A stretch of DNA of 35,548 bases from an uncultured bacterium (GTDB taxonomy: Bacteria; Bacillota_I; Bacilli_A; RF39; UBA660), in assembly GCA_946611605.1 (NCBI GenBank), contig CAMODU010000009.1, positions 1 through 35,548 of the forward strand. Reading direction: 5' to 3'. The notes below the pieces were generated by a model. It saw only the letters and a program-made list of their open reading frames with translations. It did not search any database and was not told the origin of the DNA. Shown here piece after piece: positions 1 through 35,548 of this stretch. The position numbers and the translations under genes are program-made. How positions within the stretch are numbered: position 1 is the first letter of the stretch; the number at the start of each line of letters is the position of its first letter.

Positions 1-132
1 GTGATATCCTTCATAATCATATTCAGTAGAATAATTTACTTCTCTATTAATAAACATATTAAAAAGAGTAATTACAATAATAATTACCAATAAGAATAGT
101 ATTATTTTTAAATTACTCTTTATAAACTTCAT
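1..132 (-). CDS. Partial small membrane-anchored protein, C-terminus off the window
   Basis: The minus strand opens with ATG at 132 and stays open to the window edge, giving 44 residues. The N-terminus is MKFIKSNLK followed by about 18 very hydrophobic residues (roughly 9-27, Ile/Leu/Val-rich), then a polar stretch with several Tyr and Glu. This looks like an uncleaved membrane anchor or signal peptide with the rest of the protein outside. The start lies 1 nt after the stop of the PH-domain gene, with a GAGAAGG Shine-Dalgarno inside that gene, so the two are probably co-transcribed. No family can be assigned from the visible part. Confidence 0.6.
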   Translation of the reverse strand, partial: MKFIKSNLKIILFLLVIIIVITLFNMFINREVNYSTEYDYEGYH

Positions 133-133
133 A

Positions 134-571
134 TTATAAACCTTCTCTATCAGGATAATTCTTCTTCATTTCTTGCATGAATGTAGTAACAATAGTTTCT
201 ACTTCAGGCATAGATTTCTTAGCAACATCAGAAACCCATACAGTTTCTTTAATAGTATCAATACCAATTGTTCCCCATAAAATACCTGATTTAATTGTCA
301 TATCATTATACATATCTGGAGTTATAGATACAAACTTATATCCAGGCCATATATAATTTTGAGCAACAATTAATCTTTCAGATGTAACTACTATTACACC
401 TGTATCAAATATCTTAAGTGGATTATCATTTAATTGCCCAGCAAATGCATATAATAGTTCTTCGTTTGGATTAATGTGTTTATCAACAACATTACAATGC
501 TTCTTAATTCTCCAAGTAATAGTACCTGGGTATTTTTCTTTAAACGCTTTTACCTTATCGTATGTTTTCAT
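134..571 (-). CDS. Bacterial PH-domain (YokE-like) protein
   Basis: This is a 145-residue soluble protein with no signal peptide or membrane segment. Residues about 32-115 read like a bacterial pleckstrin-homology fold of the YokE-like type. They include an NPNEELLYAFAG strand, then GVIVVTSERLIVAQ, the usual 'ligand/new strand, then T-x-x-R-L-I' hairpin of these domains, and a later strand run with G and W residues. Such proteins are common in Firmicutes and their biochemical role is mostly unknown. The start is 1 nt from the stop of the thioredoxin-like gene upstream, and the next gene follows after 1 nt, so it is the middle gene of a tight three-gene operon. The fold call is by pattern and is moderately sure; the function is unknown. 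Confidence 0.6.
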   Translation of the reverse strand: MKTYDKVKAFKEKYPGTITWRIKKHCNVVDKHINPNEELLYAFAGQLNDNPLKIFDTGVIVVTSERLIVAQNYIWPGYKFVSITPDMYNDMTIKSGILWGTIGIDTIKETVWVSDVAKKSMPEVETIVTTFMQEMKKNYPDREGL

Positions 572-572
572 A

Positions 573-1355
573 TTATCCCTCCAATATAGATTTTAAATAT
601 GATAGATATACATCATGATCAAAATAACCTTTAATACATCCAACAACTTTACCACCTTTACTTACTAAAGTCATTGGTTTAGCAAAGTCAGTCTTAAATG
701 AAGTATTTGGTTTAGATGCACATTCATCAGGAATCTTAACATCCATGCTCATAATTGTTGTATATTCATCTTCATTCATTCTATCTTTATTATAATAATA
801 AATATCTTCTTTAATTTCTTTAGCTACATCATTTATAACTGGTTCTAACATATTACAATAGGAACAATCATCTTCAGCAAATACTGCAATAGTAGTATCT
901 TTAGAATTATACATTGAAATATATTGAGCACCAGTTGATAATTTATAATGTCTTTCAGGAGTAGGAACGTAATTATATATTACCTTTTTAATATATTCTC
1001 CTACATATTCTAATTTACTATCAGCAATTACTTCTTTATTATTATTTTCATCATACATTATATATATTTGATTGGAAGTAATATTTTTATCATATTTATT
1101 TTTAACATCATCAATGCTATTACTTATATAATATACTTTTACTTTATAATCATCTCTATAGTATTTAAGTAGCTTTTCAACTTCTTCTGATCTATCTCCT
1201 GCATAGAATAATGTGTATACGTTCTTTGATGCAATTGATTCAATTCTATCTACAGAAACACTTTTAATCTTTTTACTATCAATTCTATAGAATACAAATC
1301 CAGCAATTAATAGTATAAAAATTGCTATACCAATTAAAAATTTCTTAGATCCCAT
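573..1355 (-). CDS. Membrane-anchored thioredoxin-fold protein with one CxxC
   Basis: The protein has 260 residues. Residues 5-23 form one transmembrane helix, so the rest should face outward. Two thioredoxin-like halves follow. The first (about 45-130, starting YTLFYAGD) has no cysteines. The second (about 153-260) has the motif AEDDCSYC with Cys164 and Cys167, then KPMTLV with the expected cis-proline and a GGKVVG turn. The pattern resembles bacteriocin-accessory or PedC-type thiol proteins, which handle disulfides outside the cell; the substrate is unknown. Two further cysteines (in PDECASK and VVGCIKG) may also be redox-active. It has its own promoter at 1374-1403 and a strong GGAGGG ribosome site. 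It heads a three-gene operon with the PH-domain gene and the partial membrane gene. Confidence 0.6.
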   Translation of the reverse strand: MGSKKFLIGIAIFILLIAGFVFYRIDSKKIKSVSVDRIESIASKNVYTLFYAGDRSEEVEKLLKYYRDDYKVKVYYISNSIDDVKNKYDKNITSNQIYIMYDENNNKEVIADSKLEYVGEYIKKVIYNYVPTPERHYKLSTGAQYISMYNSKDTTIAVFAEDDCSYCNMLEPVINDVAKEIKEDIYYYNKDRMNEDEYTTIMSMDVKIPDECASKPNTSFKTDFAKPMTLVSKGGKVVGCIKGYFDHDVYLSYLKSILEG

Positions 1356-1373
1356 AAATACCCTCCTATGTAT

Positions 1374-1403
1374 ATTATATAATAATTAACGCTAAAATAC
1401 CAA
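1374..1403 (-). promoter_or_regulatory. Predicted promoter for the thioredoxin-like operon
   Basis: On the minus strand, TTGGTA (1398-1403) and TATAAT (1374-1379) are separated by 18 bp. They lie just downstream of the terminator of the HD-domain gene and about 20 bp upstream of the next start codon. This is a sigma-A type pattern read by eye. Confidence 0.5.
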
Positions 1404-1427
1404 AGAAAAAGAACTATTATTAGTTCT
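1402..1427 (-). terminator. Intrinsic terminator of the HD-domain gene
   Basis: A perfect 7-bp stem (AGAACTA/TAGTTCT, 1410-1416 with 1421-1427) has a 4-nt loop and is followed on the minus strand by TTTTTCTTT. The stop codon of the HD-domain gene (1420-1422) lies at the loop/stem edge. Confidence 0.75.
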
Positions 1428-1878
1428 TCTTAAAAATACTTAAAATTCTTTCTTTAATAGATAAAACATCATCTATCCAACATACTAACCAACTCTCTTT
1501 ATACTTAGGTATTCTAATACCTAATGGAAACATATGAGTAAGTATTATATTCTCTTCTAGTTTAGTTAATTTAAAATACTTCCTGGATGTTTCAAGAGCA
1601 GTTCTTGGATGAGTAAATAATACACTTATCCTTTTAATAATACTGATTTCTTGATTATTAATTAAAAAGAAATCATGTAATATAGCAGCTCTAGTTACTT
1701 CTTTATATGTTTTATATTTATGTTTAATAGCATGTTTATATGACGCATATGATACATTGATACAATGATCATACCTATTTATACCATGATGTTTATAATT
1801 CTTTAAAGATTTAAACTCATCATTAGATAATATATCATCTACTATTTCTAAATACTTATTATCTTCTTTATAATTCAT
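1420..1878 (-). CDS. HD-domain phosphohydrolase
   Basis: The protein is 152 residues from ATG at 1878. An upstream in-frame GTG at 1887 is possible, but it overlaps the GTGAT that probably serves as ribosome site. HD-superfamily metal ligands are visible in order: His38 (RYDHCINVS), His68-Asp69 (AAILHDFF), His90 (FTHPRTA), His115 (ILTHMFP) and Asp136/137 (CWIDD). The layout fits short Firmicute HD hydrolases that dephosphorylate nucleotides or related small molecules; the substrate cannot be read. It lies 16 nt after the unknown gene 1895-2500, with no terminator between, so the two are likely one transcript. Family assignment is good, specific function unknown. Confidence 0.72.
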   Translation of the reverse strand: MNYKEDNKYLEIVDDILSNDEFKSLKNYKHHGINRYDHCINVSYASYKHAIKHKYKTYKEVTRAAILHDFFLINNQEISIIKRISVLFTHPRTALETSRKYFKLTKLEENIILTHMFPLGIRIPKYKESWLVCWIDDVLSIKERILSIFKKN

Positions 1879-1894
1879 ACAAATCACATATTAA

Positions 1895-2500
1895 TTATAT
1901 ATATCTGCCTTCTTTGTCATTTGCATACAACTCAAAGTATTCATCAAACAATTCTTTATATTGTTCATGTTGTTGTTGTAGGTATTGTTGACCAACAGTT
2001 TTAGCTGTTAAAATCTTATTTTTAATCTCTTCAATTGGTTGTAATGCAAATTTCTTAGCTATATCAGCATCAACACTTAATAATACATCATCACATATAT
2101 CTATACATAAAGGACTATTTAAAAATACTGAATAATTATATTCATATGCTTCCTTACTAGTTGTATCATCTAACGAATCCCAATGACTAGCCATGCTTTC
2201 ATATTCATTTTTACTTTCATCAGACATTGTATCATAAATATCACCACCAAAGTCATCAGAATTAATTAAAAGACCAGTTATTAATTGCTCTGAAACTAAA
2301 TCCATAAATAAACCATTTCCAAGATATTTTAATAAAGTAATTTCTTCACCCTCTGATGCTTTTACACCAGTACCGAAGAAATGGAAATTTTTATATACTT
2401 CATCAACTGAAATACAAGCAGCATGTATGTCTTTCAATTTAACAGCACATACTTCTCCAATTCCAACTGCTCTTCTTTCATCTATTATAATTTTTCCCAT
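1895..2500 (-). CDS. Uncharacterised cytoplasmic protein
   Basis: I do not recognise this 201-residue protein. It has no signal peptide or membrane segment, and it is acidic, especially between residues 80 and 125 (DDFGGDIYD, SDESKNEYES, DSLDDTTSKE). Residues 1-60 look like a small beta-rich domain (GKIIIDERRAVGIGEV), and the last 50 residues are a likely helix rich in Gln, Glu and Tyr (QQYLQQQHEQYKELFDEYF), perhaps a coiled coil. The start is secure because AGGAGCGAT precedes ATG by about 6 nt. It leads the operon with the HD hydrolase and is divergent from the GT8 gene across a 111-bp gap. Confidence 0.65.
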   Translation of the reverse strand: MGKIIIDERRAVGIGEVCAVKLKDIHAACISVDEVYKNFHFFGTGVKASEGEEITLLKYLGNGLFMDLVSEQLITGLLINSDDFGGDIYDTMSDESKNEYESMASHWDSLDDTTSKEAYEYNYSVFLNSPLCIDICDDVLLSVDADIAKKFALQPIEEIKNKILTAKTVGQQYLQQQHEQYKELFDEYFELYANDKEGRYI

Positions 2501-2559
2501 AAATATCGCTCCTAAATAAATTATACAATTTTATATATAACAAATCAAAAAATTATAAA

Positions 2560-2588
2560 TTGTAATGTAAATATTAATGTGTTATTAT
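2560..2588 (+). promoter_or_regulatory. Predicted promoter of the GT8 glycosyltransferase gene
   Basis: TTGTAA (2560-2565), a 17-bp spacer and TATTAT (2583-2588), with an extended -10 TG at 2580-2581. It sits 24 bp upstream of the GTG start. The spacing and extended -10 match other promoters in this window. Confidence 0.55.
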
Positions 2589-2611
2589 AAGAAACGTTCG
2601 AGGGGATAAAT

Positions 2612-3568
2612 GTGAATAAAATAAGCGTTTTATATACAGTTGATCATAATTATTCTAAATATATGCTAGTATCTTTATTATCATTATTTGAAACAAATAA
2701 AGATAAAAATATAATTGTTCATATTGTTACTGATGGATTCACTACAAGTGATTATCAAAATGTAATAAATATAGCAGATAAGTATAATAATATTAATATT
2801 CATTTTCACCACTATGAAAATATAAAGAAGATGATTAAAGAATTTAATATTCCTGATTGGAGAGGTACTTCAATATCTAATGCTAGATTATTCTTTAATC
2901 ACATAGTTAAAGATGTTGATAAATTATTATATTTAGATTCAGATACAATTGTTGTTGATAAATTAGATGATTTAAACAATTACACAGGTCCTATATGTAT
3001 GGTAGAAGATACAATGAATAGAAATCATATAAATGAATTGGATAGTTCAATAGAACACTACTATAACTCAGGAGTTATCTGGATAGATATGAATGAATGG
3101 AATAAAAAAGGATATGATAAATTATTAATTGATACTTTAGAATCAGAAATCAAATATGAATTTCCAGATCAAGATTTAATTAATTTAGCTTATAAAGGAA
3201 TAATTAATCCATTACATCCAAGATATAATTTATTTTCTACAGAAGCATACTTCAATAATAAAGACTTAGAAAGATATTATAAAATTAATAATATTAGAAG
3301 ATACAATCCATCTATTATTAAAGAAGCTAAGAAAAAACCAACAATATTACACTGTACTCCTTTATATCAATATAGACCTTGGGATAATACTAAAGGTATT
3401 CATCCATATGAAAAAATATATAACTATTATTCAAGTATATTATTTGGTTCACCAGTAGTTAATGATATAGAAGTTCCTAACAAACACTTATATAAAATAA
3501 TAACTACAGCTAAATTATATACACCTAAATCTATTAAAGATGGTATCAAATCAATTATAAGGAAATAA
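2612..3568 (+). CDS. Family 8 (GT8) glycosyltransferase
   Basis: The protein has 318 residues and starts with GTG behind GAGGGG. It begins MNKISVLYTVDHNY and continues with a GT-A Rossmann pattern. LYLDSDTIV (Asp109-Ser-Asp111) is the DxD motif that holds Mn2+ and the nucleotide-sugar in GT8 enzymes. NSGVIWIDMNEW and the late HCTPLYQYRPW (the His-x-x-G/K-P-W region of the family) complete the fold. GT8 enzymes of Firmicutes add glucose or galactose to lipopolysaccharide-like glycans, teichoic acids or surface glycoproteins; the acceptor here is unknown. There is no membrane segment. It is the only gene in the window transcribed towards the origin and it has its own promoter and terminator, so it is a stand-alone, perhaps acquired, unit. 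Confidence 0.85.
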   Translation: MNKISVLYTVDHNYSKYMLVSLLSLFETNKDKNIIVHIVTDGFTTSDYQNVINIADKYNNINIHFHHYENIKKMIKEFNIPDWRGTSISNARLFFNHIVKDVDKLLYLDSDTIVVDKLDDLNNYTGPICMVEDTMNRNHINELDSSIEHYYNSGVIWIDMNEWNKKGYDKLLIDTLESEIKYEFPDQDLINLAYKGIINPLHPRYNLFSTEAYFNNKDLERYYKINNIRRYNPSIIKEAKKKPTILHCTPLYQYRPWDNTKGIHPYEKIYNYYSSILFGSPVVNDIEVPNKHLYKIITTAKLYTPKSIKDGIKSIIRK

Positions 3569-3570
3569 TA

Positions 3571-3596
3571 AAAGGCACTTTAGAAAGTGTCTTTTT
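3571..3596 (+). terminator. Intrinsic terminator of the GT8 gene
   Basis: The inverted repeat AAAGGCACTTT/AAAGTGTCTTT, with one G-T pair and a short AGA-type loop, is followed by TTTTT. It begins 3 nt after the stop codon. Confidence 0.75.
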
Positions 3597-3616
3597 GATT
3601 AATTAAATTAAATATT

Positions 3617-4297
3617 TTATTTTAAACCATGCAATGATTTCATTGTTTTTTGCATCGCTTCATTTAATTCATTATTAACTTCTTCTTCATCGTATTGAAT
3701 TAATGATATATAATCATTTAATTCATCAATAAATTCCTGATTGCCTGTATTTTGTGCTATTCCCATAATTAAAGGTATTGTCAAAGATAATTCTATTCTT
3801 TTCTTGCCATATGGTTTAAAATCATCAATAGTTGTATTCTTAATATCATTATAAACTTCTTGGCATTCACTTGTGGAACAATATTCTTCTTTAGTGCATT
3901 TAGATACATTTGTTGGGTTATATATTTCATAATATAAATCTTTATCAAATCTCATCATTAACGATGGATCATATACATAATTATCCATCTCTATCCAACC
4001 ATGACCTGCTTCATCTTTTCCATATCTTAATTCTAAATCTTTATTATCTCCACGAACTAAGATTGCATCATCAAAACAAAAAAACATATATAAACTTCTA
4101 TCATAACATCTACCTGGTACAACTATTGGCTTTAAATACTTAATATGAATAGATACTGGTAATCCACTTATATAAGTATGATTTAATTTTTCATAGAATT
4201 CATCATCAAACGGAATAATTCTTTTATTAGCAACACCTTTATTAAATAGTAATTTCATTTTACTAAAATATAAACTATTTTTAATATTATCAATCAT
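3617..4297 (-). CDS. Transglutaminase-like Cys-His-Asp protein, paralogue B
   Basis: The protein has 226 residues and no signal peptide. A papain/transglutaminase-type triad can be read in order: Cys64 in GRCYDRSLYM, His99 in AGHGWIEM and Asp110 in YVYDPSLM. This matches the Transglut_core pattern (Cys at the start of a helix, His before a W/E strand, Asp in a D-P-T/S turn). Residues 28-58 (PFDDEFYEKLNHTYISGLPVSI) are shared with the gene immediately upstream, so the two are tandem duplicates. The C-terminal third (about 140-226) is helical and charged. The start is 1 nt from the stop of its paralogue with only a weak ribosome site, suggesting translational coupling. Activity (protease, amidase or transglutaminase) and substrate are unknown. 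Confidence 0.6.
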   Translation of the reverse strand: MIDNIKNSLYFSKMKLLFNKGVANKRIIPFDDEFYEKLNHTYISGLPVSIHIKYLKPIVVPGRCYDRSLYMFFCFDDAILVRGDNKDLELRYGKDEAGHGWIEMDNYVYDPSLMMRFDKDLYYEIYNPTNVSKCTKEEYCSTSECQEVYNDIKNTTIDDFKPYGKKRIELSLTIPLIMGIAQNTGNQEFIDELNDYISLIQYDEEEVNNELNEAMQKTMKSLHGLK

Positions 4298-4298
4298 A

Positions 4299-5003
4299 TT
4301 ATCTTTTAAACCCCAATCTTTTCATATCATCATCTATTTCTTTACATACATCTTCATAATTAATGACTTTTTTAAAATGTTCTATTTCTCTTTGTAATAA
4401 TTCTATTCCAAGATGAGAATACATTTCAGTTGGTCTTCCATAAGTCATTTCAATAAATGGTAATATTAATGGTGATGCATATTTATCTCTTTCAATATCT
4501 TCAGGATGATAATATTCATCAGATTCAACAAATTCCATTATAGAACTTTTATTGTTTATTTTTCTTATTTTAGGGTGTTCCATTAGGCAATATAATTTCT
4601 TGTCATAAACGAATCCAGATGAAGTATCATAAATAAGATGTTTTCCTTCTTTCGTAATTCTTTCTACAATACAATGATCTGCAAATAAAGGATCATCTCT
4701 ATCAGCAAATTGTGGATTTAATTTTAAACTATCAACTGTTGCATAAACTAATTGGACATCATCTTCTTCATCTAAAAATGCTCTAGACATAAGTAATGCT
4801 CTATCATAACAATGACCATTTGACATACCATTAGATAATAATATTATTGATGCAGGAATACCACCATAATAAATATTTCTTAATTTTTCTATTAACTCAT
4901 CATCATATGGTGCAATATGACCAGTTTTTAATCCCCATAATAGTAATTGTCTTGATTTATAATTATGCAAATTCCATTTCATTTCTTGTAATTTTGTAAC
5001 CAT
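4299..5003 (-). CDS. Transglutaminase-like Cys-His-Asp protein, paralogue A
   Basis: ATG at 5003 is chosen because AGGGGTG lies about 6 nt upstream; an open frame extends back to 5042 but lacks a ribosome site. This gives 234 residues. The putative triad is Cys65 (GHCYDRALLM), His110 (ADHCIVER) and Asp126 (LIYDTSSG), spaced much as in the downstream paralogue except for a longer segment between Cys and His. Shared blocks include PYDDELIEKLRNIYYGGIPASI near residues 32-53. The C-terminal region has a MTYGRPTEMYSH segment with no counterpart that I recognise. There are no membrane segments, so it is probably cytoplasmic. It lies next to tmRNA, with its own promoter at 5033-5041. The family assignment comes from motif spacing only. 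Confidence 0.6.
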   Translation of the reverse strand: MVTKLQEMKWNLHNYKSRQLLLWGLKTGHIAPYDDELIEKLRNIYYGGIPASIILLSNGMSNGHCYDRALLMSRAFLDEEDDVQLVYATVDSLKLNPQFADRDDPLFADHCIVERITKEGKHLIYDTSSGFVYDKKLYCLMEHPKIRKINNKSSIMEFVESDEYYHPEDIERDKYASPLILPFIEMTYGRPTEMYSHLGIELLQREIEHFKKVINYEDVCKEIDDDMKRLGFKR

Positions 5004-5032
5004 CCAAAACACCCCTTTTTGAATTGTTGTAT

Positions 5033-5041
5033 ATAATACCA
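5033..5041 (-). promoter_or_regulatory. Extended -10 promoter of the transglutaminase-like pair
   Basis: On the minus strand, TGGTATTAT (TG-n-TATTAT, -10 at 5033-5038) lies 30 bp upstream of the chosen ATG. No good -35 is visible, as expected for an extended -10 promoter. Confidence 0.45.
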
Positions 5042-5125
5042 CAAAATTGTGATTTTTGCATATTCAAGTTTATTTTGCTTTTCTGTTAGTGTAGGAACAA
5101 TATATTTTTGTCATTCTTTAATTAA

Positions 5126-5159
5126 CAAAAAATACCAATTTCTTTTAGAAATTGATATT
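5126..5159 (-). terminator. Intrinsic terminator of tmRNA
   Basis: A 12-bp stem (5131-5142 with 5148-5159, one G-U pair) with a 5-nt loop is followed on the minus strand by a run of T. It lies 47 nt beyond the mature tmRNA 3' end. Confidence 0.75.
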
Positions 5160-5205
5160 TTCTATATTAAATCCAAAACTTTAATAGTTTGGACAGATTT
5201 TCAAA

Positions 5206-5567
5206 TGGTGGAGTCGGCGAGACTTGAACTCGCGTCCAAATTACTCTTCAATACAGCGTCTACAGGTTTATTTAGATCAGAATTTCATAAACACTAGGAA
5301 TCTAACAACCATATGTTTACTATCCTAATAAGTATTCATCTATATCATCTAGGAAAATAATATAAACATATTCTATATATATGAACCAATTAATAAACTA
5401 TAGAAAATCTATTAATCAGTGCCTCAATGCCAAATTTTAGGCAAAAGCTAAGGCAGTATTATAATTAGTATTGTCAGTTATATTTAACTGTGTTGGAAGT
5501 TTAGGACTTACCTTACCACCTGCAACCATACTAAGACCATAATCTGTCGAAACCAGAAAACGACCCC
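5206..5567 (-). ncRNA. ssrA: Transfer-messenger RNA (tmRNA)
   Basis: The minus strand begins GGGGTCGTTTTCTGG followed by TTTCGACAG, the hallmark 5' end of tmRNA, and ends GACTCCACCA with an encoded CCA (5206-5208). The 5' GGGGUC pairs with 3' GACUCC in the tRNA-like acceptor stem, and the T-arm GAGTTCAAGTCTC is intact. The size is 362 nt, normal for one-piece tmRNA. The tag reading frame ends at UAA (5437-5439), and its last residues read TDNTNYNTALAFA. The resume codon is not clear; in the same frame upstream are Gln-Leu-Asn-Ile. Together with SmpB, tmRNA frees stalled ribosomes and marks the peptide for proteolysis. No tRNA genes are nearby. Confidence 0.95.
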
Positions 5568-5586
5568 ATATATAAGTTGTGTACTA

Positions 5587-5595
5587 AATATAACA
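5587..5595 (-). promoter_or_regulatory. Extended -10 promoter of tmRNA
   Basis: TGTTATATT on the minus strand (TG-n-TATATT) would start transcription about 13 nt before the mature 5' end, leaving a short leader for RNase P to remove. The -35 is poor. This is a by-eye prediction. Confidence 0.4.
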
Positions 5596-5616
5596 CAAAT
5601 AAGATAGTTTAGCAAA

Positions 5617-5638
5617 TAAAAAGGTGTATATTACACCT
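5617..5638 (-). terminator. Intrinsic terminator of divIC
   Basis: The perfect 7-bp inverted repeat AGGTGTA/TACACCT with a 3-nt loop (5622-5638) is followed on the minus strand by TTTTTA. The divIC stop codon (5637-5639) overlaps the stem. Confidence 0.75.
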
Positions 5639-5918
5639 AATTATTAGATACATCTATAATTATTTCTCCATCCTTTGTATATAAGTATTTTTCTCTTGCA
5701 TACTTAGCTACATATTCAGGATCTTGAAGTTTATTTACTTCATCATTTAAATCATCTTGTTTATCAACTAATTGATCATATTTATCTTCTAAACTTTTTT
5801 TAGTGGAGATATTATTGTAGATTTCTACCCAACTATTAAAACAAGTAAGCCATACAAAACCTACTATACCTAATAGCAATATAACATAAATTGTCATTCT
5901 TAAATGAAACTTAGTCAT
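5637..5918 (-). CDS. divIC: Septum formation initiator DivIC/FtsB-like
   Basis: The protein has 93 residues. It has a short cytoplasmic N-terminus, one membrane helix at about 9-27 (IYVILLLGIVGFVWLTC), a coiled coil at about 38-66 (KKSLEDKYDQLVDKQDDLNDEV) and the family-defining end LQDPEYVAKYAREKYLY. The last block, with the Y-A-R-E-K-Y/F core, is typical of DivIC/FtsB, which form a division-septum complex with FtsL and DivIB to activate septal wall synthesis. The length is close to the family norm. It lies between tmRNA and spoVG; in Bacillus divIC lies further along the same arm. The gene has its own terminator and an AGGAGTG ribosome site. A TTGACA upstream is too close to the nearest TATAAT to be a standard promoter. 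Confidence 0.85.
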   Translation of the reverse strand: MTKFHLRMTIYVILLLGIVGFVWLTCFNSWVEIYNNISTKKSLEDKYDQLVDKQDDLNDEVNKLQDPEYVAKYAREKYLYTKDGEIIIDVSNN

Positions 5919-6012
5919 ACATATACACTCCTACTATTATTATATAACCAAAATGTCAACAGAATAATAATTTACAATAATTATATACTACATTTACATC
6001 AATTTTTACATA

Positions 6013-6036
6013 ATAAAAAGAACCGTTAAGGTTCTT
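6013..6036 (-). terminator. Intrinsic terminator of spoVG
   Basis: A 7-bp stem AAGAACC/GGTTCTT (6018-6024 with 6030-6036) and a 5-nt loop are followed by TTTTTATTA on the minus strand. The spoVG stop codon overlaps the stem. Confidence 0.75.
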
Positions 6037-6334
6037 ATTCTTCTTCAGCTTCTTCTTCGTCTCTGTCTTCTCTTGCTAATTCTTTTTCATACTCAGCAAG
6101 TATTGCGTCAGTGAAAATTTGTCTTGCTTCAGCATTAATTGGATGAGCAATATCTCTGTATTCGCCTGGTGCAACTTGTTTTGAAGGCATAGCTAGGAAT
6201 AATCCATTTGTTCCTTCTAATATTCTAATATCATGAACAACAAATTGATCATCTATAGTAACATTAGCAAATCCTCTCATTTTAGAATTGTCTTTTTCAA
6301 CAATGCGAACACGTACATTTGTAATCTCCATCAT
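6035..6334 (-). CDS. spoVG: SpoVG family RNA/DNA-binding regulator
   Basis: The protein has 99 residues. MEITNVRVRIVEKDNSKMRGFANVTIDDQFVV-type strands and VHDIRILEGTNGLFLAMPSK match SpoVG, with the diagnostic 'hDIRhIeGxxGLFhAMPS' block at about residues 34-51. The C-terminus (about 83-99) is very acidic, as often in the family. SpoVG is a site-specific nucleic-acid-binding protein first seen in sporulation, but widespread in non-spore-formers, where it tunes division, capsule or virulence genes. Two adjacent ATGs (6334 and 6331) share the AGGAAGGTGA ribosome site; either may be used. A promoter (TTGATT, 18 bp, TATAAT) precedes it and a terminator follows, so it is a single-gene unit. Its place after rsmA agrees with Bacillus order. 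Confidence 0.95.
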   Translation of the reverse strand: MMEITNVRVRIVEKDNSKMRGFANVTIDDQFVVHDIRILEGTNGLFLAMPSKQVAPGEYRDIAHPINAEARQIFTDAILAEYEKELAREDRDEEEAEEE

Positions 6335-6359
6335 GTCACCTTCCTACTATTCTATTATT

Positions 6360-6389
6360 ATTATAAATCAATTTTATATCAAAAATCAA
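6360..6389 (-). promoter_or_regulatory. Predicted promoter of spoVG
   Basis: TTGATT (6384-6389) and TATAAT (6360-6365) on the minus strand are separated by 18 bp, 25 bp upstream of the start. The pattern is sigma-A like; in Bacillus spoVG uses sigma-H, and no clear sigma-H signal is seen here. Confidence 0.5.
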
Positions 6390-6396
6390 TAAATTA

Positions 6397-7173
6397 CTAA
6401 AAAATTGATTTAACAATGTCAACAAAGACTTCGTAAGGAATATCCTCTGCACGATTGTTTAAAGTATAATTATATCTACTCAGTACTAACTCTATATCTG
6501 TTAAATTATAATTTTTCAAATTATTTCTTAGATTCTTTCTTTTAAATTGGAAAGCATCTCTTACAAATTGCTTATATATCTTACTATCAATTACTTCTTT
6601 ATCTTTTGAACTAAACGATAATATTACAGAATCTACTTTAGGTTTAGGATTAAATATTTCTTTTGGTACTTTAATTTCTTGTTTAATATCATAATAATAG
6701 TTTAATAATACTGTTATAGAACCATATTCTCTATTACCTGGTTTAGATGATAATCTATCTCCAAATTCTTTTTGTACCATAAAAACATTCTTAGATGATT
6801 CTATATCTTCATCTATAAATTTTAATAAAATAGGTGTAGTTATATAGTAAGGCAAATTACCAACTACAAATAGTCTTTTATATGGAATGTTTTTAATATC
6901 TTCTTTTATATTTCTTTTTAAGAAATCATCATATTTAATGTTAAACTTACTACTTTCAAATCTAGATAAATACTTATCTAAATCAGGATCTATTTCATAA
7001 GCTAAATAATATGAATTTAATTTAGTTAATTCTTGAGTTATAGCTCCAGCACCTGGACCTATTTCTATAATTAAATCATCTTCATTAGCATTTATTAAGG
7101 AACAAATCTTCTTAATCAAATTCTTATCTGATATAAAATTTTGACCATATTTTTTCTTAAATACAAATTCCAT
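6397..7173 (-). CDS. rsmA: 16S rRNA dimethyladenosine transferase RsmA (KsgA)
   Basis: The protein has 258 residues, close to the usual 260-290. It opens with KKKYGQNFISDKNLI, the family's 'K-x-x-G-Q-N/H-F' start, then the SAM-binding loop IIEIGPGAGAITQEL (about 35-49) and the catalytic motif NLPYYITTP (about 105-113). VPKEIFNPKPKVDSVIL and the C-terminal helical domain follow. The enzyme puts two methyl groups on each of two adenines (A1518/A1519, E. coli numbering) of 16S rRNA late in 30S assembly. It is downstream of the 3D-domain gene but has its own extended -10 promoter (7190-7198) and an AGGTGG ribosome site. The tatD-3D protein-rsmA order is that of Bacillus tatD-yabE-(rnmV)-rsmA, but without the rnmV gene. 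Confidence 0.96.
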   Translation of the reverse strand: MEFVFKKKYGQNFISDKNLIKKICSLINANEDDLIIEIGPGAGAITQELTKLNSYYLAYEIDPDLDKYLSRFESSKFNIKYDDFLKRNIKEDIKNIPYKRLFVVGNLPYYITTPILLKFIDEDIESSKNVFMVQKEFGDRLSSKPGNREYGSITVLLNYYYDIKQEIKVPKEIFNPKPKVDSVILSFSSKDKEVIDSKIYKQFVRDAFQFKRKNLRNNLKNYNLTDIELVLSRYNYTLNNRAEDIPYEVFVDIVKSIF

Positions 7174-7189
7174 ATAACCACCTAGATAT

Positions 7190-7198
7190 ATTATAACA
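7190..7198 (-). promoter_or_regulatory. Extended -10 promoter of rsmA
   Basis: TGTTATAAT on the minus strand (TG-n-TATAAT, -10 at 7190-7195), immediately beyond the T-run of the preceding terminator and 16 bp before the rsmA ATG. The short leader leaves room only for the ribosome site. Confidence 0.5.
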
Positions 7199-7199
7199 T

Positions 7200-7223
7200 A
7201 AAAAAAGAAGGTTTAACCCTTCT
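7200..7223 (-). terminator. Intrinsic terminator of the 3D-domain gene
   Basis: A 6-bp stem AGAAGG/CCTTCT (7206-7211 with 7218-7223) is followed on the minus strand by a run of at least six T. It overlaps the stop codon at 7222-7224. Confidence 0.7.
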
Positions 7224-7755
7224 ATCTAGACCATCCAAATCTCAATACATCATAAGTTATCTTATGTCTTCCAACAAATTGAGATGCATAAGCTTCGCTT
7301 TCAGTTAATAGATCGATATCAGTACCAAGTACTCCACGATCTAATACAATAGCAGTCATCTTCTTACCATAGTTATCCCATGTAATAACAGATCCACATG
7401 CTAAGTTCTTTGATGAAGCTACAATATTAACTTCTCCATATGTTGGATCATTATACATTGTAGTTCTATCTCTAACATCTTGACCAGTACATCCTAACTT
7501 ACCAGAACATAAAGGACAATCTGCAGCATAACCAGTTAAATCACCAGTAAATCTATCTAGAGGATACCACATATCAGTATAATGTATTTCTTCGTACTTT
7601 GTTGCCATAGCTGTTAAATCTAATGTCTTATTCATTGAATCATTAGATATTTTACCATTTGTTGTGAATGTATTTACTTTAGTCATTGAAAATATTAAAG
7701 CTAACAATAATAAAATTTTTGATGCTTTAACAAATCTAGAAAAAACCTTTTTCAT
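7222..7755 (-). CDS. Secreted 3D-domain protein (YabE/Rpf-like wall hydrolase domain)
   Basis: ATG at 7755 is chosen because AGGGTGA precedes it by 6 nt; the open frame runs back to a GTG at 7764. The result is 177 residues. Residues about 8-29 are a signal peptide or membrane anchor after KKVFSRFVKASK. The C-terminal half holds a 3D domain, named for three conserved aspartates. TGYAADCPLCSGKLGCTG precedes it, then GSVITWDNYGKKMTAIVLDRG and GTDIDLLTES, where the two final D motifs sit. 3D domains occur in YabE, YocH and MltA-type lytic transglycosylases that cut peptidoglycan outside the cell. The G5 and DUF348 repeats of Bacillus YabE are missing, so this is a minimal version. Four cysteines before the 3D core (in ADCPLCSG, LGCTG and LACGS) may form disulfides. 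The position between tatD and rsmA is that of yabE. Confidence 0.85.
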   Translation of the reverse strand: MKKVFSRFVKASKILLLLALIFSMTKVNTFTTNGKISNDSMNKTLDLTAMATKYEEIHYTDMWYPLDRFTGDLTGYAADCPLCSGKLGCTGQDVRDRTTMYNDPTYGEVNIVASSKNLACGSVITWDNYGKKMTAIVLDRGVLGTDIDLLTESEAYASQFVGRHKITYDVLRFGWSR

Positions 7756-7776
7756 TATTCTCACCCTACATGTCTA

Positions 7777-7785
7777 ATTATAACA
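7777..7785 (-). promoter_or_regulatory. Extended -10 promoter of the 3D-domain gene
   Basis: TGTTATAAT on the minus strand (-10 TATAAT at 7777-7782). A TTTCAC hexamer at 7800-7805 is a possible weak -35 with 17-bp spacing. It lies in the 38-bp gap after tatD. Confidence 0.5.
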
Positions 7786-7793
7786 TATAAGTG

Positions 7794-8540
7794 TCAAATG
7801 TGAAATATTTTTGTTGCATTTTTAGAAGTTTTATCCTTTATCTCTTCTAAATCTATTCCTTTTAAGTTTGATATAAAATCAGCAATATATTTAACATTAG
7901 CTGGTTCATTTGGTTTTCCACGATTTGGTTCAGGAGATAAGTAAGGAGAATCAGTTTCTAATAATAAGTTATCTAATGGAATATCCTTAATTACATTTTT
8001 AATATTAGCATTCTTAAAAGTAATTACTCCTCCAACACCTAAGTAATAACCACGTTTGATATAAATATCTGCTGTTTCCTTAGAACCTGAGAAACAGTGA
8101 ATATCAACTACTAAATCATATTCGCCTAATATATCAGTTATATCTTTAGTAGCTTCTCTTGAATGTACAACAACAGGTTTATTATATTTCTTAGCTAATT
8201 CTAATTGATATCTAAATACTTCTATTTGTTTTTCTTTATTTTCTTTTGTGTAATAATAATCTAATCCTATTTCACCTATAGCTACAAACTTAGGATCATC
8301 TTTATTATCATAAATTATTCTTTCTAATTCAGATAAATCATCATCTAAATCCTCTGGATGAATACCTAAACAATAATAGTAATTATCATACTTTTTACTG
8401 TTTTCTATTACCTCATAACAAGAAGAAATATTATCAGCAGCAACAACTACCTTATCTATACCATTTTCTTTAGCACGTAATAATACTTCTTCTATATTAT
8501 CATAGTATTCATTAAATAAATGAGCATGTGTATCTATCAT
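7794..8540 (-). CDS. tatD: TatD family metal-dependent deoxyribonuclease
   Basis: The protein has 248 residues. It begins MIDTHAHLF, the H-x-H metal motif, and contains AIGEIGLDYYYTKENKEKQIEVFRYQLELA (Glu ligand), VVHSREA and DIHCFSG (His ligands) and LLLETDSPYLSPEPNRGKPNEP (the Asp ligand and the family signature). TatD proteins are TIM-barrel amidohydrolase-fold nucleases acting as 3'-5' exonucleases in repair and DNA degradation. The start is 1 nt from the mfd stop, so it is translated with mfd. The stop codon is TGA, one of the clear TGA stops in this window and evidence against a mycoplasma code. The gene is equivalent to Bacillus yabD, but mfd and pth, which lie farther downstream in Bacillus, are here placed directly before it. 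Confidence 0.95.
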   Translation of the reverse strand: MIDTHAHLFNEYYDNIEEVLLRAKENGIDKVVVAADNISSCYEVIENSKKYDNYYYCLGIHPEDLDDDLSELERIIYDNKDDPKFVAIGEIGLDYYYTKENKEKQIEVFRYQLELAKKYNKPVVVHSREATKDITDILGEYDLVVDIHCFSGSKETADIYIKRGYYLGVGGVITFKNANIKNVIKDIPLDNLLLETDSPYLSPEPNRGKPNEPANVKYIADFISNLKGIDLEEIKDKTSKNATKIFHI

Positions 8541-8541
8541 A

Positions 8542-11500
8542 TTAATTGCTCCAATCTATCATATTTATTATTTCATCTAGTAATCTAACTTCATAATAAA
8601 TAAAATGTTTATCTAAATTAATAGTAGGTAATGTTATATATATTCTTTTATTTTGATATTTTAACCTATATTTAGGATGAATATTATATGTCACTAAGAA
8701 TAGTTTTTCTCCATCTATTCTATCTGATATTTCAGGTGGTAATTCTATAGTAATAATATTGTCTCTTTTATCAACACGTTTAATAGATAACTTATTAGCT
8801 AACTTTTCAAACCACTCTTCATACATATATATTTCCATATTATTATCTATCTTACCAAATCTATCTTCAATTTGATGTTTAATCATATCTAATGATTCTT
8901 GATCCTTTATCTCATTTATCATCTTATGTATCTCAATTTTAATTGATTCTTCAGATACATAATCATCTGATATATGATTACTTAATTCTATCAACGGATT
9001 ACCTGTTTCCTCAGATTCTTCAATTACTTCTTCACCATTTAATTTCTTTATTTCTTCATTTACCATTTGAGTATATAAATCTATTCCTATTGAATCGATA
9101 AAACCTGCTTGTTCAGATCCTAATATATCTCCAGCGCCTCTTATAGATAAATCTCTCATTGCTATTTTATAACCTGATCCTAATTCAGTAAAATCTTTAA
9201 TAGATTGTAATCTTTTGATTGCTGTATCAGTTAATACTTTTGCTGGTTTATACATAAGATATGCATATGCAATCTTATTAGATCTACCAACTCTACCTCT
9301 TAATTGATATAACTGAGCAAGTCCAAATGTATCAGCATCTATAACAATTAATGTATTAACGTTAGGTATATCTATACCCGTTTCAATTATCGTAGTACAT
9401 ACTAACACATTAAACTTATTATCAACAAAGTCAGAAACGACTTCTTCTAAATCATTTTTATCCATCTTACCATGAGCAATATTTATAGTTGCTTCAGGTA
9501 CTAATAACTTAATTCTATTTCTAAAATCTTCTATATCTTGTACTCTGTTATATAGAATAAATACTTGTCCATCTCTAGATAGTTCTTTATAGATAGCATC
9601 TTTTATAAGAACATCATTTTCTTCTAATACATAAGTTTGAACAGGATATCTATCTACAGGTGCAGTATCAATTATAGATAAATCTCTTAAACCTGACATG
9701 GCCATTTTAAGAGTTCTTGGTATTGGTGTAGCTGATAATGTTAATACATTAACATCATTTCTTAATTCTTTTATCTTTTCTTTATGAGTTACACCAAATC
9801 TTTGCTCTTCATCTATTACTAATAATCCTAGATTCTTATATTTAACTTTTTCATTAAATAATTTATGAGTACCAAATACTATATCAATCTTTCCTTCTTC
9901 TAATTCCTTATAGATTCTATTTTGTTCTTTAACAGAAGTAAATCTATTAAGTAATGCAATATTAATAGGAAAATCTTTAAATCTTTCTAATGCGTTATAG
10001 TATTGTTGTCTAGATAATAAAGTAGTAGGACATAGATAAGCTACTTGATATCCATTTATAACTGCTTTAAACATACCTCTAAATGCTACTTCAGTCTTAC
10101 CAAATCCAACATCACCACATAATAATCTATCCATTGGTATAGATGATCTTAAATCTTTATCAACTTCATTAATACTTTTAATTTGATCAGACGTTTCATC
10201 ATATTCAAAATAATCACCAAATATTACCTCATCTTCATAAGTATTAAATACAGGTCCTTTAACACTAGCACGAGCAGCATATAACTTAATAAGTTCTTCA
10301 GATATATCATGAATTCTATTCTTAACTCTTAACTTAGTTTTAGCCCAAGTAGTTGAATTAAGTTTGTTTATATGAGGTGCTACACCATCTTGATCTGCAT
10401 ATTTGTATATAGTATTTATTCTTTCAACAGGTATATATACTTTATCATTACCTTGATAGTTTATAAGAATGTAATCTCTTATTAAATCACCTTTTGTAAT
10501 TGCAGTTATACCACCATATATACCTATACCATGAGCTGAATGAACAACATAATCACCAACATGTAATTCATTATAATCATTTATTTTTTTACCCATTTTA
10601 TATGAGTTCTTATAATTGGTATAAACATGTTGGTCATCTATATCATATTCAGAAATATAAATATAATTATTAATTATAAATCCTTCATTAATCTTTTTCT
10701 TTAAAATATTTATTTTACCTTGTTTTATGGAATCTATATTAATATCACTGAAGTATTCTTTAATTCTATCTATTTGTTTATCTTTAGATAAACAAATAAC
10801 TAATGTGTTTTTCTTACAATTATCTAAACAATAATCCTTTAAACGCTCATAGTCACCTTTAAATTTTATAATAGGTTTAGAATTATAATTAGTTGAATAC
10901 TCAAGGTTATTAATAGTTTCAATTTTAATATAATCTTCTACTTTTATTTCATCAAAATCATACATATATTTATATTCATTTTCTATATGTTTAGATTCTT
11001 TAAATGATTTAATATCATCTACTATTTTATTATAACCATTTAATATTTGATTATAATCAACATAGAATACCTCAGGATTACTTAAATAATCATATAAACT
11101 ATTATGATTATCACTTAATACTTCTTGGAAAGGTTTAATAGAATACTCATTAATCTCATTAATACTTAATTGAGTATTTTCATCAAACCATCTTATATTA
11201 TCAATTTCATCTCCAAACAATTCTATTCTAATTGGATGTTCCTCTTCTATTGGGAATATATCAATTATATATCCTCTTAATGCATATTCACCTGTGGCTG
11301 TGACTAAAGAAGTTTGTTTATAACCTAATACTTCTAATCTATCAATTAAAGAATCTCGATTAATCTCTATTCCTTTAGATAAATTAATAGTTAAACTATC
11401 TTGTTCTTTAATAGATGGTAAATATCTTAGATAACCCATTAAGTTAGTAACAATTATAGATTTCTTGTTTTCCTTTATTCTTTCTAATACTTCCAATCTT

Positions 11501-11757
11501 TTAACTTTTAAGTCCGGAGATAAAGCAACAGCAACTGATGCTAAAAAGTCGTCCATAGGAAAAAGAAAAACATCGTCAGTATATGTTTTTAACTTTTGAA
11601 AAATCTTATTAGAATCATATAAACTGTTAGTAACTATTAATACATTCTTATCATATCTATTATAATAAGTTAGATAGTATAGTATTTGTAATTCATCACA
11701 CAATCCACATACAGTTTCATGATCCTTGAAGTTGAATATATCATTCAAGAAATCCAT
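8542..11757 (-). CDS. mfd: Transcription-repair coupling factor Mfd
   Basis: The protein has 1071 residues, slightly shorter than the usual 1130-1180. The UvrB-like N-terminal part has LYDSNKIFQKL and GEYALRGYIIDIFP. The RNA polymerase interaction domain starts near GDYVVHSAHGIGIYGGI, followed by a superfamily 2 helicase with Walker A LLCGDVGFGKTEVAFR, a DEEQRFG motif II, SATPIPRTL motif III, TTIIETGIDIP and QLRGRVGRS motif VI. The C-terminal TRCF domain follows (IEDRFGKI). Mfd pushes stalled RNA polymerase off lesions and recruits UvrA. It lies between pth (9 nt gap upstream) and tatD (1 nt downstream), so it is part of one operon. The ribosome site is AGGGG. Confidence is near certain because all helicase motifs are present. 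Confidence 0.98.
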   Translation of the reverse strand: MDFLNDIFNFKDHETVCGLCDELQILYYLTYYNRYDKNVLIVTNSLYDSNKIFQKLKTYTDDVFLFPMDDFLASVAVALSPDLKVKRLEVLERIKENKKSIIVTNLMGYLRYLPSIKEQDSLTINLSKGIEINRDSLIDRLEVLGYKQTSLVTATGEYALRGYIIDIFPIEEEHPIRIELFGDEIDNIRWFDENTQLSINEINEYSIKPFQEVLSDNHNSLYDYLSNPEVFYVDYNQILNGYNKIVDDIKSFKESKHIENEYKYMYDFDEIKVEDYIKIETINNLEYSTNYNSKPIIKFKGDYERLKDYCLDNCKKNTLVICLSKDKQIDRIKEYFSDINIDSIKQGKINILKKKINEGFIINNYIYISEYDIDDQHVYTNYKNSYKMGKKINDYNELHVGDYVVHSAHGIGIYGGITAITKGDLIRDYILINYQGNDKVYIPVERINTIYKYADQDGVAPHINKLNSTTWAKTKLRVKNRIHDISEELIKLYAARASVKGPVFNTYEDEVIFGDYFEYDETSDQIKSINEVDKDLRSSIPMDRLLCGDVGFGKTEVAFRGMFKAVINGYQVAYLCPTTLLSRQQYYNALERFKDFPINIALLNRFTSVKEQNRIYKELEEGKIDIVFGTHKLFNEKVKYKNLGLLVIDEEQRFGVTHKEKIKELRNDVNVLTLSATPIPRTLKMAMSGLRDLSIIDTAPVDRYPVQTYVLEENDVLIKDAIYKELSRDGQVFILYNRVQDIEDFRNRIKLLVPEATINIAHGKMDKNDLEEVVSDFVDNKFNVLVCTTIIETGIDIPNVNTLIVIDADTFGLAQLYQLRGRVGRSNKIAYAYLMYKPAKVLTDTAIKRLQSIKDFTELGSGYKIAMRDLSIRGAGDILGSEQAGFIDSIGIDLYTQMVNEEIKKLNGEEVIEESEETGNPLIELSNHISDDYVSEESIKIEIHKMINEIKDQESLDMIKHQIEDRFGKIDNNMEIYMYEEWFEKLANKLSIKRVDKRDNIITIELPPEISDRIDGEKLFLVTYNIHPKYRLKYQNKRIYITLPTINLDKHFIYYEVRLLDEIINMIDWSN

Positions 11758-11766
11758 ATAAACCCC

Positions 11767-12312
11767 TTAGTTATATTTGCCCATCAATTCATTAATTTGT
11801 GAATAATCAAATTCTTCAATAATTTTGTTAATATCACTAAACTTATCAACAATAGTTTTCATATCTTCTTTACCTATTTTACCTAATACATAATCTTTAG
11901 TATCAATAGATCTATCTTGTGATACTCCTACTTTAATTCGTGCAAAAGCATCAGTTCCTAAGTTAGCAATAATATCTTTAATTCCATTATGACCACCAGC
12001 AGTTGAGTTAACTTTTAATCTAATCTTACCAACTGGTAAGTCTAAATCATCTTGAATAACTAAAATATCTTTAATATCGATATCAAAATAATTCTTGTAT
12101 TGTCTTACTACTCCACCGGATAAATTCATATATGATTGAGGTTTAACAAATATATATTTTTCTCCATGAATATTAGTTTCATAATATAAACCATTAAACT
12201 TAGAAGACCATTTAACATCTCCTAAATAGTTATCTAAACACATAAAACCAATATTATGTCTAGTTTTTTCGTATTCCTTACCAGGATTACCTAATCCAAC
12301 TATTAATTTCAT
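11767..12312 (-). CDS. pth: Peptidyl-tRNA hydrolase
   Basis: ATG at 12312 is chosen because AAGGAGGG precedes it and the protein then begins MKLIVGLGNPGKEYEKTRHNIGF, the standard Pth start including the catalytic His (His20 type, in RHNIG). An open frame extends farther back to 12354 but lies inside the upstream gene. The length of 181 residues matches the usual 185-195. Other family motifs are KPQSYMNLSGG (Asn for peptidyl-tRNA) and VIQDDLDLPVGKIRLK with the catalytic Asp, then GGHNGIKDI. Pth cleaves peptidyl-tRNA released early from ribosomes so that the tRNA can be reused. The start lies 1 nt from the stop of the trmN6-like gene, and mfd follows, as in the Bacillus pth-mfd pair. Confidence 0.96.
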   Translation of the reverse strand: MKLIVGLGNPGKEYEKTRHNIGFMCLDNYLGDVKWSSKFNGLYYETNIHGEKYIFVKPQSYMNLSGGVVRQYKNYFDIDIKDILVIQDDLDLPVGKIRLKVNSTAGGHNGIKDIIANLGTDAFARIKVGVSQDRSIDTKDYVLGKIGKEDMKTIVDKFSDINKIIEEFDYSQINELMGKYN

Positions 12313-12313
12313 A

Positions 12314-13039
12314 TTATCCCTCCTTAAAAATATCTTTATATGATTTATCGTCATGGTGAAGAATAATAGGATTTAATACTTTAACATAATCTTCACCTTT
12401 AAACATTGCTTCAAATAATATATAAACGCATCTAGATTGATCATCATTATAAACAGGACAGATTCTTTTAAGACCGAATCCATATTTATTTAGTTCTATA
12501 ATTACATCTGATAATCTTTCAGGTCTATGAACCATATATAAATATCCACCTGTGTTTAATAGTTTAGAAGATATCTTTAAAATATCTTCTAATTTTAATT
12601 TGATTTCATGTCTAGCTATTGCTTTAATTTCTTCATCGTTTAATCTTGTTTCATCATATTTAAAATATGGTGGATTACAAGTTATTACATCGAAATGTTT
12701 ATTCTTAAATAACTTAGTACAATTTTTAACATCATCATTGATAATATCTATATTAGTTAGCTTATTATACTCTAATGATTCAATAGCTAAGTCATATATT
12801 TCTTTTTGAATTTCTACACCTGTAATATGTATATTGTCACCATATCTTTTAGTTAATATCATAGGTATAGGTGCATTACCAGTGCATAAATCTAGTATCT
12901 CTTTATCTTTCTTCTTTAACTTAACAAACTCAGATAATAACACTGAGTCTGATGCAAATTTAAAATAATCTTTTATTTGATATATCTTATAATCATAATC
13001 AAATAAATCATTTATCTCTTTTTGGACATTTGGCTTCAT
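12314..13039 (-). CDS. tRNA1(Val) adenine-N6 methyltransferase-like (YabB/TrmN6)
   Basis: This is a Class I methyltransferase with SAM motif ILDLCTGNAPIPMIL near residues 45-60 and the adenine-N6 catalytic motif VITCNPPYFK. The usual YabB/TrmN6 start region (YQIKDYFKFASDSVLLSEF) is present before the SAM loop, matching Bacillus YabB, which lies next to ricT/yabA on the same arm. Start: ATG at 13039 has a GGAGA ribosome site 11 nt upstream; ATG at 13057 is also in frame with little support, so the true start is uncertain by a few residues. The gene overlaps the ricT 3' end by about 30 nt and is translationally coupled to pth after it. YabB/TrmN6 proteins methylate adenine 37 of tRNA1(Val) in E. 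coli; the exact target here is inferred only. Confidence 0.85.
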   Translation of the reverse strand: MKPNVQKEINDLFDYDYKIYQIKDYFKFASDSVLLSEFVKLKKKDKEILDLCTGNAPIPMILTKRYGDNIHITGVEIQKEIYDLAIESLEYNKLTNIDIINDDVKNCTKLFKNKHFDVITCNPPYFKYDETRLNDEEIKAIARHEIKLKLEDILKISSKLLNTGGYLYMVHRPERLSDVIIELNKYGFGLKRICPVYNDDQSRCVYILFEAMFKGEDYVKVLNPIILHHDDKSYKDIFKEG

Positions 13040-13802
13040 ATTGTTTAATTTCTCCATCTATATCAACTGAGTACTTCTTATTTAATATATCTAATGAAAC
13101 TACTTTACCTTCACCATCTGGTGTTTTAATCTTTTGTCCAATAGAAGGAAGTTCTTTTCTATGACATGTATATACTTCATCTTCATATGATAAGCAGCAT
13201 AATAATCTACCACATAAACCATTTATCTTTGTAGGATTTAATGCTAATCCTTGATTCTTTGCCATGTTTATAGATATTGTTTCAATACCATTTAAGAATG
13301 ATCCGCAACAAAGTGGTCTGCCACATTGTCCTAAACCACCTACAAGTTTAGATTTATCTCTTACACCTATTTGATGTAATTCAATTCTAGTCTTAAATGA
13401 AGCAGCTAAACTCTTAACTAATTCTCTAAAATCTACTCTGTCATCTGCAGTAAAATTAAATGTTAATTGTTTTCTATCTAAAGTATAAGATGCATCTAAT
13501 AATCTCATGTCTAAGCCTAATTCTTTAGCTTCTTTTCTCGCAAACTCCAATGCGTCTTTAGCTTTAGTTACATTCATTTCATATTGTTTAACATCCTTAT
13601 CAGTTGCTATTCTAAGTATATGTTTCATCTTATCAACATCTAAATTCTTTGTATTTTCTACATCTAATTCAGTTACTTTGGCATATTGTTCACCATTTTC
13701 AGTATCAACAACTACATAATCATTTAAATGTAACTCTAAATCATCATTTATAAAAAAATATGTATTACCAAAACTTTTAAATCTAATTCCTACTATATTC
13801 AT
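13008..13802 (-). CDS. ricT: PSP1 domain protein RicT (YaaT), RNase Y/Fe-S complex subunit
   Basis: ATG at 13802 follows GGGAG by 8 nt; a farther ATG at 13817 overlaps holB and has no such site. The product is 264 residues and is the PSP1-domain protein of the RicA-RicF-RicT complex. Two cysteine-rich blocks, LGQCGRPLCCGSFL and NGLCGRLLCCLSYE (both C-G-R-x-L-C-C), are the Fe-S ligand pattern known for RicT. The rest is the PSP1 fold (YVVVDTENGEQYAKVTELD near residues 30-50). In Bacillus the complex binds two [4Fe-4S] clusters, promotes RNase Y cleavage of several mRNAs and aids competence and sporulation decisions. The partners RicA and RicF are not in this window. It follows holB at 5 nt, as in Bacillus. 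Confidence 0.93.
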   Translation of the reverse strand: MNIVGIRFKSFGNTYFFINDDLELHLNDYVVVDTENGEQYAKVTELDVENTKNLDVDKMKHILRIATDKDVKQYEMNVTKAKDALEFARKEAKELGLDMRLLDASYTLDRKQLTFNFTADDRVDFRELVKSLAASFKTRIELHQIGVRDKSKLVGGLGQCGRPLCCGSFLNGIETISINMAKNQGLALNPTKINGLCGRLLCCLSYEDEVYTCHRKELPSIGQKIKTPDGEGKVVSLDILNKKYSVDIDGEIKQYEAKCPKRDK

Positions 13803-13807
13803 AATAT

Positions 13808-14665
13808 CTACTCCCATACCATAAATAATTTGTTAACAAATAAGTCTTTATTAACATTTAATCTATAATCATTTAAGAACTCTTCTAATAATTTAATTCT
13901 TTTAGTCAAAATAGACACATCCTCAGTTTTAATTAAACCGAGTAATTCCTGTGCATATTCGAGATTATTATAATTATTATTAACAATATTTTCAAACTTT
14001 ATTACATATATTTTATAAACTAATTTAAATATCTTTAAGATATCTTCACGTTCTTTTGCTGTAATTGAACTTACTTTAGCTAATCTTTCATATGATTGAT
14101 CACTATTTAAACATTCAATTATATTCTTAGTAAAATTATAATATGAATCATATTCTTCCTCATTTATATCTAATAAATCAAGTATAGAATTATTGCCATA
14201 TCTCATTATAATATGTTCACATCTTGACGATATTGTAGGTAACATAGATGAATATCTATTAGTTATAAAGAAACCAACTATACCTTCCTCAGGCTCTTCG
14301 AGAAACTTTAGTATACTATTAGCTGCAGTTTGATTTAATAAATCAGCTTCACATATAACATACATAGAATATTTACTAATTAATGGTTGTGTCATAAATT
14401 GAGCTAATATATTATCAATAGGTTCAACATTTATTTCTTTTTTCTCTGGTCTAACAGTAATTATATCTGGATTAGTACCAGCATCTATTGTATGACATAC
14501 ATTACAGTCATCTATAGTTCCATTCTTACAATTCACTTTTTTAATAATATTAATTATATCTTGATAACATGCATTAATATTATTTGTCTCAATTAAAAAT
14601 GCATGAGAATTATTATTCTCATGGAATGAATTAATAATAGAATTTATTATTTCTTCATTGTTCAT
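13808..14665 (-). CDS. holB: DNA polymerase III subunit delta' (clamp loader)
   Basis: The protein has 285 residues, near the short end of the family. The AAA+ fold is present without a functional P-loop (LIETNNINACYQDI in its place), as normal for delta'. A four-Cys zinc-type cluster occurs at about 46-60 (NCKNGTIDDCNVCHT), and the arginine-finger SRC motif is ISSRCEHII at about 147-155. The usual sensor block AANSILKFLEEPEEG is there. Delta' works with delta and the gamma/tau subunits to open and load the beta clamp (dnaN). The start has AGGAG about 7 nt upstream, and the gap to the recR stop is 9 nt. The gene order recR-holB-ricT matches Bacillus apart from lost intervening genes. Confidence 0.93.
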   Translation of the reverse strand: MNNEEIINSIINSFHENNNSHAFLIETNNINACYQDIINIIKKVNCKNGTIDDCNVCHTIDAGTNPDIITVRPEKKEINVEPIDNILAQFMTQPLISKYSMYVICEADLLNQTAANSILKFLEEPEEGIVGFFITNRYSSMLPTISSRCEHIIMRYGNNSILDLLDINEEEYDSYYNFTKNIIECLNSDQSYERLAKVSSITAKEREDILKIFKLVYKIYVIKFENIVNNNYNNLEYAQELLGLIKTEDVSILTKRIKLLEEFLNDYRLNVNKDLFVNKLFMVWE

Positions 14666-14674
14666 TTTTAACTC

Positions 14675-15268
14675 CTATAATTCTATTCTATCTAATAAAG
14701 CCCTATCTAATGTTATTGAATCTAGGTAATCTATATCAACACCCATAGGTATACCATATGATAATCTAGATACTTTAACACCTTTACCATCTAGTATTTT
14801 CTTAATATACATAGTAGTTGTTTCGCCTTCAATTGTTGGCTTTAAAGCTAGGATGATTTCAACATCTTCCTTACCTTCAATTCTAGTTATTAAACTACTT
14901 ATATTAACATCTTCAGGTAATATTCCTTCCATAGGAGAAATTAATCCATTAAGTACATGATATTTTCCTTGAAAAGAACCTGACTTTTCAAACATAAATA
15001 CAGACTTATAATCTTCAACAACGCATATAATATTGTCTTTTCTAGATTTATCAGTGCATATAGAACATTCATCTTTATCAGTTAAATGCCCACAAGTCTT
15101 ACATCTATGTAATTGTTCCTTGCATGTCTTTATACTCTTAGAAAATTCCTCTATTTCTTCTTCATCTAAATCTAAAATAGATAAAGCAAATCTTTCAGCA
15201 CTTTTTTCTCCTATACCAGGAAGTCTTTTAAATGAATTAATTGCATTATTTAATGACTCTGGATACAT
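14675..15268 (-). CDS. recR: Recombination protein RecR
   Basis: The protein has 197 residues, the family's normal length. It opens with the helix-hairpin-helix region INSFKRLPGIGEKSAERFAL (about 10-29) that binds DNA. The zinc finger follows: CKTCGHLTDKDECSIC (about 57-72, four Cys), then the Toprim domain IICVVEDYKSVFMFEKSG. RecR works with RecO and RecF to load RecA at gaps. The ybaB-recR pair is conserved in Firmicutes. The start lies 1 nt from the ybaB stop, with a GGCGGA-type ribosome site inside ybaB, implying coupling. No odd residues are seen. Confidence 0.97.
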   Translation of the reverse strand: MYPESLNNAINSFKRLPGIGEKSAERFALSILDLDEEEIEEFSKSIKTCKEQLHRCKTCGHLTDKDECSICTDKSRKDNIICVVEDYKSVFMFEKSGSFQGKYHVLNGLISPMEGILPEDVNISSLITRIEGKEDVEIILALKPTIEGETTTMYIKKILDGKGVKVSRLSYGIPMGVDIDYLDSITLDRALLDRIEL

Positions 15269-15269
15269 A

Positions 15270-15566
15270 TTACATCAATCCGCCTAATTGTTTAGAATAA
15301 GCCCCTAATTTGGCTTCTGTATCTTTATCTACCTTGCTAATAGCGTCATTCATAGCAATTTTAATCATATCTTCTAATACTTCAATATCTTCTTCATCTA
15401 ATGATTTAACCTTTAAGTTAACTGATTTAATCTTCTTAGATCCATAGATAGTAATATCTATCATTTCGGAAGTACCAGTATATTCAGAACTATTAATTTG
15501 TTCTTGTTTTGCTTGAATGTCTTTTTGCATTCTTTGTGCTTGTTGTAACATTGCTTGCATATTCAT
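15270..15566 (-). CDS. YbaB/EbfC nucleoid-associated protein
   Basis: The protein has 98 residues, typical for the family. The opening MNMQAMLQQAQRMQKDIQAKQ is the signature Met/Gln-rich helix, and residues about 32-60 (GTSEMIDITIYGSKKIKSVNLK) are the beta-sheet with the characteristic 'G-G/S-h-h-x-h-x-h-x-G' turn. A final helix ends GAYSKQLGGLM. YbaB forms a dimer with tweezer-like helices that bind DNA. Its location between dnaX and recR is one of the most conserved gene neighbourhoods in bacteria. The gap to the dnaX stop is 11 nt and the ribosome site is AGGAGAG. Confidence 0.96.
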   Translation of the reverse strand: MNMQAMLQQAQRMQKDIQAKQEQINSSEYTGTSEMIDITIYGSKKIKSVNLKVKSLDEEDIEVLEDMIKIAMNDAISKVDKDTEAKLGAYSKQLGGLM

Positions 15567-15577
15567 ATAAATCTCTC

Positions 15578-17134
15578 CTATTCCACATTAACATCTTCAC
15601 CAAATAATTCTTCAGCTAGTCCTTGAGAACCACTTGTATTAATATATTCAGTGTCATCCATTATTTTATATTCTTTATCCTTATTAAATGATTTTTTTAT
15701 TATATCCCACTCGTTTGATGTAATAACAATCATTTTATAAGTACTATTATTTTGTTGATTAAACTTGTTTTCTAAAATATCAAGCTTATTATTTGATAAT
15801 ACCTTAACTGAATCTCTTTTAGTTGTAAAAATAACATTAGAATCAGATACTACCATTGGTTCTATGTCTTTAGTTATACTAAATAATTCTTTTATATCTT
15901 CTTTTTTAACATAATCTTTAAATAATTTCCATTTACCTATGAAAGCTTCTTTATTTTCTTTAGAAGCTCCAACAAAAGAATTATTAACTCTTATATTTAT
16001 GAACTCTTCACATAAATTATAGTAATGATTATTATCATCTTCTAATATATCTTTTGGTATTATTTCTTGGGACATTACTTGATCAATTTCCCTACTACTC
16101 ATCTTATTATCATCTGAATTTATAAATGACAATAAATTTAATTGAAGCATCAAGTATCCGTTAGTAGTATTATTAATACCAACTAAAAGATTATTTAGTA
16201 TACTTATAATCTCTTTTATATGATTAAACGTTACATTACTCATATTTTTCTTTTTCATTTCAACTGCTTTATCAATGTAATTTTCAATCATCTTGTTAAT
16301 AAATATTTTAATATCAACACCAGATTCTTTAACTGCGTTAATATCATTTATTAAAGCATCCAAATCATTGTGTAATAAATCATAATAAATCTTATTTATA
16401 TCTTCATCAGTAACAGTTCCATAGTTTTGTTTAAGTACATCCATATCAATATTATCTGATACTTTAGATAATTGATCTAATATACTTAGAGCATCTCTCA
16501 TACATCCATCAGATAAATAAGATATTTCTACTACAGCATCATCTGAAATTTTAATTGATTCTTGCTTACATATATCTTTAATTTGTTTTTGAATTAGTTC
16601 TCTATCAATTCTACTAAAATCAAATCTTTGGCATCTAGATAGTACTGTTATAGGTACTTTTTGTATTTCAGTAGTAGCAAGAATAAATATTACATTTTGA
16701 GGTGGTTCCTCTAAAGTTTTAAGGAATGCATTCCATGCACTCGAAGAAAGCATATGTACCTCATCTATAATATAAATCTTATATTTAGAAGAAGTAGGAG
16801 CAATTGTAACATTTTCCTTAATCTCTCTAATATAATCTACTCCATTATTGGAAGCAGCATCTAATTCAATAATGTCAGGTGATGTATTAAAATTAATACA
16901 ATTATCACATTCTTCACACGGAATACCATTTTTAGCATTAGGACAATTCAATGCCTTAGCAAAAATCTTAGCTGTACTAGTTTTACCTGTACCTCTTGGC
17001 CCAGTAAAGATATAAGCATGAGCTATTTTGTCTTCAATAATTGAGTTTTTTAATATTCTGACTATACTATCTTGACCAATTAATTGATCAAAATTAGATG
17101 GTCTATATTTTCTATATAATACCTTATAGTTCAT
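15578..17134 (-). CDS. dnaX: DNA polymerase III gamma/tau subunit
   Basis: ATG at 17134 is preceded by AGGTGAGAGGT; a GTG at 17143 is also in frame. The protein has 518 residues, on the small side for tau. Residues about 1-220 are an AAA+ ATPase: YRKYRPSNFDQLIGQ, Walker A GPRGTGKTSTAK, the zinc motif CPNAKNGIPCEECDNC, Walker B IDEVHMLS, sensor SRCQRFDF. Domain III follows, then a charged C-terminal tail of about 100 residues that probably contacts DnaB and PolC. There is no obvious A-run frameshift site that would generate a short gamma form. Together with holB (delta') it forms the clamp loader. It has an extended -10 promoter (17153-17161) in the gap after tadA. Confidence 0.97.
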   Translation of the reverse strand: MNYKVLYRKYRPSNFDQLIGQDSIVRILKNSIIEDKIAHAYIFTGPRGTGKTSTAKIFAKALNCPNAKNGIPCEECDNCINFNTSPDIIELDAASNNGVDYIREIKENVTIAPTSSKYKIYIIDEVHMLSSSAWNAFLKTLEEPPQNVIFILATTEIQKVPITVLSRCQRFDFSRIDRELIQKQIKDICKQESIKISDDAVVEISYLSDGCMRDALSILDQLSKVSDNIDMDVLKQNYGTVTDEDINKIYYDLLHNDLDALINDINAVKESGVDIKIFINKMIENYIDKAVEMKKKNMSNVTFNHIKEIISILNNLLVGINNTTNGYLMLQLNLLSFINSDDNKMSSREIDQVMSQEIIPKDILEDDNNHYYNLCEEFINIRVNNSFVGASKENKEAFIGKWKLFKDYVKKEDIKELFSITKDIEPMVVSDSNVIFTTKRDSVKVLSNNKLDILENKFNQQNNSTYKMIVITSNEWDIIKKSFNKDKEYKIMDDTEYINTSGSQGLAEELFGEDVNVE

Positions 17135-17152
17135 ACCTCTCACCTACTTATA

Positions 17153-17161
17153 ATTATACCA
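17153..17161 (-). promoter_or_regulatory. Extended -10 promoter of the dnaX-ybaB-recR-holB operon
   Basis: TGGTATAAT on the minus strand (-10 TATAAT at 17153-17158), 18 bp upstream of the dnaX ATG and just after the tadA stop. The -35 is poor (TTAAAT). Confidence 0.5.
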
Positions 17162-17169
17162 TATATATG

Positions 17170-17589
17170 CTATCTATTTAAGTTTTTATCAAAGAAATTA
17201 CTTAATTTTTCTTTATAATTATTTACTACGGATTCGTCACATACTAACGTACTTTTGTTCGTTCTATTGTATTTATGTTTATCCTTGTTTTCTAATAAAA
17301 AATATATATTATCAATACGTGATTCTTTTATCACTTCAATACACATATCACAAGGTTCTAAAGTAACATATAGATCACATCCATTTAATCTCCAATCTCC
17401 AAGATTGGTCGAAGCATCTTTAATAGCATTAATTTCTGCATGACCTGTAGGGTCTTTTGTTAATACTCTATTATTAAAACCTCTACCAATAATAGTATTA
17501 TCTTTAACTACAATAGCTCCAACAGGGATATCGTTAATTTTTTCAGCTTTATTTGCTAACATTATTATTTCATCAATATATTCATTCAT
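17170..17589 (-). CDS. tadA: tRNA-specific adenosine deaminase TadA
   Basis: The protein has 139 residues. The cytidine/deoxycytidylate deaminase zinc motifs are present: GHAEINAI (His50, Glu52) and PCDMC (Cys80 and Cys83). The second cysteine pair is followed by IEVI rather than the common AGAI. An early D-I-P-V-G-A-I-V block is also typical. TadA converts A34 to inosine in tRNA-Arg(ACG), needed for decoding CGN codons. It sits directly downstream of the SRP RNA gene, as in Bacillus (tadA-scr-dnaX neighbourhood), though here the RNA is upstream of tadA. It has a weak GTGAGATGA ribosome site. Confidence 0.94.
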   Translation of the reverse strand: MNEYIDEIIMLANKAEKINDIPVGAIVVKDNTIIGRGFNNRVLTKDPTGHAEINAIKDASTNLGDWRLNGCDLYVTLEPCDMCIEVIKESRIDNIYFLLENKDKHKYNRTNKSTLVCDESVVNNYKEKLSNFFDKNLNR

Positions 17590-17603
17590 AAAATCATCTC
17601 ACT

Positions 17604-17680
17604 AAAAAAGCGCACACGATTAGGGATTAATGTGGCTGCTACATTCCTGTCCTGACCAGTTTATAATATAATCGTTGCGC
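17604..17680 (-). ncRNA. ffs: Signal recognition particle RNA (4.5S type)
   Basis: The minus strand from 17680 starts GCGCAACGATTA, and its 3' strand ends TAATCGTGTGCGC, so the ends pair. In the apical part is GGTCAGG then ACAGGAATGTAGCAGCC, the conserved domain IV: a GGAA tetraloop and AGCAGCC symmetric loop that bind Ffh. The mature RNA is about 71 nt, a short Alu-less form, not the about 270-nt Bacillus scRNA. The closing stem followed by TTTTTT works as the terminator. It forms with Ffh the particle that targets membrane proteins to the translocon. Confidence 0.93.
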
Positions 17681-17686
17681 AATATA

Positions 17687-17715
17687 ATTATATTATATTT
17701 ATTTATTATTAACAA
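17687..17715 (-). promoter_or_regulatory. Promoter of the SRP RNA gene
   Basis: TTGTTA (17710-17715) and TATAAT (17687-17692) with 17-bp spacing; the predicted start 6 nt later coincides with the first base of the RNA. A parS site (core 17726-17741, extended 17719-17748) lies 3-10 bp upstream of the -35. Confidence 0.7.
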
Positions 17716-17725
17716 GTTATATCAA

Positions 17726-17741
17726 TGTTTCACGTGAAACA
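17726..17741. promoter_or_regulatory. parS site 1 (ParB/Noc-family binding palindrome)
   Basis: TGTTTCACGTGAAACA, the perfect 16-bp parS core of Bacillus. The perfect palindrome extends to 30 bp (17719-17748). It stands in the ffs-gyrA gap, upstream of the ffs promoter. Confidence 0.93.
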
Positions 17742-17764
17742 TTGATATTAATATATAAATAATT

Positions 17765-17778
17765 ATTTCCCGGGAAAT
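17765..17778. promoter_or_regulatory. Noc-binding site (NBS) palindrome
   Basis: ATTTCCCGGGAAAT, identical to the 14-bp Noc-binding consensus described for Bacillus subtilis. It is flanked by one more paired base each side. It lies between parS site 1 and site 2 and is the only CCCGGG I see in this AT-rich window. Confidence 0.85.
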
Positions 17779-17787
17779 ATTTTTATA

Positions 17788-17803
17788 TGTTTCACGTGAA
17801 ACA
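17788..17803. promoter_or_regulatory. parS site 2
   Basis: TGTTTCACGTGAAACA, perfect 16-bp core; the palindrome extends to 17784-17807. It lies 9 bp from the Noc-binding site. Confidence 0.93.
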
Positions 17804-17828
17804 TATATTCAAAAAAATGTTACTTCAA

Positions 17829-17844
17829 TGTTTCACGTGAAACA
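17829..17844. promoter_or_regulatory. parS site 3
   Basis: TGTTTCACGTGAAACA, perfect core; palindrome extends to 17824-17849. It abuts the gyrA terminator T-run. Confidence 0.93.
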
Positions 17845-17851
17845 TTGAAAT

Positions 17852-17880
17852 AAAAAAGAAGAGATTATTCAGTCTCTTCT
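17852..17880 (-). terminator. Intrinsic terminator of gyrA
   Basis: An 8-bp perfect stem AGAAGAGA/TCTCTTCT (17857-17864 with 17873-17880) has an 8-nt loop that contains the gyrA stop codon; T-run TTTTTT follows. Transcripts would stop a few bases short of parS site 3. Confidence 0.8.
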
Positions 17881-20441
17881 TCTTTGTTTTCATCAATTAC
17901 TTCGTCAGATGATTCTTCATCTTTAGCAATAATACTTACTGTAGATACGAATTGTTCATCTTTTAAGTTAATTAATCTTACACCTTGAGTAACTCTATTT
18001 AATTGAGAAATAGAACTTACAGGTATTCTTATAATCATTCCTTGTTCAGTAACAATTAATAATGATTTATCATCATCAACAATCTTATGTGCTATCATTC
18101 CACCAGTTTTATCTGTGGCTTTGATACTTAATACACCCTTAGATCCACGTTTAGTCTTTCTATAGTCTTTAACGAATGTTCTCTTACCATATCCATTTCT
18201 AGAAATTACTAGTAAGTTATCTTCATCAGTACCAACTTCCATACCAGTACATTCACCACCATCAAGGTTGATACCCTTAACACCAGTAGCTGTTCTACCC
18301 ATTGGTCTAATTTCAGATTCATCGAATACTACTATCTTACCAGATGTAGATCCAAGAATAATATTCATATTACCATCAGTTAATCTAACATCAATTAGTT
18401 CATCATCATCATGTAATGTAATAGCTATCTTACCTGATTTTCTAATATTTTCGTATTCTTCATTAGGTGTTTTCTTAATAATACCTTGTTTAGTAGCAAA
18501 TACTGTGTATTTCATTGATGTTTCACGTGAAACATTGATTATAGAATTTACCTTTTCATCTTTTTCTATTTGAATTAAGTTGATTATTGGTAATCCCTTA
18601 GCATTTCTACCATATTCAGGTATTTCATAACCTTTTAATCTATATACTCTACCTTTATTTGTGAAGATACATACATAATCATGTGTAGATGAATTAATTA
18701 AGAATTTAACGTAATCATCTTCATTAGTAGTCATTCCTTTAACTCCTACACCACCACGATTTTGTTCACGGTATGTATCAGCAGATAAACGTTTAATATA
18801 ACCCTTATCAGTTAATGTAATAATAATATTTTCTTCAGGAATTAATGATTCGTCTTCAATGAAATCAATTGCAGTCATATCAATATGAGTACGTCTTTCA
18901 TCACCGAATCTATTAGCAACATCTAATAATTCCTTCTTAACTATATCTCTAACCATTTCATCAGAATTTAATATAGCATTATAGTTTTCGATATCCTTTA
19001 ATAAGCCATCTCTTTCTTCATTTAACTTATCTAATTCAAGACCAGTTAACTTTCTTAATCTCATTTGTAAGATGTCTTCTGATTGAATATCATCTAAACC
19101 ATATTTTTCTTCTAATTTAGATTTAGCTTCTTGATCTGTTCTTGATCCTCTAATAATCTTAACGAAATCATCAATATTATTAATAGCAATAATTTCTCCA
19201 TCCAAGATATGTACTCTATTTTCAGCTTGTCCAAGATCATATCTAGTACGTCTTATTACTACTTCTTTTTGGAAGTCAGTATACTTACGTAATACATCTT
19301 TTAAGCCTAAAGTACGAGGAATTCCATTGTCTAACATTAATAAATTAATACTATATGTCATTTGTAATGGAGTTGATTTATATAAGTTATTTAATATAAC
19401 ATTTGGATTTGCATCTTTCTTACAAGTAACTACTATTTTAATACCATTTTCAATATTAGTTTCTTCATGTAAGTCTGATATTCCATCTATAACTTTATCT
19501 CTAACTAATTCAGCAATCTTAGTTTGTAATTCTTTCTTATTAACTCCATATGGAATTTCAGTAATTACTATTAAACTATGATTTTGTTTTTCTTGAATTT
19601 CAACTTTACCTCTTATTGTAATAGTACCTTTACCAGTTGCATATGCTTGTCTAATACCTGAATTTCCAAGGATTATAGCACCTGTAGGAAAATCTGGACC
19701 CTTAACATGAGTCATTAATTCATCTAACTCAATTTCAGGATTATCTAATACAGCAACACATCCATTTACTACTTCTCTTAAGTTATGTGGAGGTATATTA
19801 GTTGCCATACCAACAGCAATACCCATAGTACCATTTACTAAGATATTTGGATATCTTGAAGGTAAAACACTTGGTTCTTTTCTAGTAGCATCAAAGTTAT
19901 CTACGAAATCAATAGTATCTTTCTTAATATCTCTGATCATTTCAAGTGACATTTTAGATAAACGTGCTTCAGTATAACGCATTGCTGCAGCTCCGTCACC
20001 ATCCATTGAACCAAAGTTACCATGTCCATCAATAAGTGGATATCTATACGAGAAATCTTGTGCCATTCTTACCATAGCATCATAGATTGCAGTATCACCA
20101 TGTGGATGGTAAACACCCATAACATTACCAACAGTTGTAGCTGATTTTCTATGAGGTTTATCAGGAGTAATACCATTTTCATACATAGAATAAATAATTC
20201 TTCTATGAACTGGTTTTAAACCATCTCTTAAATCAGGTAAAGCACGAGCAACAATAACAGACATTGAATAGTCTAGGAATGAATCTTTAATTTCTTTAAC
20301 TATATCATTATCTACCATTGAATCTGCTCCACTACCTTCTGTAGAAGATACTATTTCAGCAGTATCGCCATCAGTTGATTCTTCTTCATCATCAACTTCT
20401 TCGACTTCTTCTTCAATTATTTCTAATTCTTTATCATCCAT
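17865..20441 (-). CDS. gyrA: DNA gyrase subunit A
   Basis: The protein has 858 residues. An acidic N-terminal extension (about residues 1-45, mostly Glu/Asp/Ser) precedes the usual start [20 protein letters not shown]. The breakage-reunion domain has [11 protein letters not shown] (quinolone region, Thr117 and Asp121) and catalytic Tyr156 in [11 protein letters not shown]. The C-terminal beta-pinwheel carries the GyrA box [12 protein letters not shown], which marks gyrase rather than topo IV. The tail is acidic again. GyrA and GyrB form the A2B2 enzyme that introduces negative supercoils using ATP. The start is firm: AAGGAGGG lies 7 nt upstream. A parS site is embedded in the coding sequence (18519-18534). 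The gap to gyrB is 13 bp. Confidence 0.97.
18519..18534. promoter_or_regulatory. parS site 4, inside gyrA
   Basis: TGTTTCACGTGAAACA in the gyrA coding strand. It is read in frame as part of Asn-Val-Ser-Arg-Glu-Thr (in [13 protein letters not shown]), the same six residues a parS encodes when it sits in this frame in other genes. It is 675 bp from site 3. Confidence 0.9.
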
Positions 20442-20454
20442 AAGTACCCTCCTT

Positions 20455-22407
20455 CTATATATCTAGATTCTTAACATATCCAGCATTTTCAACTATAAAA
20501 TTACGTCTAGGTTCAACATTATCTGACATTAATAAGCTGAATGCTTCATCTGCAGCCATTGCATCTTCTACTGTAATTCTTCTTAATACTCTATTATTCT
20601 TGTTCATAGTAGTATCTCTTAATTCTACAGCATCCATTTCTCCTAAACCTTTGAATCTGTTAATAATCTTACTGTTTTGATATTTTTCAGGTATTTGTTC
20701 TAATACCTTTGGTAGATCTTCTTCAGATTGTACTAATACAGTCTTTTTACCATAAGTAACTTTATATAAAGGAGGTTGAGCAGCATATACAAATCCACCT
20801 TCTACTATAGGTTTAAAGAATCTATAGAATAAAGTTAATAATAATGTTCTAATGTGTGATCCATCAACATCGGCATCAGTCATGATAATTATCTTATGAT
20901 ATCTTAGTTTTTCTAGATCAAAATCTTCACCAATACCAGTACCAAATGCAGTAATCATAGACTTAATTTCTTCATTATTTAATGCTCTATCAAGTCTAGC
21001 TTTTTCGACATTTAATATCTTACCTCTTAAAGGTAATACTGCTTGAGTCATGTAATCTCTACCCATTTTAGCAGATCCACCTGCTGAATCACCCTCGACT
21101 ATGAATATTTCGCACTCTTCAGCATTTTTAGACTTACAGTCAGTTAATTTACCCATGAAATTAATATTATCTAATCCTGTTTTTCTTCTAGTATTTTCTC
21201 TAGCTTTCTTAGCAGCAAGTCTTGCTTGTGAAGCTAAAACACATTTAGAAACAATTGTTCGTGCTATGTTAGGATTTTCCATTAAATAACGTTCAAAACC
21301 TTCACTAAATATATCACTAGCAATCTTTCTTACCTCAGAATTACCTAGTTTAGTCTTAGTTTGTCCTTCAAATTGAGGATCTGGATGTTTACAAGATATA
21401 ACCATTGTTACACCTTCTTGTACATCCTCTTGTTTAAGACTCTCATCTTTATCTTTAATTAACTTAGTATTTTTAGCATAATTATTGATGATTCTAGCTA
21501 AAGCAGCCTTAACACCATCTTCATGTGTACCACCTTCATGTGTACGTATGTTATTAGTAAATGAATATATAGCAGAATTATAATCTTCGTTATATTGTAA
21601 TGCTACTTCAATAGAAATATCGTCCTTTGTACCTTCAAATGATACTACATCATGTAATGCAGTTTTATTTTTGTTTAAAAGTAAAACGTATTCAGCAATA
21701 CCACCTTCATAATAGAAATTAGATCTTTTAACATCTTCTCCTCTTTCATCTACTAAAGCTATTCTTAAACCTTTATTAAGGAATGCTAATTCTCTTAATC
21801 TTTGTTCTAGTGTTGCATAATTATATTCAGTAGTTTCAGTAAATATAGTAGCATCTGCTTTAAATCTTACTTCTGTACCATGTATATCATTATCACAAGA
21901 AGATATAACCGCTAAATCTCCAATAGGTTTTCCACCTTTTTCAAATCTTTGGAAATATACCTTTTCATCTCTATATACTTTAACTTCTAACCAATCTGAT
22001 AATGCATTAACAACAGATGCACCAACTCCGTGAAGTCCACCAGATACTTTGTATCCTCCTCCACCAAATTTTCCACCTGCATGTAATACAGTAAATATAG
22101 TTTCAATAGTAGATTTACCAGTTTTATCATTCATACCAGTAGGCATTCCACGTCCATTATCTCTAACAGATATGACATTACCCTTTTCAATTGTTACTTG
22201 AATATCAGTACAAAAACCAGCTAAAGCTTCATCTATTGAATTATCAACTATTTCCCATACTAAATGATGTAGACCTCTTTCACTTGTAGTACCAATATAC
22301 ATACCAGGTCTTTTACGAACAGCTTCGAGTCCTTCAAGAACTTGAATCTCACTATCATCGTATTCATCAATTTTAGCATTTAGTTCAGCTAATTCCTTAT
22401 CATTCAT
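20455..22407 (-). CDS. gyrB: DNA gyrase subunit B
   Basis: The protein has 650 residues, normal for GyrB. GHKL ATPase motifs: [20 protein letters not shown] and the lid [21 protein letters not shown]. The transducer domain (about 220-390) and Toprim domain follow, the latter with [34 protein letters not shown] and the metal Asp pair in [14 protein letters not shown]. The C-terminal [11 protein letters not shown]-like region ([16 protein letters not shown]) is intact. GyrB is the ATPase half of gyrase. The start lies 8 nt inside the recF stop, with a GGAGGT ribosome site inside recF, so the two are translationally coupled. Confidence 0.97.
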
Positions 22408-23497
22408 AATTTACCTCCTTGATGTTTCCGCTCTTTATTTTGAATATCTTACTACCTATTTTTAATTTTTTATCTACTTTTGCTAAATCAGTTGTTGTAA
22501 CAAAAGTTTGAATATCATCAGATATAAAATCTAATATATTATTAATTTTTTTCTTATCTAATTCAGAAAATAAATCATCTAATATTAATATAGGTATTAT
22601 GTTTAAATCATTTCTAAATATGTCTATTTCAGCCATTTTTAGGCTTATAATAGCATTTTTTTGTTCACCTTCAGATCCATAATCTTTTAAATTATTTTTA
22701 TTTAATTCAAATATGTAATCATCATGATGAATTCCAAATGTTGTTTTGCCTTGAGTAATATCTTTATCTAAGTTTTTTTTATATATTTTTAATAAATCAT
22801 CTTTATTTTTATTAGAAAAATCAGATTTATAATCAAGTACTAAACCATGTTTTTTAGCTATCTTATAGTAATTATTTTCAATATAATTAGATATATTATT
22901 AATAAAATCATTTCTATAATTAAATAATTTTAATCCTATATCAATTAATTGATTAGTTAATATATCTAAATAATCTTTTGAAGCATTACCATTGAAATAT
23001 AGCATTTTAAGATAAGCATTACGTTGTTTTAATACCTTATTATAGTTAGATAATAACTTAAGATATTCATTTGAATACTGACTTAATTCAATATTAATTA
23101 GTCGCCTTCTTGTATTTGGAGTATCTTTAATAAGTTTTAAGTCTTCAGAAGTAAATAATACTATATTTATTTTAGATAAATAATCTGATATTTTATCTAT
23201 TTTAGTATTATTTATGAATACTTTCTTACCATCTTTAGATAATACTAACTTATATTTATCTTTATATTGATTTTTTACTGTACCTTCAATACATGTAAAT
23301 TCTTCACCACTCATGATTATTACATCTTCATGTGATCCTCTAAATGATTTAGATAAAGCTAAAACATATAAAGCTTCTACAATATTAGTCTTACCTTCTC
23401 CATTTTCACCTATAATAATGTTCTTAGAAGGATTAAAAGTTAGATTTAATTTTCTATAATTACGAAAATTAGTTAACTTAATATTAATAAATTTCAT
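22400..23497 (-). CDS. recF: DNA repair and recombination protein RecF
   Basis: The protein has 365 residues. Walker [15 protein letters not shown] (about 32-45), preceded by [12 protein letters not shown]-type opening ([11 protein letters not shown]), and the ABC-type Walker B/signature [14 protein letters not shown] near residue 300. FVTTTDL follows. RecF binds gapped DNA and with RecO/RecR guides RecA loading. The stop is TGA, overlapping the gyrB start. The ribosome site is AGGGGGA and an extended -10 promoter lies at 23564-23572, so recF begins a recF-gyrB-gyrA transcript. Bacillus has yaaA before it and yaaB after it; neither is here. Confidence 0.96.
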
Positions 23498-23563
23498 AAA
23501 AATCCCCCTAAAATTATTTTTAAGGCAAAATTAGACCTTTTATGTACTCCTATACATAACTAT

Positions 23564-23572
23564 ATTATATCA
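23564..23572 (-). promoter_or_regulatory. Extended -10 promoter of recF-gyrB-gyrA
   Basis: TGATATAAT on the minus strand (-10 TATAAT at 23564-23569), 67 bp upstream of the recF ATG and just after the comK-like stop. The leader contains a 6-bp hairpin (23541-23558, loop CTCCTA). Confidence 0.55.
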
Positions 23573-23598
23573 CATTAATAATTGTTTAAAAACAAATA

Positions 23599-24051
23599 TT
23601 ACATAAATTGGCCAGTTTTTTTATTCAATTTATTATTCAATAAAAGGGCTTTTAGATATTGATTATTAATGATAGTTGTTGATACATGAAACAACAGCTT
23701 TAAATTATTATCAAAAGTAATTGTACTAGACTTCTTATCTTTATAAGAATCTATAAAATTAATTGAATTCAAATTTATCCAGGAACACTTCTTTAATCTA
23801 GGGGAAGAAGTGGGGAAGAATATTAGATTATCTTTAATACTTATAGGACTTTTATAACTACATCCAAGTATCTTAGATGAACCTTTATGTCTTCCATCAT
23901 AAGTTGAACCATTAATTAAACAATTAAAATTAATAATTGATTGAGGACTTCTCTTAATGATTTTAATCTCATTCCTTTCATAAATTATTGAATAGATGTC
24001 TAAATAGGGGAGAATAGCATGTGTATCTTCATTTATTATATAATATCTCAT
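23599..24051 (-). CDS. comK: ComK-family competence transcription factor, short form
   Basis: The protein has 150 residues. THAILPYLD near the start matches ComK's 'T-h-A-h-L-P', and the core NGSTYDGRHKGSSKILG (about 47-63) with KSPISIKDNLIFFPTSSPRLKKCSWI (about 67-92, Phe-Pro-Thr then Cys-x-Trp-Ile) matches the ComK DNA-binding region ('GSSYAGR', 'FLFPTLSS', 'CGWIS'). About 40 C-terminal residues of Bacillus ComK (192 aa), including the MecA-binding tail, are missing. ComK activates DNA-uptake genes as a tetramer on AT-boxes. The start is firm (GGAAAGGAG, then ATG). It lies in the yaaA position between dnaN (which has its own terminator) and recF. No DNA-uptake genes are in view, so its targets are unknown. 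Confidence 0.85.
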   Translation of the reverse strand: MRYYIINEDTHAILPYLDIYSIIYERNEIKIIKRSPQSIINFNCLINGSTYDGRHKGSSKILGCSYKSPISIKDNLIFFPTSSPRLKKCSWINLNSINFIDSYKDKKSSTITFDNNLKLLFHVSTTIINNQYLKALLLNNKLNKKTGQFM

Positions 24052-24113
24052 ACTTTTTACTCCTTTCCGCTATATAAAATAACATATATTTCAAATATTT
24101 AAAGTTTTTTTTA

Positions 24114-24143
24114 TAAAAAAAGAAGATTTTTTATAAATCTTCT
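24114..24143 (-). terminator. Intrinsic terminator of dnaN
   Basis: An 8-bp perfect stem AGAAGATT/AATCTTCT (24121-24128 with 24136-24143) and a 7-nt loop are followed by a T-run on the minus strand. The dnaN stop (24142-24144) overlaps the stem. Confidence 0.75.
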
Positions 24144-25263
24144 AATATGTCTTAATAGGTAATATTAATTGTATTAAAGTATCATCATCAGGTACTTTTA
24201 ATATAATTGGTTTTGAATCAGTATTCATATTTATTAAAATATCTTCTGAATCAAATGTCTTTAAAGCATCCATCATATATTTAGATGAGAAACTAATATT
24301 TACTGGATTTTTTATATTTCTTTGAACAGTTATTTTATCTTCAACTTTACCTATTTCAGATGCAAATGAAGATAAAATTAATTGATCATTATCTAATTCC
24401 ATTTTAACTATATTCTTTTCTTTACTTTGAGTAAGTAGGGCAGCTCTATCTAAAGATGAATAGAAATCATTTAATTTAGCTGTTACTACATGAGTAAAGT
24501 CAGTTGGAATAAAACTAGATGTATTTGGATATTCTCCATTTAATAAATTTGTTTGGAATATAATATTATTATATTTAAACATTATCTTTTTACTGAAAAT
24601 ATGTATTTCTACATTATCTTCTTTATCTTCTAGAATTTTATCAAATTCATTTATAGTTCTACCTGGAATTACAATATTAACAGCTTCATCATAGGCTTTA
24701 GATAAAGTAATTATTTTTTTAGCTAATCTATATGAATCTGTTGCAACACATTCCATAGTATTACCATTTACTTTAATATTTAAACCTGTTAATAAAGGTC
24801 TAGATTCTTGAGTTGATACAGCAAATGTTGTTTGATAAATCATTTTCTTTAAAGTAGCTGCATCTAAATCAATATGTTTAGTATTATCTTCTAATTGTAT
24901 CTCAGGATAATCTAAACTATTTAAACAATTTAAATTATATTCTGAATTATCTGAATATATTATTATTTTTAAATCATCAACAACTTCAAAATTAATAATA
25001 TCATTAGGCATCTTTTTAATAATATCTAATAAATATTTAGATTGAATAATAATAACTCCTTCTTTATCAACACTTTCAATTTTATCAGTAGGTATAAATG
25101 ATTTAATTGTAAGATCAGAATCTGATGCAGTTAAATATAAACCTTCATTATTTAATTCAAACTTAATTCCATTTAATATAGGTATTATATTTCTAGCAGA
25201 TATAGCTCTAGAAACATTAATTAATTCTTGTAGTATTATATTTTTATTAATTGAAAATTTCAT
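24142..25263 (-). CDS. dnaN: DNA polymerase III beta clamp
   Basis: The protein has 373 residues, as usual for the three-domain sliding clamp. The opening MKFSINKNIILQELINVSRAISARNIIPILNGIKF is typical, with TASDSDLTIKSFIP, RPLLTGLNIKVN (domain 2) and VVTAKLNDFYSSLDRAALL later. The C-terminus ends ILPIKTY, near the family 'h-h-P-h-R/K' end that lies in the clamp's peptide-binding groove. The dimeric clamp encircles DNA and tethers PolC, DnaE and repair proteins. It follows dnaA in the conserved order across a 138-bp gap with DnaA-box-like sites. Its terminator separates it from the comK-like gene. Confidence 0.97.
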   Translation of the reverse strand: MKFSINKNIILQELINVSRAISARNIIPILNGIKFELNNEGLYLTASDSDLTIKSFIPTDKIESVDKEGVIIIQSKYLLDIIKKMPNDIINFEVVDDLKIIIYSDNSEYNLNCLNSLDYPEIQLEDNTKHIDLDAATLKKMIYQTTFAVSTQESRPLLTGLNIKVNGNTMECVATDSYRLAKKIITLSKAYDEAVNIVIPGRTINEFDKILEDKEDNVEIHIFSKKIMFKYNNIIFQTNLLNGEYPNTSSFIPTDFTHVVTAKLNDFYSSLDRAALLTQSKEKNIVKMELDNDQLILSSFASEIGKVEDKITVQRNIKNPVNISFSSKYMMDALKTFDSEDILINMNTDSKPIILKVPDDDTLIQLILPIKTY

Positions 25264-25401
25264 GTTAATTCCTTCTTTCTTATTTTTTATTTATTAGTAG
25301 TTTTAATATAGGTGTTGATAATGTTGATAAGTTGTTTATTATCCACAAATACGTTTATTTTTAATACTTTTTTATTAATTAATAATTGTTAATAATTGTG
25401 A
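25264..25401. other. oriC, downstream part (dnaA-dnaN gap)
   Basis: This 138-bp very AT-rich gap holds one consensus DnaA box TTATCCACA (25339-25347). It also has two abutting one-mismatch boxes, TGTTGATAA (25313-25321 and 25322-25330, complement TTATCAACA). Next to them on the dnaN side is TAGTAG (25295-25300) in an AT-rich run, in the orientation and place of DnaA-trio unwinding elements in Bacillus. The layout box, box, trio, dnaN fits the Bacillus unwinding site. The trio call is weak in such AT-rich DNA. Confidence 0.7.
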
Positions 25402-26787
25402 TTAATTAACACATTTATCTTTTATTTCCATTATTTCTCTATTTAATTCATTATTTGTTTTCATTTCTTTTTCTACTTTATCACATCCATGTAATACAGT
25501 GGCATGGTCTCTTCCAAATTCTTGACCAATTCTTTCAATAGTTTCATTTGTTGTTATTTTAGCTATATACATAGCAACTTGTCTTGCTTTATTAATATTT
25601 GCAGTTCTTTTCTTACTTTTTAATGAATCTTCAGTTACATCATAGTATTCTGCAACTATTTTTCTTATTTTAGCTAAATCATTAGTCATATATTGTTTAG
25701 ATCCAAAGAAATCAATTAATGCTTCTTCAGCAAATTTTAAATCTATTTCTTCAGGAAGTAGTAGAGAAGTGTATACTAATAATCTATTTAATGCTCCTTC
25801 TAATGATCTAACATCAGATGGAGAATTAGTAGCAATATATTCATAAACTTCTTCTTTAACTAAGTTAGCTATTTCCATACCTAATATTTTATTTTTAAGT
25901 ATTTTTATTTTTAATTCCTGTTCAGGAGGTTTAATATCTATTGAAACTCCCCAGTTAAATCTTGTTTGTAATCTACTTTCAAACATATTTAAATCATTTG
26001 GTGTAGTATCAGATGATAAAATTATTTGCTTATCATTATTTTTTAAATAATCATATGTTTGGAAAAATTCATCTTTTGTTTTTTCAGCATTTTGTAACAT
26101 TTGTATATCATCTATGATTAATACATCAATATTACGGTATTTTTCTTTAAAATGTTCTATTAAAGGTATATTATCTGAATTATTATGTTTTCTAGTCATT
26201 TCAGTAAAATCTTCTATAAACTGACCAGATGTTACATATAATACAGTTTTATTACTATTTTCTACTATATAATTACCTATAGCATGCATTAAATGAGTTT
26301 TACCAATTCCAGATCTACCATATATAAAGAAAGGATTATATGTTTTACCAGGATGTTTAGCTACTTCTAGAGCAGCAGTGTGGGCCATTCTATTTGAATC
26401 ACCTACAATAAAGTTATCAAATCTATATTCAGGTTTAAGATTACTATTTAAGTTTTTATATTTTATATCATAATTTTCTATACTATTATCTTTATTATTA
26501 ATAATAGGTGTAGTTTCATTTTCATCTTCATCATTTATATTAAAGTCAGTTACCAGTTCAAAAGAATAATCTTTATTAGTAATATCTTTTAAACATTGTT
26601 CAATTAAATCAATATAGTCAGGACAATTTAATATATGTTGTCTTTTTCTATCAGAGTTTATATATAGTGTAATAGGATTATCTGTATCTAATACTTGGAT
26701 ATCTTTAAACCATGTACTATATATAGCGCTGGATACTTTAGACTGTATTGATGTTAAAAAATTAGTTGTAAGTTCATCTACATTCAT
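25402..26787 (-). CDS. dnaA: Chromosomal replication initiator DnaA
   Basis: The protein has 461 residues, close to the family norm. Domain I ends near residue 85; a poorly conserved acidic linker (about 86-125, DINDEDENETTPIINNKDNS) follows. The AAA+ domain begins at NLNSNLKPEYRFDNFIVGDSNRMAHTAAL, with Walker A IYGRSGIGKTHLMHAIG, Walker B DVLIIDDIQML and the sensor region SSDTTPNDLNMFESRLQTRFNWG. Domain IV has the DnaA-box-binding helix GRDHATVLHGCDKVEKEM. DnaA unwinds oriC and loads the helicase. Ribosome site AGGGTGG. The promoter (26823-26852) has a DnaA-box-like site between -35 and -10, so autorepression is likely. Confidence 0.98.
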   Translation of the reverse strand: MNVDELTTNFLTSIQSKVSSAIYSTWFKDIQVLDTDNPITLYINSDRKRQHILNCPDYIDLIEQCLKDITNKDYSFELVTDFNINDEDENETTPIINNKDNSIENYDIKYKNLNSNLKPEYRFDNFIVGDSNRMAHTAALEVAKHPGKTYNPFFIYGRSGIGKTHLMHAIGNYIVENSNKTVLYVTSGQFIEDFTEMTRKHNNSDNIPLIEHFKEKYRNIDVLIIDDIQMLQNAEKTKDEFFQTYDYLKNNDKQIILSSDTTPNDLNMFESRLQTRFNWGVSIDIKPPEQELKIKILKNKILGMEIANLVKEEVYEYIATNSPSDVRSLEGALNRLLVYTSLLLPEEIDLKFAEEALIDFFGSKQYMTNDLAKIRKIVAEYYDVTEDSLKSKKRTANINKARQVAMYIAKITTNETIERIGQEFGRDHATVLHGCDKVEKEMKTNNELNREIMEIKDKCVN

Positions 26788-26822
26788 ATAACCACCCTGT
26801 CTATCTTTGTAACACTAATAAA

Positions 26823-26852
26823 ATATTACTCCATTTTTGTTGATAAAGTAAA
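26823..26852 (-). promoter_or_regulatory. Predicted dnaA promoter overlapped by a DnaA-box-like site
   Basis: TTTACT (26847-26852), 18-bp spacer, TAATAT (26823-26828) on the minus strand. The spacer contains TTATCAACA (26838-26846), one mismatch from the DnaA box, so DnaA binding would block it. This is a weak promoter match. Confidence 0.4.
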
Positions 26853-26869
26853 TATTAATAACTTATAAA
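26853..26869 (+). repeat. oriC 17-bp direct repeat, copy 1
   Basis: TATTAATAACTTATAAA, identical to a copy at 26972-26988, 119 bp downstream. The TTATAAA part is followed by T here. Confidence 0.75.
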
Positions 26870-26971
26870 TTATTTTTGAACAATATTTTCAACATTTAGT
26901 TTCCTATTATAACGTTATGTATGATAGTTTTCAACGTTTTCAACAAATTTTGTTTAAAAGTTTTCAAAAAG

Positions 26972-26988
26972 TATTAATAACTTATAAA
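26972..26988 (+). repeat. oriC 17-bp direct repeat, copy 2
   Basis: TATTAATAACTTATAAA, identical to copy 1; here followed by CA, making TTATAAACA, which resembles a degenerate DnaA box. Confidence 0.75.
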
Positions 26989-27035
26989 CAATGAACGTTG
27001 ATATTGTTTAAATCTCTTTAATCTACGAAAATTGG

Positions 27036-27064
27036 TTGACTTGAGTTTATTAATATAATATAAT
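27036..27064 (+). promoter_or_regulatory. Strong promoter of rpmH-rnpA
   Basis: TTGACT (27036-27041), 17-bp spacer, TATAAT (27059-27064): the best sigma-A match in the window. It is 32 bp upstream of the rpmH start, which has a GGAGGT ribosome site. Confidence 0.85.
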
Positions 27065-27096
27065 AACTTTGCATTTGAGATGTGGAGGTGTAATTT

Positions 27097-27222
27097 ATGA
27101 AAAGACCATTTCAACCAAATAATCGTAAAAAAGCTAAAAAGCATGGATTCTTTGCACGTAAAAATTCTAAAGTATTAAAAACTAGAAGAGCAAAAGGAAG
27201 AAAAAACTTAATAACAAAATAA
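27097..27222 (+). CDS. rpmH: 50S ribosomal protein L34
   Basis: This 41-residue protein begins [19 protein letters not shown] and ends [12 protein letters not shown]. This is the unmistakable L34 pattern (M-K-R-T/P-F/Y-Q-P-N/S and a late R-R-x-K-G-R-K), very basic, normally 44 residues. It sits in the 50S subunit near 23S rRNA. It heads the plus-strand arm, expressed from the strong promoter above with GGAGGT 8 nt upstream. It is divergent from dnaA, as in nearly all Firmicutes, and is co-transcribed with rnpA, with a partial terminator in between. Confidence 0.97.
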
Positions 27223-27223
27223 T

Positions 27224-27247
27224 CCACTTTTTATAGTGGTTTTTATT
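27224..27247 (+). terminator. Small stem-loop with T-run after rpmH
   Basis: The stem CCACT/AGTGG (27224-27228 with 27235-27239, 6-nt loop) is followed by TTTTTATTTT. It lies between rpmH and rnpA. With a strong promoter upstream and none visible for rnpA, it could lower rnpA expression relative to rpmH. Confidence 0.6.
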
Positions 27248-27264
27248 TTATTGGAGGTGTATTA

Positions 27265-27588
27265 ATGAAAAAATACGAAATTATTAAAGAACATAAAGAT
27301 TTTGATAATATCATTAATACAGGTAAATATAATAAAGGATCATATTTTGTTATATATTATAGGAATAATAATATAAATAGAAACAGATTTGGTATAGCTG
27401 TATCTAAAAAAACTGGAACAGCTGTTATTAGAAATAGATTAAAAAGGGTAACTAGAGAGATACTTAATAAATATAAAAATATGTTTAAAAATAATTATGA
27501 TTATATTATAATAGTGAAGAGAAATGCATTAAATACTTCATTTAATGTATTAGAAGATGATATTCTAAATATTATTAAGGGTGATTAA
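27265..27588 (+). CDS. rnpA: Ribonuclease P protein component
   Basis: The protein has 107 residues. MKKYEIIKEHKDFDNIINTGKY matches the RnpA N-terminus. RFGIAVSKKTGTAVIRNRLKRVTREI is the conserved RNR motif (about 52-72), which binds the catalytic RNA and pre-tRNA leader. The protein is basic and of normal length (about 110-120). RNase P trims the 5' leader from tRNA precursors and, here, from the tmRNA precursor. The start has GGAGGT 7 nt upstream, and the yidC ATG follows the stop directly, so rpmH-rnpA-yidC-jag form an operon. Confidence 0.97.
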   Translation: MKKYEIIKEHKDFDNIINTGKYNKGSYFVIYYRNNNINRNRFGIAVSKKTGTAVIRNRLKRVTREILNKYKNMFKNNYDYIIIVKRNALNTSFNVLEDDILNIIKGD

Positions 27589-28539
27589 ATGAAAAGAATA
27601 ACTAAAGTACTAGTATTAATCCTTTCTATTTTACTATTAACAGGATGTACTCAAACTCTTGTTAATAAAGATAATCAAAGAGTTACAAATGAAAATACTG
27701 GTCAAAATTTAACAGCTAATATATTATGTTTACCTAAAGATGAAACTTTATTAAATAAATATAATGAAAATAAAGAAACAATAGCATCTAATAGCAAATA
27801 TAAGACTAATTTAGATAATTTAGTTCCATGTGATGAAATGGGAGCATGGAAAAATCCATATGATGGTATTTGGGTACAATTATTTGTTCAACCATTATCA
27901 TGGTTAATTATTAAAACTGGTAAATTAGTAGGTAATATTGGTGTATCAGTAATGATAATTGGTATATTAATAAGATTAGTATTATTACCATTTACTATTA
28001 AATCTACTAAACAACAAGAAATAATGAAAAAAGTTCAACCTGAATTAGATAGATTAGAAAAAAAATATGCTGGTAAAGATGATCAAGATAGTATGATGAA
28101 AAAATCACAAGAAACTATGATGATTTATAAGAAATATAATATGAATCCATTATCATCATGCTTAGTTATGTTAATACAATTACCAATATTCTTTGCTTTC
28201 TTAGAAGCAATCAATAGAACTCCTGCTATATTTGAAAATAGCTTATGGCAATTCCAATTAGGAACAACTCCATTATATGGAATTACTCATGGTAATTATT
28301 GGTATATTTTATTACTTGTATTAATTATTTTATTTACTATATTAACATTTATGCAATCTATGGGATCTATGAATGGTAATTCAGAATCTCAAAAACAATC
28401 AAAAATGATGATGTATATGATGATTGTATTTATAGGAATTGCATCATTCCAATTACCTTCAGCAATAGCTTTATATTGGGTAATTACTAATGCATTCTCT
28501 GTAGTACAAACATTAATTATAAAGAAAGTAGGTAAGTAG
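27589..28539 (+). CDS. yidC: Membrane protein insertase YidC (OxaA/SpoIIIJ type)
   Basis: The protein has 316 residues. Lipoprotein signal MKRITKVLVLILSILLLTGC with a lipobox LTGC (Cys20), then an extracytoplasmic segment to about residue 100. Five membrane spans of the OxaA/YidC core follow. Family motifs are present: IWVQLFVQPLSWLI, IIGILIRLVLLPFTIKSTK with the positively charged Arg in the groove, NPLSSCLVMLIQLPIFFAF, and ALYWVITNAFSVVQTL at the end. YidC inserts single-span and small proteins into the membrane, partly with SRP. The start abuts the rnpA stop. The N-terminal region between the lipobox and the first span is slightly longer than in B. subtilis SpoIIIJ. Confidence 0.96.
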   Translation: MKRITKVLVLILSILLLTGCTQTLVNKDNQRVTNENTGQNLTANILCLPKDETLLNKYNENKETIASNSKYKTNLDNLVPCDEMGAWKNPYDGIWVQLFVQPLSWLIIKTGKLVGNIGVSVMIIGILIRLVLLPFTIKSTKQQEIMKKVQPELDRLEKKYAGKDDQDSMMKKSQETMMIYKKYNMNPLSSCLVMLIQLPIFFAFLEAINRTPAIFENSLWQFQLGTTPLYGITHGNYWYILLLVLIILFTILTFMQSMGSMNGNSESQKQSKMMMYMMIVFIGIASFQLPSAIALYWVITNAFSVVQTLIIKKVGK

Positions 28540-28540
28540 T

Positions 28541-29155
28541 ATGCAAGAATATTTATATGAAGGTAAGAATAAAGAGGAGTTAATTCAACAAGCTTTAGAA
28601 GAATTAGAATGTACTGAAGATGATATTCTATATTCAGTAACTAAAGAAAAAGTTGGTTTATTAAAGAAAGAAGTAGTTAAATTAAAAGTATTTAAGATGA
28701 CTGATGTATGTTCATTTATTAAGAAATACTTAGAAGATTTAACTAAAGATATGGGATTAGAAGTTTCATTTGAAACTAAAGTAAGAGAAAAACAAATTAC
28801 TGTTAGAATGTTCTCAGATAATAATAACATTTTAATAGGTAAACAAGGTAAAACTCTTCAAGCTTTAACTGTTGTAGTTAAACAAGTAGTTAAGAATGTT
28901 ACTGGTGTTTATCCATATGTATTATTAGATGTATCTAATTATAAAGAAAATCAAGAAAAATACTTAATTAGAGCTGCTAAAAATATTGCTAAAGAAGTAG
29001 AAGAAACTAAGAACCCAGTTACAATGGAAAATATGAATTCTTATGAAAGAAGAATAATACATAACTATATAAGTGAAAAATATAAGACTGTTTATACTGA
29101 ATCTGAAGGTGAAGAACCTAATAGACATATAGTTGTTAAACCAAAAGAGGATTAG
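28541..29155 (+). CDS. jag: Jag/KhpB RNA-binding protein (Jag-N, KH, R3H)
   Basis: The protein has 204 residues. Jag-N domain at about 1-50 (EYLYEGKNKEELIQQALEEL), a KH domain at about 78-130 (NNILIGKQGKTLQALTVVVKQVV, with the G-K-x-G loop), and an R3H domain at about 140-200 (MNSYERRIIHNYI: R-x-x-x-H). This order is that of Jag/KhpB, a partner of KhpA in RNA binding that influences cell elongation and wall synthesis in cocci. It follows yidC at 1 nt, the usual place. A terminator overlaps the stop codon, ending the rpmH-jag transcript. Confidence 0.95.
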   Translation: MQEYLYEGKNKEELIQQALEELECTEDDILYSVTKEKVGLLKKEVVKLKVFKMTDVCSFIKKYLEDLTKDMGLEVSFETKVREKQITVRMFSDNNNILIGKQGKTLQALTVVVKQVVKNVTGVYPYVLLDVSNYKENQEKYLIRAAKNIAKEVEETKNPVTMENMNSYERRIIHNYISEKYKTVYTESEGEEPNRHIVVKPKED

Positions 29156-29166
29156 TCCTCTTTTTA
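29143..29166 (+). terminator. Intrinsic terminator of jag
   Basis: The stem AAAAGAGGA/TCCTCTTTT (29143-29151 with 29156-29164) has a 4-nt loop, and the stop codon TAG (29153-29155) falls in the loop. T-run follows. Confidence 0.8.
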
Positions 29167-29186
29167 TTTGTTTTATTATATTAAAG

Positions 29187-29195
29187 TGATATAAT
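29187..29195 (+). promoter_or_regulatory. Extended -10 promoter of mnmE-mnmG-rsmG
   Basis: TGATATAAT (-10 TATAAT at 29190-29195), 25 bp upstream of the mnmE ATG, just after the jag terminator. The hexamer 17 bp upstream (TTTGTT) is a weak -35. Confidence 0.55.
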
Positions 29196-29219
29196 ACAAT
29201 CGTTATTGGGGTGAAATTC

Positions 29220-29222
29220 ATG
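29220..29222 (+). other. Start codon choice for mnmE
   Basis: GGGGTG (29208-29213) is the likely Shine-Dalgarno for ATG at 29220. A GTG at 29211 is in frame but is part of this ribosome site. Confidence 0.7.
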
Positions 29223-30572
29223 AATGAAAATATATGTGCAATTTCAACTGCATTAGGAGTAGGTGCTATTAGTATTATTAGAGCATCAGGACCTGATGTA
29301 TTTAATATTGTAAATGAAATATGTGATATAGATTTATTATCTAAAGCATCACATACTGTTTCGTATGCACATATATTAGATAATAAGGAAATAATAGATG
29401 AAGTATTAATAATTAAAATGAATGCACCTAAGACATTTACTAAGGAAGATGTTATAGAAATTAATTCTCATGGAGGTATATCAACAACTAATAAGATATT
29501 AGAACTATTGTTATCTCATGGTTGTAGATTAGCCTTACCTGGTGAATTTACTAAGAAAGCTTTCTTAAATGGAAGAATAGATCTAGTAGAAGCTGAATCT
29601 ATAAATGATTTAATTACTTCTCAAACAGATTCTCAAAGAAAGTTTGCTATGAATAGATTAGAAGGAAATTTATCTAAATTAATTAGGAATATGAGAAATG
29701 ATATATTAACATTAGAAGGTAAATTAGAAGTGGCATTTGATTATCCTGATGAAATAGAAGATGAAGAAGAATTAACATATGATGAGTTAAAGGATACTAT
29801 GATGACTATTAAAGATAAATTATCTAAGTTAGTTAATACTTATCAAGATGCATCTATTATTAAAGATGGTTTAAATGTATCTATAGTAGGTAAACCTAAT
29901 GTAGGTAAGAGTTCTATATTAAACCATTTATTAGATGAAGATAAAGCAATAGTAACTGATATTGCAGGTACTACAAGAGATATAGTAGAAGGTACTATTA
30001 GTTTAAATGGTATTAAATTAAACTTAACTGACACAGCAGGTATAAGAGAAACTGAAGATTTGGTTGAATCTATAGGTGTTAAAAAGAGTTTAGATATTAT
30101 ATCTAATTCAGATTTAGTTATATTTGTATTAAATAATTCAGAAGAATTAACAAAAGAAGAATTAGATTTAATTAATAATACTAAGGTTAATAAGATAGTA
30201 TTTATTAACAAGAATGATCTAGAAACTAAATTAGATGATAGTAAATTAAAAGATATAAAAGTAATAAAAGGTAATACTAAAGATATAAATGGATTAGATG
30301 AATTAAAGAATACTATTGTAGATATGTATAATTTAGAAGAATTATCTACATCAGATTATAATTATATATCAAATGCTAGAGAATTATCCTTAGTTAAAAA
30401 GGCTGAACAAATAGTAAATGACGCTATTAATAATTTAAATGATACATTACCATTTGAAATAATAGCAGATGATTTAAGAGAGTCATATGTAGCTTTAGGT
30501 GAAATAATAGGTGAAACATATGATGAAGATATATTAAATGAGATATTTAGTAAGTTTTGTGTAGGAAAGTAG
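29220..30572 (+). CDS. mnmE: tRNA modification GTPase MnmE
   Basis: The protein has 450 residues. The N-terminal formyl-THF-binding-like domain is MNENICAISTALGVGAISIIRASGP; the HGG block is INSHGGISTTNKILELLL. The central helical and G domains have GKPNVGKSSILN (G1), DIAGTTRDIVEG (G2/K-loop), DTAGIRETEDLVESIGV (G3) and NKND (G4). The C-terminal end is FCVGK, with the invariant Cys. MnmE and MnmG build the carboxymethylaminomethyl or related group at U34 of tRNAs reading NNA/NNG codons. Start as above; the mnmG start is 8 nt beyond the stop. Confidence 0.97.
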   Translation: MNENICAISTALGVGAISIIRASGPDVFNIVNEICDIDLLSKASHTVSYAHILDNKEIIDEVLIIKMNAPKTFTKEDVIEINSHGGISTTNKILELLLSHGCRLALPGEFTKKAFLNGRIDLVEAESINDLITSQTDSQRKFAMNRLEGNLSKLIRNMRNDILTLEGKLEVAFDYPDEIEDEEELTYDELKDTMMTIKDKLSKLVNTYQDASIIKDGLNVSIVGKPNVGKSSILNHLLDEDKAIVTDIAGTTRDIVEGTISLNGIKLNLTDTAGIRETEDLVESIGVKKSLDIISNSDLVIFVLNNSEELTKEELDLINNTKVNKIVFINKNDLETKLDDSKLKDIKVIKGNTKDINGLDELKNTIVDMYNLEELSTSDYNYISNARELSLVKKAEQIVNDAINNLNDTLPFEIIADDLRESYVALGEIIGETYDEDILNEIFSKFCVGK

Positions 30573-30580
30573 GTGATTAT

Positions 30581-32422
30581 ATGGAATATGATGTTATAGT
30601 TGTTGGAGCAGGACATGCAGGATGTGAAGCTGCTAATGCACCAGCTAAAATGGGGTTAAATGTATTATTAATAACATCTAATTTAAATAATATAGCTGAT
30701 ATGCCATGTAATCCATCTATAGGTGGAACTGCTAAAGGTATTGTAGTAAGAGAAATAGATGCTCTAGGTGGTTTAATGGGTAGAGTAGCTGATATATCTC
30801 ATCTACAAATTAAAATGCTTAATTCAGGTAAAGGACCTGCTGTTAAGTCATTAAGAGCTCAAGGTGATAAAGTAGTATATCCAAAGAATATGGTTAAAGC
30901 ATTAAAAGAATTAAAGAATTTAACTATAGAAGAGGGTATGGTAGAAGATTTAATAGTTGAAGATAATACTATTAAAGGTATTATTACAGCTGATGGTAGA
31001 GAGTTTAAATGTAAGACTTTAGTATTAACTACAGGCACATATCTTAAATCTAAAATACTTGTAGGTGATACACATAAGTTCGAAGGACCTCATGGAGAAG
31101 AATCTTCTAAACATTTATCAGATAAATTAAGAGAATTAGGTTTTGATATTATTAGACTTAAAACAGGAACTCCTCAAAGATTAGATCCTGATACAGTAGA
31201 TTATTCAGTTCTAGAAAGAGAAGATGGCGATAAAACTCCATGGACTTTCTCATTTGATCTAGAACCCCAATATGATGTAGATAAACAAGTACCTTGTTAT
31301 ATTGTTTATACAAATGAAGAAACACATAAAATAATCATGGATAATCTTGATAGATCTGCTATGTATGGTGGATATGCTGAAGGTATAGGTCCAAGATATT
31401 GTCCTTCAATAGAAGATAAAGTAGTAAGATTTAAAGATAAAGAAAGACATCAATTATTCTTAGAACCTGAATCTGCTTATTATCCTGATTTATATCTACA
31501 AGGTTTTTCTACTTCTATGCCTATAGATGTACAAGATAAGATGGTTCATTCGTTAAAGGGTTTAGAGAATGTCAAAATATTAAAATATGCATATGCTATT
31601 GAATATGATGCTATTAATCCTTTACAAATGTATCCAAGTGAAGAATCTAAAGTAATTAAAAATTTATTTACTGCAGGACAAATAAATGGAACATCTGGAT
31701 ATGAAGAAGCAGCTGGACAAGGTTTAATTGCAGGTATAAATGCTGGTTTAAAAGTACAAGGTAAGGAACCATTAATACTTAAAAGAAATGAATCTTATAT
31801 AGGTGTTTTACTAGATGATCTAACTACTAAAGGTACTAAAGAACCATATAGATTATTAACTTCTAGAGCAGAATATCGTCTAATCTTAAGACATGACAAT
31901 GCAGATCAAAGATTAAGAAAATATGGATATGAAGTTGGTACTATATCTGATGAACAAATGAATAGATTAAATAATAAGATAGATACTATTAATCAATTAA
32001 TTAATGAATTAAAAGATATAAGAGTAACACCTAAGAATACAAATGAATATATAGGTGAATTAAATAAAGGTGAATCTTTATATGATTTATTAAAAAGACC
32101 TGAAATAAAGATAGATTATTTAAAAGAGTATTTAACTAATAGTTATACTGATGAAATACTTAATATAGTAGAAATACAAGTTAAATATGAAGGTTATATT
32201 AATAAAACTAATAGGGAAGTAGAAAAACTACTAAAACTAGAAGAAAAAGAAATACCTAGGGATATAGATTATGATAAAGTACAAAACTTAGCATCAGAAG
32301 CAAGACAAAAACTAAAACAAGTACTTCCTTTAACTATAGCTCAAGCATCACGTATATCTGGAGTAAATCCTGCTGATATAGCTGTTTTATCTGTATATTT
32401 AAAGAAAGAGTATAATAAGTAA
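30581..32422 (+). CDS. mnmG: tRNA U34 carboxymethylaminomethyl-modifying flavoprotein MnmG (GidA)
   Basis: ATG at 30581 with AGGTGAT 5 nt upstream is chosen; the open frame starts earlier at 30557, inside mnmE. The product is 613 residues. The dinucleotide motif VIVVGAGHAGCEAA is at residues about 5-18, then NPSIGGTAKGIVVREIDALGG, TGTYLKSKILVGD, and GYEEAAGQGLIAGINAG, the second FAD-binding block. The C-terminal helical domain has LTTKGTKEPYRLLTSRAEYRL and SRISGVNPADIAVLSVYLK. MnmG, with MnmE, works on tRNA U34 using FAD, NADH, glycine or ammonium and a methylene-THF carbon. The gap to rsmG is 1 nt. Confidence 0.97.
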   Translation: MEYDVIVVGAGHAGCEAANAPAKMGLNVLLITSNLNNIADMPCNPSIGGTAKGIVVREIDALGGLMGRVADISHLQIKMLNSGKGPAVKSLRAQGDKVVYPKNMVKALKELKNLTIEEGMVEDLIVEDNTIKGIITADGREFKCKTLVLTTGTYLKSKILVGDTHKFEGPHGEESSKHLSDKLRELGFDIIRLKTGTPQRLDPDTVDYSVLEREDGDKTPWTFSFDLEPQYDVDKQVPCYIVYTNEETHKIIMDNLDRSAMYGGYAEGIGPRYCPSIEDKVVRFKDKERHQLFLEPESAYYPDLYLQGFSTSMPIDVQDKMVHSLKGLENVKILKYAYAIEYDAINPLQMYPSEESKVIKNLFTAGQINGTSGYEEAAGQGLIAGINAGLKVQGKEPLILKRNESYIGVLLDDLTTKGTKEPYRLLTSRAEYRLILRHDNADQRLRKYGYEVGTISDEQMNRLNNKIDTINQLINELKDIRVTPKNTNEYIGELNKGESLYDLLKRPEIKIDYLKEYLTNSYTDEILNIVEIQVKYEGYINKTNREVEKLLKLEEKEIPRDIDYDKVQNLASEARQKLKQVLPLTIAQASRISGVNPADIAVLSVYLKKEYNK

Positions 32423-32423
32423 T

Positions 32424-33116
32424 ATGAATATAGAAGAATTTGTTAATAACTTAAAAGATTTAAACATAGATATAGATAATGATAAGTTAAATAAATTAGA
32501 TATTTATTATAATTTCTTAGTTGAATATAATAGTCATACTAATTTAACAGCTATAACTGATAAAGAAGATGTATATTTAAAACATTTCTATGATTCATTA
32601 ACAATAGTTAAAAGTATTGATTTATCAACAGTTAATACTTTAATAGATGTAGGTACAGGTGCTGGTTTTCCAGGAATGGTATTAGCAATAATGTATCCTA
32701 ATATTAAAGTAACTTTATTAGATAGTAATAATAAAAGAATTAATTTCTTAAATGAATTAAGAGATAAATTAGGTATAACTAATGTAGAAACTATTCATGA
32801 AAGATCTGAAATATATGCTAAGAATCATAAAGATATGTATGATCTAGTAACTGCAAGAGCAGTTAAGAATATGAAAGAATTAACTGAATTATGTTTACCT
32901 TTAGTTAAAGCAAATGGATATTTTATACCTTTAAAAGGTAATATAGAAGATGAATTAAATAATGCAAAAGATATTATATCTAAGATAAATGGTACTATTG
33001 AAGATATTATTACATTTAATCTACCTAATGGAGATAATAGAAATATTATTAAGATTAAAAAGATGGATAAATGTCCAGATAAATATCCTAGAGAATATAA
33101 AGATATTGTTAAATAA
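32424..33116 (+). CDS. rsmG: 16S rRNA guanine-N7 methyltransferase RsmG (GidB)
   Basis: The protein has 230 residues, the normal length. LTAITDKEDVYLKHFYDSLTIV is the family's N-terminal signature (H-x-x-D-S-L). The SAM loop is LIDVGTGAGFPGMVLAI (about 73-88), then NNKRINFLNEL, and TARAV. RsmG methylates G527 of 16S rRNA (E. coli numbering); losing it gives low-level streptomycin resistance. It is co-transcribed with mnmE and mnmG, and it ends in a good terminator. Confidence 0.96.
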   Translation: MNIEEFVNNLKDLNIDIDNDKLNKLDIYYNFLVEYNSHTNLTAITDKEDVYLKHFYDSLTIVKSIDLSTVNTLIDVGTGAGFPGMVLAIMYPNIKVTLLDSNNKRINFLNELRDKLGITNVETIHERSEIYAKNHKDMYDLVTARAVKNMKELTELCLPLVKANGYFIPLKGNIEDELNNAKDIISKINGTIEDIITFNLPNGDNRNIIKIKKMDKCPDKYPREYKDIVK

Positions 33117-33119
33117 TTA

Positions 33120-33151
33120 AATAACTATATAAAAATATAGTTATTTTTTTT
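33120..33151 (+). terminator. Intrinsic terminator of mnmE-mnmG-rsmG
   Basis: A perfect 11-bp stem (33120-33130 with 33135-33145), 4-nt loop, and T-run. It ends the operon 3 nt after the rsmG stop. Confidence 0.85.
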
Positions 33152-33172
33152 ATAATTAAAATAGGTGATTAT

Positions 33173-33544
33173 GTGAAAACAAATAAGAAGAATATAATTA
33201 AAGGCAAAGATGATAAATCAGGAAATATAGTAAGACGTATATCTTTAATACTATATTTTTGTCCTACAATTATATATGTATTCTTATTTTATTTAGATAG
33301 TTATACTAGGGATCATTTTGCATTTGCTATTGTACCTGAATTATTTTTTAAAATGTTAATTCCATTTATATTCATCCTACCTTTTATTGGATTTATTACA
33401 TCTATATATGGTGCTATAAAATATCGTAATAATCGTAAATGTATAAGTTTATTCTGGTTCTTATTAGTATTTACTATACTTCTTGCAATAGCATTCTTGT
33501 TAGTATTTGATTTTTTTAGTCATATAGTATCTTTATTCACATAA
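33173..33544 (+). CDS. Small three-span membrane protein, unknown
   Basis: I do not recognise this 123-residue protein. GTG at 33173 is chosen because AGGTGAT lies 3-4 nt upstream; an ATG at 33171 is read out of frame as ATG-TGA. After a basic N-terminus (about 22 residues, KTNKKNIIKGKDDKSGN) there are three predicted membrane spans at about 24-42, 60-85 and 94-120. The second loop has short basic stretches (KYRNNRKC). No enzymatic motif is seen. It and the next gene lie between rsmG and noc, a place that holds no conserved gene in Bacillus. Confidence 0.55.
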   Translation: MKTNKKNIIKGKDDKSGNIVRRISLILYFCPTIIYVFLFYLDSYTRDHFAFAIVPELFFKMLIPFIFILPFIGFITSIYGAIKYRNNRKCISLFWFLLVFTILLAIAFLLVFDFFSHIVSLFT

Positions 33545-33593
33545 CTATTATGGTAGGTATATAAGAAAAATAATTAAGAAATAGGTGATGTAT

Positions 33594-34103
33594 ATGAATA
33601 ATCAAACATCTGATGATATTATTAAAGCTTCATTAGGTCAAGATACTAAAGACCATGCTAGCTTTGTAATTAAACAAGAAGAAAAACAAGAAGAAACATA
33701 CGAAGAAAAAACTATTAATAATGAAACAAATACATTAGAAATGTATAAAAATAGATATAAATTATATAAAACTTTGTTTGATGTATGTTTTATAGTATTT
33801 GTATTATCTATAATATCTTTCATTTTCTTATTAGTTGCAGGTATGGGAAGCATATTCTTTTTAATTGCAGGGGTGGATGTGGTTGTTCCAAATATAAATA
33901 TACCAGAAATAACAACAATAGTTTCATTTGTAGCTGCAATTATCTGTAAAATAGCTGCTTTTGTTGTTAATAATAAGATTAAGAAGTTAGCACCAGAAGA
34001 ATATGATAAGCCAAAGAGTTTATTAAAAAATATTATTAAACTAATTGTTGAAGTAATCTTAATTTTCTTTGTGTTATATATATTATTTATACTTGTACAA
34101 TAA
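33594..34103 (+). CDS. Small membrane protein with acidic cytosolic head, unknown
   Basis: ATG at 33594 is used because AGGTGATG is the ribosome site; earlier in-frame GTG (33585) and ATG (33588) lie inside it. The product has 169 residues. The first 55 are acidic and polar (IKQEEKQEETYEEK), then spans at about 58-85, 95-115 and 140-165. The middle span has a Gly-rich start (AGMGSIFFLIAGV). It follows the previous gene at 49 nt without a terminator, so the two may be one transcript. No function can be given. It ends in a good terminator. Confidence 0.5.
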   Translation: MNNQTSDDIIKASLGQDTKDHASFVIKQEEKQEETYEEKTINNETNTLEMYKNRYKLYKTLFDVCFIVFVLSIISFIFLLVAGMGSIFFLIAGVDVVVPNINIPEITTIVSFVAAIICKIAAFVVNNKIKKLAPEEYDKPKSLLKNIIKLIVEVILIFFVLYILFILVQ

Positions 34104-34142
34104 TATTAATTATCAGTAAATATTTAGTATTATTCATTAATT

Positions 34143-34165
34143 AAGAACTAGCAATAGTTCTTTTA
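34143..34165 (+). terminator. Intrinsic terminator after the small membrane protein genes
   Basis: The 8-bp stem AAGAACTA/TAGTTCTT (34143-34150 with 34155-34162) with loop GCAA is followed by TTTT. Confidence 0.75.
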
Positions 34166-34168
34166 TTA

Positions 34169-34197
34169 TTGAATAAAAATACAATAAATAATATAAT
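34169..34197 (+). promoter_or_regulatory. Promoter of the noc/parB-like gene
   Basis: TTGAAT (34169-34174), 17-bp spacer, TATAAT (34192-34197), 26 bp upstream of the start, immediately after the terminator. The gene is a separate transcription unit. Confidence 0.65.
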
Positions 34198-34223
34198 TAT
34201 ATATAGAATAGGAGAGGGTTATC

Positions 34224-35372
34224 ATGAAGATGGAAGCTCAAATTAGAATGATAAATGCTGAAGATATCATTCCTAATAGATTTCAACCTAGATTAGAATT
34301 TGATCCAGTTGCTCTTCAAGAGTTAGCTTCTAGTATTAGAGTTCATGGTATTGTTCAACCTCTTGTAGTAAGACGTGTACAAGATAAATATGAAATTATT
34401 GCAGGCGAAAGAAGATTTAAAGCTTCTCAATTACTTGGTTTATCATCTGTTCCTTGTATTATATGTGATTTAGATGATAATGAATCAGCAGAAGTTGCTG
34501 TTATTGAAAATATACATAGAAAAGACTTATCTCCTATAGAAGAAGCTAAAAGCTTTAAAAAGATACTTGATAAGCATTATTTAACTCAAGATCAATTAGC
34601 AGCTCGTATGGGTATGGCTCAATCTACTTTAGCTAATAAATTAAGATTATTAACATTAGATGAAGCTGTTCAAGAAGCATTACAAAAGAATCAAATATCT
34701 GAAAGACATGCTAGAAGTTTATTAAGATTAACAGATAAAATGAAACAAGTTGATTTACTTAATGAAATAATTAAGAATAGATTAACTGTTAAACAATTAG
34801 ATGATCAAATAGAATCTATATTAGGTACTTATAAGAAACAAGAAAATGTAACAGGTGGAATAAATGTTGATTCACGTATGGATGTAGATATATCTGATGC
34901 ATTGAATCAAGATGATGAATTTAACTTATCTATTCATCCAACAGAATATCAATATAGATCTAAGATTGATGATAAAAATGATAAAAAGAGATTATTCTTT
35001 AATAATTTAGAAGATCATCCAGCAACTATGGAAGATCCTACATTATCATTTGGTTTTAATCCATTCAAAACTCAAGATATAGTAGCTCAAGAAGGTCTTG
35101 TAGATCTAGAAGAAGAAATATCTGATGTAGATGATGAAACAGATATACCTAAAGAAGGTTCAGTTGCTGCTCAAGAAGCTGAAGAGAAAAAATTCAATAT
35201 GGATGTTTATACTCCTAGAGAATTAACTAGAGCAGTAAATGATTTATTACAATTAGCTATTGATAATGGATTAGATGTTAAATCAGAAGAATTTAATTTT
35301 ACTGATATATATCAAATAGTTATCAAGGTACAAAAAAATCCTGAAGAAGAAAAAGAAGAGGAAAATAAATAG
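34224..35372 (+). CDS. noc: Noc/ParB-family chromosome segregation or occlusion protein
   Basis: The protein has 382 residues, against about 283 in B. subtilis Noc. ParB/Noc N-terminal domain: NRFQPR (18-23), HGIVQPLVV, CTP motif GERRFKA (61-67) and ENIHRK (95-100). Helix-turn-helix GMAQSTLANKLRLL. At the four residues that separate Noc from ParB in work on the family, it has Gln133, Lys139, Thr144 and Arg161 (Noc: Gln-Lys-Lys-Arg; ParB: Arg-Thr-Ala-Gly), so it is Noc-like at three of four. The N-terminus starts directly at the beta-strand, without the amphipathic membrane helix of Bacillus Noc. Residues about 205-325 are an unusual acidic linker with an ordered-looking end (326-370). Ribosome site GGAGAGG. 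ParA is not in view. Confidence 0.9.
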   Translation: MKMEAQIRMINAEDIIPNRFQPRLEFDPVALQELASSIRVHGIVQPLVVRRVQDKYEIIAGERRFKASQLLGLSSVPCIICDLDDNESAEVAVIENIHRKDLSPIEEAKSFKKILDKHYLTQDQLAARMGMAQSTLANKLRLLTLDEAVQEALQKNQISERHARSLLRLTDKMKQVDLLNEIIKNRLTVKQLDDQIESILGTYKKQENVTGGINVDSRMDVDISDALNQDDEFNLSIHPTEYQYRSKIDDKNDKKRLFFNNLEDHPATMEDPTLSFGFNPFKTQDIVAQEGLVDLEEEISDVDDETDIPKEGSVAAQEAEEKKFNMDVYTPRELTRAVNDLLQLAIDNGLDVKSEEFNFTDIYQIVIKVQKNPEEEKEEENK

Positions 35373-35390
35373 TTTATTTCCTCTTTTTAT
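35356..35390 (+). terminator. Intrinsic terminator of the noc-like gene
   Basis: A long stem AAGAGGAAAATAAA / TTTATTTCCTCTT with one bulged A and the stop codon TAG in the loop is followed by TTTT. Confidence 0.75.
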
Positions 35391-35392
35391 TA

Positions 35393-35401
35393 TGTTATAA
35401 T
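35393..35401 (+). promoter_or_regulatory. Extended -10 promoter of the last gene
   Basis: TGTTATAAT (-10 TATAAT at 35396-35401), 22 bp before the ATG at 35424. Confidence 0.5.
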
Positions 35402-35423
35402 TCATACACGAAGAAGTGATATT

Positions 35424-35548
35424 ATGAAAGAATTAATATTTAAATTAAATAATAATGAAGAAGAAATAGTTAATATTAAAACTAATTATTTTATGAAAGA
35501 TAATGTATTAAATTTTACTATAGATAATAATATATATAGATATAATGT
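35424..35548 (+). CDS. Partial hypothetical protein, N-terminus only
   Basis: ATG at 35424 opens a frame running off the edge: 41 residues, MKELIFKLNNNEEEIVNIKTNYF onward. The pattern is charged strands, as in small beta-barrel proteins; it vaguely recalls DUF1934 (YwiB-like), but too little is visible to claim it. It has a GAAGTGA ribosome site and its own promoter, so it is separate from noc. It is not ParA, which would show a P-loop within the first 20 residues. Confidence 0.45.
   Translation, partial: MKELIFKLNNNEEEIVNIKTNYFMKDNVLNFTIDNNIYRYN

Follow-up and report, generated by a model that had tools for sequence, protein, structure and literature searches.

In this genome, ParB and a repurposed Noc, two paralogous CTP-clamp proteins, probably share the gap between ffs and gyrA as a composite loading zone close to the replication origin. 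The window (the whole stretch of DNA that was analyzed, 35,548 nt in length) contains four perfect copies of parS, TGTTTCACGTGAAACA, three of them in the gap and one within gyrA. A single perfect copy of the Noc-binding site (NBS), ATTTCCCGGGAAAT, lies at 17765–17778, among the parS sites of the gap. An earlier note, made from the sequence alone, had reported these sites, and each was found where it had been placed. Together, the three parS sites and the NBS of the gap span 119 bp, with the center of the NBS 38 bp from that of parS 1 and 24 bp from that of parS 2. The local gene order is dnaX, tadA-like, ffs, gap, gyrA, gyrB, recF. Features of the region are as follows.

15578–17143, minus strand: dnaX, a syntenic flank and an alternative place of the NBS in relatives
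16062–16075, no strand: decayed NBS relic in dnaX, with 3 mismatches, coding for MSQEI here and ISREI in relatives
17170–17589, minus strand: gene for a tadA-like deaminase (best NCBIfam match TadA, below cut-off), a syntenic flank
17601–17686, minus strand: ffs, the small SRP RNA (Rfam), bordering the gap on one side
17726–17741, no strand: parS 1, perfect, within an extended palindrome of 30 bp
17765–17778, no strand: NBS, perfect, with a palindrome that extends to 16 bp
17788–17803, no strand: parS 2, perfect, within an extended palindrome of 24 bp
17829–17844, no strand: parS 3, perfect, within an extended palindrome of 26 bp
17865–20441, minus strand: gyrA, bordering the gap on the other side
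18519–18534, no strand: parS 4, perfect, inside gyrA and translated through as NVSRETS
25402–26787, minus strand: dnaA, a marker of the origin region
34224–35372, plus strand: gene for the Noc-like ParB-fold protein (382 aa; code Q-K-T-R; FFNNLE in a long acidic insert)

With up to 3 mismatches allowed, the window yielded the same four parS sites, all of them perfect, versus 0.10 expected from shuffled sequence. We also searched the genome assembly (1.0 Mb in 47 contigs, 92.7% complete) for both motifs, as the earlier note had proposed. Just the four window copies of parS were recovered at ≤2 mismatches, and one NBS, that of the window, at ≤1 mismatch; the runner-up was a 2-mismatch sequence on contig C32. 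The center of the NBS is 9.0 kb from the start of dnaA, in agreement with the earlier estimate of about 9 kb from the origin. A parS cluster near oriC, here 9 kb from dnaA, is as expected for a ParABS system.

ParB and Noc serve as a textbook case of a duplicated gene whose copies came to differ in DNA specificity, and each is regarded as a system of its own with its own sites. A ParB_N search of the genome, which covered the ParB and Noc paralogues that the earlier note had wanted listed, recovered two proteins only. One is a ParB of 295 aa, encoded on contig C1 directly behind parA (coding region 1003–1890 of locus L007). Both this parAB operon and the ParA-binding motif of the protein (RALGKGL, containing LGKGL as defined in PMC12704722) are typical of ParABS. 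The other is the Noc-like protein of the window, in which the LGKGL motif is not present. Its gene follows rsmG and the genes of two small predicted membrane proteins, which is where noc usually lies. The two small ORFs between rsmG and the noc-like gene (33173–33544 and 33585–34103) have hydrophobic stretches and no Pfam match. The closest solved relatives are Noc (7ng0 and 7nfu; 206 bits for 7ng0) for the window protein and Spo0J (6sdk) for ParB. A GERR motif, which would relate to CTP-dependent clamp closing, can be recognized in the sequences of both proteins.

The specificity code at Caulobacter positions 173, 179, 184 and 201 is RTAG for ParB and QKKR for Noc (Jalal et al. 2020, PMC7383237). 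At these positions the Noc-like protein of the window has Q-K-T-R, and the ParB of the same genome has R-L-N-S. The former carries the NBS-type residues expected of Noc (Q173, K at 179 or 184, R201), and Q-K-x-R was seen in 40 of 40 family sequences extracted. The ParB has R173 but S at position 201, where G is reported to be absolutely conserved in ParB (PMC7383237); R173 plus G201 is a reported conservation and no definition of the ParB family. Across the family, position 201 of ParB (n = 31) is S in 12 proteins, G in 18 and A in 1 (the family ParB set comprises the ParB of this genome and L233–L262). Because two proteins with different codes exist, the presence of two motifs can be explained, each motif having its own predicted reader. 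On this prediction the single protein of mixed specificity that the earlier note had considered is not needed, although S201 leaves room for relaxed specificity in ParB.

The Noc-like protein departs from Noc in several respects. Noc of B. subtilis is brought to the membrane by an amphipathic helix at its N-terminus, which is required for nucleoid occlusion (PMC8429893). There is no room for such a helix in the window protein, the frame of which has 386 codons for 382 residues, with only 4 residues preceding the start. A long N-terminal extension was likewise absent from 30 of 30 relatives, all of which start shortly ahead of the core domain. Instead, the Noc-like proteins have a long, variable, acidic insert ahead of the C-terminal domain. 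A [KRSN]FFN-type motif occurs in the insert in 14 of 30 cases, versus 0.58 in shuffled inserts. In the family (the window protein and L183–L212), the recurrent form FFN[FN]LE is likely to be an interaction motif. The curated Noc model TIGR04285 is still the best NCBIfam match of the window protein, with a score of 273 bits, below the cut-off of 315. Given the score below cut-off, the missing N-terminal helix and the long acidic insert, we call the protein Noc-like rather than Noc. Nor are its predicted sites dispersed as those of Noc are: there is one NBS in 1.0 Mb, and family sites are near the origin.

To follow the NBS across the family, we searched 145 genomes, nearly one per genus, with the 12-bp NBS core. 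The core was found in 118 of them, usually in 1–6 copies, versus 0 in a reversed-sequence control. About 136 of the 145 genomes encode Noc-like proteins, and NBS presence tracks with the gene (114 of 136 genomes with it versus 4 of 9 without, p = 0.012); the four genomes with an NBS and no Noc-like gene found are possibly incomplete assemblies. Perfect NBS occurred in 35 of 38 family members versus 10 of 258 others. On noc-bearing contigs, even those of 401, 297 and 273 kb, the listed sites are no farther than about 32 kb from noc, by a comparison of coordinates made by hand. Two NBS fall outside the usual origin-proximal places, on other contigs or at a distance (G015:C1:104580 and G036:C8:46714).

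Certain places recur: the tadA–gyrA gap together with parS, the middle of dnaX, the ricT–mfd gap, and mnmE/mnmG. In many genera a perfect NBS is embedded in the dnaX coding sequence (e.g. L213 11339 and L363 1501). Translation gives ISREI at nearly all of these sites, within a linker whose sequence varies otherwise; in two loci the site lies in a different reading frame, with some frames uncertain. Retention of the site in differing frames, uncertain as some of these are, is consistent with selection on the DNA. Judged from the protein and site data together, the Noc-like protein of the family is not a dispersed, membrane-anchored nucleoid-occlusion factor of the Bacillus type, because it lacks the N-terminal membrane helix and because its NBS, one to few in number, are located almost without exception at most about 32 kb from noc.

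Composite parS–NBS clusters were found in 82 of 386 family genomes, representing 51 of 150 genera. In a class-wide sample, 15 of 54 family members had such clusters, versus 1 of 341 genomes of other families. Among the 55 genera with a complete tadA–gyrA gap, parS (≤1 mismatch) is found there in 42 and a perfect NBS in 24; in 22 the gap holds parS and NBS together at ≤1 mismatch. Where the gap could be read, roughly half of the genera lack an NBS in it. The stretches no more than 150 bp from a parS make up 3.5% of the sequence and hold 37 of the 65 perfect NBS. Counted by locus, the figure is 17 of 34, versus 2.8 expected. Strict clusters were absent from the 9 genomes without a Noc-like gene and present in 33 of 136 with one, a difference that is not significant (p = 0.21). 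At least 114 stretches came out of a scan of named genomes. Metagenome-assembled genomes are the source of the 80 that were listed, and the labels among these 80 are nearly all Bacilli, Bacillales, Tenericutes, Mollicutes or Erysipelotrichaceae. Several loci have long tandem arrays of composite parS + NBS units, with a period that is fixed per genome (G022 contig C1 89189–90101, L011, L012, L048 and L064). We found no report of parS–NBS interleaving in the open-access literature.

The spacing of neighboring parS and NBS is helically phased. Center-to-center distances pile up near 26, 36, 46, 57, 67, 78 and 89 bp. With similar spacers collapsed (n = 142), R was 0.325 at a best period of 10.5 bp (6–20 scanned); the idea of phasing arose from looking at the data, so this first p-value is exploratory. 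When each genus was represented once (n = 51), R was 0.359 and p = 0.004 against a null of ±5 bp jitter. Phasing was also evident at 48–100 bp, a range outside the scan selection (n = 57, p = 0.0003), and in loci picked regardless of spacing (n = 56, p = 0.002). These data sets share species, and the statistics ignore kinship. In a replication with spacers dissimilar to the discovery set (n = 14), the phase was the same but not significant by a non-directional test. No phasing was seen for parS–parS at 17–100 bp (n = 60, p = 0.97) or for NBS–NBS (n = 13). The preferred phase of 0.40–0.52 turn corresponds to about opposite faces of the DNA. The two spacings in the window, 38 and 24 bp, equal 0.62 and 0.29 turn and only straddle this phase.

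Because neighboring parS and NBS are phased at about half a turn, the data suggest that ParB and a Noc-like dimer occupy adjacent sites simultaneously, on sides of the DNA roughly opposite each other. More tentatively, the two proteins could nucleate together, as one complex, on parS–NBS pairs that are in phase, in which case the Noc relative would be a second component of the centromere and not a dispersed inhibitor of division.

A different reading, which we regard as rather unlikely, is that the two proteins are independent neighbors: each needs a site near the origin, the gap by gyrA is among the few AT-rich non-coding stretches there, and they do not interact. Comparison within the genus bears on this. 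Congeners G529, G615 and G684 have 5–7 parS in the gap and no NBS there; each has a single NBS, located in dnaX about 2 kb away, with 1 mismatch in two of them. In a fourth congener, G043, the gap holds two NBS with 1 mismatch each, and perfect NBS lie in dnaX and near mnmE. Considering the dnaX sites of the congeners and the 3-mismatch relic in dnaX of the window, the NBS in the window gap looks like a recent relocation. An NBS confined to dnaX in three congeners, turnover of the site between the gap, dnaX, the ricT–mfd gap and mnmE/mnmG, and the roughly half of gaps that have parS without NBS are all in line with independence. Yet independent placement fits poorly with phasing that appears for parS–NBS in several, partly overlapping data sets and is absent for parS–parS, or with the amplification of composite units as tandem arrays in several genera. 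Thus, the shared loading platform proposed in the earlier note fares differently at two levels. Within the genus, the parS cluster is retained in three of the four congeners and the gap NBS is not, which goes part of the way toward the outcome that the earlier note had named as refuting; across the family, enrichment of NBS beside parS is still strong, and the proposal is upheld by the spread of composite clusters over genera, the locus counts and the phasing.

We think it improbable that ParB with S201 reads both motifs, the NBS being a variant ParB site. Laboratory variants that bind both parS and NBS mostly have S or T at 201, but parS-only variants with S201 are also known (PMC7383237). 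As variants of both kinds carry S, the R-L-N-S code of this ParB, and the occurrence of S201 in 12 of 31 family proteins despite the reported conservation of G201, decide nothing on specificity. Moreover, composite clusters exist in genomes (G004, G012) with the G201 form, which is that of 18 of the 31; a dedicated paralogue of the NBS type is present; and it is NBS–parS rather than parS–parS spacing that is phased. Compared by eye in 31 genomes, S201 and composite clusters gave no convincing association, with strict clusters in 4 of 12 genomes with S and 2 of 18 with G. Natural S201 in ParB does bear on the evolution of specificity. Canonical nucleoid occlusion as in B. subtilis, with dispersed sites missed through fragmentation of the genome, is very improbable: the Q-K-x-R code and a gene located behind rsmG are as in Noc, but one NBS in a 93%-complete assembly, few NBS family-wide, their restriction to about 32 kb from noc even where the contig that carries noc is as long as 401 kb, and absence of the N-terminal helix in 30 of 30 proteins are not.

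We therefore return to the composite loading zone, and draw on the two protein families for how it may work. ParB, made from the parAB operon on another contig, would nucleate on the parS sites, and the Noc-like protein of the window on the NBS. After nucleation, both clamps would be expected to spread outward from the gap. The most likely job of the Noc-like protein would be to mark or organize the origin domain beside the centromere, and through its insert, with FFN[F/N]LE, it may act on a partner, for example the machinery of division or of replication. With this large uncultured family one can ask by experiment which role a Noc plays when it is not anchored in the membrane, and whether its clamps are loaded jointly with those of ParB.

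Like the ParABS centromere (Spo0J/ParB–parS), the gap has a cluster of perfect 16-bp parS sites near the origin, and the genome has a parAB operon and a ParB with the ParA-binding motif; unlike that centromere, the cluster holds an NBS, and ParB has S rather than G at 201. The Noc–NBS systems of B. subtilis and S. aureus (PMC4331003, PMC8429893, PMC5540599) share with the family the 14-bp core site, the NBS-type residues, the rsmG-adjacent gene and the ParB-fold core. The family protein differs in lacking the N-terminal amphipathic helix and having a long acidic insert. Whereas NBS in B. subtilis and S. aureus number in the tens over the origin-proximal chromosome (41 loci by ChIP-seq for S. 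aureus Noc), the family has one or few near the origin, frequently placed among parS sites and in helical phase with them. S. aureus Noc restrains replication initiation and binds weakly near dnaA (PMC5540599), and so provides a precedent for a role beyond division, although its NBS are dispersed and those of the family are restricted to the origin.
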